DNA of 64,000 nt from Defluviimonas salinarum (GTDB lineage: Bacteria > Pseudomonadota > Alphaproteobacteria > Rhodobacterales > Rhodobacteraceae): contig NZ_JAPDOG010000004.1 of the NCBI RefSeq assembly GCF_026013545.1, positions 186,001 to 250,000 on the forward strand. The letters run 5' to 3'. The translations under genes were made by a program, and so were the position numbers. Positions 1 through 64,000 of this stretch are shown here, piece after piece (within the stretch, counting starts at the first letter, position 1; each line of letters opens with the position of its first letter). Below the pieces are notes generated by a model. That model saw nothing but the letters and a program-made list of their open reading frames with translations. It did not search any database and was not told the origin of the DNA.

Positions 1-120
1 GCATTCTCCTCTACGGGGGCCGGCGTCCTGACTAGACGCTCGCGCGCGGTGCTTCAAGGCCCGGCCTTGCCCTCCCGGCGGCTTCGCGCTAGGGCGGGCG
101 GAGGCAAGGGGAGGACCGCC

Positions 121-336
121 ATGGACTGGCTCATCTGGACCGGCGCGCTGGTCACGTTCGCGGGACTCGCCGCACTCGTCTGGTGCATCCTGAGCGTCGC
201 CCGCGCCCGCCGCGAGAACCTGCCCGACCCCGAACTCCGCGCCCGCCTGCAGCGCGCTGTCACGCTGAATTTCGCGGCCCTCCTGCTGTCGGCGCTCGGG
301 CTGATGATGGTGGTCGCCGGCATCATGCTCGGCTGA
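121..336 (+). CDS. Small two-helix inner-membrane protein
   Basis: The product is 71 residues with two hydrophobic segments (about residues 4-26 and 47-70), separated by a basic and acidic loop rich in Arg (about residues 27-45). A reading frame extends upstream to position 49, but the ATG at 121 is chosen because GGGGAGG sits eight or nine bases before it and the upstream codons encode an Arg/Gly-rich stretch unlike a membrane protein. The gene is convergent with the fatty-acid gene that follows, and a copy of the dispersed CCGCCGGAGG repeat lies ten bases after its stop. I do not recognise the family. It resembles small conserved membrane proteins of Rhodobacteraceae, and no function can be given. 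Confidence 0.75.
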   Translation: MDWLIWTGALVTFAGLAALVWCILSVARARRENLPDPELRARLQRAVTLNFAALLLSALGLMMVVAGIMLG

Positions 337-345
337 ACCGGCCCA

Positions 346-375
346 TTCATCTTGCTCCAAGTATCCCCCGCGGAG
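346..375 (+). repeat. Dispersed intergenic repeat, copy 1 (diverged)
   Basis: It reads TTCATCTTG followed by an A-rich spacer, then TATCCCC and a CGCGGAG core, matching copy 3 at 38561 with several differences. It lies just after the stop of the small membrane protein. It faces copy 2, so each of the two convergent genes ends in a copy pointing the same way relative to its own transcript. Confidence 0.6.
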
Positions 376-395
376 CGTCCTGCCCCGGCGGCATT

Positions 396-429
396 TGCCT
401 CCGGCGGGGATATTTTCGGCAAGATGAAG
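396..429 (-). repeat. Dispersed intergenic repeat, copy 2
   Basis: Read on the minus strand this is CTTCATCTTGCCGAAAATAT followed by CCCCGCCGGAGGCA, identical over its length to copy 3 at 38561. It lies immediately downstream of the enoyl-CoA hydratase/dehydrogenase stop codon. The GC-rich core contains the short dyad CCGCCGG. Confidence 0.75.
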
Positions 430-430
430 C

Positions 431-2521
431 TCAGTCGTTCAGATCGGCGAATTTCCGGCCGTTCTTGATCAGCTCCTCCCAGAGCGCGGCCGGGCGCCAG
501 AACGCCTCCTCCTCGCGGGCGTAGTCGACGAGCCGCTTGCGCAGGGCGAGCAAACCGGCCTGGTCGGCCGCCAGCATCGGCCCGCCGCGCCAGCGCGGGA
601 AGCCGTAGCCGAGAAGCATAACGAGGTCGATGTCCGACGGCCGCGCCGCGATCCCCTCCTCGAGGATCCGCGCGCCCTCGTTGGCCATCGCCGCGAGCAC
701 CCGGTCCTGAATCTCCGCCGCCGTGACCTCGCGCGCGACGATGCCGCGCGCCTCGCGCTCGGCCGCGATCAGCGCCAGCACGTCGGGATCCTCCACGCCC
801 TGCCAAGCGCGCTCGGGGTAAAGGTAGTATCCCTTGCCCGCCTTCCGCCCGAGCCGCCCCGCCTCGCAGAGACGGTCGCCGATCGCGACATAGCGGCGCG
901 CCGGATCCCGCGTCGCGGCGAGCCGCCTGCGACGCGCCCAGGAGATGTCGAGCCCGGCCATGTCGAGCACCTGGTAGGGTCCGGCCGGGAAGCCCCAGGC
1001 GACCATCGCCCGGTCGATCTCGTAAGGCGAGGCGCCATCCTCGAGAAGGAAATCCGCAGCCGTGCGGTAGGCGGTCAGGATCCGGTTGCCGATGAACCCG
1101 TCGCAGACCCCGGCGCGCACCGCGACCTTGCCGATCCGCCGGGCGAGCGCGAAGGCGGAGGCGATGACATCGGGCGCGGTCTCCGCTCCCACGACGACCT
1201 CGACGAGCCGCATCGCCTGCACCGGCAAGAAGAAATGCAGCCCGATCACGTCGCCGGGCCGCGCCGTCGCCGCCGCGATCCGGTTGACGTCCAGGTAAGA
1301 GGTGTTGGTGGCCAGGATCGCGCCCGGCCGCGCCACCCGGTCGAGCTCGGCGAAGATCCCCGCCTTCACCGCCTCGTCCTCGTAGGCCGCCTCGATCACA
1401 AGGTCAGACCCGGCGAGCGCCGCGAGTCCGGTCGCCCCGGCGAGCCGCGCCCATTCGGCCTCACGCGCCTCGGGGCTGAGCCGGCCCTTCGCGACCGCCC
1501 TCTCGTGATGGGTGGCGACGCGCGCAAGCCCCGCGGCAAGCGCCTCGCCGTCGCGCTCCACCAGCGTCACGCTGCAGCCCGCCCCGAGGAGCGCCGTGGC
1601 AATGCCCGCCCCCATCAGGCCACCGCCGACGACGCCGACGTTGTGGATCTCGCGCGGCTTCACATGAGCGAGGTCGGGCTGCTTCGCCGCGCGGCGCTCG
1701 GCGAGGAAGGCGTGGCGCAGGGCCGCCGCCTCCGACGTCGCGACGAGATCCTCGAAGGCGGCGCGCTCGAAGGCGAAGCCTTCGTCCTCGGGCAGGAGCA
1801 GCGCCGCCTCGACACAATCGATGATCCGCCCCGGCGCGGGCAGTTGCGGATCGCCCAGTCCCGACCGCGCCGCGGCCACCGCCAGAAGCCAGGCGCGGGG
1901 ATCGACCCGGCGGCGCTGCTCCTCCACCTCGGGCAGCTCCGCCTCGCCGGCGAGATAAGCCCGCGCGAGCCGTTCGGCCGCCGCCGCTGAGCCGCCCTCG
2001 GTCACCGCGTCGACGAGCCCGAGTTCCTCCGCCCGCGCCGCGCCGATCGGCAGCCCGCTCAGCATCAGCCCAAGCGCCCGCTTCGCACCGATGAGCCGCG
2101 GCAGCCGCTGGGTGCCCCCGGCGCCGGGCAGGATCCCGAGCGTGACCTCCGGCAGGCCGAGCTCGGTGCCCGGTTCGGCAAGCCGCACCCGCGCCGCGAG
2201 CGCAAGCTCCAGCCCGCCGCCAAGCACCATGCCATGCAACGCCGCGATCACCGGCTTGGCGCTCCCGGCGACCGCCTGGCAGAGCTCGGGCAGCGAGGGC
2301 GCTCCCGGCGACCGCCCGAACTCGCGGATATCGGCGCCCGCGGGCCAGGTCCGACCCGCCGCGGTGAGCACGATCACCTGCACGCCGGGATCATGGAGCG
2401 CGGCCCCGAGCGCGGTCATCAGCGCGCCGCGCAAGCCGGCGCCGAGCGCGTTCACCGGGGGATTGTCGAGCGTGATCGTGGCGATCCCGTCGCCGATGGC
2501 GATGCCTGCCTCTTCCGTCAT
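431..2521 (-). CDS. Fused enoyl-CoA hydratase / 3-hydroxyacyl-CoA dehydrogenase (FadJ/FadB type)
   Basis: This 696-residue bifunctional beta-oxidation enzyme hydrates trans-2-enoyl-CoA and oxidises the 3-hydroxyacyl-CoA with NAD. The crotonase domain (about 1-190) has the oxyanion-hole GADI (62-65) and the two catalytic acids Glu105 (GGGLEL) and Glu125 (GLPEVTLGILPG). A Rossmann domain begins at about 296 with GVVGGGLMGAGIA, and the dehydrogenase catalytic His429 lies in HFFLP. Two C-terminal 3HCDH domains follow (about 478-575 and 600-690). One oddity is that residue 432 is Leu where the family has Asn or Ser (HFFNP/HFFSP). No thiolase gene is adjacent, unlike fadBA operons. The ATG at 2521 gives the complete crotonase N-terminus. 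The family is certain, but chain-length preference cannot be read. Confidence 0.92.
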   Translation of the reverse strand: MTEEAGIAIGDGIATITLDNPPVNALGAGLRGALMTALGAALHDPGVQVIVLTAAGRTWPAGADIREFGRSPGAPSLPELCQAVAGSAKPVIAALHGMVLGGGLELALAARVRLAEPGTELGLPEVTLGILPGAGGTQRLPRLIGAKRALGLMLSGLPIGAARAEELGLVDAVTEGGSAAAAERLARAYLAGEAELPEVEEQRRRVDPRAWLLAVAAARSGLGDPQLPAPGRIIDCVEAALLLPEDEGFAFERAAFEDLVATSEAAALRHAFLAERRAAKQPDLAHVKPREIHNVGVVGGGLMGAGIATALLGAGCSVTLVERDGEALAAGLARVATHHERAVAKGRLSPEAREAEWARLAGATGLAALAGSDLVIEAAYEDEAVKAGIFAELDRVARPGAILATNTSYLDVNRIAAATARPGDVIGLHFFLPVQAMRLVEVVVGAETAPDVIASAFALARRIGKVAVRAGVCDGFIGNRILTAYRTAADFLLEDGASPYEIDRAMVAWGFPAGPYQVLDMAGLDISWARRRRLAATRDPARRYVAIGDRLCEAGRLGRKAGKGYYLYPERAWQGVEDPDVLALIAAEREARGIVAREVTAAEIQDRVLAAMANEGARILEEGIAARPSDIDLVMLLGYGFPRWRGGPMLAADQAGLLALRKRLVDYAREEEAFWRPAALWEELIKNGRKFADLND

Positions 2522-2603
2522 GCCTGCCCTTCTCGCGAAGCGGTTCTCTCGACCACTCTACGGCTCAGACGCGGCTTGGCAACAACCGGCTATCCACGAG
2601 GCG

Positions 2604-2927
2604 TCATTTGCGTGGCGCGCAGTTGCGGCAGAATGGCGTGGCGGGGATGAGGTCGAGCCGCTCCTCGGCAATCTGGTTGCCGCATTGCACGCAAAAGCCG
2701 TATTCGTCCTCCTCGACCCGGCCAAGCGCGGCCTCGATCATGCGCAGCTCCTGGCGGGCCGACTGGCCGAGATCCTCGAGCACCTCGTCGGCCTCGCGCT
2801 CCGTCGCCATCTCTTCCCAATCCTTGGCCTCATGGCTGTCGAACTCGGCGCCGATCTCGGCAATGCGGGCCTGCAGGTCGTTGCGGCGGGCTTCAAGCTC
2901 GGCCTTGCGTTGGGCGACGGATTTCAT
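2604..2927 (-). CDS. DksA/TraR family zinc-finger protein
   Basis: This 107-residue RNA-polymerase secondary-channel regulator has an N-terminal coiled coil of charged heptads (about 3-70). Its tip carries an acidic DWEEMA segment (36-41) resembling the DxxDxA tip of DksA. A four-cysteine zinc finger follows, with Cys79/Cys82 and Cys100/Cys103. It is shorter than E. coli DksA (151 aa), so it is a short DksA-like paralogue rather than the main DksA. GGAG lies seven bases before the ATG. A strong FNR-type promoter lies upstream (separate entry), suggesting the gene is induced when oxygen is low. Family known from established DksA/TraR work; oxygen control is inference. Confidence 0.9.
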   Translation of the reverse strand: MKSVAQRKAELEARRNDLQARIAEIGAEFDSHEAKDWEEMATEREADEVLEDLGQSARQELRMIEAALGRVEEDEYGFCVQCGNQIAEERLDLIPATPFCRNCAPRK

Positions 2928-2953
2928 ATGGGTCTCCTCTACCGGTCACCTTT

Positions 2954-2998
2954 CCTACATATTAAGGCTGGGCATCCGCCGGCCTTGATGCAAGTCAA
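2954..2998 (-). promoter_or_regulatory. FNR/FnrL-type promoter of the DksA-like gene
   Basis: TTGATGCAAGTCAA at 2985-2998 matches the alphaproteobacterial FNR box TTGAT-N4-RTCAA. On the minus strand a TAATAT -10 element lies at 2964-2959. That puts a start near 2950 and centres the box about 40-41 bases upstream, the class II activator position. No good -35 is seen, as expected for such promoters. The box is symmetrical, so the divergent DUF442 gene at 3180 could also respond, though from a much greater distance. Confidence 0.7.
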
Positions 2999-3179
2999 TC
3001 CTGCCGTCTCAACCCCGGATTGTTCACTTTTTGCCAATTCGGCCGGGTTTTCACCGCCCGGAGCGGCGGCACGCGCCGGACCACCGTCGGCTCTTCCGTC
3101 CGGCGCGGTTGGCCGGTATGTTCGCCGCGCCCCGCATCCCGTCCGGCACTGTCCGGCGCGCCCCGCCTTAGGAGAGATC

Positions 3180-3605
3180 ATGGAGATCCGCCACCTGACC
3201 CCCGACTACGCCGTCTCGCCGCAGATCGCACCCGAGGATGTGGCGGCGATCCGCGCGGCCGGCTTCGCGCTGGTGATCGACAACCGGCCGGATGGCGAGA
3301 TCCCGGCCGATCTGCACACCGACCGGTTGCGGCTCGTGGTGGAGGCGGCGGGCCTCGGCTTCGTCGCCAATCCGGTGATAGGCGGCGCGATCACGACCGA
3401 GAACGTGACCGCGCAGCGCGAGGCGATCGCCGCGGCGACGGGGCCGGTCCTCGCCTATTGCGCCTCCGGCAACCGCTCCTCGATCGTCTGGGCGTTGAGC
3501 CAGGCCGGCCTGCGCCCGACCGCCGAGCTGATTGAGACCGCCGCGCGCTGGGGCTACAATCTCGAACCGTTCCGCCCCCATATCGACGCTCTGGCCGCGC
3601 GCTGA
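3180..3605 (+). CDS. DUF442 / TIGR01244 phosphatase-like protein
   Basis: The product is 141 residues with the dual-specificity-phosphatase fold of the DUF442 family. It contains IDNRPDGE (33-40) and the active-site loop CASGNRSS starting at Cys94, with Arg99 completing the C-x4-R signature of cysteine phosphatases and sulfurtransferases. In other proteobacteria this domain is often fused to a persulfide dioxygenase-like beta-lactamase domain and linked to sulfide detoxification. Here it stands alone. GGAGAG lies four bases before the ATG. It is divergent from the DksA-like gene with a 250-base gap that holds the FNR box. The substrate is unknown. Confidence 0.8.
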   Translation: MEIRHLTPDYAVSPQIAPEDVAAIRAAGFALVIDNRPDGEIPADLHTDRLRLVVEAAGLGFVANPVIGGAITTENVTAQREAIAAATGPVLAYCASGNRSSIVWALSQAGLRPTAELIETAARWGYNLEPFRPHIDALAAR

Positions 3606-3675
3606 ACGCCTCGCCGCAAGCCCGGCCGGAATCCCGGCCCTAGGCCGGCGTCGCGCGCTCCCGCGGGCCGCGCGT

Positions 3676-4647
3676 TCAGGCCTGTCCCGCTGCCGGACCC
3701 GGCTCCGCCGGTTCCGGCAGGGCGGCACCGGTTTCGGGCTCTTCGATGCCGACGAGAAGCCGGACCGCGTAGCTGCCCTGGCATTGCCCGAGACGCCCGT
3801 ATCCGATGAGGCGCCGCCCCCGGCCTTCCACGCGGAGCCTTGACAGCACGCCCTTCGAGAGCGTCAGCATCGCCCCCGGCTTCAGCGCCAGCACCTCGGC
3901 CAGCGGCAGCCTGACACGGTCGAGCACCGCCTCGAGATCGGCGCCCGCGCCCATCACCGCGGCCTCGATCCGGTCGCTCCAGACCCGGGCCGCCGCCGCA
4001 TCCTTCGCCGATTCCGGACCGGTCCCGCCCCGCGGGGCCGGGGCCGCTCCACGCCCCGCGGCCGGCAGGGCGATGAGGAGCGTTCCCTGCCGCGCGGCCT
4101 CGGCACCGAACCGCAGCGCGAGCGCGATCACGCGGTAGGCCGGCTCCTCGAGGATGAGCGCGAGCGGGCGCGGGTCTTCGAGAAACGAGGCATAGCGGAA
4201 GCCTCCGGCCCAGGTCAGCGCCGGATCGGACGCGAGGAGCGTCTCGGCGGTGCCGAGGACCCGGTCGAGAAACCGCGCCGACATCGCCGCATCGGTGCGC
4301 GTCGGCCGCCGCGCAGCAACGTCCGCACCGCCGATCCGCCCGGTGGTCTGGATCTCGATCAAGCTCGCCAGCGTTTCGGCCGACAGCACGGCGAGCCCGA
4401 GCCCCTCGCCCGGCCCCTCGATCACGGCAAGGAGCGCCCGGTCCGGCAACAGCTCCGGTATCTCCGCCGCCGACACCCGGGTCTCGGTAGCGTCATCGAC
4501 CGCCACCGCCAGCTTCAGCATCTCCTGCGCCGCCTTGGCGAAGGCCTGACCGAAAAGCCGCGCGGGCGTGGGCGCGGGATCGCCGGCGGCCGCCCTGCCC
4601 GCCCCGGCCTTCCGCTTCAAGACTGACTCTGGCGCGTGCTCGCTCAT
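3676..4647 (-). CDS. FliM/FliN (SpoA-domain) flagellar switch-like protein
   Basis: The frame encodes 323 residues ending in a SpoA-like domain (about 235-300) with the typical LPLAEVLALKPGAMLTL pattern of FliM/FliN C-ring proteins, plus a FliM-like middle domain. The N-terminus MSEHAPESVLKRKAG resembles the start of stand-alone FliM/FliN-family proteins of Rhodobacteraceae, so the ATG at 4647 is preferred over a GTG at 4674. GGAGG lies only one base from the ATG, so the start is uncertain. No other flagellar gene is present here. It could be a C-ring component encoded away from the main locus or a type III secretion-like paralogue. A Pro/Ala/Glu-rich tail (last 25 residues) is non-conserved in appearance. 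Confidence 0.7.
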   Translation of the reverse strand: MSEHAPESVLKRKAGAGRAAAGDPAPTPARLFGQAFAKAAQEMLKLAVAVDDATETRVSAAEIPELLPDRALLAVIEGPGEGLGLAVLSAETLASLIEIQTTGRIGGADVAARRPTRTDAAMSARFLDRVLGTAETLLASDPALTWAGGFRYASFLEDPRPLALILEEPAYRVIALALRFGAEAARQGTLLIALPAAGRGAAPAPRGGTGPESAKDAAAARVWSDRIEAAVMGAGADLEAVLDRVRLPLAEVLALKPGAMLTLSKGVLSRLRVEGRGRRLIGYGRLGQCQGSYAVRLLVGIEEPETGAALPEPAEPGPAAGQA

Positions 4648-4732
4648 GCCTCCGTTCCCGCCGCGATGGGCCACGGGCCTTCACGGGCCAGCGTCGCAGA
4701 CCAGCGTTACCAAAGTGTTGACCGGCGCCGGT

Positions 4733-7432
4733 TCAGGCGGCTTCCTGCGCCCTGATCTCGGGCTTGGCCGGCAGCGAGACCCGGAACGCCGCGCCGCCCT
4801 GGCCGGGCAGGTAGGCGATGGTGCCGCCGAGATTGGCCATGATCTCGCGGCAGATCGCGAGGCCGAGCCCGGCGCCGCCCGCCCGCGCGGTATCGGTCAG
4901 CCGCGCGAATTTCTCGAAGATCAGCCGCTGCGAGGCCTTGGGGATGCCCGAGCCGTTGTCGATGAAGTCGACGATGATCCGGTTGCCCCTGCGGCGCGCG
5001 TTGATCGTCAGCTCCGGCCGCTCGGCGTCGCAATACTTGCGCGCGTTCGAGACGAGGTTGATGAAGACCTGCACCAGCCGGTCGGTGTCGGTGATCACCG
5101 GGATATGCTCGGCCGGCTGGTCGCGGTGGATCACGAAACTCCGCTCCGGCCGGGTGTTCGAGGCCGAACGCACCGCCTTCGAGATCAGGTCGTGCAGGTT
5201 CGCCACCTTGACGTCGAGCTTGACCTTGCGGTTCTCCAGCACCGAGAGGTCGAGAAGATCGTCGAGCAGCCGCGTCAGCCGGATCGTCTCGTCATGGATG
5301 ACGCCGGCATATTGCTTCTGCATCTCGTCCGGCAGTTCCGGATCCTTGAGGATCTCCGAAAAGGCCCGGATCGAGGTCATCGGCGTCCTGAGTTCATGGC
5401 TGATCTGGCTCAGGAACGCGTCCTTCTGCACCGAGAGATCCTTGAGCTTGTCGTTGGCCTCCCGCAGTTGACGGGCGGTCCGCTCCAGCTCCTCGGACTT
5501 GGCTTCGAGCTGGGTCGAGTATTCGAGGATCTGCTGCGCCTCGGAAGCGACCGCCAGCAGATCCTGCGCCGAGACCGCCGCACCTTCCGCGAACTGCGCG
5601 ACCATCGCATGCGCCGTCGCCGCCCCGACCGCGCCCGAAAGCCGGCGTTCGAGCCGGTCGATGAAGTCGGGCGTGGTGTCGGGCAGGAAGCCGGCCTTGC
5701 CCTGGGCCTCGGCGCAGGTCCGGAAAAACTCCTGCGCCTCCTCGGCGCCGAGGATGCCCTGCGCCATCGTCAGGAGATCCTCGGCCTCGGCGCCGCCGCG
5801 CGACCAGCCGTGGGCGCCGGGATCGTGGTCGAAGGCGTTGACGAATGCGAGCCCCTGCATCCGCTCGACCGGGCTCGGGAAGGTCACGAGCGAGCCCGCG
5901 ACGAAGGCGAAGGTGTTGAGCGCGAGCGACCAGAAGACCGCGTGCATCAGCGGATCGAGCCCATAGGCTCCGAACAGCGCCTGCGGCCGGAGCCAGCCGA
6001 TTCCCCAGGGCCCCTCGGCGAGGATCGCCGTCGAAAGGAGCCCGCCCGCGCCGAACGACGGCAGGTAGAGCGTGTAAAGCCAGACGAGGAAGCCGGTGGC
6101 CAGCCCGAGCGCCGCGCCGATCCGGGTAGCGCCGCGCCAGAAGAGGCCCCCGAGCATCGCCGGCAGGATCTGCGCCACGCCGACGAAGGCGATGAGCCCG
6201 ATCGCGGCGAGCGCGGCCGAACCGCCCGAGAGGCTGTAATAGATGTAGCCTAGTGCCAGGATCGCCGCGATCGAGACCCGCCGCGACATCAGGATCAGCC
6301 CGCGCACATCGCCCGGCGCCTTGGCGCCGCCGGCGCGCAAGGACAGCCACAGCGGCGCCACGACATGGTTCGACACCATCGTCGCGAGCGCGATCGCGGC
6401 CACGATCACCATCGAGGTCGCCGAGGAGAAGCCGCCGAGGAAGGCGAGCATCGCGAGCTTGCCCTGGCCTTCGGCCAAGGGCAGCGTCAGCACGAAGAGG
6501 TCGGGATTGGCGCCCTCGGGCAGGACCGAAAGCCCGACGACCGCGATCGGCACGACGAAGAGGCTCATAAGCATGAGATAGAGCGGGAAGGCCCAGGAGG
6601 CGGTCGCGAGGTGGCGCTCGTCGGAGTTTTCCACGACCATGACCTGGAACATGCGCGGCAGGGTGACGATGGCGGCGGCCGAGACCAGGGTCAGCCCGAT
6701 CCAGCGACCGGGCACCAGCGGCCAGTCACCGATCGGCGAGGCGTCGATGCGCGCGGCGACATCGGTCCAGCCGCCGGCCACGCCCCAGACCACGAAGATG
6801 CCGACCGCCAGCAGCGCCACGAGCTTGACCACCGCCTCGAGCGCGATCGCCATGACCACGCCGTGATGGCGCTCGTTGGCGTCGAGGTTGCGGGTGCCGA
6901 AGAGGATGGTGAAGAGCGCGAGCCCGGCCGCCACCCAGAGCGCGGTCGCGCTCTGGTTCGGCAGCGCCCAGCCCTCCGGCGTGCCCGAGGCGAAGACCCC
7001 GAACGACAGCGTCACCGACTGCAGCTGCAGCGCGATATAGGGCGTCGCCGCGACGACGCAGATCACCGTGACGATGACGCCGAGGAGATTCGACTTGCCG
7101 TAGCGCGACGAGATCAGGTCGGCGATCGAGGTCACGCGCTGGCTCTGGCCGATCCGGACGAGCTTGCGCAGGAGGAGCCACCAGCCGACCAGCACCAGCG
7201 TCGGCCCAAGGTAGATCGTCAGGAACTCGAGCCCCGAGCGCGCCGCGTAGCCGACCGCGCCGTAGAAGGTCCATGCGGTGCAGTAGATCGACAGCGACAG
7301 AGTGTAGACGAGGGGCGAGCGCAGGAACCCCGCCTTGCCGCGCTCGGCGCGCCGCTCGGCCACGAAGGCCACGAGGAACAGCAGGCACACATAGACGAGG
7401 CAGACCGCGACGAGGATGTTGAACGGCACCAT
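4733..7432 (-). CDS. Sodium/solute symporter-fused sensor histidine kinase (CrbS-like)
   Basis: This 899-residue protein has about 13 membrane helices of the solute:sodium symporter (PutP/SLC5) fold over residues 1-520, then a linker and coiled coil. The kinase core follows, with phospho-acceptor His679 in SHELRTPMTSI, N box NLVSNARK (112-119 residues after His679), and G boxes DNGSGIP and GAGLGL. The architecture matches CrbS, which controls acetyl-CoA synthetase and acetate use in Pseudomonas and Vibrio. No PAS domain is apparent in the linker. The start overlaps by one base (TGATG) the stop of the small membrane protein before it, so the two are probably translated together. The response regulator and ScfR-type regulator upstream suggest control of short-chain acid metabolism. 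The ligand is inference. Confidence 0.9.
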   Translation of the reverse strand: MVPFNILVAVCLVYVCLLFLVAFVAERRAERGKAGFLRSPLVYTLSLSIYCTAWTFYGAVGYAARSGLEFLTIYLGPTLVLVGWWLLLRKLVRIGQSQRVTSIADLISSRYGKSNLLGVIVTVICVVAATPYIALQLQSVTLSFGVFASGTPEGWALPNQSATALWVAAGLALFTILFGTRNLDANERHHGVVMAIALEAVVKLVALLAVGIFVVWGVAGGWTDVAARIDASPIGDWPLVPGRWIGLTLVSAAAIVTLPRMFQVMVVENSDERHLATASWAFPLYLMLMSLFVVPIAVVGLSVLPEGANPDLFVLTLPLAEGQGKLAMLAFLGGFSSATSMVIVAAIALATMVSNHVVAPLWLSLRAGGAKAPGDVRGLILMSRRVSIAAILALGYIYYSLSGGSAALAAIGLIAFVGVAQILPAMLGGLFWRGATRIGAALGLATGFLVWLYTLYLPSFGAGGLLSTAILAEGPWGIGWLRPQALFGAYGLDPLMHAVFWSLALNTFAFVAGSLVTFPSPVERMQGLAFVNAFDHDPGAHGWSRGGAEAEDLLTMAQGILGAEEAQEFFRTCAEAQGKAGFLPDTTPDFIDRLERRLSGAVGAATAHAMVAQFAEGAAVSAQDLLAVASEAQQILEYSTQLEAKSEELERTARQLREANDKLKDLSVQKDAFLSQISHELRTPMTSIRAFSEILKDPELPDEMQKQYAGVIHDETIRLTRLLDDLLDLSVLENRKVKLDVKVANLHDLISKAVRSASNTRPERSFVIHRDQPAEHIPVITDTDRLVQVFINLVSNARKYCDAERPELTINARRRGNRIIVDFIDNGSGIPKASQRLIFEKFARLTDTARAGGAGLGLAICREIMANLGGTIAYLPGQGGAAFRVSLPAKPEIRAQEAA

Positions 7433-7713
7433 CAGCGCGTCTCCTCATCCGCCTCGGCCTCGCCGGCGCCCGGCTCGCCGCGCGCGAGGATCCGGGCGAC
7501 GAGGAAGGCCGCGCCGATCAGCCCGAACCAGACCGCGAAGAGGTAGAGACCGCCGAACGCGGTGTCTGGCGCTGCCGTCGCGCCGGGGCGCCAGAGGATC
7601 GGCACAATGACGAGGATGAAGCCGAGAACTGGCAGAATCCGCGCGGCATCGATGAGCCGGCGCCGCCGGTAGCTTCGCCGGGCGAGGAATCGGGGCGGGC
7701 GCGGCCGTTTCAT
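7432..7713 (-). CDS. Small two-helix membrane protein coupled to the symporter-kinase
   Basis: The product is 93 residues, with a very basic N-terminus (MKRPRPPRFLARRSYRRRR), two hydrophobic helices (about 24-42 and 53-74) and an acidic tail. Its stop overlaps the start of the SSF histidine kinase as TGATG. Small membrane partners upstream of symporters (the DUF485/DUF4212 type) are common, and this protein may play such a role, but it lacks signatures I can assign. It lies between the response regulator and kinase genes, all on the minus strand. It is likely a real gene because of the coupling. Confidence 0.7.
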   Translation of the reverse strand: MKRPRPPRFLARRSYRRRRLIDAARILPVLGFILVIVPILWRPGATAAPDTAFGGLYLFAVWFGLIGAAFLVARILARGEPGAGEAEADEETR

Positions 7714-7747
7714 GCGCCCTCCGCGCCGGATCTCGCCGCGCGCCTGC

Positions 7748-8116
7748 TCATCCGCCCGCCATCTGCCGCAGGGTCGCGACGATCTCGGAATTGACGAAGG
7801 GCTTGGCCATGAAGCGCGAGGCGCCGGCCTCGGTCGCCGCCGCGCGGTCCTCGGCCTGACCGCGTGCGCTCAGCACCAGCACCGGCAGGCCCGCGAGCGC
7901 GGGATCGGCGCGCAGGTCGCCGAGGATCTCGTAGCCCGAGCGGCCCGGCAGGATCATGTCGAGCACGAGCACATCCGGCGTCTCGCGCCGGATCGCCTCC
8001 ATCGCGCCGGTGCCCTCGCCGTGGCTCGCCACCGACCAGCCGTCGCGGGCGAGCAGGAACCGGATCGCCTCGGCGATATGCGGCTCATCCTCGATCAGCA
8101 GGACCCGTCTGCCCAT
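7748..8116 (-). CDS. Single-domain response regulator (CheY-like receiver)
   Basis: This 122-residue receiver domain has no output domain. It has the acidic pair ED (9-11), phospho-acceptor Asp53 in VLDMILPG, the Thr/Ser position at LSARG and the conserved Lys in MAKPF. The frame is open further upstream to 8281 across the end of the next gene, but the ATG at 8116 starts directly at the first beta strand (MGRRVLLIEDE) and is chosen. CrbR partners of CrbS kinases normally carry a LuxR-type DNA-binding domain. This one does not, so signalling must go through another protein, possibly the adjacent XRE regulator. It lies between that regulator and the kinase on the same strand. Confidence 0.85.
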   Translation of the reverse strand: MGRRVLLIEDEPHIAEAIRFLLARDGWSVASHGEGTGAMEAIRRETPDVLVLDMILPGRSGYEILGDLRADPALAGLPVLVLSARGQAEDRAAATEAGASRFMAKPFVNSEIVATLRQMAGG

Positions 8117-8237
8117 GTGCCGCCTGACCTCCCCGCGTCGCGCCATCCCGATCCGACTATCACCGAAGTTCCCGGCGGCTGTCAAAACCAAGTCGCGCAT
8201 CATGGCGAACCGCTGGAGCCGCCGCTCCGGCCGCACC

Positions 8238-9542
8238 TCAGCCCTCCTCGGCAAGAATCGAGGGCTCGCGCCGCGCCACACAGCCGCCGCGCGGGCAGAT
8301 ACGGCAGGAGGGGCCGATCGACCGCTCGCCGCCGCGTTCCTCGGGTGCCGGCAGGATGAGCATCTGCGCCTCGACCACCTGCGGCCCGTCGAAGCCGCCG
8401 GGATGGCGCGGCTCGCTGAACGCGTAGGTCAGGAATCGCTGCGGCACCCGCCCCGCCATCTCGACCGCGGCGCGGATCGGCACCATCGGCCGCGCGAGCG
8501 CCTCGTAGAGCGGCCACAGGGGACAGGCCGCCCCGTGGCGCGGCAGCGCGAATCCCGGCGCGGGCCTGCGGAAGGTCAGCGTCCCCGAGGCGTCACAGGC
8601 GACAAGCCCGACCGGCGGCCCCTCACCCTCGGGCAGCGCCGCGAGCCGCCGGAACACCTGCGCGAGCCCCGCCCCCGTCGCCTGCGCCAGCGCCGCCGGA
8701 TCCGGCCCCACCTCGGCCAGCGCCCGCCGGAACCCGTCGAGCGGCAGCGCCACCGCGTCCGTGCGATAGCGCGCGATATGGGCGAGCGCGAGCTTGCGCG
8801 CCGCCCCGCTCGCCAGTTCCGGCACCCCGGCGATGAGCGTGTCGGCCTGCGGCGGATGGGCGCGTTCCAGCGCCGCGAGGTGATAGGCCGACTTCGCGAG
8901 CCAGGCCTCGACCTCCTCCTGCGGCGAGGAAAGCCCGGTCTCGCTCTCCTTCGTCGCATCGAGATAGGCCACGAGCGCGGCCGCCGCCTCGCTCAGACGA
9001 ACGCTGTCCTCGTAGACGTTCCGGTGGAAGCGCGCCCGCCACGCGGGGTCGATCTCCTCGGTCTCGGCCAGGATCGCCGCGGTCGAGCGCAGCGAGGTCA
9101 CCGCCGAGACCACCTCGTGCAGCGAGGCGAAGAGGAACGGGTCGTGCGCCATGCGCTCGTTGAGCGCCTCGACCGTGCGCTCAAGCGTACCGATCCGCGC
9201 CTGCACCGCCGCCAGAAGCGCGGCCCAGCCGGGGAAACGTCCGACGAATTCCTCGATCCGCGCGACCTCCGGCGTGGCCTCGCCGCCCGCCATGCCGGCC
9301 GCCGCCTCGCGCAGCCCCTCGAAGAGCGCGCTCTCGGCGCCCTCGGCCAGCGCCGCCTCCTCGACCCCGAGCGCATCGGCGAGCCCGGCGAGCAACTCCG
9401 CACCCACCCGGCGCCGGTTATGCTCGATGAGGTTGAGATAGGCCGGCGAGATGCCGACCGCCCGCGCCAGATCGGCCTGCTTCATGCCGATCAGCAGGCG
9501 CCGTTCCCGCACCCTCGTCCCGGTCAGTGCCGATCGTGCCAT
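8238..9542 (-). CDS. Short-chain acyl-CoA-responsive XRE regulator (ScfR/RamB type)
   Basis: This 434-residue regulator has an N-terminal XRE helix-turn-helix (about 8-65: MKQADLARAVGISPAYLNLIEHNRRRV). A long middle region and a C-terminal DUF2083-like domain follow, ending in the family's cysteine-rich signature SCRICPRGGC-VARREPS. The family includes RamB and ScfR, regulators of acetate, propionate and glyoxylate-cycle genes. In many Rhodobacteraceae the gene borders acetyl-CoA synthetase. Here the neighbours are a CrbS-like kinase and a receiver protein, which supports a shared role in short-chain acid sensing. The coding frame runs close to the response regulator start, about 120 bases apart. 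Confidence 0.88.
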   Translation of the reverse strand: MARSALTGTRVRERRLLIGMKQADLARAVGISPAYLNLIEHNRRRVGAELLAGLADALGVEEAALAEGAESALFEGLREAAAGMAGGEATPEVARIEEFVGRFPGWAALLAAVQARIGTLERTVEALNERMAHDPFLFASLHEVVSAVTSLRSTAAILAETEEIDPAWRARFHRNVYEDSVRLSEAAAALVAYLDATKESETGLSSPQEEVEAWLAKSAYHLAALERAHPPQADTLIAGVPELASGAARKLALAHIARYRTDAVALPLDGFRRALAEVGPDPAALAQATGAGLAQVFRRLAALPEGEGPPVGLVACDASGTLTFRRPAPGFALPRHGAACPLWPLYEALARPMVPIRAAVEMAGRVPQRFLTYAFSEPRHPGGFDGPQVVEAQMLILPAPEERGGERSIGPSCRICPRGGCVARREPSILAEEG

Positions 9543-9641
9543 GCGCTCCCCGCCGCGGCCGCGACGCCGCTCCGGCCCCGCGCTGCGAGTTTACAGCTTT
9601 CCCGAATGAGTTGATAGCGTTGCGCGCCGCTTTTCAGCGCA

Positions 9642-9818
9642 TCAGCAATTCGGCGGCGCGACGTCGAGCGTGCGCTCCACCACCGGCTTGCCGCCCGCGC
9701 AGGCAGTGAGCGGCGTCTTGTCGCGCGAACAGGCCGACAGCGCCGCGATCAGGCTCAGTCCGATGGCGGCATATCCGGCCGCCCGCATGCCCCGCCCTTG
9801 CTCCGTCGCTTTCGTCAT
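9642..9818 (-). CDS. Micro-lipoprotein A (58 aa precursor), paralogue of the next gene
   Basis: The precursor is 58 residues with a lipobox LSAC, so the mature protein would be only 29 residues: the lipid-anchored Cys plus 28. Cysteines lie at +10 and +28 after the lipobox Cys, and the protein ends DVAPPNC. The neighbouring gene has the same layout, including the terminal DVAPxxC. Two starts are possible: ATG at 9818 (MTKATEQGRG...) or ATG at 9788 (MRAAGYAA...), which alone still gives a full signal peptide. Location would be the outer or inner membrane facing the periplasm. The function is unknown. The paired free or disulfide cysteines suggest a redox or metal role, but that is speculation. 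Confidence 0.65.
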   Translation of the reverse strand: MTKATEQGRGMRAAGYAAIGLSLIAALSACSRDKTPLTACAGGKPVVERTLDVAPPNC

Positions 9819-9904
9819 CGCCGCCGCGTCCCTCGTTTCCGGTTCGTCCGAGATAGACCGCGAACCGGCGGCGAGGGCAAGCGAAAAGGCACCGCCCGCC
9901 GGCC

Positions 9905-10075
9905 TCAGCAGCCCACAGGCGCGACATCGGCCACGCGGGAGATGTCCGCCACGCCCTCCTCGCATTGCCCGATCGCCTGTTGCTGCGGTTCGCAGGCCGC
10001 AAGGCCGCCGATCATCGCACAAGCCAGAACCCCGAGGCGCAGGCCGCCCGCCAGTCTCGCCAGGATCAACGCCAT
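9905..10075 (-). CDS. Micro-lipoprotein B (56 aa precursor)
   Basis: The frame was found by reading the minus strand. A textbook Shine-Dalgarno AAAGGAG sits six bases before ATG 10075, followed by 56 codons. The product has a signal peptide with lipobox LAAC at 25-28 and then 28 residues ending DVAPVGC. Cysteines fall at +10 and +28 from the lipobox Cys, exactly as in micro-lipoprotein A 87 bases downstream, so this is a tandem duplication that has diverged. The same-strand arrangement suggests cotranscription. It is too short for most gene finders and I know no described family. Confidence 0.7.
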   Translation of the reverse strand: MALILARLAGGLRLGVLACAMIGGLAACEPQQQAIGQCEEGVADISRVADVAPVGC

Positions 10076-10203
10076 GTTCACTCCTTTCGTTCGCTCCCAA
10101 CCGCCGGACCGGCTCTCCGTCCCGGACTCCGGCCCGACACCACGCCGTTGCGCCAGAACCTTGCCAGTTCTGCCGCGCCCGGGCCCTGACGGCGATCAAC
10201 CGG

Positions 10204-10236
10204 AGAAAAAGAACGCGCGGGGCAGAGCCCCGCGCG
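10204..10236 (-). terminator. Rho-independent terminator of the pyrimidine ABC operon
   Basis: A perfect 10-bp stem CGCGCGGGGC/GCCCCGCGCG (10214-10223 and 10227-10236) with a 3-base loop is followed on the minus strand by TTCTTTTTC. It lies 27 bases after the stop of the substrate-binding protein, closing the operon that starts at hyuC. Confidence 0.85.
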
Positions 10237-10262
10237 CCATCTGTTCCGGTTCGGGCGAAAGG

Positions 10263-11246
10263 CTACTGCAGCGCCTTGTCGGTGATCTGGTGGGTCCAGG
10301 CCCCTTCCGGCGCCTTCGAGATCACCGGATCCGAGCCGCCGCCCAGCAGCGTCGCCACCGTCCGCTCGTAATCGGCCTCGTCCAGGGCCCCGTTCGACCC
10401 CGCGGTGAGCTTGGCGATCTCGCCCATCATCCGCTTCTGATGCGCCTCGGTCTGCGCCCCGGTCTCGTCGTTGTCGAGGACGATCATCGCCGCGTCATCG
10501 GGATTCTCCTCGGCCCATTTCCAGCCCTTCATCGAGGCCCGGACGAACCGCACGAGCTTGTCCTCGAAGGCCGGGTCCGCAAGCTTGTCCTCAAGCACAT
10601 AGAGCCCGTCCTCCAGCGTCGCCACGCCCTGATCCTCGTACTTGAAGGTCACGAGGTCACCCTCGCCGATCCCGGCATCGATGACCTGCCAGTACTCGTT
10701 GTAGGTCATGGTCGAGATGCAGGAGGCCTGCTTTTGCAGCAAGGGATCGACGTTGAAGCCCTGCTTCAGCACCTCGACCCCGTCCGCGCCACCCGTGGTC
10801 GGGATGCCGAGCTGGCTCATCCAGCTCAGGAACGGATACTCGTTGCCGAAGAACCAGACGCCGAGCGTATGGCCCTTGAAGTCGTCCGGGCTCGCGATCC
10901 CGCTCTCCTTGAGGCAGGTCAGCATCATGCCCGAGGACTTGAACGGCTGCGCGATGTTGACGAGCGGCAGCCCCTTCTCGCGCGCGGCGAGCGCGGCCGG
11001 CATCCATTCGACCGTCACATCGGCACCGCCGCCCGCGATCACCTGGGTCGGCGCGATGTCGGGCCCGCCCGGCTTGATCGTGACGTTGAGGCCCTCCTCC
11101 TCGTAGAACCCGTTCTCGAGCGCGACGTAATAGCCCGCGAACTGAGCCTGGGTCACCCACTTCAGCTGCAGGGTCAGGTCGTCGGCCGCCTGCGCCGCGC
11201 CGCCCCCGAACCCCGCGATCATCGCCGCGGTCAAGATCTTCTTCAT
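10263..11246 (-). CDS. NMT1/THI5-like ABC substrate-binding protein, pyrimidine/hydantoin importer
   Basis: This 327-residue periplasmic protein has a signal peptide (1-20, ending AAQA) and the NMT1/THI5 (ThiY-like) fold: LQLKWVTQAQFAGYYVALENGFYEEEGLNVTIKPGG at 26-61 and the GGADV segment. ThiY-type proteins bind pyrimidine-like compounds. Here the gene is last in an operon with two permeases, an ATPase, dihydropyrimidinase and an M20 carbamoyl hydrolase. The likely ligand is therefore uracil, thymine, dihydropyrimidine or a hydantoin rather than thiamine precursor. GGAGG lies near the ATG and a strong terminator follows. Family is clear; ligand is inference from context. Confidence 0.88.
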   Translation of the reverse strand: MKKILTAAMIAGFGGGAAQAADDLTLQLKWVTQAQFAGYYVALENGFYEEEGLNVTIKPGGPDIAPTQVIAGGGADVTVEWMPAALAAREKGLPLVNIAQPFKSSGMMLTCLKESGIASPDDFKGHTLGVWFFGNEYPFLSWMSQLGIPTTGGADGVEVLKQGFNVDPLLQKQASCISTMTYNEYWQVIDAGIGEGDLVTFKYEDQGVATLEDGLYVLEDKLADPAFEDKLVRFVRASMKGWKWAEENPDDAAMIVLDNDETGAQTEAHQKRMMGEIAKLTAGSNGALDEADYERTVATLLGGGSDPVISKAPEGAWTHQITDKALQ

Positions 11247-11265
11247 CTGTCCAACCTCCCTGTTG

Positions 11266-12117
11266 TCATTTCCGCCCCCTTTGCGAGGGATGCCAGAAGG
11301 TGACGGCCTTCTCGGTCGCCGCCACCAACCCGTAGAATGCCGACCCGGCCACCGCGGCCACCGCGATCTCGGCCCAGACCATGTCGAGCGCGAGCCGCCC
11401 GACCTCGGTCGAGATCCGGAACCCCATGCCGCGGATCGGCGATCCGAAGAACTCGGCCACGATAGCGCCGATCAGCGCAAGAGTCGTGGCGATTTTCAAC
11501 CCGTTGAAAACGAAGGGCATCGCCGCAGGAAGGCGCAGCTTGAAAAGCGTCTGCCAGTAGGAGGCCGAATAGGTCGCCATCAGGTCGCGCTGCATCCGCT
11601 CGGTCGCAGCCAGCCCCGCGACGGTGTTCACGAGCACCGGGAAGAACACCATCACGACGACGACGGCGGCCTTCGACTGCCAGTCGAAACCGAACCACAT
11701 GACGAGGATCGGCGCGATGCCGACGATCGGCAGGGCGGCGACGAAATTGCCCACCGGCAACAGGCCCCGCTGCAGGAAGGGCGAGCGGTCGATTGCCACC
11801 GCGGTCAGGAAGGCCGCGCCGCAACCGATGACATAACCCGACAGGGCGCCCTTGACGATGGTCTGCACGAAATCGCCCCAGAGAACCGGCACCGCCCCGG
11901 TGATGGTCTCCCAGATCGCGGAGGGCGGCGGCAGGATCACGCCCGGCACCCCGAGCCCGCGCACGATCCCCTCCCAGAGGACGAGCAGCGTCACCCCGAA
12001 GAGCGCCGGCACGAAGAACCGCACCACCTTTCGCCCCGCGAACCGGGAGCCCGCGAGCCGGGCATTCAGCGCCCAGGCCCCGAGCCAGAACAGGATCGCC
12101 CCCCAGAGCCAGCTCAT
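11266..12117 (-). CDS. ABC transporter permease, pyrimidine/hydantoin importer (subunit 1)
   Basis: This 283-residue BPD_transp_1 permease has about six or seven membrane helices. Its EAA-type loop (YSASYWQTLFKLRLPAAMPF) contacts the ATPase. The ATG at 12117 is chosen because it overlaps by four bases (ATGA) the stop of the preceding permease gene, and because the frame upstream of it is a shadow. It belongs to the NitT/TauT-like family of importers that work with NMT1-type binding proteins. It presumably pairs with the upstream permease as a heterodimer. Confidence 0.88.
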   Translation of the reverse strand: MSWLWGAILFWLGAWALNARLAGSRFAGRKVVRFFVPALFGVTLLVLWEGIVRGLGVPGVILPPPSAIWETITGAVPVLWGDFVQTIVKGALSGYVIGCGAAFLTAVAIDRSPFLQRGLLPVGNFVAALPIVGIAPILVMWFGFDWQSKAAVVVVMVFFPVLVNTVAGLAATERMQRDLMATYSASYWQTLFKLRLPAAMPFVFNGLKIATTLALIGAIVAEFFGSPIRGMGFRISTEVGRLALDMVWAEIAVAAVAGSAFYGLVAATEKAVTFWHPSQRGRK

Positions 12118-12977
12118 CGCGCCATCCCCATCCGCCGCAGGGTGCCGCGCTCGATCCCGCCGATGATCATTACCAGCCCCGCGGCAAGGATCGCCGCCGC
12201 GAACAAGGCCGCCCAGATCTGGATCGTCTGGCCGTAATAGCTCCCCGACAGGAGCCGCGCGCCGAGGCCCGAGGTGGCCCCCGCCGGCAGTTCCCCGACG
12301 ATCGCGCCGACGAGCGAAGCCGCGACCGAGACCTTGAGCGAGGCGAAGAGATAGGGCATCGAGGCGGGCAGCCGGAGCTTCCGGAGCGTGTCCCAGCCCC
12401 CCGCATTGTAGGTCTTCAGAAGATCGAGCTGCATCGCGTCGGGCGAGCGCAGCCCCTTCACCATGCCGACCACGACCGGGAAGAACGACAGATAGGCCGA
12501 GATGATCGCCTTCGGAATGAGCCCGGTGAGCCCGACCGAGGCGAAGACCACGATCACCATCGGCGCGATGGCGAGGATCGGGATCGTCTGGCTCGCGATC
12601 GCCCAGGGCATGACGCTCATGTCCATCGCCCGGTTGTGGACGATCCCGACCGCGAGCAGGATCCCGAGCCCGGTGCCGATCGCGAAGCCGACGAGCGTCG
12701 CCGAGAGCGTCACCCAGCCGTGGTAGACGAGGCTCCGCTTCGAGGTGACCTTCTGCCCCGCGAGCCCGTCCCAGAGCCCCTCGGCCACCTGGTGCGGCGC
12801 CGGCAGGACCGGCCGGTCCTGGTTCAGCGTGTCGGCCACGACCTCGCCGAAACTCACCTCGACCCCGGCCCGCGCCGCTTGGTCGTAGGTCCACTGACTG
12901 TTGAGCCAGACCGTCGCCGCGTACCAGAGCGCGACGATGGCCCCGAGCACGGCGAGGATGGGCAGAACCGACCTCAT
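12114..12977 (-). CDS. ABC transporter permease, pyrimidine/hydantoin importer (subunit 2)
   Basis: This 287-residue permease has an N-terminal helix (5-25) and a periplasmic stretch of about 60 residues. Five or so core helices follow with the loop LLKTYNAGGWDTLRKLRLPASMPYLF. It is paralogous to the permease it overlaps (ATGA). Two tandem hairpins and a diverged dispersed repeat separate it from the ATPase gene upstream, which may modulate expression within the operon. Confidence 0.88.
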   Translation of the reverse strand: MRSVLPILAVLGAIVALWYAATVWLNSQWTYDQAARAGVEVSFGEVVADTLNQDRPVLPAPHQVAEGLWDGLAGQKVTSKRSLVYHGWVTLSATLVGFAIGTGLGILLAVGIVHNRAMDMSVMPWAIASQTIPILAIAPMVIVVFASVGLTGLIPKAIISAYLSFFPVVVGMVKGLRSPDAMQLDLLKTYNAGGWDTLRKLRLPASMPYLFASLKVSVAASLVGAIVGELPAGATSGLGARLLSGSYYGQTIQIWAALFAAAILAAGLVMIIGGIERGTLRRMGMAR

Positions 12978-12991
12978 GCCCCCCGCCTCCT

Positions 12992-13019
12992 CTTCTTTTC
13001 GAAAATATCCTCGGGGGGA
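12992..13019 (+). repeat. Dispersed intergenic repeat, copy 5 (diverged)
   Basis: CTTCTTTTCGAAAATATCC followed by TCGGGGGGAG aligns with copy 3 over the A-rich half, while the GC core is changed. It lies between the ATPase and permease genes of the pyrimidine importer. Confidence 0.4.
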
Positions 13020-13060
13020 GTCCCGGGCCCCGTCCGGGACCGGGGGGCAGACAGCCCCCC
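13020..13060 (-). other. Two adjacent intercistronic hairpins
   Basis: GTCCCGG/CCGGGAC (13020-13026, 13034-13040) and a perfect GGGGGGC/GCCCCCC stem with a 5-base loop (13042-13060) lie between the ATPase stop and the next permease start. There is no U tract, so they look like attenuation or mRNA-stability structures rather than a full terminator. Confidence 0.55.
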
Positions 13061-13133
13061 GTCCACGGTCAAGACCGTCCCTACGCCGGCCGAAGACGTG
13101 CCATACACCTTGCCGACACTTCGCCGACCGCAG

Positions 13134-13940
13134 TCAGACCTCATCGCCATGCCCCGCCCTCAAGCCTTCCCGCACCCGGTGGGCGATCTCGATGAACTCC
13201 CGCGAATCGCGGATGTCGAGCGGCCGCTGCCTCGGCAGGGTCGACTCGATCACATCGGTGATCCGCCCCGGACGGGGGCTCATCACCACGATCTTGGTGG
13301 AAAGATAGACCGCCTCCGGGATCGAATGGGTGACGAAACCGATGGTCTTCTCGGTGCGCGCCCAGAGCTTCAAAAGCTCCTCGTTGAGCCGGTCCCGCAC
13401 GATCTCGTCGAGCGCCCCGAAGGGTTCGTCCATGAGAAGGATATCGGCATCGAATGCCAGCGCCCGCGCGATCGAGGCGCGCTGCTGCATGCCCCCCGAG
13501 AGCTGCCAGGGGAACTTCTTGCCGAAGCCCTCAAGGTCAACCAGCGCGAGCACCTTCTCCACCCGCTCCTTCTGCTCCGCCTTCGAAAACCCCATGATCT
13601 CAAGGGGAAGCTTGATGTTGCCCGCGATCGTCCGCCAGGGATAAAGCCCCGCCGCCTGGAACACATAGCCATAGGCCCGCGCCTGCCGCGCCGCATCCGG
13701 CTCCATGCCGTTGACGGTGAGCGTCCCTTCCGTCGGATGCTCCAGCGCGGCGATGGCCCTGAGGAAGGTGGTCTTGCCGCAACCCGAGGGCCCGATGAAG
13801 GAAACGAAATCGCCCTTATCGACCGTCAGATTGACATCCTTCAGCGCATGGACCGGACCGTCGCTGGTCTGGAAGGTCAGCCCCAGCCCCCGCGCCTCGA
13901 TCACGGTTCCGGCGGTTGTCGTGGTATCTTTCATGCGCAC
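13134..13940 (-). CDS. ABC transporter ATPase, pyrimidine/hydantoin importer
   Basis: This 268-residue cytoplasmic ATPase of the NitT/TauT family has Walker A GPSGCGKTT (about 52-60), signature LSGGMQQR, Walker B ILLMDEPFGALD and the switch His in FVTHS. It energises the two permeases downstream. Its start overlaps the end of a small membrane protein gene by ten bases. An alternative ATG two codons downstream is possible. The operon order is hydrolases, membrane protein, ATPase, permeases, binding protein. Confidence 0.9.
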   Translation of the reverse strand: MRMKDTTTTAGTVIEARGLGLTFQTSDGPVHALKDVNLTVDKGDFVSFIGPSGCGKTTFLRAIAALEHPTEGTLTVNGMEPDAARQARAYGYVFQAAGLYPWRTIAGNIKLPLEIMGFSKAEQKERVEKVLALVDLEGFGKKFPWQLSGGMQQRASIARALAFDADILLMDEPFGALDEIVRDRLNEELLKLWARTEKTIGFVTHSIPEAVYLSTKIVVMSPRPGRITDVIESTLPRQRPLDIRDSREFIEIAHRVREGLRAGHGDEV

Positions 13941-14440
13941 ATCCGCCTCACGTCAGCTTCCGGTTCGGAGCGATAGATCATGGTCGCCGCCAACGCGCTG
14001 GCCAAGGCGGAAACAGACCCGACTGCGGCGAATGCCGGGATACTGCGCTTCCAAGAATCAAATGCCCCGGCATCGGCCCAATCGGCGGCGAAAAAAGCAG
14101 CCCAGAAGCCAAAACCCGTGGCTGCCGCCGCGATCTGGGCCGCCCTGCGCCGCGACAGGCCGCGCGCCGTCGCGAAACGGAAGCATGCGCTCCAGAATGC
14201 GACCGCGATGGGAAAGGCGTAGGTCGCCTTGAGACCAATGAAAACGACAATCAGCGGCCCCCAACCAAAGACTGCCCAGGGAAGAAACAGGAATACACGC
14301 CCGATCTCCCCGGGACTTTGCCAAACAGTTATCAAAACAACGCACACGCTGTAGCCCAGAATGGAAAAGAACACCGAAGCGAACACCAGCCACACCAAGC
14401 GCGCGTCAAGCCCCCAGCGCATGCGGAAAGCCTTCATCAC
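13931..14440 (-). CDS. Four-helix membrane protein of the pyrimidine operon, function unknown
   Basis: The product is 169 residues with four predicted membrane helices (about 16-37, 50-75, 97-117 and 135-155). Its ATG overlaps the dihydropyrimidinase stop as ATGA and its own stop overlaps the ATPase start by ten bases. Translational coupling on both sides argues strongly that it is a real gene working with the operon. I recognise no family. It is less GC-rich than its neighbours, which may mark a later insertion into the operon. Confidence 0.7.
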   Translation of the reverse strand: MMKAFRMRWGLDARLVWLVFASVFFSILGYSVCVVLITVWQSPGEIGRVFLFLPWAVFGWGPLIVVFIGLKATYAFPIAVAFWSACFRFATARGLSRRRAAQIAAAATGFGFWAAFFAADWADAGAFDSWKRSIPAFAAVGSVSALASALAATMIYRSEPEADVRRMCA

Positions 14441-15891
14441 ACCCCGCTCGCCGGAATGCCGGTCCGCTTCACCGGACGCGGGCTCGTCAGCTCCTTCCAG
14501 CTCGACAGCGCCTTGTTGACCGGGTTGCCGGCCTCGCGGCGGACGAACTCGCCGTGGCCCTCGCGGGTCTCGACCTTGCCGTCGTTCACCGCGACCATGC
14601 CGCGGGTCAGCGTGTAGCGCGGCAAGCCCTTGACTTCATGGCCCTCGAAGACGTTGTAGTCGATGGCCGATTGCTGTGACTTGGCGCTGATCGTCTTCGT
14701 CCGCTCCGGATCCCAGACCACGATATCGGCATCGGCCCCGACAAGGATCGCGCCCTTTTTCGGATAGCAATTCAATATCTTGGCGATGTTCGTTGAGGTA
14801 ACCGCAACGAACTCGTTCGGCGTCAGCCGCCCGGTGTTCACGCCGTGCGTCCAGAGCATCGGCATCCGGTCCTCGAGCCCCCCGGTCCCGTTCGGGATCT
14901 TGGTGAAGTCGCCCACCCCGAAGCGCTTCTGCTCGGTCGTGAAGGCGCAGTGGTCGGTCGCCACCACCGAGAGCGAACCCGACATGAGCCCCGCCCAGAG
15001 GCTGTCCTGGTGTTTCTGGTTGCGGAACGGCGGCGACATCACCCGGCGGGCGGCATGGTCCCAGTCCTTGTTGAAATACTCGCTCTCGTCGAGCGTCAGG
15101 TGCTGGATCAGCGGCTCGCCCCAGACGCGCTTGCCCTGCATCCGCGCCCGCCGGATCGCCTCATGCGCCTCCTCGCAGGAGGTATGCACGACGTAAAGCG
15201 GTACCCCGGCCATGTCGGCGATCATGATCGCGCGGTTGGTGGCCTCGCCCTCCACCTGAGGCGGGCGCGAATAGGCATGCGCTTCGGGCCCGGTATTGCC
15301 CTCCTCCATCAGCTTGCGCTGCAACTCCGCCACGACGTCGCCGTTCTCGGCGTGCACCAGCGCGATGCCGCCAAGCTCCGCCAGCCGTTTGAACGAGGCA
15401 TACATCTCGTCGTCATTGACCATCAAGGCGCCCTTGTAGGCCATGAAGTGCTTGAAGGTGGTGATGCCCTCCTTCTCGATCACGCCCTTCATCTCGTTGA
15501 AGACCTGCTCGCCCCACCAGGTCACCGCCATGTGGTAGGAATAGTCGCAATTCGCCCGGCCCGACTTGTTGTGCCACATCTGCTTGGCATCAAGGAGCCC
15601 CTGCCCCGGCGACGGCAGCACGAAGTCGACGACCATCGTCGTGCCGCCCGCGAGCGCCGCTCGGGTGCCGCTCTCGAAATCGTCGGTGGAATAAGTGCCC
15701 ATGAAGGGCATCTCCAGATGCGTATGCGGATCGATCCCCCCCGGCATGACATAGCAGCCGGTGGCGTCGAGCACCGTGTCGCCCTTGAGGCCCTCTCCGA
15801 TCTGGGCGATCTTCCCGCCCTCGACCAGCACGTCGGCCTTGTAGGTCAAATCGGCGGTGACGATGGTGCCGTTCTTGATGACTGTGGTCAT
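14437..15891 (-). CDS. hydA: Dihydropyrimidinase / D-hydantoinase
   Basis: This 484-residue amidohydrolase opens the dihydrouracil or dihydrothymine ring to N-carbamoyl-beta-alanine (or the methyl analogue), step two of reductive pyrimidine degradation. The metal-binding HTH motif is at His56/His58 (GIDPHTHLEMP), the carbamylated bridging Lys153 lies in FMAYKGALM, and HAENGD and ATDHCAFT carry further ligands. The length is typical for the family. GGGAGG lies eight bases before the ATG. It follows the M20 hydrolase and a DUF1963-like gene on the same strand. Hydantoin activity is also possible for this family. Confidence 0.95.
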   Translation of the reverse strand: MTTVIKNGTIVTADLTYKADVLVEGGKIAQIGEGLKGDTVLDATGCYVMPGGIDPHTHLEMPFMGTYSTDDFESGTRAALAGGTTMVVDFVLPSPGQGLLDAKQMWHNKSGRANCDYSYHMAVTWWGEQVFNEMKGVIEKEGITTFKHFMAYKGALMVNDDEMYASFKRLAELGGIALVHAENGDVVAELQRKLMEEGNTGPEAHAYSRPPQVEGEATNRAIMIADMAGVPLYVVHTSCEEAHEAIRRARMQGKRVWGEPLIQHLTLDESEYFNKDWDHAARRVMSPPFRNQKHQDSLWAGLMSGSLSVVATDHCAFTTEQKRFGVGDFTKIPNGTGGLEDRMPMLWTHGVNTGRLTPNEFVAVTSTNIAKILNCYPKKGAILVGADADIVVWDPERTKTISAKSQQSAIDYNVFEGHEVKGLPRYTLTRGMVAVNDGKVETREGHGEFVRREAGNPVNKALSSWKELTSPRPVKRTGIPASGV

Positions 15892-15912
15892 GATCTTGCC
15901 TCCCGCATTCCT

Positions 15913-16212
15913 TCAGTAACTGACCAACCGAGAGTGCGTCTCAAAGCAGCCGTAGCATACGAACACTTGAATCAAGCCGCAGTCCGCTAAGTCAAATTCG
16001 TCTCCTGGGGCGTCCAACTGACCGAAGAACGTCATCTCGTCGCGACAGCCCCGGCAAATCGGCCATACTTCGTCTTGTATCGCGGCGGGATCGCCTCCGA
16101 GCTGATGCCGCTTTCCGATCTCACGGCCCGCCCATTTGTACCCTATTCCCCCCGCGGCCGGCTCGTCTGGCTCGGCGACAAGCCGAAATCTGGGTATGTA
16201 GCGCCGACTCAC
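15913..16212 (-). CDS. DUF1963-like zinc-ribbon protein hidden in the pyrimidine operon
   Basis: This 99-residue protein starts at GTG 16212, whose GTGA overlaps the TGA stop of the M20 hydrolase gene, with GGAGG about seven bases upstream inside that gene. It contains two CxxC pairs, CRGC (53-56) and CYGC (86-89), around MTFFGQLDAPGDEFDLADCG, the pattern of the zinc-ribbon half of DUF1963-type proteins. It ends 21 bases before the dihydropyrimidinase start. The frame remains open far upstream through the M20 gene, but that part is a shadow. The function is unknown. Placement between the two hydrolases suggests a chaperone, metal-handling or regulatory role, which is inference. Confidence 0.7.
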   Translation of the reverse strand: MSRRYIPRFRLVAEPDEPAAGGIGYKWAGREIGKRHQLGGDPAAIQDEVWPICRGCRDEMTFFGQLDAPGDEFDLADCGLIQVFVCYGCFETHSRLVSY

Positions 16213-17459
16213 CCCACGACCTCCGCCGTCTCCAGCACCGCGTGCAACAGCACATCCGTGCCTACCGCCGCCCATTCCGGGCTGATCTCCTCGGCCTCGT
16301 TGTGGGAAAGCCCGTCCACACAGGGGCACATGATCATCGCGGTCGGCGCGACATCGTTGATCCAGCAGGCGTCGTGGCCGGCGCCCGAGACGATGTCCAT
16401 GTGGCTGTAGCCGAGCCGTTCGGCCGCCGACCGCACGGCCTTCACGCAGGTCTCGTTGAAGGCGGGCGGGTCGAACTGGCCGACGATCTTCGCCTCGAAT
16501 CCGACCCCGATCTCCTCGCAGAGCTTCGGCGCGCGTTCCATGAACTCCGCGACCATCGCGTTGAGCTTGGGAAGGATATGGGTCCGCATATCCACCGTGA
16601 AGACGACGCGGCCCGGGATGATGTTGCGCGAGTTCGGGTAGACGTCGATATGGCCGATGGCGCCCACGGCGTTCGGCTGGTTCTTCATCGCGATCTCGTG
16701 GACGAGCTCGGTCACCAGCGCCAATCCCCGGCCCGCATTCTTGCGCATGTGCATCGGCGTGGAGCCGGTATGGCTCTCCTTCCCGGTCACGGTGCATTCA
16801 ATCCATCTGAGCCCCTGCCCGTGGGTAACAACGCCGATATCCTTGCCCTCGGCCTCCAAAATCGGGCCCTGTTCGATATGCAGCTCGAAGAGCGCGTGCA
16901 TCTGGCGGTCACCAACCTTTTCCTCACCGACCCAGCCGATACGCTTCAGTTCGTCGCCGAATGTCTTGCCGTCATGGTCCTCGCGGTCATAGGCCCACTG
17001 CAATTCATGCTTGCCCGCGAAGACCCCGGAGGCGAGCATCGCCGGGGCAAAGCGCGTCCCCTCCTCGTTGGTCCAGTTCACCACCACGATCGGGTGCTTC
17101 GTCTTGATCCCGAGGTCGTTCATCGTGCGGACGCATTCGAGCGCCCCGAGCACCCCCAGCACCCCGTCATACTTGCCCCCGGTCGGCTGGGTGTCGAGAT
17201 GCGAGCCCATGTAGACCGGCAGCGCGTCCGGGTCCTCGCCTTCGCGGAGCGCGAACATCGTGCCCATCTGGTCGACGCCCATCGTCATGCCGGCGGCCTC
17301 GCACCAGGACTGGAAGAGTTTCCGCCCCTCGCTGTCGGCATCGGTCAGCGTCTGGCGGTTGTTGCCGCCCGCAACGCCCGGGCCGATCTTCGCCATCTCC
17401 ATGATCGAGTCCCAAAGGCGTGCGGGGTCAATCCTGAGGTTCTCTCCGGGTGCGGACAT
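16209..17459 (-). CDS. M20 family N-carbamoyl amino acid / beta-ureidopropionase-type hydrolase
   Basis: This 416-residue zinc-dependent amidohydrolase (HyuC/AllC/beta-ureidopropionase family) would remove the carbamoyl group from N-carbamoyl-beta-alanine, the last reductive pyrimidine step. It shows the zinc ligand segments MGSHLDTQ, a tandem-glutamate NEEGTRF motif, HIEQGPILE, and the dimerisation lid GKESHTGSTPM. The ATG at 17459 is chosen for AGGAGGAG five bases upstream; longer frames add a non-conserved leader. It is the first gene of the operon and is divergent from a RutR-like regulator, with two operator-like palindromes between them. The substrate is assigned from context. Confidence 0.9.
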   Translation of the reverse strand: MSAPGENLRIDPARLWDSIMEMAKIGPGVAGGNNRQTLTDADSEGRKLFQSWCEAAGMTMGVDQMGTMFALREGEDPDALPVYMGSHLDTQPTGGKYDGVLGVLGALECVRTMNDLGIKTKHPIVVVNWTNEEGTRFAPAMLASGVFAGKHELQWAYDREDHDGKTFGDELKRIGWVGEEKVGDRQMHALFELHIEQGPILEAEGKDIGVVTHGQGLRWIECTVTGKESHTGSTPMHMRKNAGRGLALVTELVHEIAMKNQPNAVGAIGHIDVYPNSRNIIPGRVVFTVDMRTHILPKLNAMVAEFMERAPKLCEEIGVGFEAKIVGQFDPPAFNETCVKAVRSAAERLGYSHMDIVSGAGHDACWINDVAPTAMIMCPCVDGLSHNEAEEISPEWAAVGTDVLLHAVLETAEVVG

Positions 17460-17517
17460 CTCTCTCCTCCTGTCGGTCGCCCCCGGGTTCTTGATGCCCC
17501 TTGCGGCGACTCTCTTT

Positions 17518-17533
17518 CTGACCGTATGGTCAA
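17518..17533. promoter_or_regulatory. RutR-type operator 1
   Basis: CTGACCGTATGGTCAA matches the E. coli RutR consensus TTGACCA-N2-TGGTCAA at 12 of 14 defined positions. It lies between the divergent M20 hydrolase and tetR genes, 59 bases upstream of the hydrolase ATG. Confidence 0.75.
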
Positions 17534-17551
17534 GGTTGAGAGCACCACAAC

Positions 17552-17567
17552 CTGACCAACCGGTCAA
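17552..17567. promoter_or_regulatory. RutR-type operator 2
   Basis: CTGACCAACCGGTCAA again matches the RutR consensus at 12 of 14 defined positions. Its centre is 34 bases from operator 1, and it lies just upstream of the TetR-type regulator start, a position suited to autorepression. Confidence 0.75.
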
Positions 17568-17584
17568 CGAAAATCTTGAGGAGC

Positions 17585-18217
17585 ATGGCCGCAAACGAAC
17601 GCATGTCGAAGCGCGACGCCACGCGGCGGGAGAACGAGGCGCGGATTCTGGCGGCGGCCGAGAAGGTCTTTGCCGAGGCAGGGTTCGGCGGCGCGACGAT
17701 GCAGCTCATTGCCGACATGGCTGGGCTGCCGAAGGCCAACCTGCACTATTACTTCGCCACCAAGGAAGAACTCTATCGCAAGGTGGTGCAACAGATTTTC
17801 GAGATCTGGCTGCATGCGGCGGACAGTTTCGACAACGCCCCCGGCCCGGTCGAGGCGATCGGCGCCTATATCGACGCGAAGATGGAGATCTCACGCCGCC
17901 ACCCGTTCGGCTCGAAGGTCTGGGCGTCGGAAGTGATGCATGGCGCGCCGGTGATCCAGGATTATCTCGAGACAACGCTCAGGGAGTGGACGAAGGGTCG
18001 CGCGGACCTCATCCAGCGCTGGATCGACGAAGGCAAGATGGCGCCTGTCGACCCGAGGCACCTCCTTTACATGCTCTGGGCCACGACCCAGCACTATGCT
18101 GATTTCGGTCACCAGATCGAGACGCTGAACGGCGGCAAGCCGCTGACGGACCGGCAGTGGAAGGCCGCGAAGGACAGCGTCAAGACGATAATCCTGCGCG
18201 GTATCGGGGCGATCTGA
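17585..18217 (+). CDS. TetR-family regulator, RutR-like (paralogue 1)
   Basis: The product is 210 residues with an N-terminal TetR helix-turn-helix (about 12-60, LIADMAGLPKANLHYYFATKEELY). Its C-terminal ligand domain is of the RutR type: FEIWLHAADSFDN, SKVWASEVMHGAP and the LLYMLWATTQHYADFGHQIE segment that forms the pyrimidine pocket in RutR. It probably senses uracil, thymine or a degradation intermediate and represses the divergent operon. The start is uncertain: ATG 17585 has GAGGAG only one base away, a TTG lies at 17576 and another ATG at 17603. A decayed copy of its 3' end lies at 18942. Confidence 0.88.
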   Translation: MAANERMSKRDATRRENEARILAAAEKVFAEAGFGGATMQLIADMAGLPKANLHYYFATKEELYRKVVQQIFEIWLHAADSFDNAPGPVEAIGAYIDAKMEISRRHPFGSKVWASEVMHGAPVIQDYLETTLREWTKGRADLIQRWIDEGKMAPVDPRHLLYMLWATTQHYADFGHQIETLNGGKPLTDRQWKAAKDSVKTIILRGIGAI

Positions 18218-18395
18218 GCATGCAGCGCGGGGCGCGCGCGGCGCTACATGAGCCTTGAATCGCTCGCACGCGTCACCGACAATCCGACCGTCAGGCTGCC
18301 CGCAGTGGGCGCCTAATCAAGCCCTGACCTCTCCGAGGGTCGGCGCTCCTACACCACGCCGCGGGGCACTATCTGACGAGGTGGCGGACTATCTC

Positions 18396-18785
18396 ATGAG
18401 CCAGGACGTCATTTTGCCGATACCCGCGCCGATTTCCGACAGGCTTGGCACCGCCGACGCCGATCAGGGTGCGATTTACTTCGAAAAGAATTGTACCGGG
18501 TGCCATCTTTTCGAACCGGAGCTTGGCGACTCAACGGGTCCGAATCTGTCGAATGTGGTCGGTCGGGACAAGGCTTCCCGTCCCTTCCCGAACGGTTACT
18601 CCAAGACTTTGTTGGGTCTGGAGGGCAATTGGACTTACGAGGACCTGAATACCTTTCTCTCTGGTCCAGCGATCACGACGCCCGGCACAAGAATGGATTC
18701 CCGGGGCGCGCCCGACGAAACGGATCGCGCCAATCTGATCGCCTACTTGCGCACCTTGAGTGACGATCCCGTCCCGCTGCCGTAG
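18396..18785 (+). CDS. Class I cytochrome c domain, probably truncated
   Basis: From ATG 18396 the frame encodes 129 residues with one haem site CTGCH (Cys33, Cys36, His37), the TGPNLSNVVGR loop and a candidate axial Met100 in GTRMDSRG. A C-terminal helix ANLIAYLRTLS follows, the mitochondrial-type cytochrome c layout. No signal peptide is present from this start, and upstream codons in frame to 18255 (TTG) give none either. Without export a c-type haem cannot be attached, so the gene has probably lost its 5' end. It sits between the intact TetR gene and the decayed copy of its 3' end, in DNA less GC-rich than the surroundings, suggesting arrival through a rearrangement. Confidence 0.55.
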   Translation: MSQDVILPIPAPISDRLGTADADQGAIYFEKNCTGCHLFEPELGDSTGPNLSNVVGRDKASRPFPNGYSKTLLGLEGNWTYEDLNTFLSGPAITTPGTRMDSRGAPDETDRANLIAYLRTLSDDPVPLP

Positions 18786-18941
18786 TTTGCCAGTACGGGG
18801 CGGGGTATTCCCAATCCTTCACAGTCAAGCGTCTGCCATCCTAATTCATCTAAAGAAGTCAAACGGGATTTCGCCCTATTCCGGCGATAGGGCCAAAGCT
18901 TACCGCACCTGCGCGACCACAGTGCAAGCCACGCTGAACTG

Positions 18942-19153
18942 ACTCAGCGCTGAACCGAACGGGGCAAAATGGCATCCGCTGGCCCCGCCATCTTGTCTAC
19001 ATGCCCTGGGCCACGACCCAGCATTACGCCGACTTCGGCCACCAGATCGAGACGCTGAACGGCGCCCCCCCCTGAGCGACCGCCAGTGGAAGGCTGCCAA
19101 GGAAAGCGTGAAGACGATCATCCTGCGCGGGATCGGCGCGGTCTGGGCCCGGC
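18942..19153 (+). pseudogene. Remnant of a RutR-like tetR gene (3' end only)
   Basis: This stretch aligns base by base with the last ~180 bases of the intact regulator (18035-18217), including the codons for WATTQHYADFGHQIETLNG and WKAAKxSVKTIILRGIGA. It carries a one-base loss near 18980. A second frameshift is in a run of eight C at 19064-19071, which creates TGA right after ETLNGAPP. The 5' two thirds are absent. It is the product of a duplication or of a replaced paralogue. Confidence 0.8.
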
Positions 19154-19229
19154 TGGGACGTCACGATTGACTTCGATGCCGCTCCCGGCCGATGCTTGAC
19201 GCGCGGGGCGGACATATCGGAGCAGTGGT

Positions 19230-20054
19230 ATGGCGGTAACGCGCCCGAGCGAATTTCGGTATTTCTTCGGCCGGCGGGCCAAACTCCTTTACGAATGCCT
19301 CGGCTGGCATCTCAGGAACGCGACCGACCTCAGGTTCATGAACTACGGCTTCGCCTTCGATCCCGACGCCCCGGCGCCCAGGCTGGAACGGGAGGACGAG
19401 GCCGAACGCTTCTGCGCCCAGCTCTACCATGTCGTCGCCACCCAGATCGACCTCAGCGGCAAGCGCGTTCTCGACATCGGCTCGGGCCGGGGTGGCGGTT
19501 CGGCCTATGTCCACCGCTACCTCCGGACCGGCCAGATGATCGGCTGCGACCTTGCCGAGCGCGCGGTCGAGTTCTGCCGCCGCGTCTATGACGGGATCGA
19601 CGGTCTTCTGTTCCAGCATGGCGACGCGATGGACATGCCCTTCGGCGACGGCGAATTCGACGCCGTGCTCAGTGTCGAAAGCGCGCATTGCTATCCCGAC
19701 CGGCAGGCGTTCTTCCGCGAGGCGCACCGGGTGCTCAGGCCGGGCGGCAGCCTGCTCTATGCCGATTTCACCCCCGCCCGGGTGGCGCCCGGCGCGGCGC
19801 TGATCGAGACCCGGAGCGGCCTGGCCGCGGCCGGTTTCGCCGAGGTCCGGATCGCCGACATCACCCCGAACATTGTCCGGGGGCTCGAAAACGACGCCGG
19901 CCGGCGGACGGTCGAGATCGACCGCCGCTTCCCGCCGGGCACGCGGCGGGCGGTGCGGCTCTGGGCCGGGACGCCGGGATCGTGGATCTTCCGCGACTTC
20001 CAGGAGGGACGGCGCGAATACCTGATGTGCCACGCGACCCGGCCCGTCGGTTGA
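19230..20054 (+). CDS. Class I SAM-dependent methyltransferase
   Basis: The product is 274 residues with the Rossmann-type SAM site VLDIGSGRGGGSAY (about 80-93), the second acidic strand MIGCDLAERAVEFC and post-I motifs GDAMDMPFGDGEFDAVLSVES and HRVLRPGGSLLYADF. The layout resembles small-molecule and lipid O-/C-methyltransferases. The family is clear but the substrate is not. GGAGCAGTGGT precedes the ATG. It lies beside the regulator scar and ends ten bases before the convergent ACT-domain gene, with no clear operon partner. Confidence 0.85.
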   Translation: MAVTRPSEFRYFFGRRAKLLYECLGWHLRNATDLRFMNYGFAFDPDAPAPRLEREDEAERFCAQLYHVVATQIDLSGKRVLDIGSGRGGGSAYVHRYLRTGQMIGCDLAERAVEFCRRVYDGIDGLLFQHGDAMDMPFGDGEFDAVLSVESAHCYPDRQAFFREAHRVLRPGGSLLYADFTPARVAPGAALIETRSGLAAAGFAEVRIADITPNIVRGLENDAGRRTVEIDRRFPPGTRRAVRLWAGTPGSWIFRDFQEGRREYLMCHATRPVG

Positions 20055-20063
20055 CGGGCGCGC

Positions 20064-20480
20064 TCACCGCACGGCGACGGAGCCCTGAAGGCGCAGGAGG
20101 ATCTCCAGAGCCTCCGCGGCACGGTCAGCGGGAACGAAGGCGTGGTCGTGGTGATAGGCCGCCACCATGTTGCAGGCGATGCCCTCCGCCGCGAGCGCCG
20201 TGGCGACCGCAGCGGTCAGCCCGACGCCCTCGAGCGACGAATGCACGTTGAGCCGGATGAGCCGCATCGGCGATGTCGTGTCGAGACCTCGGGCTGCGGC
20301 GACCGCCTTGGGCAGGATCAGCGACTGGCCCTCGGCCTCGCGAAAGACCGACAGCGCGGCGTCCAGAAGTGCGGCGCTGGCGCTTCCGCCCGGCAGGCTG
20401 CAGAAGACGAACGATCCGGGGAGAAGCTCCGGCGACATGCCCGCGATCATGGCGCGCGTCTCGAAGACCGGGTGTGACAC
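20064..20480 (-). CDS. ACT-domain protein (CASTOR/ACT_7-like)
   Basis: The product is 138 residues from GTG 20480, preceded by GGAAGGGGGC. The ACT-type core includes LPGSFVFCSLPG, a middle strand MRLIRLNVHSSLEGVGLTAAVATALAAEGIACNMVAAYHHDHAFVP, and a C-terminal helix, the pattern of stand-alone ACT_7 proteins that bind amino acids or related ligands. It is divergent from rutR, and a perfect RutR-type palindrome lies 40 bases before its start. This links it to pyrimidine control. A role in sensing beta-alanine or a pyrimidine breakdown product is inference. Confidence 0.75.
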   Translation of the reverse strand: MSHPVFETRAMIAGMSPELLPGSFVFCSLPGGSASAALLDAALSVFREAEGQSLILPKAVAAARGLDTTSPMRLIRLNVHSSLEGVGLTAAVATALAAEGIACNMVAAYHHDHAFVPADRAAEALEILLRLQGSVAVR

Positions 20481-20520
20481 GCTTGCCCCCTTCCCTACCG
20501 CCGGGTCGGCGGAAATGACG

Positions 20521-20538
20521 TTTGACCTTCCGGTCAAA
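20521..20538. promoter_or_regulatory. RutR-type operator 3
   Basis: TTTGACCTTCCGGTCAAA has perfect 7-base arms with a 4-base centre and matches the RutR consensus at 12 of 14 defined positions. It lies midway between the divergent ACT-domain gene and rutR. Confidence 0.8.
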
Positions 20539-20579
20539 TACACGCTAGCTGAAGACAGGACGTCAAGGGAGAGCACCGC

Positions 20580-21203
20580 GTGCAGGACCGGCAGGCCGCC
20601 GAGCGACCGCTGACACGGATACAGCGCAAGAACCGCGAGACCATCCTCGACGCGGCGCTCGACGCATTTTCCAGCTACGGCTTTCGTGGCACCACCGTCG
20701 ATCAGATCGCCGAGCTTGCAGGCCTGTCGAAGCCGAACCTGCTCTACTACTTCCCCTCCAAGGAAGCGATCCACGCCGAGCTTCTGACGCTGCTGCTCGA
20801 CGCCTGGCTCGATCCGCTGCGGGCACTCGACCCCGAGGGCGAGCCGGTCGCGGAGATCCTTGGCTATGTCCGCCGCAAGCTCGAACTCAGCCGCGACTAC
20901 CCGCGCGAAAGCCGGCTCTTCGCGAACGAGATCCTGCAGGGCGCGCCGCGGATCATGGCCGCACTCGAAGGCGAACTGAAGGCGCTCGTCGACGAGAAGG
21001 CGGCGGTGCTCGCAAACTGGGCAGCGGCGGGGCGGATCGCCGACATGCCGCCGCATCACCTGATCTTCTCGATCTGGGCGCTGACCCAGCATTACGCCGA
21101 TTTCGACGTTCAGGTCCGCGCCGTGCTCGGCCCGGGACACGATCCCTATGCCGAGGCGCAGGGTTTTCTTGAAACGCTCTTCGCCAAGCTCCTCGCGCCC
21201 TGA
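20580..21203 (+). CDS. rutR: TetR-family pyrimidine regulator RutR
   Basis: This 207-residue protein (GTG start, GGGAGAG upstream) is recognisably RutR. It has the helix-turn-helix FRGTTVDQIAELAGLSKPNLLYYFPSKEAIHAELL, the ligand-domain segment RRKLELSRDYPRESRLFANEILQGAP and HHLIFSIWALTQHYADFDVQV. Trp and His/Tyr residues at the uracil pocket are retained. In E. coli RutR represses the rut operon and is released by uracil or thymine. Here it sits between preA/preT and the ABC/hydrolase operon, and the same operator type occurs at both regulators. It is the closer of the two paralogues to E. coli RutR. Confidence 0.9.
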   Translation: MQDRQAAERPLTRIQRKNRETILDAALDAFSSYGFRGTTVDQIAELAGLSKPNLLYYFPSKEAIHAELLTLLLDAWLDPLRALDPEGEPVAEILGYVRRKLELSRDYPRESRLFANEILQGAPRIMAALEGELKALVDEKAAVLANWAAAGRIADMPPHHLIFSIWALTQHYADFDVQVRAVLGPGHDPYAEAQGFLETLFAKLLAP

Positions 21204-21211
21204 CCGCGCGG

Positions 21212-21571
21212 TCAGCCGGTGGGTTTCAGCGGATAGCGGTCGCCCTTCTGGTCGATCAGCAGCACCCGGCCGCCATTGCGGACATAGAGATCGCAGCGCG
21301 ACCAGCCGTTCAGGAACTCGACGCAGACCGAGCCGTCATCCTCGATCCGGTAGCGTCCCTCGGCGCGGTCGCCGCCGTCGTAGACATAGGCGTAGCTCCC
21401 GTCGGCGCCGTATTCGGAGCGCCCGCCATCATAGAAGCGGATCTCGGTCCCGGCGACGAAGGCCGCGATCCCGTCCGGCGTGAAGACCTCATCGCCCGGT
21501 TTCATCGCCCAGCCCTCCGCACTGGCCGGCTGGGCGAGGCCGAAGGCGGCCAGGATCAACAGGGGTCTCAC
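21212..21571 (-). CDS. Exported small protein, function unknown
   Basis: The product is 119 residues from GTG 21571 (GGAGAGG upstream), with a signal peptide (VRPLLILAAFGLAQPASAEG) and a mature beta-rich domain. The domain contains repeated YDGG turns (RFYDGGRSEYGADGSYAYVYDGGDRAEGRYRIEDDGSVCVEF) and a pair of cysteines that could form a disulfide. It ends nine bases after the convergent rutR stop, so the two genes share almost no spacer. The repeat of short Gly/Asp turns is like periplasmic beta-meander proteins seen across Rhodobacteraceae. No function is known to me. Confidence 0.7.
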   Translation of the reverse strand: MRPLLILAAFGLAQPASAEGWAMKPGDEVFTPDGIAAFVAGTEIRFYDGGRSEYGADGSYAYVYDGGDRAEGRYRIEDDGSVCVEFLNGWSRCDLYVRNGGRVLLIDQKGDRYPLKPTG

Positions 21572-21662
21572 GACGATATCCTCTCCTCGCCGGCAGGGAG
21601 GCACCGGCGGGGAGAGGGGAACATGCGGGCGTGCCCGCTGTCAAAGCACCATCCGGTGAGCC

Positions 21663-22964
21663 CTATTCTGCGGCCTGCGCCATCGGGTTATTCGGATGCG
21701 TCGTCCAGTTGGCGTAGTCGCCCACCTTCTTGCCCGTCCTCGGATCGACCTCGCCCTTCGCCAGCGGCCGCATGGTGATGCAGTTCTCGACCGGGCAGAC
21801 GTCGATGCAGAGATTGCAGGCGACGCATTCCTCGTCCTTGACCGAGAACACCCTGTCCTCGCCCATTGCGATGGCCTGGTGCGAGGTGTCCTCGCAGGCG
21901 GCATAGCAGCGTCCGCACTTGATGCAGAGGTCCTGGTCGATCTCGGCCTTGGTGACGTAGTTGAGGTTGAGATACTGCCAGTCGGTGACGTTCGGCACCG
22001 CGCGGCCGACGAGATCGGCGGTCGAGGTCATGCCCTTTCCGTCCATATATTCCGAAAGCCCCGAGATCATCTCCTGCACGATCTTGAAGCCGTAGGTCAT
22101 CGCCGCCGTGCAGACCTGCACGTTGCCGGCGCCGAGCGCCATGAACTCGGCCGCGTCGCGCCAGGTGGTGACCCCGCCGATGCCGGAGATCGGCAGGCCG
22201 CGGGTCTCCGCGTCGCGGGCGATCTCGGACACCATCGACAGAGCGATCGGCTTGACCGCCGGGCCGCAATAGCCGCCGTGGGCGCCCTTGCCGTCGATCG
22301 ACGGCTCGGGGCTGAACAAGTCGAGATTGACCGAGGTGATCGAGTTGATCGTGTTGATCAGGCTCACCGCATCGGCACCACCGCGCTTCGCGGCCGCCGC
22401 GGGCTTCCTCACATCGGTGATGTTGGGGGTCAGCTTGACGATGCAGGGCATCCGGCTGTGCTGCTTCACCCAGCGCGTCACCATCTCGATATATTCCGGC
22501 ACCTGCCCCACGGCCGAGCCCATGCCGCGCTCGCTCATCCCGTGCGGGCAGCCGAAATTGAGCTCCACCCCATCGGCGCCGGTATCCTCGACCGCCTTCA
22601 GGATCGCCTTCCAGCTTTCCTCGTCGCAGGGCACCATGAGCGAGATGACCAGCGCCCGGTCCGGGTAGTCGCGCTTGACCTGCTTGATCTCGCGCAGGTT
22701 CACCTCCAAGGGCCGGTCGGTGATCAGCTCGATGTTGTTGAGCCCCAGAAGCCGCCGGTCCGCGCCCCAGATCGCGCCGTAGCGCGGGCCGTTGACGTTG
22801 ACGACGGGCGGGCCTTCGGACCCGAGGGTCTTCCAGACCACGCCGCCCCAGCCCGCCTCGAAGGCGCGGCGGACGTTGTATTCCTTGTCGGTCGGCGGGG
22901 CGGAGGCCAGCCAGAACGGGTTCGGGGATTTGATCCCGATGAAATTGGTCGTCAGATCAGCCAT
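21663..22964 (-). CDS. preA: NAD-dependent dihydropyrimidine dehydrogenase subunit PreA
   Basis: This 433-residue catalytic subunit reduces uracil or thymine to the 5,6-dihydro form. A dihydroorotate dehydrogenase-like FMN barrel (about 1-330) contains the active-site loop ELNFGCPHGMSERGMG, whose Cys is the usual acid catalyst. Two [4Fe-4S] ferredoxin motifs follow at the C-terminus: CIKCGRCYAACEDT and CVACNLCIDVCPVENC. It is preceded by preT with an 11-base gap. Together with dihydropyrimidinase and the M20 hydrolase it completes reductive pyrimidine degradation to beta-alanine. Confidence 0.95.
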   Translation of the reverse strand: MADLTTNFIGIKSPNPFWLASAPPTDKEYNVRRAFEAGWGGVVWKTLGSEGPPVVNVNGPRYGAIWGADRRLLGLNNIELITDRPLEVNLREIKQVKRDYPDRALVISLMVPCDEESWKAILKAVEDTGADGVELNFGCPHGMSERGMGSAVGQVPEYIEMVTRWVKQHSRMPCIVKLTPNITDVRKPAAAAKRGGADAVSLINTINSITSVNLDLFSPEPSIDGKGAHGGYCGPAVKPIALSMVSEIARDAETRGLPISGIGGVTTWRDAAEFMALGAGNVQVCTAAMTYGFKIVQEMISGLSEYMDGKGMTSTADLVGRAVPNVTDWQYLNLNYVTKAEIDQDLCIKCGRCYAACEDTSHQAIAMGEDRVFSVKDEECVACNLCIDVCPVENCITMRPLAKGEVDPRTGKKVGDYANWTTHPNNPMAQAAE

Positions 22965-22975
22965 TGGTGCCTCCC

Positions 22976-24310
22976 TCAGCCCATCAGGCTCGCATGAATG
23001 TCCTCGGCCGCGTCGCGGCCCTCAGCGACGGCGGTGACGGTCAGGTCCTCGCCGCCCAAGGCGCAGTCGCCCGCCGCCCAGACGCCTTGGACCGAGGTCC
23101 GCCCCGCCCCGGTCACGGCGATCTTTCCGCCCTCGATCGCCAGCCCCTCGGGCGCGCCGTCGAGCGTCTGGCCAATCGCCTTCATCACCTGGTCGGCCCG
23201 AAGCCGGAAGGTCTCGTCCTTGAGCTTCAGCCCGCCCGGACCGTCCTCGGTATAGGCGAACTCGACCTCGCGTGCGGCGCCGTTGCCGATCACGCGCACC
23301 GGGGCGGCATTGTGGAGGATGCGGACACCGACCGAGGTCGCGTGCTCCTGCTCGTGATCCGAGGCCGACATCTTCTCCGGCCCGCGCCGGTAGACGATGG
23401 TGACGTTCTCGGCGCCGAGGAGCTTCGACTGCACGGCGGCATCCACCGCCGTCATGCCGCCGCCGATCACAACCACGTCGCGGCCAATGGCGAGCTTCGC
23501 CTTTTCCGGCTCCTGCCGCAGCCCGGCGATGAAGTCTACGGCGGAAAGCACGTTTTCGAGCCCTTCGCCCTCGGCGCGGAGTGCGTTGACGCCGGCAAGA
23601 CCGATGGCGAGCACCACCGCGTCATGGTCCGCCTTGAGCCCGTCGAGGGTCAGCCCCGCCCCGAGCGCCATGCCGTTCTGGACCGTGATCCCGCCGATCT
23701 TCAAGAGCCAGTCGACCTCGGCCTGCGCGAAACCGCCGGGGCTCTTGTAGCTGGCGATGCCGTATTCGTTGAGCCCGCCGGCCTTCGGTCGCGGGTCGTA
23801 GACCACGACGTCGTGGCCTTTCATCGCCAGCCGGTGCGCGGCGGCCAGTCCGGCCGGACCGGCGCCGACGACAGCCACGCGCTTGCCGGTCGAGGCCGCG
23901 CGGGCGAAGGGATGGCTGCCCGTCTCCATCAGCGTGTCGGTCGCGTAGCGCTGCAGCCGCCCGATCTCGACCGGCTTGCCCTCGGCCACCTCGCGCACGC
24001 AGACCTCCTCGCAAAGCGTCTCGGTCGGGCAGACGCGGGCGCACATGCCGCCAAGGATGTTCTGCGAAAAGATCGTCTTCGCCGCCGCCTCGGGGGTGCC
24101 GGTAGCGATCTGGCGGATGAAGAGCGGAATGTCGATCGAGGTCGGACAGGCCGTCATGCAGGGCGCGTCGTGGCAGAAGTAGCAGCGGTCCGCCGCGACC
24201 CGCGCCTCGTGTGCATCGTAGCGCGGCGCGATGTCGGAGAAGTTGCGGGCATAATCCTCTGCCCCGAGGCGTCCGGGCACGATGCCCGGCGTAAGCTGGC
24301 TGTTGGTCAA
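22976..24310 (-). CDS. preT: NAD-dependent dihydropyrimidine dehydrogenase subunit PreT
   Basis: This 444-residue electron-input subunit has an N-terminal cysteine-rich FeS domain (CYFCHDAPCMTACPTSIDIP and MCARVCPTETLCEEVC). An FAD Rossmann motif VAVVGAGPAGLAAAHRLAMKGHDVVVYD follows, then a second dinucleotide motif VVVIGGGMTAVDAA. It passes electrons from NAD(P)H to PreA. The start is TTG 24310, supported by GGAGG five bases upstream; the FeS domain would be incomplete from any later start. An AT-rich, promoter-like region separates it from accB. Confidence 0.93.
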   Translation of the reverse strand: MTNSQLTPGIVPGRLGAEDYARNFSDIAPRYDAHEARVAADRCYFCHDAPCMTACPTSIDIPLFIRQIATGTPEAAAKTIFSQNILGGMCARVCPTETLCEEVCVREVAEGKPVEIGRLQRYATDTLMETGSHPFARAASTGKRVAVVGAGPAGLAAAHRLAMKGHDVVVYDPRPKAGGLNEYGIASYKSPGGFAQAEVDWLLKIGGITVQNGMALGAGLTLDGLKADHDAVVLAIGLAGVNALRAEGEGLENVLSAVDFIAGLRQEPEKAKLAIGRDVVVIGGGMTAVDAAVQSKLLGAENVTIVYRRGPEKMSASDHEQEHATSVGVRILHNAAPVRVIGNGAAREVEFAYTEDGPGGLKLKDETFRLRADQVMKAIGQTLDGAPEGLAIEGGKIAVTGAGRTSVQGVWAAGDCALGGEDLTVTAVAEGRDAAEDIHASLMG

Positions 24311-24351
24311 GGCGGCCTCCCTCCGTCCGTTCTTGAGGAAAAGGCTGCCAC

Positions 24352-24386
24352 CGAATCATTTTTTTATCAACTGGTAAATTTTTGAG
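24352..24386. promoter_or_regulatory. AT-rich promoter/operator region between preT and accB
   Basis: A run ATTTTTTTATCAACTGGTAA followed by ATTTTTGAGG stands out in otherwise GC-rich DNA. It contains the minus-strand word CAAAAATTTACCA, also found with four extra T in front of the XRE-cupin gene at 54729. It probably carries the preT or accB promoter. Confidence 0.4.
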
Positions 24387-24522
24387 GTTTGCAGCCGGAG
24401 CGATGGTGCCGGCACACCGTAACTCGCGGCTTTCCTCGGCCGGACCAAGCGCGTATAAGCGGCGGGAAACGGAAACCCCGCAAAGCAAGACGGGCATCCG
24501 CCAGGACCGATCGAGGACAGAA

Positions 24523-25020
24523 ATGACCAAGAATCCCCATGAAAGTGACGTGGCCTTCATCGAGGCTCTGGCCGAGCTTCTGAACAAGAGCGGGCTCGCC
24601 GAACTGAGCGTGAAGCGCGAATACGGCGACAATGACAGCCTGAACGTCAAGGTCACGAAATACGCGCCCCAGATTGCGGCGCCCGCGGCCTTCGCGGCCC
24701 CTGCCCCGGCGCCCGTTGCCGCCGCCGCTCCTGCTCCGGCTGCTGCCGCCGCACCCGCATCCCAGCCCGCCGACCCGGCGAGCCATCCCGGCGCGGTCAC
24801 CTCGCCGATGGTCGGCACCGTCTATCTCGCGGCAGAGCCCGGCGCGGATCCCTTCGTGACCGTGGGTGCCCAGGTCAAGGAAGGCCAGACCGTCCTGATC
24901 GTCGAGGCGATGAAGACGATGAACCACATCCCGGCACCGCGCGCCGGCACCGTCAAGCGCATCCTTGTCGAGGATGGCAGCCCCGTCGAATACGGCGCGC
25001 CGCTGCTCATCATCGAGTGA
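24523..25020 (+). CDS. accB: Biotin carboxyl carrier protein of acetyl-CoA carboxylase
   Basis: The product is 165 residues. An N-terminal helical part (1-50) is followed by a flexible Ala/Pro linker (51-88) and the biotinyl domain, with the modified Lys131 in [10 protein letters not shown]. It carries carboxybiotin between the carboxylase and the transferase in the first step of fatty-acid synthesis. GAGGACAGAA precedes the ATG. accC starts eight bases after the stop, so the two form an operon. Confidence 0.97.
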
Positions 25021-25028
25021 GGCGCGCG

Positions 25029-26375
25029 ATGTTCGAGAAAATCCTCGTCGCCAACCGGGGCGAGATCGCGCTCCGCGTGATCCGCGCCTGCCGCGAGATG
25101 GGCATCCGCTCGGTCGCGGTGCATTCGACCGCCGATTCCGACGCGATGCATGTCCGCATGGCCGACGAGTCGGTCTGTATCGGCCCCAATCCCTCGTCGC
25201 AGAGCTATCTTTCGATCGCCTCGGTCATCTCGGCCTGCGAGATCACCGGCGCCCAGGCGATCCATCCGGGCTACGGCTTCCTCTCCGAGAACGCCAATTT
25301 CGTCCAGGCGCTCGAAGACCACGGCATCACCTTCATCGGCCCGACCGCGGAACATATCCGCATCATGGGCGACAAGATCACCGCCAAGGAAACCGCCAAG
25401 AACCTCGGCATCCCGGTCGTACCCGGTTCCGACGGCGGCGTGCCCGATACTGCGGCGGCCAAGAAGACCGCCAAGGAAATCGGCTATCCGGTCATCATCA
25501 AGGCCACCGCCGGCGGCGGCGGCCGCGGGATGAAGGTCGCCAGGGACGAGAGCGAGCTGGAGATCGCCTTCCGCACCGCGCGCTCCGAGGCGAAAGCCGC
25601 CTTCGGCAATGACGAAGTCTACATGGAGAAGTACCTCCAGAAGCCGCGCCATATCGAGATCCAGGTCTTCGGCGACGGCAAGGGCAACGCCGTCCATCTC
25701 GGCGAGCGCGACTGCTCGCTGCAGCGCCGCCACCAGAAGGTCTTCGAAGAGGCGCCCGGCCCGGTCATCACGCCCGAGCAGCGCGCCGAGATCGGCGGCA
25801 TCTGCGCCAACGCGGTCGCCAAGATCAACTACATCGGCGCCGGCACGATCGAGTTCCTCTACGAGGACGGCGAGTTCTACTTCATCGAGATGAACACCCG
25901 CCTTCAGGTCGAGCACCCGGTGACCGAGGCGATCTTCGGTGTCGATCTCGTGCGCGAGCAGATCCGCGTGGCCGAGGGCTATCCGCTCTCGTTCACCCAG
26001 GACGATCTGGTGGTGAACGGCCATGCGATCGAGGTCCGGATCAATGCCGAGAAACTCCCGAACTTCTCGCCCTGCCCCGGCAAGATCACCCAGTACCATG
26101 CGCCGGGCGGCCTTGGCGTGCGGATGGACTCCGCGCTCTACGACGGCTATTCGATCCCGCCCTACTACGACAGCCTGATCGGCAAGCTCATCGTCCACGG
26201 CCGCGACCGGCCCGAGGCGCTGGCGCGGCTGAAGCGCGCCCTGAGCGAGCTGATCGTGGACGGAATCGACACCACGATCCCGCTGTTCCACGGGCTCCTG
26301 CAGGAAGACGACATCCTGACCGGGAACTACTCGATCCACTGGTTGGAAAAGTGGCTTGCACGGGAATTCGGCTGA
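25029..26375 (+). CDS. accC: Biotin carboxylase subunit of acetyl-CoA carboxylase
   Basis: The product is 448 residues, the normal family length. It has the N-terminal biotin carboxylase domain ([24 protein letters not shown]) and an ATP-grasp domain with the glycine-rich loop [11 protein letters not shown]. The catalytic [19 protein letters not shown] segment and C-terminal domain follow. It carboxylates biotin on AccB using ATP and bicarbonate. The ATG at 25029 is used because earlier codons overlap accB and are not conserved. aat follows after 25 bases. Confidence 0.97.
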
Positions 26376-26400
26376 GCCGGATCACGGACCGGGCCGGGCG

Positions 26401-27030
26401 ATGCTGACGCCGGAGGGGATGCTTGCGGGCTATGCGCGGGGCATCTTCCCGATGGCGGAAGGCCGCGGCTCGGATGAGCTTCACTGGATCGACCCGCGCC
26501 TGCGCGGGGTGATGCCGCTCGACGGCTTCCGCATCTCGCGCTCGCTCGCCCGGAGGATCCGGAACGGGCGGTTCGAGATCGCCATCGACCGTACCTTCTC
26601 AGAGGTGGTCGCCCTGTGCGCGGCGCGGGAGGAAACTTGGATCAACGCCCCCCTCGCCGCGCTCTACGACACGCTCCACGAGCGCGGCCACGCCCATTCG
26701 CTCGAGGTCCGGGAGGACGACACGCTCGTCGGCGGGGTCTTCGGCCTGACGCTTGGTGCTGCGTTCTTCGGCGAGAGCATGTTCTCGCTCCGGCGCGACG
26801 CCTCGAAGGTCGCGCTTGCCTATCTCGTGGACCGGCTCCGCTCGGGCGGCTTCTCGCTCTTCGACACCCAGTTCCTCACGCCGCATCTCGCCTCGCTCGG
26901 CGGGGTCGAGATTCCGCGAGCGGAATACCATGCGCGTCTGTCGAAGGCCTTGCGCGGGCGGGCGGATTTCACCGCGCCGGAAGTGCCCTCGCCTCAGCTG
27001 CTCTTGCAGCGCAGGAGCCAGACGTCGTAG
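26401..27030 (+). CDS. aat: Leucyl/phenylalanyl-tRNA--protein transferase
   Basis: This 209-residue N-end-rule enzyme adds Leu or Phe to proteins with N-terminal Arg or Lys, marking them for ClpAP. Family blocks visible are GMLAGYARGIFPMAEG, LHWIDPRLRGVMPLD, ETWINAPLAALYDTLHERGHAHSLE, GESMFSLRRDASKVALAYL and FDTQFLTPHLASLGG. ATG 26401 gives the conserved start. Its 3' end overlaps the convergent DUF2155 gene by 37 bases. Confidence 0.96.
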   Translation: MLTPEGMLAGYARGIFPMAEGRGSDELHWIDPRLRGVMPLDGFRISRSLARRIRNGRFEIAIDRTFSEVVALCAAREETWINAPLAALYDTLHERGHAHSLEVREDDTLVGGVFGLTLGAAFFGESMFSLRRDASKVALAYLVDRLRSGGFSLFDTQFLTPHLASLGGVEIPRAEYHARLSKALRGRADFTAPEVPSPQLLLQRRSQTS

Positions 27031-27356
27031 CGCGGATCGTCGAGCGCCGAGAGCGCCGGGCTCGACGCGATCATCCAGCCGTCGAACTCCACCGTTCCGG
27101 CCGCGCTGTCGGTGATGGTCAGATGCGCGTAGGCGTTCGCGCTCGGATCGGCTGCGGGATAGCGGCAATCGGTGAGCGAGACGATGAGCCGGCCGAAGGC
27201 CATCGATTCCCCCGCCGCGATCTCGATGTCCTCGGTCGCGCCCGAGACCTTGTCGAGCCCGCGCAGGATCGCGCCCGGCGCGCTCGCGACCTCCTGGGCA
27301 GCGGCCGCGCCGCCGCCGAGGGCGAGCGCCAAAAGCAGAAGCAGGCGGGCGGTCAT
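26994..27356 (-). CDS. DUF2155 periplasmic protein
   Basis: The product is 120 residues with a signal peptide (1-20) and the DUF2155 domain (LRGLDKVSGATEDIEIAAGE, FGRLIVSLTDCRYP, FDGWMIASSPALSALDDPRYDVWLLRC). Two cysteines may form a disulfide. DUF2155 proteins are conserved in alphaproteobacteria next to mlaD and aat, and the function is unknown. Its start overlaps the MlaD stop as ATGA, and its 3' end overlaps aat on the other strand. Confidence 0.9.
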   Translation of the reverse strand: MTARLLLLLALALGGGAAAAQEVASAPGAILRGLDKVSGATEDIEIAAGESMAFGRLIVSLTDCRYPAADPSANAYAHLTITDSAAGTVEFDGWMIASSPALSALDDPRYDVWLLRCKSS

Positions 27357-27823
27357 GGCGCGGCGGGCTCCACCGTTTCGTCGCTGCCGCCGCCGACGAA
27401 TTTCATCATCAGGGCGATCACGCTGACCGCACCTTGCGTGTCCTCGATCTCGCTGCCGGGCTCGAGATCCATCGGGCTGCCGCCCGGCAGGATCTCGAGG
27501 AAGGCGCCGCCAAGGAGCCCCTCGGAGGCGATCACCGCTGTGCTGTCATCGGGCACGACGACGCCGTTGCGGACCGTGAAGCGCGCATCGGCGAAGAAGG
27601 TTTCGGGGTTGAGCGCTAGTTCGGTGACCGAGCCGACCTTGACGCCCGCCATGCGGACATCGGTGCCGATGGTGATGCCCTCGACCGAGCGGAAGCTCGC
27701 GGACAAGTCGTAGCTCTCGCCGGTGCGGGTGATGCCGTTGCCGTCGCCCGCATAGATCAGGAAACCCAGCGCGACCGCAAGGACGCCGGCACCGGCCAGA
27801 ACCTCTGTCGTGCTTTCGGCCAT
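27353..27823 (-). CDS. mlaD: MlaD family outer-membrane lipid asymmetry protein
   Basis: The product is 156 residues with one N-terminal membrane anchor (about 8-26) and an MCE domain: YDLSASFRSVEGITIGTDVRMAGVKVGSVTELAL and LLGGAFLEILPGG. MlaD binds phospholipid in the periplasm and works with the MlaFEB ABC complex, which is encoded elsewhere in this genome if present. ATG 27823 is chosen as the first Met before the anchor. It is coupled to DUF2155 and lies five bases downstream of the NDUFA12 stop. Confidence 0.92.
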   Translation of the reverse strand: MAESTTEVLAGAGVLAVALGFLIYAGDGNGITRTGESYDLSASFRSVEGITIGTDVRMAGVKVGSVTELALNPETFFADARFTVRNGVVVPDDSTAVIASEGLLGGAFLEILPGGSPMDLEPGSEIEDTQGAVSVIALMMKFVGGGSDETVEPAAP

Positions 27824-27827
27824 CGCC

Positions 27828-28202
27828 CTATTCCGGGCTCCAGGCCTCGTAGTCACGCCGCTCGACCGGGGTCGCGCGGCGGATCGAGCCTGCGGGCGCA
27901 TAGGCGAGCGCGGAGCCGGTCAGGTTCTCCTGATGCGGCTTTTCCCATTCCTTGTGCGTGAGCGCGACCTTGGTCGGCGGCTCGTCCCAGGTGAAATGGA
28001 GCCAGCCGTGCCAGTCGGCGCTGACGCGCGAGGCTTCGCATTCGCCGTTGTAGATCACCCAGCGGCGCTTGCCGTCGCGGGTCTGGTAGAAGGCATTGCC
28101 CTGCGCATCCTCGCCGACCTTCTGGCCGTTGCGCCAGGTGAAGAGCTGGGTGCCGAGCGTCTGGCTGTTCCACCAGGTCAAAAGGCGCAGCAGGAAATTC
28201 AT
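27828..28202 (-). CDS. NDUFA12-like subunit of NADH:ubiquinone oxidoreductase
   Basis: The product is 124 residues matching the NDUFA12/B17.2 accessory subunit of complex I, which alphaproteobacteria share with mitochondria. Blocks visible are [52 protein letters not shown] and [18 protein letters not shown] 28202 is preferred to 28208 because GGAGG then lies at the right distance of six bases. It is the first gene of the NDUFA12-mlaD-DUF2155 operon. Confidence 0.93.
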
Positions 28203-28399
28203 GGACATCCTCCGGGCATTGCTGCCCCCTTATAGCGCAGGCGCGGGCGAGGTCCAGTGCCGACAGGCAACAGCGGCATATCGCCCCGAACCGGAACGAA
28301 CAAAGCCCCTGAGGCTTAAACGCGGCTATACCGCCGCAAGCGCACCGCTTCGTGACAGGCCAACGCGGGGCCCGTGATGGACGCGCCCCACATGCGCCA

Positions 28400-28439
28400 G
28401 AAAAAAAGCAACGCCGCGGCGGGTTGCCCGGCCGCGGCG
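28400..28439 (-). terminator. Rho-independent terminator of clpX
   Basis: A perfect 9-bp stem CGCCGCGGC/GCCGCGGCG (28412-28420, 28431-28439) is followed on the minus strand by TTGCTTTTTTTCT. It lies 22 bases after the clpX stop. Confidence 0.85.
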
Positions 28440-28460
28440 CGAAATACGATAACGAACGGA

Positions 28461-29729
28461 TCAGCCCGCCGTCGCGGCTTTCTCGCCCTTCGAGTCGGCG
28501 TGGATCAGCAGCGGCTTCGCGCCGGAATCGACGGCTTCCTCGTTGACCACCACCTCCGAGACCGAGGTCATGCCCGGCAGTTCGAACATGGTGTCGAGCA
28601 GGATGTCCTCCATGATCGAGCGGAGGCCCCGCGCGCCGGTCTTGCGCTTGATCGCGCGCTTGGCGATCGCGGTGAGCGCATCGGCGGTGAAGGTCAGCTT
28701 CACCCCTTCGAGATCGAAGAGCCGCTGGTACTGCTTGACGAGCGCGTTCTTCGGCTCGGTCAGGATCGTGACCAGCGCCGCTTCGTCGAGGTCGGTCAGC
28801 GTCGCGATCACCGGCAGGCGGCCGACGAATTCCGGGATCAGGCCGAACTTCAGCAGGTCTTCCGGTTCGAGCTCGGTGAAAAGCTCGCCCACGCCGCGCG
28901 CATCGGGATCCTTGACCTCGGCACCGAAGCCGATCGCCGAACCCTTGCCGCGCTGCGCGATGATCCGTTCGAGCCCGGCGAAGGCGCCGCCGCAGATGAA
29001 GAGGATGTTCGTCGTGTCCACCTGCAGGAATTCCTGCTGCGGATGCTTGCGCCCGCCCTGCGGCGGCACGGAAGCCACGGTGCCCTCCATGATCTTCAGG
29101 AGCGCCTGCTGCACGCCCTCGCCCGAGACGTCGCGGGTGATCGAGGGGTTGTCGGACTTGCGGGTGATCTTGTCGACCTCGTCGATATAGACGATGCCGC
29201 GCTGCGCCCGTTCGACGTTGTACTCCGAGGCCTGCAGGAGCTTCAGGATGATGTTCTCGACATCCTCGCCGACATAGCCCGCCTCGGTCAGCGTCGTCGC
29301 ATCCGCCATCGTGAACGGCACGTCGAGGATGCGGGCCAGGGTCTGCGCCAGAAGCGTCTTGCCGCAGCCCGTCGGACCGATCAGCAGGATGTTCGACTTC
29401 GCCAGCTCGATATCGGCCGACTTCGAGGCGTGGTTGAGCCGCTTGTAGTGGTTGTGGACCGCGACCGAGAGCACGCGCTTGGCATGTTCCTGGCCGATCA
29501 CGTAATCGTCCAGCACCTTGCAGATGTCGCGCGGCGTCGGCACGCCATTGGCGGACTTGAGCCCGGTGGACTTCGTCTCCTCACGGATGATGTCCATGCA
29601 GAGCTCGACGCATTCGTCGCAGATGAAGACCGTGGGGCCTGCGATCAGCTTGCGCACTTCGTGCTGCGACTTCCCGCAGAAGGAGCAGTAGAGCGTGTTC
29701 TTGCTGTCGCTGCCTGAATTCGTTGCCAT
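28461..29729 (-). CDS. clpX: ClpXP protease ATP-binding specificity subunit ClpX
   Basis: This 422-residue AAA+ unfoldase has an N-terminal C4 zinc-binding domain with Cys15/18/37/40, Walker A GPTGCGKT, Walker [11 protein letters not shown] and sensor/arginine-finger regions. The RKH-type pore and IGF-type ClpP-contact (AIGFGAEV) loops are also present. ATG 29729 is preferred to ATG 29735 because GAGG is then six bases away. The clpP gene lies 132 bases upstream with a hairpin between them, so clpX probably has its own promoter as well as read-through from clpP. Confidence 0.97.
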
Positions 29730-29821
29730 CGTCATCCTCTGAGGCCAGTTCGCCTGTCGTCCATCATTTAATGGCGGCCCTTTCCGACAAGATTAGGGCA
29801 GCCCCCGGAACACCACAATGC

Positions 29822-29854
29822 AAAATTGCCCGCCAACGCCCCGCGGTGGCGGGC
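29822..29854 (-). terminator. Hairpin terminator or attenuator between clpP and clpX
   Basis: An 8-bp stem GCCCGCCA/TGGCGGGC (29828-29835, 29847-29854) is followed on the minus strand by CAATTTTGC. The short U tract makes a leaky terminator likely. Confidence 0.65.
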
Positions 29855-29861
29855 AGACCAC

Positions 29862-30491
29862 TTACTTGGATTCGCCCTCGCCCGGACGCGCGTCGAGGAT
29901 CTCGTCGATCAGACCCCAGTCCTTCGCCTCTTCCGGCGACATGAAGTTGTCGCGTTCGAGTGCCGCCTCGACCTTTTCCAGCGGCTGATCCGTGTGCTTG
30001 ACATAGATCTGGTTCAGCCGGTCCTTGAGCTTCTGGGTCTCCTGCGCGTGGATCATGATATCCGTCGCCTGCCCCTGGTAGCCGCCCGAGGGCTGGTGCA
30101 CCATCACCCGGCTGTTCGGCAACGAGAACCGCATCCCCTTCTCGCCGGCGGTCAGCAGGAGCGAGCCCATCGAGGCCGCCTGGCCGATCACCAGCGTCGA
30201 GACCTTCGGCCGGATGTACTGCATCGTGTCGTAGATCGAGAGACCCGAGGTCACCACGCCGCCGGGCGAGTTGATGTACATCGCGATTTCCTTCGAGGGA
30301 TTCTCGGCCTCGAGGAACAGGAGCTGGGCGCAGATCAGCGTCGACATGCCGTCATGCACCGGCCCCGAAAGGAAGATGATCCGTTCCTTGAGGAGGCGCG
30401 AATAGATGTCATAAGCCCGTTCCCCGCGCGAGGTCTGCTCGACCACCATCGGCACGAGGGTGTTCATGTAGATGTCAAAGGGGTCTTTCAT
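29862..30491 (-). CDS. clpP: ATP-dependent Clp protease proteolytic subunit ClpP
   Basis: This 209-residue serine peptidase shows nucleophile Ser107 in GQAASMGS, His132 in MVHQPSGG and the partner Asp near the C-terminus. The oxyanion strand NSPGG is also present. It forms the tetradecameric chamber fed by ClpX. ATG 30491 ([16 protein letters not shown]) is the conserved start. The N-terminal arm is shorter than in E. coli, which has a cleaved propeptide. Confidence 0.97.
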
Positions 30492-30658
30492 GCTCGTCCG
30501 CCTGTCGCTGTTCCCGGGGTGAATGCTTATGCACATAACCTTGCGCAAGTCTTAGAGGCGCGCACCGGGGGCTGCAAGGGCCGCAGGCGCACTTCTGGCA
30601 CCTGCCCGCCCGCAAGATGCGCGCCCGAAAGCGCGGATCGGGCCGCGACTGCCTTGCC

Positions 30659-31378
30659 TCATTGGCCGGCGCGCGCCACCGCCGGGCCGCCGCCGCCCGA
30701 TATTTCGAGGATGAGCTTGCGCCTGACGGCCGCCGCGAAAGCCTCGCCGCCGTCCGCGGTCACGACGAAGGCGCCCTGCCCGCCAATGATCCTTTCGGCG
30801 AACGCGGCCTCCAGATCGCCCGAGCCCGACCGGCCCGACGCGCAGATCCGGCACAGCACCGCGAGGCCGTTGATCGTGATCCCGGCCTCGAGCGCGGCGC
30901 GGCGGCCCTCGGCGATGGTCGGGCCGTTGAAGTTGCCCGCGGAATCGCCCGAGAAGTCGATGATCCGGCGCCAGCCCGCGATCTCGTTGCCCTCGATCAG
31001 GTCGCGCCCGAAGATCAGCGCCGCCCCGATCGCGTTGCGGCCACGCGCGCGGCGCGGCGGCCCCGTCAACGCCGCCGCGAAGCGTTCCGCTGCGGCTTGA
31101 CCGTCGATCACCGTCCAGGGCACGACCACGTCCTGGCTGTCGAACCGCCCCCATTCGACATAGGTGACGGCGATGCTGCCATAGGCCGTGCGGCGGATCG
31201 CCGCGACGACGGCGGGATCGGTGATCGCCCGTGCGTAGCCCTCGCGCTGGAACAGGATCTCACCGTCGTCGATGGAACCCGAGCTGTCCGCCAGAAGCAC
31301 CAGCTCCAGATCCACCTCGGTCTGCCCCAGGACCGGCGCGCCCCAGAGCGCGGCAAGACAGGCCAGCACACGCAGCAT
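30659..31378 (-). CDS. Periplasmic VWA-domain protein, DUF1194
   Basis: The product is 239 residues with a signal peptide (1-18) and a von Willebrand A domain covering nearly the whole mature chain. The metal-ion adhesion site starts ADSSGSID at about residue 30. The downstream Ser/Thr and Asp positions lie in GRNAIGAAL and IDFSGDSAGN, as in DUF1194. Function is unknown; the family is common in Rhodobacteraceae. GGAGG precedes ATG 31378. It is divergent from modE. Confidence 0.88.
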   Translation of the reverse strand: MLRVLACLAALWGAPVLGQTEVDLELVLLADSSGSIDDGEILFQREGYARAITDPAVVAAIRRTAYGSIAVTYVEWGRFDSQDVVVPWTVIDGQAAAERFAAALTGPPRRARGRNAIGAALIFGRDLIEGNEIAGWRRIIDFSGDSAGNFNGPTIAEGRRAALEAGITINGLAVLCRICASGRSGSGDLEAAFAERIIGGQGAFVVTADGGEAFAAAVRRKLILEISGGGGPAVARAGQ

Positions 31379-31502
31379 CGCATCGCCCTCCCAGCGCACT
31401 CGCCCGGAGACTAGCATGCTCGACGCCCCGGCCCCAACCCGGCCGCCGCTTCCGCGCGGCGCGGACGGCGCCTAACATGCACACCGATTGCGAGGATTCG
31501 TC

Positions 31503-31874
31503 ATGCCCAAAGCCTCCCGCCTCTCACCCGGCCTCAAGCTGCGCCTCGTCGTCGAGGGCGGCGAGTGGCTCGGCCCCGGCAAGGCCGACCTCCTCGAGGG
31601 CATCGCCGAGACCGGCTCGATCTCGGCCGCCGGCAAGCGGATGCGGATGAGCTACAAGCGTGCCTGGAGCCTCGTCGAGGCGTTGAACGCGATGTTCCGC
31701 GAGCCGTTGGTGGCCGCGAGCCGCGGCGGCGCCGGCCACGGCGGCGCCGAACTCACCGACACCGGACGCCGGGTGCTCGCGCTCTACCGGCAGATGCAGG
31801 ATAAGGGCGCCGCCGCGCTTGCCTCCGAGATCGATGAAATCCACCGACTCTCCGTTATGTCCGAAAAGAAATAA
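31503..31874 (+). CDS. ModE-type HTH regulator lacking the molybdate-binding domains
   Basis: The 123-residue product covers only the winged-helix DNA-binding half of ModE (KLRLVVEGGEWLGPGKADLLEGIAETGSISAAGKRMRMSYKRAWSLVEALNAMF, then the VAASRGGAGHGGAELTDTG wing). Full ModE has two C-terminal MOP/TOBE domains that bind molybdate; they are absent here, so sensing must come from another protein or not occur. GAGG lies seven bases before the ATG. The 3' end carries an excellent Mo-box, and modABC follow after 60 bases, so it should control them. Confidence 0.88.
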   Translation: MPKASRLSPGLKLRLVVEGGEWLGPGKADLLEGIAETGSISAAGKRMRMSYKRAWSLVEALNAMFREPLVAASRGGAGHGGAELTDTGRRVLALYRQMQDKGAAALASEIDEIHRLSVMSEKK

Positions 31875-31876
31875 CG
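31853..31876. promoter_or_regulatory. Mo-box (ModE operator) upstream of modA
   Basis: CGTTAT and ATAACG arms sit at the outer ends of a 24-base site, the same outer spacing as the E. coli Mo-box CGnTATATA-N6-TATATAnCG. The inner TATA steps are not kept. It spans the last codons and stop of the modE-like gene, 59 bases before the modA ATG. Confidence 0.75.
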
Positions 31877-31934
31877 CTTGCCACGCCGCGCGAAACCCCG
31901 TTACCTCCAATCAGACACAACGCAAGGAGTGCCG

Positions 31935-32675
31935 ATGCGCCGCGCCGTCCTTCTGGCCCTACTCGCGCTGCCGGGCCCCGCGGCCGCGGAGAGCGCGCTC
32001 GTCGCCGTCGCGACCAATTTCCGTCCCGTGGCCGAAATCCTGGCCGAGGAGTTCACCGCCGAAACCGGCCACGAGATCCGCCTCGCCGCCGCGGCCACCG
32101 GCAAGCTCGCGGCCCAGGTCGCCTCCGGAGCGCCCTTCGACGTCTTTCTTTCGGCCGACGAGGCGACTGTCGACGAACTGATCGCCGAGGGTCAGGCCGA
32201 TCCTGCGGACCGCTTCACCTACGCGATCGGCCAGCTCGTGCTCTGGACCGCCGACGGGCGCGCAGACCTTTCGGACCCGGCGGCATTTCTCGCGGCGCAG
32301 AGACATGTCGCGATCGCCAATCCAGACCTCGCGCCTTATGGCAAGGCCGCCCTGCAGGCAATTGACTCACTTGGCTTTTCGGACGCGGTAGAAGGCAAGA
32401 TCGTGCAAGGCGAGAACATCGGCCAGACCTTCGCGATGGTCCGCAGCGGCGCCGCGGGGGCCGGCTTCGTCGCGGCCTCCGGGCTCCATGCCGATCCGAC
32501 TCTGGCTGGCGGTTCCTGGCCGGTCCCGGAGAGCGCGCACGACCCGATCCGTCAGGACGCGGTGCTACTCGTCCGTGGCAAGGGAAACGCCGCCGCCCTC
32601 GCCTTTCTCGACCACCTGCGCGGCACCAAGGCGCGCGCCGTGATCGAGGCGAACGGTTACGCCACGTTGCCATGA
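31935..32675 (+). CDS. modA: Molybdate ABC transporter substrate-binding protein
   Basis: The product is 246 residues with a signal peptide (1-18, ending AAAES) and ModA blocks: VAVATNFRPVAEILAEEFTAETGH, ATGKLAAQVASGAPFDVFLSAD and GAAGAGFVAASG. It binds molybdate or tungstate in the periplasm. AAGGAG lies five bases before ATG 31935. It overlaps modB by four bases (ATGA). Confidence 0.94.
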   Translation: MRRAVLLALLALPGPAAAESALVAVATNFRPVAEILAEEFTAETGHEIRLAAAATGKLAAQVASGAPFDVFLSADEATVDELIAEGQADPADRFTYAIGQLVLWTADGRADLSDPAAFLAAQRHVAIANPDLAPYGKAALQAIDSLGFSDAVEGKIVQGENIGQTFAMVRSGAAGAGFVAASGLHADPTLAGGSWPVPESAHDPIRQDAVLLVRGKGNAAALAFLDHLRGTKARAVIEANGYATLP

Positions 32676-33352
32676 GCCCCGGCGACCTCGCCCCTCTGTG
32701 GCTCACGCTGCGCCTCGCCGCGCTGGTAACCGCGATCCTGATGCTGCTCGGCACCCCGCTCGCCTGGTGGCTCGCCCATACCCGTTCACGCCTCGCGCCT
32801 GTGGTCGAGGCGCTGACCGCGCTGCCGCTCGTGCTGCCGCCGACGGTGCTCGGCTTCTACCTGCTCCTCGCCTTCAACCCCTCGGCTCCGCTCGGCCAGT
32901 TCTGGCTTTCAGTCACTGGCAACACGCTCACCTTCTCCTTCGGTGGCCTCGTCATCGCCTCGCTCCTCTATTCGCTGCCCTTCACGGTCCAGCCGCTCCA
33001 GGCCGCCTTCACGACGCTCGGCCGCGCGCCGATGGAAGCGGCTGCGAGTCTCAGTGCGTCCCCGCTCGACGCCTTCCTCACCGTGGCCGCGCCGCTCTGC
33101 CTGCGCGGCTACCTGACCGCGGCCGTGCTCACCTTCGCCCATACGCTCGGCGAGTTCGGTGTCGTGCTGATGGTCGGCGGCAACATCCCGGGCGAGACCC
33201 GCGTCATCTCGATCGCGATCTACGAGGAGGTCGAGACCCTCGACTATGGGGCGGCGCATCTCCTCTCCGGCATCCTGCTCGCGCTGTCCTTCGCCATCCT
33301 GCTCGCGCTCTACTGGCTCAACGGCCGGCACCGAAAAAGGGCGCGGCGATGA
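32672..33352 (+). CDS. modB: Molybdate ABC transporter permease
   Basis: The product is 226 residues with five or six membrane helices. The ATPase-contact loop is MEAAASLSASPLDAFLTVAAPLC and the motif HTLGEFGVVLMVGGNIPGET is specific to ModB. Start and stop overlap modA and modC by four bases each (ATGA), so the three are translationally coupled. Confidence 0.94.
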   Translation: MSPGDLAPLWLTLRLAALVTAILMLLGTPLAWWLAHTRSRLAPVVEALTALPLVLPPTVLGFYLLLAFNPSAPLGQFWLSVTGNTLTFSFGGLVIASLLYSLPFTVQPLQAAFTTLGRAPMEAAASLSASPLDAFLTVAAPLCLRGYLTAAVLTFAHTLGEFGVVLMVGGNIPGETRVISIAIYEEVETLDYGAAHLLSGILLALSFAILLALYWLNGRHRKRARR

Positions 33353-34410
33353 GCGACCTGTATCTGAAGATCGACCTGCAACACCCGGAATTTCATCTTG
33401 AAATCGACCGCCGAATCCCCCTTTCCGGCCTCACCGCGATCTTCGGCCCGAGCGGCGCGGGCAAGAGCACGCTCCTGCGGATCATCGCCGGGTTCGAGCG
33501 CGGCGCGGGCCATGTCGCCTTCGGTGACGAGACCTGGGAGGACGGGCGCCGCTTCGTGCCGCCGCACCGGCGGCAGATCGCGACGGTGTTCCAGGAGCCG
33601 CGGCTCTTCGGCCATCTCGACGTCGAGGCCAACCTCGCCTATGCCGCCCGCCGCAACGGCCAGACGGTGGCGCAGCCCGCGCTGATCGACCGCTTCGACC
33701 TCGGCCCGCTCCTGCGGCGCCGGACCGAGGCGCTCTCGGGTGGCGAGGCGCAGCGCGTGGCGCTCGCCCGCGCGCTCCTGACCCGGCCGCGGCTGATCCT
33801 GATGGACGAACCGCTCGCGGCCCTCGACCACGCCCGGCGCGGCGAGATCCTGCCCCATATCGAATCCTTACGCGACGAGGCGCGGATCCCGATCCTCTAT
33901 GTCAGCCACTCGCTCTCCGAGGTCGCCCGGCTCGCGACCCAGGTTCTGGCGCTCGACCGCGGCCGGGTCACCGGCCTCGGCCCGGCCGCCGAGATCCTTG
34001 CCGAGGCCGCGGTCCGGCCAGGTTTCGTCGGCACAGAACCCGGCAGCCTGATCGTGGCGCGTGTCACCGGCATGACCGAGGACGGGCTCTGCGAACTCGG
34101 TTTTTCCGGCGGCACGATCCTTACGCCCGAGGCAATGGGGTCCACCGGCGCGCCGGTTCGCCTCTTCATCCGCGCCCGCGACGTGATGCTCGCGCGGACC
34201 CGCCCCGAGGGCCTGAGCGCGCTCAACATCCTGCCCGCACGGGTCGAAGCGGTGACGCCCCTCGACGCGGCCGCCGCCGAGGTCGCGCTCGACTGCGGCG
34301 GCACGGCGCTGCGCGCCCGCATCACCCGCCGCTCGGTCGCGGCCCTCGACATCGCGCCCGGAACCGAATGCCATGCGATCCTGAAGACCGTGGCGCTGGC
34401 CCGCGACTAG
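33349..34410 (+). CDS. modC: Molybdate ABC transporter ATPase
   Basis: The product is 353 residues: an ATPase domain with Walker A GPSGAGKST (about 32-40), signature LSGGEAQRVALARAL, Walker B LILMDEPLAALD and switch His in VSHS. A C-terminal TOBE/MOP domain follows (NILPARVEAVTPLD...), which can bind oxyanion. Because the regulator has no such domain, this is one of few local molybdate-binding sites. ATG 33349 overlaps the modB stop. Confidence 0.94.
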   Translation: MSDLYLKIDLQHPEFHLEIDRRIPLSGLTAIFGPSGAGKSTLLRIIAGFERGAGHVAFGDETWEDGRRFVPPHRRQIATVFQEPRLFGHLDVEANLAYAARRNGQTVAQPALIDRFDLGPLLRRRTEALSGGEAQRVALARALLTRPRLILMDEPLAALDHARRGEILPHIESLRDEARIPILYVSHSLSEVARLATQVLALDRGRVTGLGPAAEILAEAAVRPGFVGTEPGSLIVARVTGMTEDGLCELGFSGGTILTPEAMGSTGAPVRLFIRARDVMLARTRPEGLSALNILPARVEAVTPLDAAAAEVALDCGGTALRARITRRSVAALDIAPGTECHAILKTVALARD

Positions 34411-34445
34411 TTGCGTTCCGCCGCCCTTCCGTTAGGCTCCGCCCC

Positions 34446-35141
34446 ATGTCTCGCTCCGCGCTCATCGTCGCCCACGGCCAGCCCTCGGACCCCAACCCCG
34501 CCGAGGCCGACCTCGCCGCCGTTGCGAAGGCCGTGGCTCGCGAACTGCCCGGATGGAGGATCGGTTCGGCCACGCTCGCCGCGCCGGATGCCCTGAAGAA
34601 CGCCCTGCAAGAACTCGACAAACCTGTCATATTTCCGTTCTTCATGGCCGACGGCTGGTTCATCCGCAGCCTGCTGCCGCGCCGCTTAGCCGAGGCTGGC
34701 GCGGAGGGCCTGCAGATCCTTCCCCCCTTCGGGCTCCGGCGCGAAACCACCGATCTCGCGATCCGCATCGTCCGCGACACCTGTGCCGTAGCTGGCTGGC
34801 CCGAGACCGACACGACGCTGATCCTGGCCGCGCACGGATCGGGCCGCAGCCGCGCTCCCGCCGAGGCCGCCCGCGCGATCGAGGCCGCCATCGCTGGCGC
34901 CCTGACGCTCGCCGGCATCCGCACCGGCTTCATCGAGGAGCCGCCGGGCCTCGCCGAAGCCGCGCTTGGGGCCGGCCCACGGTCGCTCTGCCTGCCGCTC
35001 TTCGTCGCGCGATGGGGCCATGTCGTGACCGACATCCCCGCGGAACTGGCGGAAGCCGGCTACACCGGCCGGCTCCTCGATCCGATCGGAACCCATCCCG
35101 ACGTGCCGGCACTGATCGCCGGCGCCCTGAGGGCGGCATGA
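34446..35141 (+). CDS. CbiX/SirB-type sirohydrochlorin chelatase-like protein
   Basis: The product is 231 residues with two CbiX-like repeats, each starting with a histidine-containing strand: ALIVAHGQPSDPNP (N-terminal) and LILAAHGSGRSRAP (about residue 120). These are the metal-insertion histidines of class II chelatases. It would insert Co or Fe into sirohydrochlorin, or Ni for other tetrapyrroles. It lies 35 bases after modC and may share its transcript. The metal and substrate are not determined. Confidence 0.8.
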   Translation: MSRSALIVAHGQPSDPNPAEADLAAVAKAVARELPGWRIGSATLAAPDALKNALQELDKPVIFPFFMADGWFIRSLLPRRLAEAGAEGLQILPPFGLRRETTDLAIRIVRDTCAVAGWPETDTTLILAAHGSGRSRAPAEAARAIEAAIAGALTLAGIRTGFIEEPPGLAEAALGAGPRSLCLPLFVARWGHVVTDIPAELAEAGYTGRLLDPIGTHPDVPALIAGALRAA

Positions 35142-35201
35142 ACCACACAGCCGTCGATCTCCCCTGCCGTTCGGACACGGAAGGCCATTGTGCCCGCGCC
35201 C

Positions 35202-35235
35202 GTTTTGTGAAGGTTTTGTGACAGTTTTGTAACGG
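35202..35235 (-). promoter_or_regulatory. Pho-box array upstream of the Na/phosphate symporter
   Basis: Three direct repeats with an exact 11-base period (TTTTGTGAAGG, TTTTGTGACAG, TTTTGTAACGG, starting at 35203, 35214 and 35225) read on the minus strand as the half-site CTGTCACAAAA and variants. This is the PhoB-box format (a 7-base word plus 4 A/T). It ends 35 bases before the gene start. Confidence 0.8.
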
Positions 35236-35270
35236 CCGCGACTCGCAGCCACGCCTCGGAGGACCGCCGC

Positions 35271-36935
35271 TTGCCCGAAACCTCGCCGATGCTGTTCGTC
35301 CTGCATGTCGCGGGCGCCGCCGCGCTTCTGATCTGGGCCGTCCGCCTCGTGCGCACCGGCGTCGAGCGCGGCTGGTCGGTCCAACTCCGGCGACTGCTGC
35401 GGCGCGGCTCGGAGAGCCGCTGGCTCGCCGCACTCTCCGGCACCGGGGCGGCGGTGGTGCTGCAAAGCTCGACCGCCGTCGCCATCCTCACCTCGAACTT
35501 CGTCGCCGCAGGCACGCTCGCGGCCGGGGCGGGTCTCGCGATCCTGCTCGGCGCCGATCTCGGCTCGGCGATCGTGGCGCAGATCCTGCTCACGCGCGCT
35601 GACTGGCTGGTGCCGGTCCTGCTCGTGGCCGGCGTGGGCATGTTCCTGAAGTCGTCGAGCCGCGATTTCCGCATGGCCGGGCGGGTGCTGATCGGCCTCG
35701 CCCTCATCTTCGTCTCGCTGACGATGATCCGCGACGCGACCGAGCCCCTGCGCGACAGCCCGGCGCTTGCGAGCGCGATGCGCTATCTCGGCGGCGATCC
35801 GGTCACCGCCTTCGCGATCGGCGCGCTCTTCGCCTGGGCGGTGCATTCCTCGGTCGCCGCGGTGCTCCTCTTCGTCACGCTGTCGGCGCAGGGCATCCTG
35901 CCGGTCACGGCCGGCGTCGCGATGGTGCTCGGCGCCAATCTCGGCGGCGCGGTCATCGCCTATGTGCTCACCCTCGGTTCCGAGATCGCGGCCCGGCGGG
36001 TCATCGTCGCCAATCTCGCGCTGCGCGGCGGCGGCGCGGCGGCCGCACTGATGGCGCTCTCGTCGCTCGCGCCCCCGCTCGACCTGCTCGGTGCGACGCC
36101 CGCGCGCCAGGTCATCAACCTGCACCTCGCCTTCAACCTCGTGCTGGCGCTTGTGGCGCTGCCGCTCACCGGACCGGTTCTCGCGCTTGTCGGGCGCTGG
36201 ATCACGCCACCGCCGGAAGCGGCGGGCCTTGCGCGGATCAGCGCGCTCGATCCCGCCGCGCTCCCGCAACCGGACCGCGCGCTCGCCTGCGCGGCACGCG
36301 AGGTTCTGCAGATGGGCGAAGGCGTGGAGGCGATGCTCCGCACCGTCGCCGGCCTTTACGAGACTTGGGACGACAGCACCGCCGCCGCAATCGAGGCCAA
36401 GGAATCCGAAGTCGACAAGATCCACATCGCGACAAAGCTTTACCTCGCGAAGCTGCAGCGGTCGACCGACGACGAGGATGTCAGCCGGCGCGGACTCGAA
36501 CTGGCCGACATGGCAGTCAATCTGGAAAGCGCGGGCAATGTCATCGCCGACACGATGCTCGGCCTCGCCCGTCGCCTCGACCAGGGCGGGGCGAGCTTTT
36601 CCGACACCGGCTGGCAGGAGATCAAGGATTTCCACGACCGCGTGCTCGCCAATGCTCAGGCCGGACTCAACGTGCTGATGACGCTCAACCCCGATGCCGC
36701 GCGCGCGCTGGTCGAGGAAAAGGACCATGTCCGCGACATGGAGCAGCGTCTGCAGCGCTCGCATCTCGACCGGCTGAAGCAGGGCCTGACCGAGAGCATC
36801 GAGACCTCGAACATCCACCAGGAGACGCTCCGGGCGTTGAAACAGGTCAACTCCGCCTTCACCATGATCGCCTATCCGATCCTGTCGGAGACCGGCGATC
36901 TTCTGGCGAGCCGCCTGACCCGCCAAAGCGGCTGA
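35271..36935 (+). CDS. Na+/phosphate symporter family protein with PhoU-like tail (NptA/YjbB type)
   Basis: The product is 554 residues with two Na/Pi-cotransporter repeats (about 8-330), each with the QSS signature (VVLQSSTAVAIL in repeat 1; AVHSSVAAVLLF in repeat 2), and a C-terminal PhoU-like helical domain (about 350-550). It should move phosphate with sodium across the inner membrane. The start is TTG 35271, with GGAGG eight bases upstream; ATG 35289 is an alternative. The Pho-box array just upstream indicates control by PhoB. The neighbouring chelatase gene ends 129 bases before it. Confidence 0.9.
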   Translation: MPETSPMLFVLHVAGAAALLIWAVRLVRTGVERGWSVQLRRLLRRGSESRWLAALSGTGAAVVLQSSTAVAILTSNFVAAGTLAAGAGLAILLGADLGSAIVAQILLTRADWLVPVLLVAGVGMFLKSSSRDFRMAGRVLIGLALIFVSLTMIRDATEPLRDSPALASAMRYLGGDPVTAFAIGALFAWAVHSSVAAVLLFVTLSAQGILPVTAGVAMVLGANLGGAVIAYVLTLGSEIAARRVIVANLALRGGGAAAALMALSSLAPPLDLLGATPARQVINLHLAFNLVLALVALPLTGPVLALVGRWITPPPEAAGLARISALDPAALPQPDRALACAAREVLQMGEGVEAMLRTVAGLYETWDDSTAAAIEAKESEVDKIHIATKLYLAKLQRSTDDEDVSRRGLELADMAVNLESAGNVIADTMLGLARRLDQGGASFSDTGWQEIKDFHDRVLANAQAGLNVLMTLNPDAARALVEEKDHVRDMEQRLQRSHLDRLKQGLTESIETSNIHQETLRALKQVNSAFTMIAYPILSETGDLLASRLTRQSG

Positions 36936-36937
36936 AG

Positions 36938-37840
36938 TCAGGCCGCCACCGCCTTGAGATGGCGGGAGAAGTCTGGATCGGCCATCAGCGCCTTGCAGCG
37001 TGCGAAGCGGCCGTCGGCATAGGCACGGAAATCCTCGGCCGGGTTGCCGGCGGCAAGCTGGATGAGGCCCCAGAGCGTCCAGAGAAGGTCGCACATCGCC
37101 TTGTAGATCACCATTCGCCCCCGGTCGCGCGGCACGGGTTCGCCGCCGAAATAGGCCCGCAGCATCTCCTCGTCCTGACCGGCCCCGAACCCGCCCTCGA
37201 CCGAAAGATCGCCGAGATCCCACATCGGATCGTTCATGCCGGAATATTCCCAGTCGACGATCCACATCCTGTCCCCGGTATCGAGGAAGTTCTCGCACAG
37301 CGGATCGCAGTGGCAGGGCGCGAGCGGCAGCGGCCTCGCGGCCAGCGCCTCGCGCACCGCGCCCGCCTCGGCGACGACGTCGTGATAGCCCTCCGGCAGG
37401 GCCACGTCCTTGGTCGCCAGCACGCCGAGGTAATCGTCGATCATCTGAAAGAGCTCGAAACGGAAGGGAAAGACGGCGCCCGAGCCATGCAGCTTCGCGA
37501 AGGCCGCGCCCGCGCGCGCCGCCGCGCCGGGACGGGCGCTGAACGCCTCGGGGCTCATCGTCACCGTGCCCGCGATGAACTCGGTCACCATGATCCCGGT
37601 GGCGGGATCGGCATGGATCACTGCCGGGCTCACCCCCGCCCGCGCCGCCTCGCGCGCCGCGACCGCCTCGTTCGCTCGGTCGATATATTCCTCGGTCCCC
37701 GCCCCCGGCAGCCGCAGGCAATGGCTTCCCACCCGGTAGACCCGGTTCGTCAGCCCGCCGAGCCGCTCGACCGGCCCACCGTCGCGGGCAAGCGCCGGGA
37801 TCGCCGCGATCGCCGCCCTTAGCTCGTCATCCTCACGCAT
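36938..37840 (-). CDS. Choline/ethanolamine kinase-like phosphotransferase (paralogue 1)
   Basis: The product is 300 residues of the APH/choline-kinase fold. Brenner's motif appears as CHCDPLCENFLDT (catalytic Asp, metal Asn) and the metal-binding motif as IVDWEYSGMNDPMWDLGD, typical of LicA/choline kinases. It would phosphorylate an amino alcohol such as choline or ethanolamine. It ends two bases after the convergent symporter stop and is divergent from a methyltransferase. A second family member lies at 41043 in the same region, next to an amine dehydrogenase and betaine-type importer. Confidence 0.82.
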   Translation of the reverse strand: MREDDELRAAIAAIPALARDGGPVERLGGLTNRVYRVGSHCLRLPGAGTEEYIDRANEAVAAREAARAGVSPAVIHADPATGIMVTEFIAGTVTMSPEAFSARPGAAARAGAAFAKLHGSGAVFPFRFELFQMIDDYLGVLATKDVALPEGYHDVVAEAGAVREALAARPLPLAPCHCDPLCENFLDTGDRMWIVDWEYSGMNDPMWDLGDLSVEGGFGAGQDEEMLRAYFGGEPVPRDRGRMVIYKAMCDLLWTLWGLIQLAAGNPAEDFRAYADGRFARCKALMADPDFSRHLKAVAA

Positions 37841-37927
37841 CGGCCCTCACTTCCCTTTCCCGCACAAAGGATTTCACATTCCCCACCCCGCGGCTATCAT
37901 CCGCCCGACCTTCAGGGGAACCGATCC

Positions 37928-38557
37928 ATGGGCGAGAGCAAGCATCAGGGCCATCTCGGCGCGGTCTACGGCGCGGCGAGCGCCGATGAGGTCGCGCGGC
38001 TCTACGACGGCTGGGCGGAGAGCTACGAGGCCGAGATGGCCGCCGCCGGCTATCGGCACCCGACGATCTGTCTCGCGCTTCTCGCCCGCCACCTGCCGCG
38101 CGGCGCCGCCCCCCTGCTCGATGCCGGCGCCGGCACCGGGCTCCTCGGCGACTGGCTCGGGATCCTCGGCTATCCCGAGGTCGAGGCGCTCGACCTTTCC
38201 GAAGGCATGCTCGCCATCGCCGCGCGCAAGGGCGTCTATACTAGGCTTCACCGCCTCGCCCTCGGCCGGACCCTGCCCTTCGCCGACGGCGCGTTCGCGG
38301 CCGTGGTCTCGGCCGGCGTCTTCACCTCGGGCCATGTCGGCGCCGAAGGCCTCGACGAACTGGTCCGCATCTGCCGACCCGGGGGCGTGATCGTGCTGAC
38401 CGTCAAGACGACGCTCTGGCAGCCGGGCTTTGCGCAACGCATCGCCGAACTGGCCCCCGCCGTCACCCTCGCCGAGGAAACCGCGCCCTATGTCTCGATG
38501 CCGGGCGAGGCCGGCACGGTCCCGAGCCTCGCCATCGTCCTGCGCCGCGAACCCTGA
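37928..38557 (+). CDS. Class I SAM-dependent methyltransferase
   Basis: The product is 209 residues with LYDGWAESYEAEMAAAGYRHP near the N-terminus, the SAM motif LLDAGAGTGLLGDWLG (about 60-75), acidic strand VEALDLSEGMLAIA and post-motifs FAAVVSAGVFTSGHV and RPGGVIVLTVK. It resembles Williams-Beuren-region-like and small-molecule methyltransferases. The substrate is unknown; its place beside choline-kinase-like and sarcosine-type genes makes an amine plausible. Copy 3 of the dispersed repeat follows its stop. Confidence 0.83.
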   Translation: MGESKHQGHLGAVYGAASADEVARLYDGWAESYEAEMAAAGYRHPTICLALLARHLPRGAAPLLDAGAGTGLLGDWLGILGYPEVEALDLSEGMLAIAARKGVYTRLHRLALGRTLPFADGAFAAVVSAGVFTSGHVGAEGLDELVRICRPGGVIVLTVKTTLWQPGFAQRIAELAPAVTLAEETAPYVSMPGEAGTVPSLAIVLRREP

Positions 38558-38560
38558 CCC

Positions 38561-38594
38561 CTTCATCTTGCCGAAAATATCCCCGCCGGAGGCA
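38561..38594 (+). repeat. Dispersed intergenic repeat, copy 3
   Basis: CTTCATCTTGCCGAAAATAT followed by CCCCGCCGGAGGCA, the reference copy, begins four bases after the methyltransferase stop. It is the exact reverse complement of 396-429. Confidence 0.75.
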
Positions 38595-38607
38595 AGCAAC
38601 ACCCGCC

Positions 38608-41046
38608 TCATGCGCGCACTCTGAGATTGCCTGGATCATAGAACGGCGCGAGCCCGATCTCTGCCGCAAAGACCTCGTTCGCGACGACCAGCTCGTAGCG
38701 ACCCGACATCAGGAAATCGTCGGTCACGCCCCCGGTATGGCGCACGTAGCCGTAGCCGACGCTCTTTCCGACCGTGTAGCCATGGCCCCCCGAGGTCAGA
38801 TAGCCCACCGCCTCACCATCCCGGAGGATCGTCTCGCGCCCCACGAGCACCGCCGCCGGATCGTCGATCGTGAACCCCGCGAGCCGCTTCGCCGGCACCT
38901 GCCCCGCCAGCGCCTCCAGCGCCGCCCGGCCGATGAAATCGGTGTTCCGGTTCAGCTTCACCGCCCAGCCGAGCCCCGCCTCGAAGGGCGTGTCGGCCGG
39001 CGTGATATCGGCCGACCAGGCGCGGTATCCCTTTTCAAGCCGCAGGCTCTCGATCGCGCGGTAGCCCACCGGGCGAACCCCCTCGCCGGCACCCGCCGCC
39101 ATCAGCGCATCGAAAATCGCGCCGGTCGCGTCGAGCGGCACATGCAGCTCCCAGCCAAGTTCGCCCACATAGGTGATGCGGAGCGCGCGGACCCTGGCCC
39201 CGGCCACCTCGATCTCTCGCACATGGCCGAACGGGAAACCCTCGTTCGACACATCCGCATCGGTGACCCGCGCCAGCACGTCACGCGCCTTCGGCCCCAT
39301 CAGCGACAGCACCCCCCAGTCCTCGGTCACGTCGCGGATCGCGACATCGCCCTCCGGCAGATGCTCGGCGATCCAGGCGAGGTCATGGGCCCTGAACCCG
39401 GTTCCGGTGACGATGTAGAACCGGTCCTCGGCAAGCCGTGCGACGGTGAGGTCGGCCTCGATCCCGCCGCGCGAGTTCAGAAGCTGCGTATAGGTCAGCC
39501 GCCCCGGCGCCTTCGCCACGTCGCCCGCGCAGACATGATTCAGCGCCCGCGCCGCGTCCGGGCCCGTCACCTCGTATTTCGCGAAGGAGGACTGGTCGAA
39601 GATTCCCACCGCCTCGCGCACATGGCGATGCTCGGCGCCGACATGGTGGAACCAGTTCTGCCGCCCCATCGCATAGAGATCGCGCGGCTCCACCCCCTCA
39701 GGTGCGAACCAGTTCGGCCGCTCCCATCCGAGCTTCGAGCCGAAGACCGCCCCGTGCCGCTTCAGCCGCTCATAAAGCGGCGAGACGATACGCGGCCGGC
39801 CCGAGGTATATTCCTCGTGCGGATAGGCGATGGTGTAGTGCTTGCCATACGCCTCGCATGTCCGTGCCGAGACCCAGTCGCGGTCCCGGTGCAGCCCGGA
39901 GAAGCGGCGGATATCGACCGACCAGAGATCCAGGGGCGCCTCGCCCCGGATCACCCAGTCGGCGAGCACCCAGCCGGCACCGCCGCCCGAGGCGATGCCG
40001 AAGGCGTTGAAGCCCGCGCCGACGAACATGTTGGCGCATTCCGCCGCGCGCCCGAGAATAAAATTTCCATCCGGCGTAAAGCTTTCCGGCCCGTTGATCA
40101 TCTGCTTGACGCCGACCTCGGACAGCGCCGGAACCCGTGCGATCGCCTGCACCAGATGTTGCTCGAAATGGTCGTAGTCATCCTCGAAGAGGTGGAACTG
40201 CCAGTCGTTCGGGATGTCGCCCGTGGACAGGGGCTGCGGGTTCGGCTCGTAGCCCCCCATGACCAGCCCGCCGACCTCCTCCTTGAAGTAGGTTCGCCGG
40301 TCGGGGTCGCGCAGGGTCGGCGCGTCGCCAGCAAGCCCCGGCACCTTCCCGGTGACGATGTACTGGTGGCGCACCGCCTGCAGCGGCACGTTGATCCCGG
40401 CCATCGCACCGACCTGCCGCGCCCATTGCCCGGCGCAGTTGACCCCCGTCTCGCAAGCAATTGCGCCCTGGTCGGTCTCGACATGGGTGATCCGGTCGCC
40501 CGCCATCCGGAATCCCGTGACCCGCACCCCCTCGAAGATCCTCGCACCATGCATCCGCGCGCCCTTCGCGAGCGACTGGGTGATGTCGGAGGGCGAGGCC
40601 TGCCCGTCGGTCGGCAGCCAGCTTGCGCCCACGAGGTCTGAGACCTCCATCAGCGGCCACATCCGCTTCACCTCATCGGCGGGAATCAGATGCATCTCCA
40701 TCCCGAAGGACCGCGCCGTGGTGGCGAGCCGCTTGTACTCGGTCCAGCGGTCCGCGTTGGTGGCAAGGCGCAGGCAGCCCGTCATCTTCCAGCCGGTCTC
40801 GAGCCCGGTCTCGGCCGCGAGCCCCTTGTAAAGCTCGACCGAGTACTTCAGCACCCGGGTGATCGCCGCCGAGGAGCGGAGCTGGCCAACCAGCCCCGCC
40901 GCATGCCAGGTGGAACCGGAAGTCAGCCGCCCCTGCTCCAGAAGCACGACCTCGGCGCGGTGATCGCGGGCGAGGTGATAGGCGGTCGAACAACCGATGA
41001 TGCCGCCGCCGATGACGACGATCCGGGCGTGAGAGGGAAGTGTCAT
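38608..41046 (-). CDS. FAD-dependent GcvT-family oxidoreductase (dimethylglycine/sarcosine dehydrogenase type)
   Basis: The product is 812 residues. An N-terminal DAO-type FAD domain (about 8-380) has ARIVVIGGGIIGCSTAYHLARDH and SGSTWHAAGLVGQ, where the His is the covalent FAD attachment site of dimethylglycine and sarcosine dehydrogenases. An FAO_M linker and a C-terminal GcvT/aminomethyltransferase domain (about 430-810) for tetrahydrofolate follow. It demethylates a tertiary or secondary N-methyl amine such as dimethylglycine or sarcosine, giving 5,10-methylene-THF. The ATG at 41046 overlaps the preceding kinase-like gene stop by four bases. Its substrate is not known. Confidence 0.88.
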   Translation of the reverse strand: MTLPSHARIVVIGGGIIGCSTAYHLARDHRAEVVLLEQGRLTSGSTWHAAGLVGQLRSSAAITRVLKYSVELYKGLAAETGLETGWKMTGCLRLATNADRWTEYKRLATTARSFGMEMHLIPADEVKRMWPLMEVSDLVGASWLPTDGQASPSDITQSLAKGARMHGARIFEGVRVTGFRMAGDRITHVETDQGAIACETGVNCAGQWARQVGAMAGINVPLQAVRHQYIVTGKVPGLAGDAPTLRDPDRRTYFKEEVGGLVMGGYEPNPQPLSTGDIPNDWQFHLFEDDYDHFEQHLVQAIARVPALSEVGVKQMINGPESFTPDGNFILGRAAECANMFVGAGFNAFGIASGGGAGWVLADWVIRGEAPLDLWSVDIRRFSGLHRDRDWVSARTCEAYGKHYTIAYPHEEYTSGRPRIVSPLYERLKRHGAVFGSKLGWERPNWFAPEGVEPRDLYAMGRQNWFHHVGAEHRHVREAVGIFDQSSFAKYEVTGPDAARALNHVCAGDVAKAPGRLTYTQLLNSRGGIEADLTVARLAEDRFYIVTGTGFRAHDLAWIAEHLPEGDVAIRDVTEDWGVLSLMGPKARDVLARVTDADVSNEGFPFGHVREIEVAGARVRALRITYVGELGWELHVPLDATGAIFDALMAAGAGEGVRPVGYRAIESLRLEKGYRAWSADITPADTPFEAGLGWAVKLNRNTDFIGRAALEALAGQVPAKRLAGFTIDDPAAVLVGRETILRDGEAVGYLTSGGHGYTVGKSVGYGYVRHTGGVTDDFLMSGRYELVVANEVFAAEIGLAPFYDPGNLRVRA

Positions 41047-41948
41047 AGCGGCACCTTTCCGTGGCGGCCCTGATAGCGGTCGAGCGCGGCGTCGAGCCGG
41101 CCGAGATAGTCGCGCGCGTGGGCGTCGTAATCGGCCCCCGGTACGGCAAGGAAGATCTCCGACACCATCGCCCACATCGCCTCGCGCGCGAGCGAGGCGC
41201 ATTGCATCGCGTCGAAAGCGCGGACCATCGCGGCCTCCGGCACCGCGCCGAAATAGGCACCCAGCAACGCCTCCGCCGCCTCGGCACCCATCCCGGCATT
41301 GGAGGCGGCCCCGGCAAGGTCGAACATCGCCGTGCCGAAGCCCGCATACTCGTAGTCGATGAGCCAGAGCCGCCCGTCCGCATCCTCGAGGAAATTCGCC
41401 GGCAGGAGATCGTGATGGCCGTAGACGATCGGCAGGGGCAACTGCGCCGCCTCCATCGCCGCCGCGACGCCGGTCAGACGCGGCAAGTCCAGCGCGAAGC
41501 GGCTCTTCCGCTCGGCGAGCACCCGCGCATAGTCGCGGATCACGTGGAACACCCAGAACATCGCTGCCGGGCCAGAGACTTCGAGCGGCATCTTCGCGTG
41601 GAACGCGCGCAGATACCGCCCCACCCGTTCCGGATCGGCGGCAACCTCCGCCTCGCCCCAGGTCCGCGCGTCGACGAAGGCCGAGACCATCACGCCGGGC
41701 CCTGCGAATTCCACCTCCGGCGCGAAGCCCGCCCGGTACGCCGCCCGCGTCGCCATCACCTCGTTGGCACGGCTCACGTGGTGGAAGGGGAAATCCTCGC
41801 CGAACCGCACGACATGGGAACCGGCCGCGTCCACCACCTTCCAGCTCTCGTTCGACAGCCCCCCGACCAGCGGCTCGGCAACGATCTCGCCCCGCCAGCA
41901 GGGCAGCGCCCGGATGCGATCAAGTGCCACCGCCCGCCCCTTCTTCAT
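41043..41948 (-). CDS. Choline/ethanolamine kinase-like phosphotransferase (paralogue 2)
   Basis: The product is 301 residues of the same fold as the gene at 36938, with GLSNESWKVVD, Brenner motif YGHHDLLPANFL and LIDYEYAGFGTAMFDLAG. ATG 41948 is chosen; the preceding 14 codons belong to a dispersed repeat whose tail supplies the start region. It is translationally coupled (ATGA) to the FAD/GcvT dehydrogenase, so kinase and dehydrogenase act on one pathway. An unusual pairing is that choline-type kinases normally feed lipid head groups, not demethylation. Confidence 0.83.
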   Translation of the reverse strand: MKKGRAVALDRIRALPCWRGEIVAEPLVGGLSNESWKVVDAAGSHVVRFGEDFPFHHVSRANEVMATRAAYRAGFAPEVEFAGPGVMVSAFVDARTWGEAEVAADPERVGRYLRAFHAKMPLEVSGPAAMFWVFHVIRDYARVLAERKSRFALDLPRLTGVAAAMEAAQLPLPIVYGHHDLLPANFLEDADGRLWLIDYEYAGFGTAMFDLAGAASNAGMGAEAAEALLGAYFGAVPEAAMVRAFDAMQCASLAREAMWAMVSEIFLAVPGADYDAHARDYLGRLDAALDRYQGRHGKVPL

Positions 41949-41973
41949 TGCCCCAAATACCCCCGCCGGAGGC
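41943..41973 (+). repeat. Dispersed intergenic repeat, copy 4
   Basis: CTTCATTGCCCCAAATACCC followed by CCGCCGGAGGCT. It lies between the permease stop and the kinase-like gene and overlaps that gene's start codon, unlike the other copies. Confidence 0.65.
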
Positions 41974-42008
41974 TCCCGCGCCCGCCACACGCGCGCCGCC
42001 CGAAAACC

Positions 42009-44009
42009 TCATGCCGCCCCCTCCCCGAGCCCGAGCCGTGTCCGGGCCGCGCGTGCTCCGGCATGGATCAGCCGGTCCGTTATGATGGCGATGAAGGCGA
42101 CCGCGAGCCCGGCGACGAGCCCCCGCCCCGGATCGGCCTTGGTGAGCGCGATATAGACCTCTTGACCAAGGTCGCGGGTACCGACAAGCGCGGTGATCAC
42201 CAGCATCGACAGCGCGAACATCACGGTCTGGTTCAGCCCCAGAAGGATCTCCGGCGCCGCGAGCTTCAGCTTGATACGCCAGAGGATCTGGCGCGGCGTG
42301 CAGCCCATTGCGCGCCCGGCCTCGAGAAGCCGCGGATCGACGCCCTGGAGCCCGAGCACCGTGTAGCGGATCGCCGGCGCCACCGAGTAGGCCACGACCG
42401 CGATCATCGCGGTGAAGTCGCCCACGCGGAAGAGCATCACTGCCGGCATCAGATAGACGAAGGAAGGCAGCGTCTGCAGCGTGTCGATCACCGCCCGCAC
42501 CACGGTCCAGAGCCGCTCGCGCTCGGCCGCGAGGATGCCGATGGGCACCCCGATCAGCATCGCGAACATCACCGAGATGCCGCAGAGATAGACGGTAATC
42601 ATCGCCTTCTCCCACTGCCCCGTCGCGGCGATGAGACCGGCCAGGACCGCGACCAGCGCCGCAAGCCGCCAGCCGCCGAGCCGCCAGCCGGCATAGCCAA
42701 GAAGCCCCGCGACGCCGAGCCAGGGCAGGCCGAGCAGGAACCGCTTGAACGGCACCAGCAGGTTCAGCAGAATCGCATTCTTCACCGCCTCGATCGCGTC
42801 GAAGAAGTTGACGTTGATCCAGGCCACGACATCGGACCAGAAGCGCCCGGTGGAAAGCTCCGCCGCTTTCGGGTAGCTCTGCACCGCCGGCAGGACGAGC
42901 CCTACAAGCCCCGCGATCAGGATCGTCGCCAGCGCGCTTGCCAGATAGGGATGCCGCTCGACGATATTCCCCGTTGGGATTGCGCCCGCCTTGCTGACCG
43001 CGAAGGCCTGGCTCAGCCGGTCGAGCGCCACGGCGAGTGCCACGATGGCGAGCCCGGCCTCGAGCCCGGCGCCGAAATCGAGCCGCCGCAACGCTGCCAG
43101 CACGTCGAAGCCAAGCCCGCCCGCACCGATCATCGAGGCGATGATGACCATGTTCAAAGACAGCATGATCACCTGGTTCACGCCCACCATCAGCGCCGGC
43201 ATCGAGGCCGGCACCATCACCCGCCAGAGCATCTGGCGCCGCGAGCAGCCGACCATGCGGCCGAGATCGGTCAGCTCCCCCGGCACCCGCGCGAGCGCCA
43301 GATGCGTGATCCTCGTCATCGGCGGCATCGCATAGATCAGCGTCGCCACCACCGCCGCCGTCGGACCGAAGCCGAAGAGAAAGAGGATCGGCACCAGATA
43401 GGCGAAGACCGGGATCGTCTGCATCAGGTCGAGGACGGGACGGATCGCCCGCTCGAAGGCCGGGCTCCGCCAGGCGAGGATGCCGAGCGCGCCACCTCCG
43501 AGGACGCCGAGCGGTACCGCGACGAGGATCGAGGCAAGCGTCACCATCGCACTTTGCCACTGCCCGAAGACCGCGATGAAGCCGAGGCAGGCGGCGGCCA
43601 GCGCCGCAAGCCGCCAGCCGCCCGCGCGAAGCCCGATCAGCGCGAAGACGACGATCACCGCGACCCACGAGAGGGGCGGCGTGATCTGAACCGCCGCCGA
43701 GCCCTCGCCCTTGAGGAACCCGGTCGAGAGAAGACTGAGCGCAATCCGGTAGGGAAAGTCGATCACGGCGGCGATGAAGCGGGTGAACTCGGCGAAGGTG
43801 AAGAGCCCGAATGTCGCCTCGTTCAGGAGCCATTTGGTGAAGCCGGTGATCCATCGCGCCGCCGGGACGGTCCAGCCGCGCGGATAGTCGAACGCCCACG
43901 GCACGAGCCCCGCCCCGAACTTCCACAAGAGAAGGAACGCCAGAAGCGCCACCGCCCAGCCGGACCAACGCGGCAGGACGGGACGGGCAGGCAGGGCGGC
44001 CGTCTCCAT
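42009..44009 (-). CDS. Betaine-type ABC permease, two permease domains fused
   Basis: The product is 666 residues with two complete BPD_transp_1 domains in tandem (about 150-340 and 460-650). Each carries its own ATPase-contact loop: LGRMVGCSRRQMLWRVMVPASMPALM and LEAGRAMGCTPRQILWRIKLKLAAPEIL. Single-domain ProW is about 350 residues, so this is a fused internal duplication that replaces a homodimer by one chain. The layout resembles the double-length permease of Rhodobacteraceae TMAO (TmoW) and some betaine importers. Subunit order is binding protein, ATPase, permease on the same strand. Confidence 0.9.
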   Translation of the reverse strand: METAALPARPVLPRWSGWAVALLAFLLLWKFGAGLVPWAFDYPRGWTVPAARWITGFTKWLLNEATFGLFTFAEFTRFIAAVIDFPYRIALSLLSTGFLKGEGSAAVQITPPLSWVAVIVVFALIGLRAGGWRLAALAAACLGFIAVFGQWQSAMVTLASILVAVPLGVLGGGALGILAWRSPAFERAIRPVLDLMQTIPVFAYLVPILFLFGFGPTAAVVATLIYAMPPMTRITHLALARVPGELTDLGRMVGCSRRQMLWRVMVPASMPALMVGVNQVIMLSLNMVIIASMIGAGGLGFDVLAALRRLDFGAGLEAGLAIVALAVALDRLSQAFAVSKAGAIPTGNIVERHPYLASALATILIAGLVGLVLPAVQSYPKAAELSTGRFWSDVVAWINVNFFDAIEAVKNAILLNLLVPFKRFLLGLPWLGVAGLLGYAGWRLGGWRLAALVAVLAGLIAATGQWEKAMITVYLCGISVMFAMLIGVPIGILAAERERLWTVVRAVIDTLQTLPSFVYLMPAVMLFRVGDFTAMIAVVAYSVAPAIRYTVLGLQGVDPRLLEAGRAMGCTPRQILWRIKLKLAAPEILLGLNQTVMFALSMLVITALVGTRDLGQEVYIALTKADPGRGLVAGLAVAFIAIITDRLIHAGARAARTRLGLGEGAA

Positions 44010-44010
44010 C

Positions 44011-45045
44011 TCAGCCCCCGAGCATAAGGTCGAGGATGTCGGCCCGGTGCAGATGGCCGAGCGTCGCGCCCTGCCCGTCCGTGACCCGGAGCCGCTCGGT
44101 CCCGTTGAGGAACAGCGGCGCCGCCTCGGCCACGGTCAGGGTCCCCGCCACCTCGGCGGTCGGCTCCTCGCCCTCGGCCGCGCGCATCGCGCTTGCCACC
44201 CGGACCACCTTCGCCTTCGGCACCGCGCCCGAGAACGCGCGCACATAATCGTCGGCCGGCGACAGCACGATCTCCTCCGGCGTGCCCTCCTGCACGATCG
44301 CCCCGTCCTTCATGATCGCGATCCGGTCCGCGAGCCGGATCGCCTCGTCGAAATCGTGGGTGATGAAGACGATGGTCTTCTGCAGCACCGATTGCAGGCG
44401 GATGAACTCGTCCTGCATCTCGCGCCGGATCAGGGGATCGAGGGCCGAGAACGGCTCGTCGAGGAACCACAGTTCCGGCTCCACGGCGAGCGAGCGGGCG
44501 ATGCCTACGCGCTGCTGCTGGCCACCCGACAACTGGCGCGGAAAGGCGCCCTCGCGCCCGCCGAGACCGACGAGCTCGATCATCTGCCGCGCCCGCGCCT
44601 CGCGCTCGGCGCGGGGCGCGCCCTGCACGTCGAGCGGAAAGGCCACGTTGTCGAGCACCGTGAGATGCGGCAGCAGCGCGAAATGCTGGAACACCATGCC
44701 CATCTTGTGACGCCGGATCATCGTCATCTCGGCCTCGCTCGCGGCGAGAAGGTTCTGCCCATTGAACAGCACCTCCCCCGAGGTCGGCTCGACGAGCCGC
44801 GACATGAGCCGCACGAGCGTCGACTTGCCCGACCCCGACAGCCCCATGATGACGAAGATCTCGCCCGCCTCGACCGAGAGCGAGACGTCGCGCACCGCCG
44901 GCACGACGCCCGCCGCGATCAACCGCTCCGGCGCGGGATCGGGGCCGAGCGCGGCAAGCACCTCGGCCCCGCGCGCGCCGAAGAGCTTCCACAGATGGCG
45001 GCAGACAAGTTTGGCGTCGCGGGTCTCGGGCGTCTTCTCGGTCAT
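44011..45045 (-). CDS. Betaine/quaternary-amine ABC transporter ATPase (ProV/OpuAA type)
   Basis: The product is 344 residues. The N-terminal leader LFGARGAEVLAALG is typical of ProV proteins. It has Walker A GLSGSGKST, signature LSGGQQQRVGIARSL, Walker B LWFLDEPFSALDPLIRREMQ and a C-terminal half-CBS-like region (about 260-344). ATG 45045 is chosen; a GTG at 45111 directly after the binding-protein stop is an alternative. It ends one base before the permease start. Confidence 0.9.
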   Translation of the reverse strand: MTEKTPETRDAKLVCRHLWKLFGARGAEVLAALGPDPAPERLIAAGVVPAVRDVSLSVEAGEIFVIMGLSGSGKSTLVRLMSRLVEPTSGEVLFNGQNLLAASEAEMTMIRRHKMGMVFQHFALLPHLTVLDNVAFPLDVQGAPRAEREARARQMIELVGLGGREGAFPRQLSGGQQQRVGIARSLAVEPELWFLDEPFSALDPLIRREMQDEFIRLQSVLQKTIVFITHDFDEAIRLADRIAIMKDGAIVQEGTPEEIVLSPADDYVRAFSGAVPKAKVVRVASAMRAAEGEEPTAEVAGTLTVAEAAPLFLNGTERLRVTDGQGATLGHLHRADILDLMLGG

Positions 45046-45111
45046 GTCCAGTCCGCTCGAAGGATGGCCCCGCCCGCGCCGCAGTCTGGCGCGGGCGGAG
45101 AAATCTGACAC

Positions 45112-46077
45112 CTATTGGCCGATCCAGCCTTTCCAGCGCCCCTCGTTCGCCGCCATCCAGCCGGCCACGACCTCCGAGACGGACTTTCCGTTGAGGTCGA
45201 CATCGGTGATCATCGCGCCCATCTCGTCGTTCTCGATGGTGAAGGCCTGGATCGCCGCGTAGGCGCCCGGCCACTTGTCCTTCACGCCGGCCCAGCCGAC
45301 CTTCCAGATCTCGCCGAAGGGCTTGCCGCAATCATAGGCCATGTCGGGGTTCGAGCCCCAGGCCGGGTCGTTGTAGCATTCGGCCGTGTATTCCGGGAAC
45401 TCGACCCATTCGCCCTCGTATTTCGCCGGGGCCCAGTGCGGCGCGTAGATCCAGAGCATGATCGGCGCCTGGCGCTGATAGGCACTTTCCAGTTCGGCGA
45501 AGAGCGCGGCATCGGTGCCGGCATGGATCACCTCGAAGGGCAGGCCGAGGGCCTCGACGCGCTCGTCATCGAACCCGCCCCAGGTCACCGGCCCGCCGAG
45601 ATAGCGGCCCTTCGGTGCGGTCTCGGCGGTTGAGAAGGCCTCGGCGCAGGCGGTGTCCAGAAGCGCCTCCCAGTTCGGCAGGCCGGGGCATTTCTCCTTC
45701 ATGTAGGTGGGATACCACCACTCCTCCTTGGCCTTCATGCCGGTGGGGCCGATATTCTCGACCTTGCCGGTCGCCGTCGCGGCATCCATCGCGTCGCGGC
45801 CCGTCGTCTCCCACATCTCCATCGCGACATGCAGATCGCCGGTCTCGAGCCCCGCGAACTGCGCGAGATAATCGGCCTGGACATATTCGACGTTGTAGCC
45901 GGCTTGTTTCAGGATCTCTCCCATCAGCTCGGTGGTGATGAGCTGGCCCGTCCAGTCATGCAGCGTCAGCTTGATCGGATCGGTCGATTCCTGCGCCATC
46001 GCCAGAGTCGCCAGTGCCGAGGCGGCCACTCCGCCGATCAGGCCGCGGACCAGAGCATTCGATCGTGTCTTGAACAT
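45112..46077 (-). CDS. Betaine/amine-oxide type ABC substrate-binding protein
   Basis: The product is 321 residues with a signal peptide (1-28, ending AMA) and the OpuAC fold: IKLTLHDWTGQLITTELMGEILKQAGYNVEYVQAD and aromatic segments MEMWETTGRD and EEWWYPTYMKEKCPGLPNW. Trp and Tyr cages in this family bind trimethylammonium groups, so glycine betaine, choline, TMAO or a related amine is likely; the paired cysteines are also typical. A GC-rich hairpin (46095-46101/46110-46116) lies in the leader just before the Shine-Dalgarno AGGGAG. The exact ligand is unresolved. Confidence 0.87.
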   Translation of the reverse strand: MFKTRSNALVRGLIGGVAASALATLAMAQESTDPIKLTLHDWTGQLITTELMGEILKQAGYNVEYVQADYLAQFAGLETGDLHVAMEMWETTGRDAMDAATATGKVENIGPTGMKAKEEWWYPTYMKEKCPGLPNWEALLDTACAEAFSTAETAPKGRYLGGPVTWGGFDDERVEALGLPFEVIHAGTDAALFAELESAYQRQAPIMLWIYAPHWAPAKYEGEWVEFPEYTAECYNDPAWGSNPDMAYDCGKPFGEIWKVGWAGVKDKWPGAYAAIQAFTIENDEMGAMITDVDLNGKSVSEVVAGWMAANEGRWKGWIGQ

Positions 46078-46309
46078 CGTGAACTCCCTGTTCTGCCGGC
46101 CGTGCCGGAGGCCGGCCGGTCTCATGGAACGGTCGTTCGCGGGCGCCGTCGCAGCCGCCTGCCCCGTCCCCTTTCCCAAGTAGGCGGCGGATTGGCGATT
46201 CGATCAATCCGCTTTGTGGTTTTTTGTGTTTTTGACGCCCGCATCATGCCCGTTTCTTGCGCGCTTCCCCGGCCTCGCCTAGACTCTCGGCAGAACCGGA
46301 GCGCCGAAG

Positions 46310-47065
46310 ATGCTGTCCAAACGCCATGCCGACATCCTGAAGATCCTCGAACACGAGGGCTCGGTGACGATCGCCGCCCTTGCCCGCCAGCTCGGCGTCT
46401 CGCTCGAAACCGTGCGGCGCGACGTGAAGCCCCTGACCGAGACCGGCGCGCTGGTGCGCGTCCACGGCGCGGTCGGGCTCGCCGGGCAGCTCGGCGAGGC
46501 GCCGTTCCAGAAGCGGATGCGCGAGAATGCCGAGGCCAAGAAGGCGATCGCCCGCACGCTCGCGGCGACGATCCGCGACGGGGAATCGGTGATGTTCGAT
46601 ACCGGCACAACGACAAGCTACCTCGCGCGCGAACTGACCGGCCACCGGCGGCTGACGGTGGTGACCAACTCCTCCGACATCGCCCGCACGCTCGCCACCG
46701 TGAACGGCAACCGGGTCTACATGGCGGGCGGAGAGCTGCGCTCCGATTCCGGGGCGGCCTTCGGCAAGTCGGCGCTCGACTTCATCGCCAGTTTCACCGT
46801 GCACCACGCGGTGATCTCGGCCGGCGCGGTCGATGCCTCGGGCGTGATGGACTACGCGCTCGAGGAGGCGGAGTTCGCCCGGCTCGTGCTCTCGCGCGGA
46901 GAGCGTCGGGTCGTCGTGACCGACCACACGAAGTTCGGCCGCCGCGGCCTCATCTCGGTCGCGGGCTTCGCCGATATCGGCGAGATCGTCACCGACCGCG
47001 CACCGTCCTCCGAGATCTCGTCCGCTCTGGAAGCGGCGGGCGCCACGCTGACCCTGGCACGCTAA
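46310..47065 (+). CDS. DeoR/GlpR-family transcriptional regulator
   Basis: The product is 251 residues with an N-terminal DeoR helix-turn-helix (RHADILKILEHEGSVTIAALARQLGVSLETVRRDVKPL, 5-43) and a C-terminal DeoR effector domain of the sugar-phosphate isomerase-like fold (MFDTGTTTSYLARE, VVTNSSDIAR, HHAVISAGAVDASGVMDYALEEAEFAR). These regulators normally sense phosphorylated metabolites, so a phosphorylated amine made by the kinase-like proteins is an attractive ligand. It is divergent from the importer with a 232-base gap that includes AT-rich promoter-like DNA near 46200-46235. Confidence 0.88.
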   Translation: MLSKRHADILKILEHEGSVTIAALARQLGVSLETVRRDVKPLTETGALVRVHGAVGLAGQLGEAPFQKRMRENAEAKKAIARTLAATIRDGESVMFDTGTTTSYLARELTGHRRLTVVTNSSDIARTLATVNGNRVYMAGGELRSDSGAAFGKSALDFIASFTVHHAVISAGAVDASGVMDYALEEAEFARLVLSRGERRVVVTDHTKFGRRGLISVAGFADIGEIVTDRAPSSEISSALEAAGATLTLAR

Positions 47066-47197
47066 TCTCCATGCTTCGGCAACGGGGCCGCCGCAGCCCT
47101 CATCCTACGAGTTCGGTTCAAATCTCAGCCACCCAGCCGGCAAATCGACTTCCATCTACTTTTATCCTCGCCGTGCATGGTCAGAAACCCTGATCAG

Positions 47198-47779
47198 TCA
47201 GATTTCGGATTCGGTCGTTCTAATTCTGCCAATCTCGCCATGAAAGCTCCATCCAGTGCCGCCATCAGGAGCGAGATCATTGTTGCTGCAGTCATGCAAG
47301 ATGCAAAAAACAGTATCAGCCATGCCGGTTTTTTTTGCGAATAGCAGAAGCGAATACGTATCAATACCAACATAGCAGGTGCAGATTATAGTCATAAACA
47401 CGCCGCTCAGATAGAGTCGCCAGTCTTCCACCGCCACTCGGCCGGCGCGGACTAATAGATTAATGAGGCGTCGGACAGAAAGAAACACAATAAGCGCCAC
47501 GCACAGAATGAGCTGGATCCTCAGCGTGATAATAAGAGACAGGAATGCCTCTGATTTTCCGTAGAAACCAGATAACTGAAAGTGATCGCACAATTCGAAC
47601 TCACAAGCCCACGCGTTTACAATAGTTTCCACTGGCAAGACAGGAATGCCGACAAAATGAATCAGATAGTTTATGGGCGCGCCAATCAGGAGCCACAAAT
47701 AGACTCGGCGGTACTTCGGAAAATTGGAGGCCATTTCCGCGCCTGGTTTTGTTTCTAAATCTATGATTTTAAACTCCAT
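47198..47779 (-). CDS. Four-helix membrane protein in low-GC DNA, function unknown
   Basis: The product is 193 residues with about four membrane helices (about 27-50, 83-103, 121-145 and a weaker one near 155). Ile, Asn and Cys are common, and AT-ending codons are frequent, unlike every neighbour. This points to recent transfer. It ends next to the regulator gene and begins in an AT-rich, gene-free stretch. I recognise no family. An early second ATG (residue 16) is a possible start. Confidence 0.55.
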   Translation of the reverse strand: MEFKIIDLETKPGAEMASNFPKYRRVYLWLLIGAPINYLIHFVGIPVLPVETIVNAWACEFELCDHFQLSGFYGKSEAFLSLIITLRIQLILCVALIVFLSVRRLINLLVRAGRVAVEDWRLYLSGVFMTIICTCYVGIDTYSLLLFAKKTGMADTVFCILHDCSNNDLAPDGGTGWSFHGEIGRIRTTESEI

Positions 47780-48256
47780 GCGACGGATGAGATTTCATTC
47801 CGCTCCAAAAAATCCGCGTGACGTCGCTCGCCCTTATCAACTTGCAACTAGCTCCCCAATCGCATCAAAAACTCCGAATAATGCAGTGCATCTTTCTTAT
47901 TGCTTTTCGCGGCGGATCACAAAGAAAAGTTCAAACTGCCTTTGTCAAGAAAGCACGAGTCGCGCGAACCGAAAGATTCGGCACGCAAAACTCCAACACC
48001 CCCATCGGTTGATTAGCACCGTCCTATGCATCCCCGATGGGTGTGTCAAGTGGAGGTTGGTCGTGTGATCGCCCGGTGGCATTGACGATGTGGCCGCCCC
48101 CCGACGGCATCGGTGTTCCAAGATGGGTGGGTCACATCATCAGTGCCGATAGCTGTGCGACTTTGGGTTCAAACCCACTAACACGATTTGCGGACACCCC
48201 AATGGCAAAGCCCGGCGCCGAGGCGCCGGGCTCTTTCTTGTCTGCGGTCTTCCGCT
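47780..48256. other. Gene-free low-GC stretch with inverted repeats
   Basis: No credible gene is visible in 477 bases. The first half is AT-rich. ACACCC..ATCGG (47996-48008) pairs with CCGATGGGTGT (48034-48044) around a 25-base loop. A second related word, GATGGGTGGGT, follows at 48122. Near 48166 a T-arm-like GGTTCAAACCC occurs. The stretch ends in the dctM terminator. It looks like decayed mobile or junction DNA. Confidence 0.5.
48209..48232. terminator. Terminator hairpin after the TRAP operon
   Basis: An 11-base arm AGCCCGGCGCC (48209-48219) and its complement GGCGCCGGGCT (48222-48232) are separated by two bases, so the tip pair opens. Minus-strand transcripts from dctM meet it 25 bases past their stop. 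A TCTTTCTTG tail is present on the plus strand only, so its direction is ambiguous. Confidence 0.65.
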
Positions 48257-49645
48257 CTACTTGATGACCGTCTCCGGCCCCATGACCTGCGTCGGCAGCC
48301 AGGTCGAGAGCACGGGAACATAGGTCACGATGATCAGGAAGACGAAGAGCACCGCGAGGAAGGGCAGCGCCGCCTTCACCACCCGCATCATCGACATGCC
48401 GGCGACGCCCGAGGTGACGAAGAGGTTCAGACCGACCGGCGGCGTGATCATCCCGATTTCCATGTTCACCACCATGATGATGCCAAGATGGATCGGGTCG
48501 ACGCCGAGCGAGATCGCGATCGGGAACACCAAGGGCGCGACGATCAGGATCAGGCCCGACGGCTCCATGAACTGGCCGCCGATCAGCAGGATCACGTTGA
48601 CGATCACGAGGAACATGATCTTGCCGAAGCCGGCGTCGAGCATCGCGGTCGCGACCTGCTGCGGGATCTGCTCGTCGGTCAGCACATGCTTCAGGATCAG
48701 CGCGTTGGCGATGATGAACATGAGCGTCACGGTGAGCTTGCCGGCCTCGAAGAGCGTCGCCTTGGTGTCGCGGTGGAAGAAGGCGGTGACCAGCGAGATC
48801 GGCTTCTGGATCAGGCTCAGATTGCCGCCTTCGCGGGCCAGCGGCCCCATGTCGCGGTAGATGAAGGTCGCCACGATGAAGGCCCAGATCGAGGCCACGG
48901 CGGCGGCTTCCGTCGGCGTGAAGATCGCCGAGGTGATCCCGGGGATGCCGTAGAGACCGACCATGATGATCACGATCAGCATCAGGCCCCAGAACGCCTC
49001 GCCGAAGCTGTCGAAGACCTCGCCCCAGCCCTTCCACTCGCCCTTGGGCATCTTCTTCCAGATCGCCCAGATCAGGATCGTGACCATCAGCATGCCACCG
49101 GCGAGAAGCCCCGGAAACACGCCCGCAAGGAACATCCGGCCGACCGAGACGTCGGTCGCGGAGGCATAGACGACCATGACGATCGACGGCGGGATCAGGA
49201 TGCCGAGCGTACCGGCGTTACAGATCACGCCCGCCGCGAAGTCCTTGGAATAGCCCACCTGGCGCATCGCCGCGATGACGATGGAGCCGATGGCAACCAC
49301 GGTCGCGGGCGAAGAGCCCGAAAGTGCCGCGAAGAGCATGCAGGCGAAGACACCGGCGATCGCGAGGCCGCCCGGAAGATGGCCGACGCAGGCGATCGAG
49401 AAGCGGATGATCCGCTTGGCCACGCCGCCCGTCGACATGAACGAGGAGGCAAGGATGAAGAACGGGATCGCCAAGAGCGTCGAATGCCCCTCCATCGCGT
49501 TGTAGAGCGTCTGCGCGATCGAGGCGAGCGAGGTGTCGGAGAACCACAAGAGGAACAGCGTGGACGACAGGCCGAGCGAGATCGCGATCGGCACGCCGAC
49601 CAGCATGAACCCGATGACCATGAAGAATAGCAGGACGACTTCCAT
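48257..49645 (-). CDS. dctM: TRAP transporter large permease (DctM)
   Basis: The product is 462 residues with twelve or so membrane helices. DctM family blocks are VGVPIAISLGLSSTLFLLW, PFFILASSFMSTGGVAKRI, FAALSGSSPATVVAIGSIVI, GTLGILIPPSIVMVVYA and MEIGMITPPVGLNLFVTSGVAG. It exchanges sodium for a substrate delivered by DctP, mostly C4-dicarboxylates in families beside DctBD. It is longer than usual (about 430) by an extra cytoplasmic loop near residues 265-310. It follows dctQ after four bases. Confidence 0.93.
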   Translation of the reverse strand: MEVVLLFFMVIGFMLVGVPIAISLGLSSTLFLLWFSDTSLASIAQTLYNAMEGHSTLLAIPFFILASSFMSTGGVAKRIIRFSIACVGHLPGGLAIAGVFACMLFAALSGSSPATVVAIGSIVIAAMRQVGYSKDFAAGVICNAGTLGILIPPSIVMVVYASATDVSVGRMFLAGVFPGLLAGGMLMVTILIWAIWKKMPKGEWKGWGEVFDSFGEAFWGLMLIVIIMVGLYGIPGITSAIFTPTEAAAVASIWAFIVATFIYRDMGPLAREGGNLSLIQKPISLVTAFFHRDTKATLFEAGKLTVTLMFIIANALILKHVLTDEQIPQQVATAMLDAGFGKIMFLVIVNVILLIGGQFMEPSGLILIVAPLVFPIAISLGVDPIHLGIIMVVNMEIGMITPPVGLNLFVTSGVAGMSMMRVVKAALPFLAVLFVFLIIVTYVPVLSTWLPTQVMGPETVIK

Positions 49646-49649
49646 GGCC

Positions 49650-50330
49650 TTATTCCTCGTAATTCATGTGGCGGACATCCTCGACGGCGTCCTCGGCTTC
49701 GTGGCTCACGATCAGGCTTTCACGGGTGCCCGTTACGATCCCCCAGGTCGCCTGGATCAGGCGGAAGAGAAGGAGCGCACAGCCGATCGGCAGCATCGCG
49801 TAGGGAATGAAGCGGGGCAGCTTCTCGTAGGTCTCGCCCTGATTGAACATCGGCTCGATGAAGCGGAGCCAGTCCGGCATCGGGATCTGTTCGGTCTCGT
49901 ACCAGGCTTGGTCGCGGGTCTTGATGAAGCCCTCGGGGAACCAGCGCCCGCCGGTCTGCTCGAAGCCGCCGAACGGCGCCCAGTAGTCCCAGGCGCCCTT
50001 CATCAGGAGAAACGCATAGGCGATGCAGCAGGCGGCGGCGACCAGCGCCAGGATTCTCCGGCCGCGATGCGGCAGAAGGTTGATGATCGCGTCAACGCCG
50101 AGATGGGCGGTGACCTTGACGGCATAGGACATGCCGAAGAGCACCAGCCAGGCGAAGAGCGCCGTGGTCAGTTCCAACCCCCAGATCAGCGAGGAGTTGA
50201 AGACGTATCTCAGGATCACGTTGATGAAGGTGATCACCGTCATCAGGCCGAGAAGCACCGCGATCGCGGTCTCCTCGAATTCATGCACGACGCGGCCAAG
50301 CGCCGTTGCGGGTTCGTACTTGCCGCTCAT
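49650..50330 (-). CDS. dctQ: TRAP transporter small permease (DctQ)
   Basis: The product is 226 residues with four membrane helices, the DctQ arrangement (ALLGLMTVITFINVILRYVFNSSLIWGLELTTALFAWLVLFG near the N-terminus). The periplasmic loop of about 70 residues between helices 3 and 4 is longer than in most DctQ (about 160-190 residues). It is separated from dctP by a strong intercistronic hairpin, a common way to give the binding protein higher expression. Confidence 0.92.
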   Translation of the reverse strand: MSGKYEPATALGRVVHEFEETAIAVLLGLMTVITFINVILRYVFNSSLIWGLELTTALFAWLVLFGMSYAVKVTAHLGVDAIINLLPHRGRRILALVAAACCIAYAFLLMKGAWDYWAPFGGFEQTGGRWFPEGFIKTRDQAWYETEQIPMPDWLRFIEPMFNQGETYEKLPRFIPYAMLPIGCALLLFRLIQATWGIVTGTRESLIVSHEAEDAVEDVRHMNYEE

Positions 50331-50352
50331 CGTCTCCTCCCCCTTTGGAAAT

Positions 50353-50378
50353 GGGCCCGGCCATCCCGAGCCGGGCCC
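50353..50378 (-). other. Intercistronic hairpin between dctP and dctQ
   Basis: A perfect 9-bp stem GGGCCCGGC/GCCGGGCCC with an 8-base loop, without U tract, lies 27 bases after the dctP stop. It is likely to protect dctP mRNA or partly terminate, raising DctP over the membrane subunits. Confidence 0.7.
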
Positions 50379-50404
50379 TGTCGCCGCCGCTCGCGAGTGG
50401 TGGC

Positions 50405-51412
50405 TCAGCTGCCGGCGTTGAAGGCCAGCGCGGCGTCGATGTTCTCCTGGCCGATGCCGTCGACGAACTGGTCCCAGACGGGCTTCATCGCGTCGACCCA
50501 GGCCTGACGCTGCGCGTCGTCGAGCTCGCGGATTACCCCGCCGTTGTCGAGGATCGCCTGGCGCGCCTCGGCATCGACCTGGGTCACGGCCGCGTTCCGC
50601 TCCATCGACACTTCGTGCAGGATCGTGGTGAGCTGGGTCCGCACGTCCTCGGGCAGGCTGTCCATCCAGTCGACCGAGGTGACGACGAGGTAGTCGAGCA
50701 CGCCGTGGTTGGTCTCGGTGATGCCGTCCTGGACCTCGTAGAACTTCTGGCCATAGATGTTGGACCAGGTGTTCTCCTGACCGTCGACGACGCCGGTCTG
50801 GAGCGCGCCGTAGACCTCGGCGAAGGCCATCGGCTGGGGCGAGGCGCCGAGCGTCTCCATCTGCGCCACGATCACGTCCGAAGGCTGAACGCGGATCTTC
50901 AGGCCCTTCATGTCCTCGGGCATCACGACCGGCTTCTTGGCCGACATCTGCTTCAGGCCGTTGTGCCAGAACTCCATGCCGAGGAGCCCGCGGCGCACCA
51001 TCGATTCCTTCATCGCCTGGCCCTGCTCGGAAGCCTGGAACGCATCGACCGCCTCGATGTTCTTGAACACGAAGGGAAGGTCGAAGATCTGGAACTGCTT
51101 GGTGAAGGCCTCGAATTTCGACAGTGACGGCGCGGCGAACTGGACGTCGCCCTGCAGCATCGCCTCGAGCACCTGGTCGTCATCGTAGAGCGTGGAGTTC
51201 GGGTAGACCTCGACACAGGCCTTGCCGTCCATCTCGGCGTTCACGCGGTCGGCGAACATCTGGGCGGCGATCCCCTTGGGGTGCTTGTCGGAGTTCGTCA
51301 CATGGGCGAACTTCATCACGATCTCGCCCTCGTCGCAGCCCGCCGAGGCGAACGCGGCGCCGGCCGAAAGCGCGAGCGCGATCGCGGTCATGGTGGTGGT
51401 GATGGTCTTCAT
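50405..51412 (-). CDS. dctP: TRAP transporter substrate-binding protein (DctP)
   Basis: The product is 335 residues with a signal peptide (1-23) and DctP motifs: FAHVTNSDKHPKGIAAQMF, CVEVYPNSTLYDDDQVLEAMLQGDVQFAAPS, LKIRVQPSDVIVAQMETLGA (the conserved carboxylate-binding Arg) and VVDGQENTWSNI. A cysteine pair near the N-terminus (Cys26 and Cys66) could form a disulfide. The substrate is probably a C4-dicarboxylate given the adjacent DctBD. GGAGG precedes ATG 51412. A putative operator lies upstream at 51479 and a stronger one at 51623. Confidence 0.92.
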   Translation of the reverse strand: MKTITTTMTAIALALSAGAAFASAGCDEGEIVMKFAHVTNSDKHPKGIAAQMFADRVNAEMDGKACVEVYPNSTLYDDDQVLEAMLQGDVQFAAPSLSKFEAFTKQFQIFDLPFVFKNIEAVDAFQASEQGQAMKESMVRRGLLGMEFWHNGLKQMSAKKPVVMPEDMKGLKIRVQPSDVIVAQMETLGASPQPMAFAEVYGALQTGVVDGQENTWSNIYGQKFYEVQDGITETNHGVLDYLVVTSVDWMDSLPEDVRTQLTTILHEVSMERNAAVTQVDAEARQAILDNGGVIRELDDAQRQAWVDAMKPVWDQFVDGIGQENIDAALAFNAGS

Positions 51413-51478
51413 CGGTTTCCTCCCGTTTTGACAATCCAGTGCAGTCACGCCGCGAAAACGGCGCCCGCATACAGGGAA

Positions 51479-51496
51479 GCGGCGGAAAGCCGCACC
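51479..51496. promoter_or_regulatory. Candidate DctD site 2 (weaker)
   Basis: GCGGCGGAAAGCCGCACC matches the palindrome at 51623 at 13 of 18 positions. It lies 67 bases upstream of dctP, closer than a normal enhancer. Confidence 0.5.
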
Positions 51497-51622
51497 CGCA
51501 ACAGATTGTTTTTCGGGTGGTGTTGAAGCCTTTTTATTGTTTTATATTCGTTACTTACCAGACGACCTCAGATCTCGGCGAAACTACACCGGGCGGATCG
51601 TCACACAACCGTTACCGTCGAC

Positions 51623-51640
51623 TGTGCGGAAATCCGCACA
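51623..51640. promoter_or_regulatory. Candidate DctD site 1 (perfect palindrome)
   Basis: TGTGCGGAAATCCGCACA is a perfect 8+2+8 palindrome directly after the dctD stop codon and 211 bases before dctP. Dyad sites of this form are known upstream of dctA in rhizobia. Confidence 0.7.
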
Positions 51641-52870
51641 TCAACTCCGGTAATCCTCGGGGCGAATCCCGTGGCGGGTGAGCTTGTCGTAGAAGGTCTT
51701 GCGCGGCAGCCTGAGCGCCGCCGCGGCCTCGGTCGCGTTGCCGCCGTGGCGCGTCAACGCCTCGATCAGGAGCGAACGTTCGACCCGCGCCATCTGCCCG
51801 GCGAGGCCGGTTTCGCCTTCGTCCTCGTGGCTCTCGCTCAGGCCCATCGCGAAACGCATCGCGGCGTTCATCAGCGCACGGGCGTTGCCGGTCCAGTCCT
51901 CGGCCATCAGGCCGGCGATGGTCTCGGGCGTGATCGCGGGCATCGGCAGGTCGGACTGCTCGCAGGCCAACGCGACATAGTGGCGGAAGAGCACCGGGAT
52001 GTCCTCGGGTCGCTCCTTCAGCGCCGGGATCCGCACCCGGATCACGTCGAGCTTGTAGAAGAGGTCGGGATTGAACCGCCCCGCTGCCGCCTCGCCCGCG
52101 AGGTCGCGGTAGGTTCCGGCGATGACGCGGGTGCCGGGATGGGCGTCGATGAGGTCGAGAAGCGCGAACTGCGCCGCAGGCGGCAGCACCGCGACCTCGT
52201 CGAGGAAGATCGAGCCGCCCTCGGCGCGCTCGAAGGCCACGGCAAGTGTATCCGGCGCGGCGGAGGCTGCCGAGATCTTCTGGAACGGGCGCATCGCGGC
52301 GGCGGAGAGCAGGTGGATCACCTCGGCCATCTTCGCGGTGCCCGCGCCCGGCGGCCCCGATATCAGCACCTCGGCCGAGGTCCGCGCCGCTGCCCGCGCC
52401 GCCTCGCGCATCTGCTCGGAGAGAGCGGAGGTTCCGACCAGCATCCGCGCCGCCGCATCGCCCTGCCGGATCTCGCGCTTCAACGCGCGGTTCTCAAGCA
52501 CCAGTGCGCGGGTCTTCAGCGCCTTGCCGACCACGGCGAGGAAGTCCGAGGGGCTGCACGGCTTCTCGATGAAGTCGAAGGCGCCGCCCGTCATGCCCTT
52601 GACCGCCATCGGCACATCGCCCTCCCCGGTCAGGAGGATCACCGGCAGGTCGGCGTCGACCTTGCGCGCATGGTCCAGCAGCGCGAAGCCGTCCTTGCCC
52701 GGCATGCGGATGTCGGAGACCACGATGCCCTGGAACTGCGTCGAGATATGGTCCTTGGCCTCGATGTAGCTTGACGCCAATATCGGTCTCAGCCCCGCCA
52801 GTTCCAGCGTCTGGCCCAAGGCCTCGCGCACCGCGCGGTCGTCGTCGACAAGTAGCACCCGGTCCGTCAT
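51641..52870 (-). CDS. dctD: DctD-like response regulator with degenerate AAA+ domain
   Basis: The product is 409 residues: receiver domain with phospho-acceptor Asp53 (VVSDIRMPGKDG), an NtrC-type AAA+ domain and a Fis helix-turn-helix (GGNATEAAAALRLPRKTFYDKLTRHGI). The AAA+ part is abnormal. Walker A reads GPPGAGTA (172-179), with Thr where the invariant Lys should be, and the sigma-54 contact loop GAFTGA is absent: the region between 200 and 216 is shortened and reads ISAASAAPDTLAVAFER. Walker B (IFLDE, 221-225) remains. It can still bind DNA but probably does not open sigma-54 promoters. Gene order is dctB-dctD-dctP-Q-M. Confidence 0.92.
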   Translation of the reverse strand: MTDRVLLVDDDRAVREALGQTLELAGLRPILASSYIEAKDHISTQFQGIVVSDIRMPGKDGFALLDHARKVDADLPVILLTGEGDVPMAVKGMTGGAFDFIEKPCSPSDFLAVVGKALKTRALVLENRALKREIRQGDAAARMLVGTSALSEQMREAARAAARTSAEVLISGPPGAGTAKMAEVIHLLSAAAMRPFQKISAASAAPDTLAVAFERAEGGSIFLDEVAVLPPAAQFALLDLIDAHPGTRVIAGTYRDLAGEAAAGRFNPDLFYKLDVIRVRIPALKERPEDIPVLFRHYVALACEQSDLPMPAITPETIAGLMAEDWTGNARALMNAAMRFAMGLSESHEDEGETGLAGQMARVERSLLIEALTRHGGNATEAAAALRLPRKTFYDKLTRHGIRPEDYRS

Positions 52871-54591
52871 GCCGCCTTGGTCCCCGGTTCGGCCGCGTCA
52901 AGCTCGACGACGAACTCCGCGCCGCCGGTGTCGCGGTTGCGCCCGGCGATCGTGCCGCCGAAGCTCTGGACGATGCCGTAGGAGATCGAGAGGCCGAGCC
53001 CCATTCCCTCGCTCGCGCCGACCTCCTTGGTCGAGTAGAACGGGTCGAAGATCCGATCCGGCTCGGCGATGCCCGGCCCGGTATCAGCGACGGCGAGCCG
53101 CACCCGCCCGGCGACAGGGGCGATGTTGATCGAGACGGTCCCGCCCGCCTCCATCGCGTCGGCGGCATTGGCGAGCAAGTTCATCACCACTTGCTGCAGC
53201 CGCACCTCGCCGCCGCGCACCCAGACGGCCGCCGCAGGCGGCTGCCAGTCCACGCCGACGCCGCTCGCCCTGAGCCGCGCCTCGCTGAGTTCCAGCGCAT
53301 CCGCAACGACCTGGACGAGATCGACATCGCTCATCCCGTCATGCTCCTGCCGCGCGAATGCGCGCAGGTTCTTGATGATCCGCCCCATCCGCCGGGCAAG
53401 GTCGTTGATGCGGCCAAGGTTCTCGGCCGCCTTCTCGGGCTGGGCGCGGTCGAGGAACAGCCCGGCATTCTCGGCGTAGGAGCGGATCGCCATCAGCGGC
53501 TGGTTGAGCTCGTGGCTGATCCCGGCCGACATCTGGCCGAGCGCCGAAAGCTTGCCCGCCTGCACCAGCTCCGCCTGGGCGCGGTGGAGCTGCTCGTTCG
53601 CCTCCGACAGCTCCCGCGTGCGTTCCTCGACACGGGTTTCGAGCCGAGCATTTGCCTCGGCTTCGGCCGCGAGCTGCACCGCGAGCGCGCGCCGCCTCTC
53701 CAGAAGCGCGTAGCCCCCCGCCCCGATCACCAGGCAGGCCGCCGCCGCCACCAGCGCCTGCAGAAGCGCTTGCCGTTCCGCCGGGGCGATGTCGACCAGA
53801 GCCTCGCCGGTCATCTCGATCACCGGCAGCGGCCGCGTCAGATGCAGCGCGCGGGCCGGCAGGTAGGGACCGCCGTCGAGATCCCAGACCTCGTGGCGGT
53901 CGATATGTCGAACCTTGCGGCGCAGAAGATCCGCCGGCACCTCGCCCTCGCCTTCGGGCATGAGGTCGAGCCGCACCAGCACCAGTTCGTCGCGGTTCGA
54001 CACGAAGGCGATGCCGTCGCTGTCGGTGAAGAAGACGATCATCGGCTCGCCGCGCCAGATCACCTCGACCGCTTCGGTCTCGATCCGCACCACCAGTGCA
54101 CCCGCGACCGGGCCATCCGGCGAGAAGACCGGCGCGGCATAGACGAAGAGCCGCCGCCCGGTTTCCTTTTCGATCTCATGATGAAATCCGAGCGCACCCT
54201 GCATGGCCCGGCGCACATAGGGCGCGGTGGAGCGGTTCGCGCCGCGTCCCGGCCCCGACGAGGCGATGATGCGGCCCGAGGCACCGACGAGCAGGAACTC
54301 GTCCGAGCGTGTCATGTCGGCGGTGCGCCGCAGAAGCGCGTCGACCGGTTCGGCCGGCACCGAAGGATCGAGGGCGAAGCGCAGGATCTCTGGATGGTCC
54401 GCCATCAGCACGGTCATCTCGCGGTAGCGCTGGAGTTGACCAAGCAGCCGGTCGCCCGCGAGCGCCAGATCGGCGCGTCCGCGCTCCTCGAGCCGCGTCA
54501 GCGCGTCGTCGAGTGCCCGCCACCAGGTGCCGGCGATCACCGCCCCCGCAAGGCTCAGAAATACTGCGAGCGCCAGCGCGCGTCGGATCAT
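52867..54591 (-). CDS. dctB: DctB-type sensor histidine kinase
   Basis: The product is 574 residues: an N-terminal helix (3-22), a periplasmic double-PDC sensor (about 23-275), a second helix (about 282-303), a coiled coil and a kinase domain. Phospho-acceptor His360 lies in GISHELNQPLMAIRSYAEN, with N box NLLANAADAM and G boxes DTGPGI and GMGLGLSI. It senses C4-dicarboxylates directly in rhizobial models. It is translationally coupled to dctD (ATGA) and opposite the XRE-cupin gene. Confidence 0.93.
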   Translation of the reverse strand: MIRRALALAVFLSLAGAVIAGTWWRALDDALTRLEERGRADLALAGDRLLGQLQRYREMTVLMADHPEILRFALDPSVPAEPVDALLRRTADMTRSDEFLLVGASGRIIASSGPGRGANRSTAPYVRRAMQGALGFHHEIEKETGRRLFVYAAPVFSPDGPVAGALVVRIETEAVEVIWRGEPMIVFFTDSDGIAFVSNRDELVLVRLDLMPEGEGEVPADLLRRKVRHIDRHEVWDLDGGPYLPARALHLTRPLPVIEMTGEALVDIAPAERQALLQALVAAAACLVIGAGGYALLERRRALAVQLAAEAEANARLETRVEERTRELSEANEQLHRAQAELVQAGKLSALGQMSAGISHELNQPLMAIRSYAENAGLFLDRAQPEKAAENLGRINDLARRMGRIIKNLRAFARQEHDGMSDVDLVQVVADALELSEARLRASGVGVDWQPPAAAVWVRGGEVRLQQVVMNLLANAADAMEAGGTVSINIAPVAGRVRLAVADTGPGIAEPDRIFDPFYSTKEVGASEGMGLGLSISYGIVQSFGGTIAGRNRDTGGAEFVVELDAAEPGTKAA

Positions 54592-54720
54592 GCCGTTCCT
54601 CCTCCGGTCTGGCAGTCTACCGAAGTGGCCACGGCAATTGCCAGCGCAATTCGTTTGCCATCAGGCCGGCCGGGCGGGCGTAAAACTCGACAGGGCTTAC
54701 GCAACGGAAAGAAAACTTTT

Positions 54721-54746
54721 TTGGCTGACAAAAATTTTTTTACCAA
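54721..54746. promoter_or_regulatory. A/T-rich dyad between dctB and the XRE-cupin gene
   Basis: TTGG (54721-54724) and CCAA (54743-54746) flank AAAAATTTTTTT. It stands out sharply from the local GC level and lies 35 bases before the XRE-cupin start, a position suited to autoregulation. Confidence 0.5.
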
Positions 54747-54780
54747 TACAGTAGTCCCCGCCCGACTCGGAGTCGACGAC

Positions 54781-55410
54781 TTGCCCAAACCGCAACCGCA
54801 GACGACCACCAGCATCGGACCGCTCATCCGCGCCCGCCGCCGACAGTTGTCGATCACGCTGCAGGAACTGGGGGAAAAGTCCGGCGTCTCGGTCGGCTAT
54901 CTCAGCCAGCTCGAACGCGACAACGCCACGCCGACCCTCGGCACGCTGGCGCAGATCGCGCAGGCGCTCGGCGTCGGGCTCGACTACTTCATCGCCGCGC
55001 CGCGCCCGGCCGACGCGCTGACCGTCGCGGCGGACCGGCCGCGCTTCTCGATCGATGGCTCCTCCGTCGTCTATGAACGCATCGGCGCCGAGTTTCCCGG
55101 CAGCGAGCTGTCGTCCTTCATCCTGCATGTCCCGCCCGGCTACCGCTCTGAGACCGTGAGCCACGAGGGCGAGGAGATCGTCTTCGTGCTCGAAGGCAGC
55201 GTGGTGCAGGTGCTCGAGGGCGAGGAGTTCCGCATGACGGAGGGCGACAGCCTGCATTACCGCGGCAACCGCCCGCATGGCTGGTACAATGACAGCGGCA
55301 GGCCGGCGAAGATCCTCTGGACCGGCACGCTCGAGCTTTTCCGCGGCCCGACCCGTGCCGCGCCGGTCCTGCCCTCGCTCGCCTCGGGCATGCAGGAGGG
55401 CGAGGCATGA
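54781..55410 (+). CDS. XRE-cupin transcriptional regulator
   Basis: The product is 209 residues from TTG 54781 (GGAG eight bases upstream). An N-terminal XRE helix-turn-helix is at about 14-68 (ITLQELGEKSGVSVGYLSQLERDNATPTLGTLAQIAQALGV). A C-terminal cupin (about 115-190) has PGYRSETVSHEGEEIVFVLEGSVV and YRGNRPHGWYN with candidate metal or ligand histidines. Such regulators often control adjacent amine, peptide or amino-acid import and degradation genes. It heads the Dpp-like operon 145 bases downstream on the same strand and is divergent from dctB. Confidence 0.85.
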   Translation: MPKPQPQTTTSIGPLIRARRRQLSITLQELGEKSGVSVGYLSQLERDNATPTLGTLAQIAQALGVGLDYFIAAPRPADALTVAADRPRFSIDGSSVVYERIGAEFPGSELSSFILHVPPGYRSETVSHEGEEIVFVLEGSVVQVLEGEEFRMTEGDSLHYRGNRPHGWYNDSGRPAKILWTGTLELFRGPTRAAPVLPSLASGMQEGEA

Positions 55411-55555
55411 CCGGCCGTCACCGCGACCGCAACCAACACCGAAATTCCCCGGCCATCGGCCTCGCCGACAACCGGACCGGGGATGAGCCCTGCCTATCCG
55501 CGCCGCGGAACGGCAGCAACGACTGAAAAAACGAACCTCAACCTGGGAGTAACAG

Positions 55556-57148
55556 ATGAACCTGAAATACCAACTCGCAACCGGCCTCGTGCTTGCCGCC
55601 CTGATGGGCGGCGCGGCCTCGGCCAAGACGCTGGTCTATTGCTCGGAAGGCTCGCCCGAGGGCTTCGACGCGGCGCTCTACACCTCCGGCACCACTTTCG
55701 ACGCCTCCGAACACACGATCTACGACAAGCTCGTGCTGTTCGAGACCGGCACCACCAACGTGATTCCCGGCCTCGCCGAGAGCTGGGAGACCTCCGAGGA
55801 CGGGCTGGAATATACGTTCCACCTCCGTCAGGGCGTCAATTTCCACGCGAATGACCAGTTCACCCCGACGCGCGACTTCAACGCCGATGACGTGATCTTC
55901 TCGTTCGAGCGTCAGGGCAAGGCCGACAACCCGTACAACCAGGTTTCCGGCGGCACCTGGGAATACTTCAACGGCATGTCGATGCCCGACCTGATCAAGG
56001 AAATCGTCAAGGTCGACGACTACACCGTGAAGTTCGTGCTGAACCGGCCCGAGGCGCCGATGGTGTCGAACCTCGCGATGGGCTTCGCCTCGATCATGTC
56101 GAAGGAATACGCCGACGCGATGCTCGAGGCCGGCACGCCCGAGATGCTGAACCAGGCGCCGATCGGCACCGGGCCGTTCAGCTTCGTCGCCTATCAGAAG
56201 GACGCGGTGATCCGCTACAAGGCGAACCCGGACTACTGGCGCGGCGCCTCGCCGATCGACGATCTCGTCTTCGCGATCACTCCGGACGCGAGCGTCCGCT
56301 ACCAGAAGCTGAAGGCGGGCGAGTGCCATGTCATGCCATATCCGAACCCGGCTGACGTCGAGGCGATGAAGGCCGACCCGGACGTGCAGCTTCTGGAGCA
56401 GGAAGGGCTCAACGTCGGCTATCTCGCCTACAACACCAAGGTCGCGCCCTTCGACAACACCGCCGTGCGCAAGGCGCTCAACATGGCGATCGACAAGAAG
56501 GCGATCATCGACGTCGTCTTCCAGGGTGCCGGTCAGGCCGCGAAGAACCCGATCCCGCCGACGATCTGGTCCTATAACGACGCGGTCGAGGACGATCCCT
56601 ATGATCCCGAAGCCGCCAAGGCCGCGCTGGCCGAAGCGGGCGTCTCGGACCTCTCGATGAAGATCTGGGCGATGCCGGTGCAACGCCCGTACAACCCGAA
56701 CGCACGGCGCATGGCCGAGCTGATCCAGGCCGACATGGCCAAGATCGGCGTCACCGTCGAGATCGTGTCCTACGAATGGGGCGAGTATCTCGAGCGTTCG
56801 AAGGCCGAGGACCGCGACGGCGCGGTGCTGCTGGGCTGGACCGGCGACAACGGCGACCCGGACAACTTCCTCGCGGTGCTGCTCGGCTGTGACGCCGTCG
56901 GCGGCTCCAACCGCGCCCAGTGGTGCAACGAGGAGTTCAACGATCTCGTCCAGAAGGCCAAGGTGACGTCGAACCCGGAAGAGCGCACCAAGCTCTATGA
57001 AGAGGCGCAGGTCGTCTTCAAGCGCGAGGCGCCCTGGGCCACGATCGCCCATTCGGTGGTGTTCATGCCGGTGCGTCCGGAAGTGACCGGATACAAGGTC
57101 CATCCGCTCGGCGGCCACATCTTCTACGGCGTCGACCTGACGGAATGA
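55556..57148 (+). CDS. Dpp-like ABC substrate-binding protein
   Basis: The product is 530 residues with a signal peptide (1-23) and family 5 extracellular solute-binding blocks: LVYCSEGSPEGFDAALYTSGTTFDASEHTIYDKLV, GLAESWETSEDGLEYTFHLRQGVNFH, PIGTGPFSFVAYQKDAVIRYKANPDYW and YNTKVAPFDNTAVRKALNMAID. Closest in feel to DppA, but context (enamidase, M24 enzyme) allows other ligands. A strong hairpin follows its stop. GGGAG precedes the ATG. Confidence 0.9.
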   Translation: MNLKYQLATGLVLAALMGGAASAKTLVYCSEGSPEGFDAALYTSGTTFDASEHTIYDKLVLFETGTTNVIPGLAESWETSEDGLEYTFHLRQGVNFHANDQFTPTRDFNADDVIFSFERQGKADNPYNQVSGGTWEYFNGMSMPDLIKEIVKVDDYTVKFVLNRPEAPMVSNLAMGFASIMSKEYADAMLEAGTPEMLNQAPIGTGPFSFVAYQKDAVIRYKANPDYWRGASPIDDLVFAITPDASVRYQKLKAGECHVMPYPNPADVEAMKADPDVQLLEQEGLNVGYLAYNTKVAPFDNTAVRKALNMAIDKKAIIDVVFQGAGQAAKNPIPPTIWSYNDAVEDDPYDPEAAKAALAEAGVSDLSMKIWAMPVQRPYNPNARRMAELIQADMAKIGVTVEIVSYEWGEYLERSKAEDRDGAVLLGWTGDNGDPDNFLAVLLGCDAVGGSNRAQWCNEEFNDLVQKAKVTSNPEERTKLYEEAQVVFKREAPWATIAHSVVFMPVRPEVTGYKVHPLGGHIFYGVDLTE

Positions 57149-57157
57149 TGCAAAGGC

Positions 57158-57179
57158 GCGGGGCCGGATCCGGCCCCGC
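57158..57179 (+). other. Intercistronic palindrome after the binding-protein gene
   Basis: Arms GCGGGGCCGG/CCGGCCCCGC form a perfect 22-base palindrome with the tip GATC-like centre AT, ten bases after the stop and without U tract. As after dctP, it probably stabilises the binding-protein mRNA. Confidence 0.65.
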
Positions 57180-57205
57180 CCGCCTCTCGGGGGGGAGCAC
57201 AACAC

Positions 57206-58306
57206 ATGACTGACCGTTACGCCGCGCATCGGGCGATTGCGCGCGATCTCGGTGCCGAGGCGGTGGCGCTGGTGCCGGGGCCGAACTTCGAGCGCCTCTA
57301 CCGTGCGCCCTTCGGAACCAACGAGCGCCCCCTTGTCGTCGTGATCCCGGTCGAGGGCGCGCCCGCCGCAGTCGTTCCCAACCTCGAACTCAGCTCCTTC
57401 GCCAAGCTCGGCTTCGAGGGCGAGGTCTTCGACTGGCGCGACCAGACCGGCTACGCCGATGCCTTCGCCGCCCTCTCCCGCCACCTGCCGCTCCGCTCGA
57501 TCGCGGTCGAGGGCCAGGTGATGCGGGTCTTCGTCCACCACGCGCTCACCACCGCTTCTCCGGGGATCGCGGTCCTTGACGCGGAGCGCGAGATCTCCGG
57601 CCTCCGGCTCAGGAAGACCGACGACGAGATCTCCGCGATGACCGAGGCGATCCGTATCTCCGAGGCAGCCCTTGGCGAGACCCTCGACCAGGTGAAGCCC
57701 GGCATGACCGAAGCCGCGGTCGAGCGCCTGCTTGTCGCCGCGCTCTTCGCCCACGGCGCGGACGACCAAGCGTTCGGCGCGCTCGTCGCGGCCTCCGACA
57801 ACTCCGCCCATTCCCACGCCCATGCCCGCGCCGATTACGAGATCCGGCCCGGCGACGCGCTGCTTCTCGATTTCGGCGCAAAGAAAGGCGGCCTCTGCGC
57901 CGACATCACCCGCACCGTCTTCGTCGGCCACGCCACGGACGAGGCCCAGGCGGTCTACGACACGGTCCTGCGCGCCAACCTCGCGGGCTTCGCCGCGACC
58001 CGGCCCGGCGCCACGGCGCACGACGTGGACGACGCGGTGATCTCGGTCCTCGAAGCCTCGCCCTATGCCGACCGGATCCGCACCAAGACCGGCCACGGGC
58101 TTGGCCGCGACGTGCACGAGGCGCCCTACATCATGCGCGGCAACAGCCAGACACTGGAGCCCGGCATGGTCTTCACCAATGAACCCGGCCTCTACCGAAC
58201 CGGCCCCGGCGGTTTCGGCGTCAGGATCGAGGACGACGTCCTCGTCACCGAGAGCGAAAGCCGCTCGCTCACCACATTCCCCAAAGAACTGAAGGTCGTC
58301 GGCTGA
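57206..58306 (+). CDS. M24 family metallopeptidase / Xaa-Pro aminopeptidase-like hydrolase
   Basis: The product is 366 residues of the pita-bread fold. An N-terminal creatinase-like domain (1-130) precedes the catalytic part, with the five metal ligands visible: Asp in LLLDFGAKKGGLCADITRT (both Asp), His in GHGLGRDVHEAP, Glu in FTNEPGLY and Glu in VRIEDDVLVTE. It may cleave X-Pro peptides or another C-N bond. The stop overlaps the next gene as TGATG, tying it to the importer. Confidence 0.88.
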   Translation: MTDRYAAHRAIARDLGAEAVALVPGPNFERLYRAPFGTNERPLVVVIPVEGAPAAVVPNLELSSFAKLGFEGEVFDWRDQTGYADAFAALSRHLPLRSIAVEGQVMRVFVHHALTTASPGIAVLDAEREISGLRLRKTDDEISAMTEAIRISEAALGETLDQVKPGMTEAAVERLLVAALFAHGADDQAFGALVAASDNSAHSHAHARADYEIRPGDALLLDFGAKKGGLCADITRTVFVGHATDEAQAVYDTVLRANLAGFAATRPGATAHDVDDAVISVLEASPYADRIRTKTGHGLGRDVHEAPYIMRGNSQTLEPGMVFTNEPGLYRTGPGGFGVRIEDDVLVTESESRSLTTFPKELKVVG

Positions 58307-59313
58307 TGCTCAGATATCTCCTCTCGCGCCTCCTGACGTTCCTGCCGACATTCTTCGGCGTGACGATCATCTCGTTTTCGTTCATCCGGCTCCTGCCGGG
58401 CGACCCGATCATCGTCATGGCCGGCGAACGCGGCGTCAGCGCGGAACGCTATGAAGAACTCGTCCAGCAGTTCGGCTTCGACCAGCCGCTCTGGCGGCAA
58501 TACATCGACTATCTCGGCGGCGTCATCCAGGGCGACCTCGGCCAGAGCTTCGTGACCAAGAAGCCGGTCTGGGACGAGTTCTTCGCGCTCTTCCCGGCGA
58601 CCCTGGAACTGTCGGTCTGCGCGATGATCTTCGCGGTGGCCCTCGGCCTTCCGGCCGGCGTCATCGCGGCGGTGAACCGCGGCAAGCTCTTCGACCGGAC
58701 GCTGATGTCGACGGCCCTCGTCGGCTACTCGATGCCGATCTTCTGGTGGGCACTGCTCCTCATCATCGTCTTTTCCGGCATGCTCGGGCTCACGCCGGTC
58801 TCGGGCCGGATCAGCCTGCTCTACTATTTCGACAACACCACCGGCTTCATGCTGATCGACTCGCTCCGCTCGGGCCAGTCCGGCGCCTTCACCTCGGCCG
58901 TCCACCACCTGGTCCTGCCGACGATCGTCCTCGGCACCATCCCCCTGGCGGTCATCGCCCGCCAGACCCGCTCGGCGATGCTGGAGGTCCTCTCCGAAGA
59001 CTATATCCGCACCGCCCGCGCCAAGGGTCTCGCGCCGTTCCGGGTGAACGGGGTCCATGCGCTCCGAAACGCGCTCATCCCGGTCGTGACCGTGATCGGG
59101 CTTTCGGTCGGCACGCTACTCGCCGGCGCGATCCTCACCGAGACGATCTTCTCCTGGCCCGGCATCGGCAAGTGGATGGTCGATTCGATCTTCCGCCGCG
59201 ACTACCCGGTCGTGCAGGGCGGGCTCCTTCTGATCGCCGTCATGGTGATGATCGTGAACCTGACCGTGGACCTGCTCTACGGCTTCATCAACCCCAAGAT
59301 CCGGAAGCGCTGA
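58306..59313 (+). CDS. Dpp-like ABC permease (DppB type)
   Basis: The product is 335 residues with six helices: the DppB-type N-terminus MLRYLLSRLLTFLPTFFGVTIISFSFIRLLPGDP and the ATPase-contact loop LSEDYIRTARAKGLAPFRVNGVHALRNALIPVVTVIG. It forms the pore with the DppC-like subunit encoded next, after one base. Its ATG overlaps the peptidase stop. Confidence 0.92.
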   Translation: MLRYLLSRLLTFLPTFFGVTIISFSFIRLLPGDPIIVMAGERGVSAERYEELVQQFGFDQPLWRQYIDYLGGVIQGDLGQSFVTKKPVWDEFFALFPATLELSVCAMIFAVALGLPAGVIAAVNRGKLFDRTLMSTALVGYSMPIFWWALLLIIVFSGMLGLTPVSGRISLLYYFDNTTGFMLIDSLRSGQSGAFTSAVHHLVLPTIVLGTIPLAVIARQTRSAMLEVLSEDYIRTARAKGLAPFRVNGVHALRNALIPVVTVIGLSVGTLLAGAILTETIFSWPGIGKWMVDSIFRRDYPVVQGGLLLIAVMVMIVNLTVDLLYGFINPKIRKR

Positions 59314-59314
59314 G

Positions 59315-60220
59315 ATGGCCGAGACAACCATGACCGCCGCCGCGACCGCCGCCGCCCGCCCCGGCCGGCTGAAGGAATTCTGGTTCTATTTCCGCGAGAA
59401 CAGGGGCGCCGTGATCGGGCTCTGGTTCTTCGCGGCCTTCATCCTCGTCGCGATCTTTGCACCGCTGATCGCGCCGCACGATCCGACCCAGCAGTTCCGC
59501 GACGCGCTGCTGAAGCCGCCCTTCTGGGAGGAAGGCGGCAGCCTCACCTACCCCTTAGGTACCGACGCGGTGGGCCGCGACATGCTCTCGCGGCTCGTGC
59601 ACGGGTCGCGCTACTCCTTCTACGTCGGCATCATCGTCGTCACCTTCGCGGCCTCGGGCGGCATCGTCATCGGCCTCATCGCCGGCTTCGCGCCGAAATG
59701 GATCGACACGATCATCATGCGGGTGATGGACATCGTCCTCGCCTTCCCCTCGCTTCTCCTTGCCCTGGTGCTGGTGGCGATCCTCGGCCCGTCGCTGACG
59801 AACGCGATGATCGCCATCGCCATCACCTACCAGCCGCATTACGTCCGCCTGACCCGCGCGAGCGTGCTGTCGGAACGGTCGAAGGACTACGTCACCGCCG
59901 CCCGCGTCGTCGGCGCTAGCAAGTCCCGACTGATGTTCACGACGGTGCTGCCGAACTGCCTCTCGCCGATCATCGTGCAGGCGGCCTTGTCGTTCTCGAC
60001 CGCGATCCTCGACGCGGCCGCCCTTGGCTTCCTCGGCATGGGCGCCCAGCCCCCCACCCCGGAATGGGGCACGATGCTCGCCGAGGCGCGCGAGTTCATC
60101 CTGCGTGCCTGGTGGGTCGTGACCTGGCCCGGCCTCGCGATCCTGATCACCGTCCTTGCCATCAACCTGATGGGCGACGGATTGCGCGACGCGCTCGACC
60201 CGAAACTGAAGCGGAGCTGA
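59315..60220 (+). CDS. Dpp-like ABC permease (DppC type)
   Basis: The product is 301 residues with the oligopeptide-permease N-terminal helix (about 34-55), [20 protein letters not shown] and the [16 protein letters not shown]-type block. The loop [40 protein letters not shown] follows. It pairs with the DppB-like subunit. The next ATPase gene starts four bases after its stop. Confidence 0.92.
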
Positions 60221-60224
60221 CGCG

Positions 60225-61202
60225 ATGCCCCTCCTCGATATCCGCAACCTCTCGGTCGATTTCGCCACCGCCTCGGGCCAGTTCCGCGCCGTGGACGGCG
60301 TCGACGTCAGCGTCGATACCGGCGAGATCCTCGCCATCGTCGGCGAATCCGGCTCCGGCAAGTCGGTCTCGATGCTCGCGATGATGGGGCTCCTGCCCTG
60401 GACCGCCACCGTGACCGCTGACGTGATGAGCTTCAACGGCCAGGACCTGCGCGGCCTCTCGCCCCGCCAGCGCCGCGACATCGTTGGCAAGGACATGGCG
60501 ATGATCTTCCAGGAGCCGATGTCCTCGCTCAATCCCTGCTTCACCGCAGGCTTCCAGATCAAGGAGGCGCTCAGGCTCCATCTCGGCCTCGACAAGAAGG
60601 AGCGCCACGACCGCGCGGTCGAGCTTTTCGAGATGGTCGGCATCCCCGCCCCCGAGGACCGGCTCAAGGCCTTCCCGCACCAGCTTTCGGGCGGCATGAA
60701 CCAGCGGGTGATGATCGCGATGGCGATCGCCTGCAACCCGAAGCTCCTGATCGCCGACGAGCCGACGACCGCCCTCGACGTGACCATCCAGGCGCAGATC
60801 CTCGACCTCCTGACGGGCCTGCAAAAGGATACCGGAATGGCGCTCATTCTCATCACCCACGACATGGGGGTGGTGGCGGAAACCGCCGAGCGGGTGCAGG
60901 TCCAGTATGCCGGCCAGAAGGTCGAGGAACAGCCCGTCGCCGATCTCTTCGAGACGCCGCACCATCCCTATACGGCGGCGCTCCTCGCGGCCTTGCCCGA
61001 ACGCGCGACCTCGCGACACCTGCCGACGATCCCCGGCGTGGTGCCGGGCCAGTTCGACCGGCCGAAGGGCTGCCTCTTCTCGCCGCGCTGCAAATACGCC
61101 GACGACCGCTGCCGCGAGCAGCCGCCCGCGCCGGCAGGCACCGAGCTTGGCGTCGCCCGCTGCCACTATCCTCTGAGCGCGAAAGCGGAGGCCGAAGCAT
61201 GA
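60225..61202 (+). CDS. Dpp-like ABC ATPase (DppD type)
   Basis: The product is 325 residues with Walker [12 protein letters not shown] (about 42-52), signature [15 protein letters not shown], Walker [17 protein letters not shown] and switch His in ITHDMG. A C-terminal oligopeptide-transport domain contains the Cys-rich [14 protein letters not shown] segment, which in DppD-type proteins can hold an FeS cluster. It overlaps the next gene by four bases (ATGA). Confidence 0.93.
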
Positions 61203-62155
61203 GCACCCCCGTCGTCACCGCCGAGAACCTCACCCGCCACTACGACGTGAAGGGAGGCTTCTTTTCCAAGGGCGGCACGGTGCGCGCCGTGTCCGAGACG
61301 AGCTTCACGCTCGAACCCGGCAAGACCCTCGCCGTCGTCGGCGAGTCGGGCTGCGGCAAGTCCACCCTGGCGCGGCTGATCACGATGATCGAGGAACCGA
61401 CCTCGGGCACCTTCTCGATCGGCGGCAAGCCGGTGACGCCCGAGACCTGGGCCGACCACCGAACCGATGTGCAGATCGTCTTCCAGGACCCCTACGGCTC
61501 GCTGAACCCGCGCCAGAGGATCGGCTCGATCCTCGAGGAGCCCCTGAAGATCAACCGCCCCGACCTCTCCGCCGCCGACCGCGAGGCCAAGGCGCGCGAG
61601 ATGCTGAAACTCGTTGGCCTGCGCCCTGAACATTTCGACCGCTACCCGCACATGTTCTCGGGCGGCCAGCGCCAGCGCATCGCGGTCGCCCGCGCGCTGA
61701 TGCTGGAGCCGAAGGTGCTGGTCCTCGACGAGCCGGTCTCGGCGCTCGACCTCTCGATCCAGAGCCAGATCCTGAACCTTCTGGTCGATCTCCAGGACCG
61801 GCTCGGCCTCGCCTATCTCTTCATCAGCCACGACCTCTCGGTGGTGAAGCACATGGCCGACGACATCATCGTGATGTATCTCGGCCGCCCGGTCGAGATC
61901 GGACCCAAGGCCGAAATCTTCGCGCATCCGAAGCATCCCTACACGAAGGCGCTGCTCTCGGCGACGCCGATGGCCGATCCGAAGGCGAAGAAGACGCGGA
62001 TCAAGCTCGAGGGCGAACTGCCCTCGCCCCTCAACGTGCCGGCGGGCTGCGCCTTCGCGCCGCGCTGCTGGAAGGTGAAGGACAAATGCCGCGCCGAACG
62101 GCCCGCGCTCGACGCGGCGCGGCACCGCGCGGCCTGCTTCTATCCCGAGGGCTGA
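61199..62155 (+). CDS. Dpp-like ABC ATPase (DppF type)
   Basis: The product is 318 residues with Walker [14 protein letters not shown], signature [15 protein letters not shown], Walker [17 protein letters not shown], switch His in ISHDLS and the C-terminal [14 protein letters not shown] cysteine motif. It is the second ATPase of the importer. A 10-bp hairpin follows its stop. Confidence 0.93.
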
Positions 62156-62162
62156 TCCGGGC

Positions 62163-62190
62163 GTCGGGGCGGCTCCCATCCCGCCCCGAC
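62163..62190 (+). terminator. Hairpin after the Dpp-like importer
   Basis: A perfect 10-bp stem GTCGGGGCGG/CCGCCCCGAC (62163-62172, 62181-62190) with an 8-base loop lies after the last ATPase. No strong U tract follows, so termination may be partial and the enamidase may be reached by read-through. Confidence 0.6.
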
Positions 62191-62263
62191 CTGGCCTGAA
62201 TCCGTTTGCCTGCTAACGGATCTTGTGGGACGATCTCCCGGCCTCAGGCAAGGAGACGCCGCC

Positions 62264-63457
62264 ATGTCCGATCCCGCCCCCGCCGCCACCAGGACGAAAC
62301 TCGTCATCCGCAACATCGGCCAGATCCTCTCCGGCCGGATCGAGGAGCCCCTGATCGACGGCGACTGCGTGGTCTGCAATGGCGACCGCATCACGGCGGT
62401 GGGCTACGAGAAGGACCTCGACACCGACCGCGCGACGACGGTGGTGGACGCCAAGGGCGTGACCCTCTGCCCCGGCCTCATCGATAGCCATGTCCACCCG
62501 GTGATCGGCGACTACACGCCGCGCCAGCAGCAGCTGAACTGGATCGATAGCTGCCTGCACGGCGGCGTCACCACGATGATCTCGGCGGGCGAGGTCCATG
62601 CGCCCGGACGCCCGAAGGACATCGTCGGCCTCAAGGCAATGGCGATCGCCTCGCAGCGCTGGTACGAGAACTTCCGCCCCTCCGGCGTCAAGGTCCATTC
62701 CGGCGCCCCGGTGCTGGAGGAAGGCATGGTCGAGAGCGACTTCAAGGACCTCGCCGATGCCGGCGTGAAACTTCTGGGCGAGGTCGGGCTCGGCTCCGTC
62801 AAGGCCGGGGAGACCGCCGCCCAGATGGTCAAATGGGCGCGAAAGTACGGCATACAGTCGACAATCCATACCGGCGGCCCCTCGATCCCCGGCTCCGGCC
62901 TCATCGACAAGGACGTGGTGCTCGCGGCCGATGCCGACATCATCGGCCATATCAACGGCGGCCACACCGCGCTCCCCGACGAACAGATCACCTGCCTTTG
63001 CGAAAGCTGCCTGCGCGGCATCGAGATCGTCCACAACGGCAACGAGCGCGCCGGACTCCTCGCGATGCGCACCGCCTTCGAGCTTGGCCAGCCCGACCGC
63101 GTGATCCTCGGCACCGACGCGCCCGCCGGCTCCGGCGTCCAGCCCTTAGGCATCCTGAGGATGATCGCGATGCTGTCGTCGCTCGGCGACGTGCCGCCCG
63201 AGATCGCCTTCTGCTTCGCCACCGGCAACACCGCGCGGATGCGCGACCTCGACTGCGGCATCATCGAACCGGGCCGCGCCGCCGATTTCGTCCTCATCGA
63301 CATGGCCCAGCACGCGCCGGGCGGCTCGATGCTCGCCTCGATCCACCAGGGCAACCTGCCCGGCGTCGGCATGACCGTGATCGACGGCGTGGTCCGCACC
63401 GCCCGCAGCCGCAACACGCCGCCCGCCACCCGGCTGCCGGAAATCGTCGAAAGCTGA
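62264..63457 (+). CDS. Enamidase-like amidohydrolase (nicotinate degradation)
   Basis: The product is 397 residues from ATG 62264 (AAGGAG eight bases upstream). It matches the layout of Eubacterium barkeri enamidase closely: KLVIRNIGQILSG at the start, metal motif GLIDSHVHPVIGDYTPRQ, SCLHGGVTTMISAGEVHAPGRPKD, the HTGGPSIPGS segment, LGTDAPAGSGVQPLGILR and the C-terminal SRNTPPA. Enamidase hydrolyses 1,4,5,6-tetrahydro-6-oxonicotinate to 2-formylglutarate and ammonia. The convergent gene downstream encodes the end of a 6-hydroxynicotinate reductase-like protein, the previous enzyme of that path. Confidence 0.8.
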   Translation: MSDPAPAATRTKLVIRNIGQILSGRIEEPLIDGDCVVCNGDRITAVGYEKDLDTDRATTVVDAKGVTLCPGLIDSHVHPVIGDYTPRQQQLNWIDSCLHGGVTTMISAGEVHAPGRPKDIVGLKAMAIASQRWYENFRPSGVKVHSGAPVLEEGMVESDFKDLADAGVKLLGEVGLGSVKAGETAAQMVKWARKYGIQSTIHTGGPSIPGSGLIDKDVVLAADADIIGHINGGHTALPDEQITCLCESCLRGIEIVHNGNERAGLLAMRTAFELGQPDRVILGTDAPAGSGVQPLGILRMIAMLSSLGDVPPEIAFCFATGNTARMRDLDCGIIEPGRAADFVLIDMAQHAPGGSMLASIHQGNLPGVGMTVIDGVVRTARSRNTPPATRLPEIVES

Positions 63458-63465
63458 TCCCACCA

Positions 63466-63498
63466 CTTTCTGTCCGGAAATACTCCCGCCGGAGGCAA
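63466..63498 (+). repeat. Dispersed intergenic repeat, copy 6
   Basis: CTTTCTGTCCGGAAATACTC followed by CCGCCGGAGGCAA lies nine bases after the enamidase stop, in the same orientation relative to its gene as copies 1-3. Confidence 0.65.
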
Positions 63499-63507
63499 CC
63501 CGAGTGT

Positions 63508-63558
63508 CCGCGGCGCAAGCCGCGGATGCGAGATCCATCTTGCGCCCGGAACGGGCGC
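63508..63558. terminator. Two hairpins between convergent genes
   Basis: CCGCGGC/GCCGCGG (63508-63514, 63519-63525, 4-base loop) and GCGCCCG/CGGGCGC (63542-63548, 63552-63558) lie between the enamidase and the minus-strand gene. They may serve both directions; no U tract is seen. Confidence 0.5.
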
Positions 63559-63571
63559 TCGATCTGATAAC

Positions 63572-64000
63572 CTACCGCCCCCGCTTCACCGAGACCCGCC
63601 GCTCGATCTCGCCGGCGATTTCCTCGACCCGCCGCACCTGGCCCATATGCCCGCCCAATGAGGCATAGTCGGAAAGCCGCATCGTGAACTCGATCGGTGC
63701 CACCAGCGCCGGCGTCGGCACATAACCGAAGGCGTTCGTCGGCATCTCCGTCACGTCCGCCATGAAGGTGATGCCGCCGCCCGGCCAGACGTAACACTCC
63801 GCCCCGCCGCAGGTCACCCGCGTCACCGCCTCGCGCACCGAGCGCGTAAGCCGCACCGGGTTTTCCGTCACCCCGGCCCGCAGCGATCCGCCCGCCCCGC
63901 CCATGAAGAGGACCGAGGTCACCGAGGGCTCGCAATTCTCCGCGATCCGCTCGACCGAGGTCCGCAGCGCCTCCGGCAGGTCGGCGCGGACCGGCTTCAG
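63572..64000 (-). CDS. C-terminal part of a 6-hydroxynicotinate reductase-like protein (cut by window edge)
   Basis: An open frame of 142 codons runs from the window edge to TAG at 63572; its N-terminus lies beyond 64000. The visible part (ERIAENCEP, SVLFMGGAGGSLRAGVTENPV, VTCGGAECYVWPGGGITFMAD, AFGYVPTPALVAPIEFTM, YASLGGHM) resembles the C-terminus of 6-hydroxynicotinate reductase proteins found beside enamidase genes. That enzyme reduces 6-hydroxynicotinate to the tetrahydro-6-oxo compound. I rate the identity moderate because only the tail is seen, and other flavoprotein families share such Gly-rich loops. Confidence 0.6.
   Translation of the reverse strand: MKPVRADLPEALRTSVERIAENCEPSVTSVLFMGGAGGSLRAGVTENPVRLTRSVREAVTRVTCGGAECYVWPGGGITFMADVTEMPTNAFGYVPTPALVAPIEFTMRLSDYASLGGHMGQVRRVEEIAGEIERRVSVKRGR

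What the first reader, a model, noticed from the sequence alone, without database searches (positions are those of the whole stretch)
9642..10075. Tandem micro-lipoproteins with matched cysteines, an apparently undescribed family
Two adjacent minus-strand genes encode precursors of 58 and 56 residues. Each ends its signal in a lipobox (LSAC, LAAC), and each then has exactly 28 residues with cysteines at +10 and +28 and the terminal word DVAPxxC. Almost nothing else is conserved between them. A mature lipoprotein of 29 residues with fixed cysteines is near the minimum for a functional lipoprotein and is easily missed. The shared geometry makes coincidence very unlikely.
Basis: partly seen in the sequence, partly recalled or inferred. 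Interest (0 to 1): 0.75.

Follow-up and report, generated by a model that had tools for sequence, protein, structure and literature searches.

The report
Low-oxygen micro-lipoprotein family with cysteine pair
Two neighbouring tiny genes appear to encode membrane-anchored peptides with a fixed pair of cysteines; they belong to a real but unnamed bacterial family, and one of the two carries a control switch of the type that bacteria use to respond to lack of oxygen.

Summary
Two minus-strand genes (A 9642-9818, 58 aa; B 9905-10075, 56 aa) encode lipobox precursors with cysteines 10 and 28 residues after the lipid one. They belong to one family: 43 members collected, from 21 of 22 genomes of the genus (Albidovulum/Defluviimonas) and 12 of 293 other genera sampled in the family. 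No library tried names it. Sister pairs show purifying selection on the mature part. The DVAPxxC tail typifies A (18 of 18), not B (1 of 22).

20 of 22 B genes carry an FNR-type box (TTGAY-N4-RTCAA, at least 9 of 10 positions; 0.22 expected), with a -10-like hexamer 22 nt downstream, the class II FNR geometry. Of 83 comparison regions without the gene, 2 have such a box. A has a different promoter-like element. B thus looks like an oxygen-controlled, lipid-anchored peptide, probably closed by one disulfide, usually lying between a pyrimidine-uptake operon and an ScfR/RamB-type regulator gene. I infer an envelope adaptor or regulator; the partner is unknown. nosZ shows no enrichment. Nothing was tested at the bench.

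The parts
9642..9818 (-). Gene A: 58-aa lipoprotein precursor (LSAC lipobox; mature C-x9-C-x17-C, tail DVAPPNC)
   Evidence: A-type alignment A1: C30, R32, T38, C40, P45, R49 and DVAPPNC invariant in 17 sequences; start could be ATG 9818 or ATG 9788
9905..10075 (-). Gene B: 56-aa lipoprotein precursor (LAAC lipobox; mature C-x9-C-x17-C, motif CEEGVADIS)
   Evidence: B-type alignments A4 and A6
10081..10086 (-). Shine-Dalgarno-like AAGGAG of gene B
   Evidence: Read
10186..10199 (-). FNR-type box TTGATCGCCGTCAG (9 of 10 positions) upstream of gene B
   Evidence: 20 of 22 B genes have a box at 9 or more of 10
10158..10163 (-). -10-like hexamer CAAGGT, 22 nt downstream of the box (class II FNR spacing)
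   Evidence: A at position 2 and T at position 6 peak at exactly this offset across B genes
10212..10238 (-). Intrinsic terminator that closes the upstream transporter operon before the box, so B is probably its own transcription unit
   Evidence: hairpin -25.2 kcal/mol, z -5.27
9852..9881 (-). Promoter-like element of gene A (CTTGCCCTC-N9-TCGCGGTCTATC), one match in the genome with up to 3 mismatches
   Evidence: clear by eye in 14 of 18 A genes, weak in G004, G015, G017 and G300
8238..9542 (-). ScfR/RamB-like regulator gene directly downstream of A (neighbour, not part of the family)
   Evidence: PF09856, RamB-like; same-strand downstream neighbour in 19 of 21 loci of the genus
10263..11246 (-). 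NMT1-type substrate-binding protein, last gene of the pyrimidine-uptake operon (neighbour)
   Evidence: PF09084; upstream in 16 of 21 loci of the genus

Best explanation
A and B are two paralogues of one family of secreted, lipid-anchored micropeptides. Supported here by sequence: both are coding, related, conserved in the mature part and carry a cysteine pair kept in every member seen; B-type genes have an FNR-type box and a correctly spaced -10-like hexamer, so they look like class II targets of FnrL or a Dnr-type relative. Inferred: when oxygen falls, FnrL (encoded in this genome) activates B. The precursor is exported by Sec, lipidated at the lipobox cysteine, cut and anchored in a membrane. 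The two remaining cysteines form one disulfide, closing a loop of about 17 residues (CE.GV.(D/E)(L/I)S...P..C). That loop docks on an envelope partner as an adaptor or regulator needed at low oxygen. A is a younger copy, seen only in this genus and Frigidibacter, with its own promoter-like element and a more rigid tail (DVAPPNC), acting on the same or a related partner under other conditions. Family, lipoprotein nature and FNR control of B: about 0.85 that all hold. The disulfide loop: about 0.65. The adaptor/regulator role: about 0.35; the partner is unknown.
For: Coding and conserved: alignments A1, A4, A6. Spread: 14 genomes in 13 genera at E <= 1e-5 among 295 family genomes with A4, read as complete lipobox precursors. 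Cysteine pair in 43 of 43 (partly by selection). Mature-part dN/dS in sister pairs: A 0.05-0.31 (5 pairs), B 0.06-0.32 (5 pairs), signal part of the same pairs 0.28-1.51; hybrids 0.11-0.17. FNR box at 9 or more of 10 in 20 of 22 B (shuffle expectation 0.22), mean best score 9.59 against 6.65 in shuffles; 2 of 18 A. Control: 2 of 83 SBP-downstream regions without the gene, scored over 400 nt. Class II spacing: hexamer signal peaks at offset 22 (22 promoters); 0 of 5000 shuffles reached it at any offset for 13 promoters, one per other genus plus three of this genus. Terminator before the box. FnrL-like ORF with a CGDC...CARC cysteine cluster in this genome. The box agrees with published FnrL/Fnr sites (PMC4634722, PMC5398030; passages).
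Against: No expression, lipidation or binding data. B_G011 and B_G279 reach only 8 of 10 and hybrid G008 7 of 10. Genus members are related, so the 20 boxes are not 20 independent events (11 other genera have B; 10 of these reach 9 or more). Among the six carrier regions in the SBP survey, only two show a box of 9 or more within 400 nt; of the other four one is an A gene, two are weak candidates, and in one (G251) the gene and its box lie further on. dN/dS between genera is around or above one: six of the eight B pairs with the lowest pS give 1.06-1.51, and A pairs with G013 reach 0.77 and 0.91; synonymous change there is saturated and bounded by high GC, so selection rests on sister pairs only. 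nosZ is not enriched among carriers. Fold models are low confidence (mean pLDDT 60 and 68) and say nothing about the disulfide. The family is patchy: 281 of 294 genera sampled show no member at E <= 1e-5.
Confidence: 0.6

Rival explanations
1. Accessory of the pyrimidine importer: the peptide helps the substrate-binding protein or the ABC permease, and is kept next to the transporter for that reason.
For: SBP upstream on the same strand in 16 of 21 loci of the genus; the transporter or a dihydropyrimidinase gene lies upstream in 8 of 12 loci of other genera, in one of them with an NCS1-type permease (PF02133) in place of the ABC genes.
Against: Five loci of the genus have the lipoprotein without the SBP in the fetched stretch (one of them a 4-kb contig). 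84 of 90 SBP-downstream regions examined, of 250 genomes with the SBP, show no family member within about 1.5 kb. G312, G167 and G310 have the gene with no transporter in the fetched stretch. A terminator and a separate promoter-like region lie between the operon and B.
Confidence: 0.12
2. An entericidin-like pair: tandem small lipoproteins of which one is toxic and the other an antidote.
For: Two tandem small lipoprotein genes with separate promoter-like regions recall the ecnA-ecnB arrangement (recalled).
Against: A alone in 7 and B alone in 1 of 22 genus genomes, and one gene seen in each other genus; no Pfam hit to any toxin family. The fixed cysteine pair is not a feature of entericidins (recalled).
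Confidence: 0.08
3. A metal, heme or copper carrier for low-oxygen respiratory enzymes, with the cysteine pair as ligand.
For: FNR-type control and lipid anchor; NosL-like carriers are lipoproteins of denitrification (recalled).
Against: No CxxC and no conserved His or Met in the mature part; nosZ not enriched: of the 14 carrier genomes only G000, G003, G225 and G300 are among the 73 of 290 genomes that match. Other respiratory enzymes were not tested.
Confidence: 0.08
4. The conserved thing is the DNA or an RNA (promoters, leader or small RNA), and the ORFs are incidental.
For: The upstream elements are strongly conserved.
Against: Conservation follows codons in sister pairs; lipobox and cysteines persist across genera whose upstream DNA differs outside the box; no Rfam family at E <= 0.1.
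Confidence: 0.04

Closest known systems
Small auxiliary membrane proteins of respiratory systems (TorE/NapE family)
   Same: Very small envelope proteins reported to help membrane components of alternative respiration (PMC6134056; only the start of the abstract seen, in the listing)
   Different: Described there as small membranous proteins; that they are not lipoproteins is recalled. No sequence comparison with TorE/NapE was made apart from the Pfam scans, which gave no such hit; no respiratory operon was identified beside our genes
LptM (YifL), small lipoprotein of LPS transport
   Same: Small lipid-anchored precursor; weak similarity (PF13627 in 1 of 26 members at 0.0061; PDB 9leg_D 'Lipoprotein', E 0.11, profile positions 12-38)
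   Different: The PDB match covers the signal/lipobox region and a few residues after it; other neighbours; LptM's conserved stretch and its lack of this cysteine pair are recalled
Entericidins EcnA/EcnB
   Same: Two small lipoproteins encoded in tandem (recalled)
   Different: No Pfam match; cysteine pair; FNR-type box on B instead of stationary-phase control (recalled)
FnrL regulon of Rhodobacter capsulatus
   Same: Published FnrL site (T/C/A)TGA-N6-TCAA fits the B boxes; its Table 1 lists a directly activated lipoprotein gene RCC02479 and several hypothetical genes (PMC4634722, passages)
   Different: I could not see the sequence of RCC02479; whether it is a relative is untested

Membership tests
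This micro-lipoprotein family (defined here) | Lipobox, then a mature part of 25-32 residues with two further cysteines, the last within 3 residues of the C-terminus | tested here: met
   43 of 43 collected members once the lipobox nearest the mature part is taken; partly by selection
Bacterial lipoproteins (Lgt/LspA substrates) | N-terminal region, hydrophobic stretch, lipobox with Cys | tested here: met
   By sequence reading; no signal-peptide predictor was run
Bacterial lipoproteins (Lgt/LspA substrates) | Actual lipidation and processing | not testable with these tools
   Needs labelling or mass spectrometry
FnrL/Fnr regulon (gene B) | TTGAY-N4-RTCAA site upstream | tested here: met
   Window B 9 of 10; 20 of 22 B genes at 9 or more
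FnrL/Fnr regulon (gene B) | Class II position relative to the -10 element | tested here: met
   Peak at offset 22; transcription start sites not known
FnrL/Fnr regulon (gene B) | Oxygen- and FnrL-dependent expression | not testable with these tools
   No expression data at hand
FnrL/Fnr regulon (gene A) | TTGAY-N4-RTCAA site upstream | tested here: not met
   2 of 18 A genes at 9 or more (G013, G018); window A 6 of 10
Entericidin | Match to a Pfam family | tested here: not met
   0 Pfam families for the two window proteins at E up to 10; among 26 members at 0.01 only PF13627 in one
LptM | Match to the conserved LptM region (PF13627) | tested here: not met
   1 of 26 members, E 0.0061; cannot be told from signal-peptide similarity
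Phage lysis or spanin lipoproteins | Match to a PHROGs family | tested here: not met
   0 families for 26 members at E <= 0.01

The most novel reading that the evidence does not exclude
A previously unnamed class of oxygen-switched, lipid-anchored loop peptides whose disulfide state itself is the signal: made when oxygen falls, when disulfide formation becomes limiting, the peptide reports envelope thiol status to a partner, with A as the constitutive and B as the low-oxygen form.
Probability: 0.12. Interest if true: 0.8.

Novelty: new variant of a known kind. Interest (0 to 1): 0.5.

Why it matters
Genes this small are easily missed by gene callers, and few small lipoproteins have a condition attached (both recalled). 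Here the sequence itself suggests the condition: low oxygen through an FNR-type regulator. That makes a function testable in culturable genera (Defluviimonas, Albidovulum, Frigidibacter). It also adds a gene group to the likely anaerobic regulon of Rhodobacteraceae that the protein libraries tried do not hold.

Tried and rejected
Plasmid records searched with the intergenic DNA and with one A and one B protein: no relevant match. Class-wide search with A1 (289 genomes): besides G000, four weak hits at 0.0018-0.0092; I read the ORFs of three of their loci (L060, L061, L063) and rejected those, and did not read the fourth (L062). B-type models were not searched outside the order: A6 in 196 genomes of the order hit 7 genomes, all of this family, and every row listed there is of this family, so it tells little about other families. 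Of the 80 genomes with a match at E <= 0.01 I kept the 14 at E <= 1e-5. G088 (2.5e-4) was read; the other 65 were not read, and most of their listed matches cover only the signal part. G057, G143 and G279 A1 hits were read and rejected. G088 (A1, 1.1e-8) and G132 (E 0.017-0.041) are possible diverged members, not counted. In one search, loci L003, L024, L028 and L030 (E 0.07-0.42) showed no member and were dropped; tallies 22 of 22 genomes only because it allowed E up to 1. Transporter link: rejected as the main explanation after the 90-locus survey. Denitrification link through nosZ: not enriched. A promoter as an RpoHII promoter: considered with PMC3441632 (passages) and left open, since TTG and CTA lie two bases too far apart by my count; a strict sigma-70 scan found no promoter in 9450-10350. 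Structure prediction gave low-confidence models. The first FNR control (1 of 84) measured from fixed offsets, which misplaced at least one locus near a contig end; I recounted from the real SBP stop (2 of 83, one further region of 171 nt left out). The stated odds did not need to change.

Paper searches aimed at the family: (open-licence PMC library only); others returned no paper, the others none that describes it in the listing. Only the papers named in the report were opened, and only as passages.

Full report
The observation. Counted from the lipid cysteine as zero, both have cysteines at 10 and 28 and a DVAPxxC tail. Neither has a match in Pfam at E up to 10; NCBIfam gives only a 14-bit hit for B to a glycoprotein family with a 50-bit cut-off.

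A real family. A search of 22 genomes of the genus with B and reading of the loci gave members in 21 of 22: A+B in 10, A only in 7, a hybrid with an A-like head and a B-like tail in 3, B only in 1, none confirmed in G010 (84% complete, 350 contigs). Named records place the genus in Defluviimonas/Albidovulum, and A also occurs in Frigidibacter. In A, R32, T38, P45, R49 and the tail DVAPPNC are invariant in 17 sequences. In B, CE, V36 and the Pro are invariant and G35 nearly so in 18 sequences, one of them a hybrid. In 295 genomes of the family, mostly one per genus, model A4 finds 14 genomes in 13 genera at E <= 1e-5, and the hits outside the genus read as complete lipobox precursors. Outside the family the evidence is thin: A1 in 289 genomes of the class gave nothing convincing (three of four weak loci read), and the B-type model was run only in the family and in a sample of the order (7 of 196 genomes, all hits in this family).

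Selection. For sister pairs dN/dS of the mature part is 0.05, 0.19, 0.24, 0.27 and 0.31 for A and 0.06, 0.16, 0.24, 0.28 and 0.32 for B; the signal part of the same pairs gives 0.28-1.51. Hybrids give 0.11-0.17. The pairs were chosen as near relatives within the genus, plus G312/G167, which share neighbours. Against this, pairs between genera reach one or more: G239/G251 1.06, and six of the eight B pairs with the lowest pS lie at 1.06-1.51. These are saturated and GC-bound, so I rest on the sister pairs. Each estimate rests on 25 to 32 codons.

Neighbourhood. The gene lies between the end of a reductive pyrimidine operon and a regulator gene. The region includes dihydropyrimidinase (TIGR02033, 604 bits) and PreA (NF006183, 730 bits), and the ABC importer ends in an NMT1-type SBP. 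The regulator is of the ScfR/RamB kind (PF09856), a family that in Paracoccus includes the activator of the glyoxylate cycle (PMC10370305, passages). In the genus, ScfR follows in 19 of 21 loci and the SBP precedes in 16 of 21. Among 12 loci of other genera, 9 have ScfR on the same strand downstream (directly in 4, otherwise with other genes between), 8 have the transporter or a dihydropyrimidinase gene upstream, and 3 have neither. The SBP occurs in 250 of 295 genomes, yet 84 of the 90 SBP-downstream regions I examined show no lipoprotein of this family, so the transporter does not require it.

Regulation, the main new result. Reading the upstream DNA of all 43 genes showed an FNR-type palindrome before the B genes. 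Scored over 190 nt, 20 of 22 B genes reach 9 or 10 of 10 positions against 0.22 expected from dinucleotide shuffles; hybrids 2 of 3; A genes 2 of 18. Among 83 SBP-downstream regions without the gene, scored over 400 nt from the SBP stop, 2 have such a box (L211 10 of 10, L227 9 of 10); the first lies before an ORF that does not resemble the family. If the box worked as a class II site, a -10 hexamer should begin 22 nt after it. The A2/T6 signal peaks at exactly 22, and none of 5000 mononucleotide shuffles reached it at any offset for 13 promoters. I had looked at several promoters by eye before this test. In the window a strong terminator closes the transporter operon before the box. The genome encodes a Crp/Fnr protein with an FnrL-like cysteine cluster (the assignment is by reading and recall). 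The published FnrL and Fnr sites agree (PMC4634722, PMC5398030; passages).

A has another control. By eye 14 of 18 A genes share CTTGC....TCGCGGTCTATC about 50-85 nt before the start; in G004, G015, G017 and G300 it is weak. In this genome it occurs once with up to 3 mismatches, so it is a gene-specific element and not a regulon motif at that stringency. Hybrid G006 carries both an FNR box and this element at full length; G007 carries a box and a form of the element some 6 nt shorter.

Function. What sequence supports is a lipid-anchored peptide with a fixed cysteine pair and, for B, FNR-type control. The disulfide, the anchoring membrane and the adaptor role are inference. nosZ occurs in 73 of 290 genomes, and of the 14 carrier genomes only G000, G003, G225 and G300 are among them, so I found no link to denitrification. 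Other low-oxygen functions were not tested.

Novelty. No library tried named the family, and seven paper searches aimed at it in the open-licence library showed no description. Subscription journals and the RefSeq annotation of these ORFs were not searched.

Noticed in passing
window 8238-9542 and 29 ScfR loci (L064-L093 without L086): TGTAAA-type repeats upstream of scfR orthologues: the 7-mer ATTTACA/TGTAAAT in 16 of 29 upstream stretches against 3 of 300 random stretches of the same loci; possibly the ScfR/RamB operator.
   Followed up: partly
L039 and L037 (hybrid lipoprotein genes of G006, G007): Single hybrid gene with an FNR-type box and the A-type promoter element (shortened in G007), and an A-like head with a B-like tail: looks like a fusion of the two genes or the state before they split.
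   Followed up: no
L070 (G032), between SBP and scfR: A 32-residue lipobox ORF that ends right after the lipid cysteine (GCGVI, then stop), possibly a decayed family member.
   Followed up: no
L208 (G132), 156-356 on the SBP strand: A lipoprotein ORF directly after the SBP with three mature cysteines and the tail DISPEGC; possible diverged member without a detectable FNR box.
   Followed up: partly
L139 and L142 (G312, G167): B-type gene away from the pyrimidine locus, in both cases upstream of an ORF beginning M(K/N)RKPLGRTGLMVSEFCLGTMTWGSQNTE, which looks like an aldo/keto reductase (recalled; ORFs listed).
   Followed up: no
window 4733-7432 and 7748-8281: Large sensor histidine kinase and a response-regulator receiver protein next to ScfR; the kinase resembles CrbS of the acetate switch (recalled, not tested).
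   Followed up: no
window 3676-4674: Protein with a FliM/FliN C-terminal domain (PF01052); its surroundings were not examined for flagellar genes.
   Followed up: no
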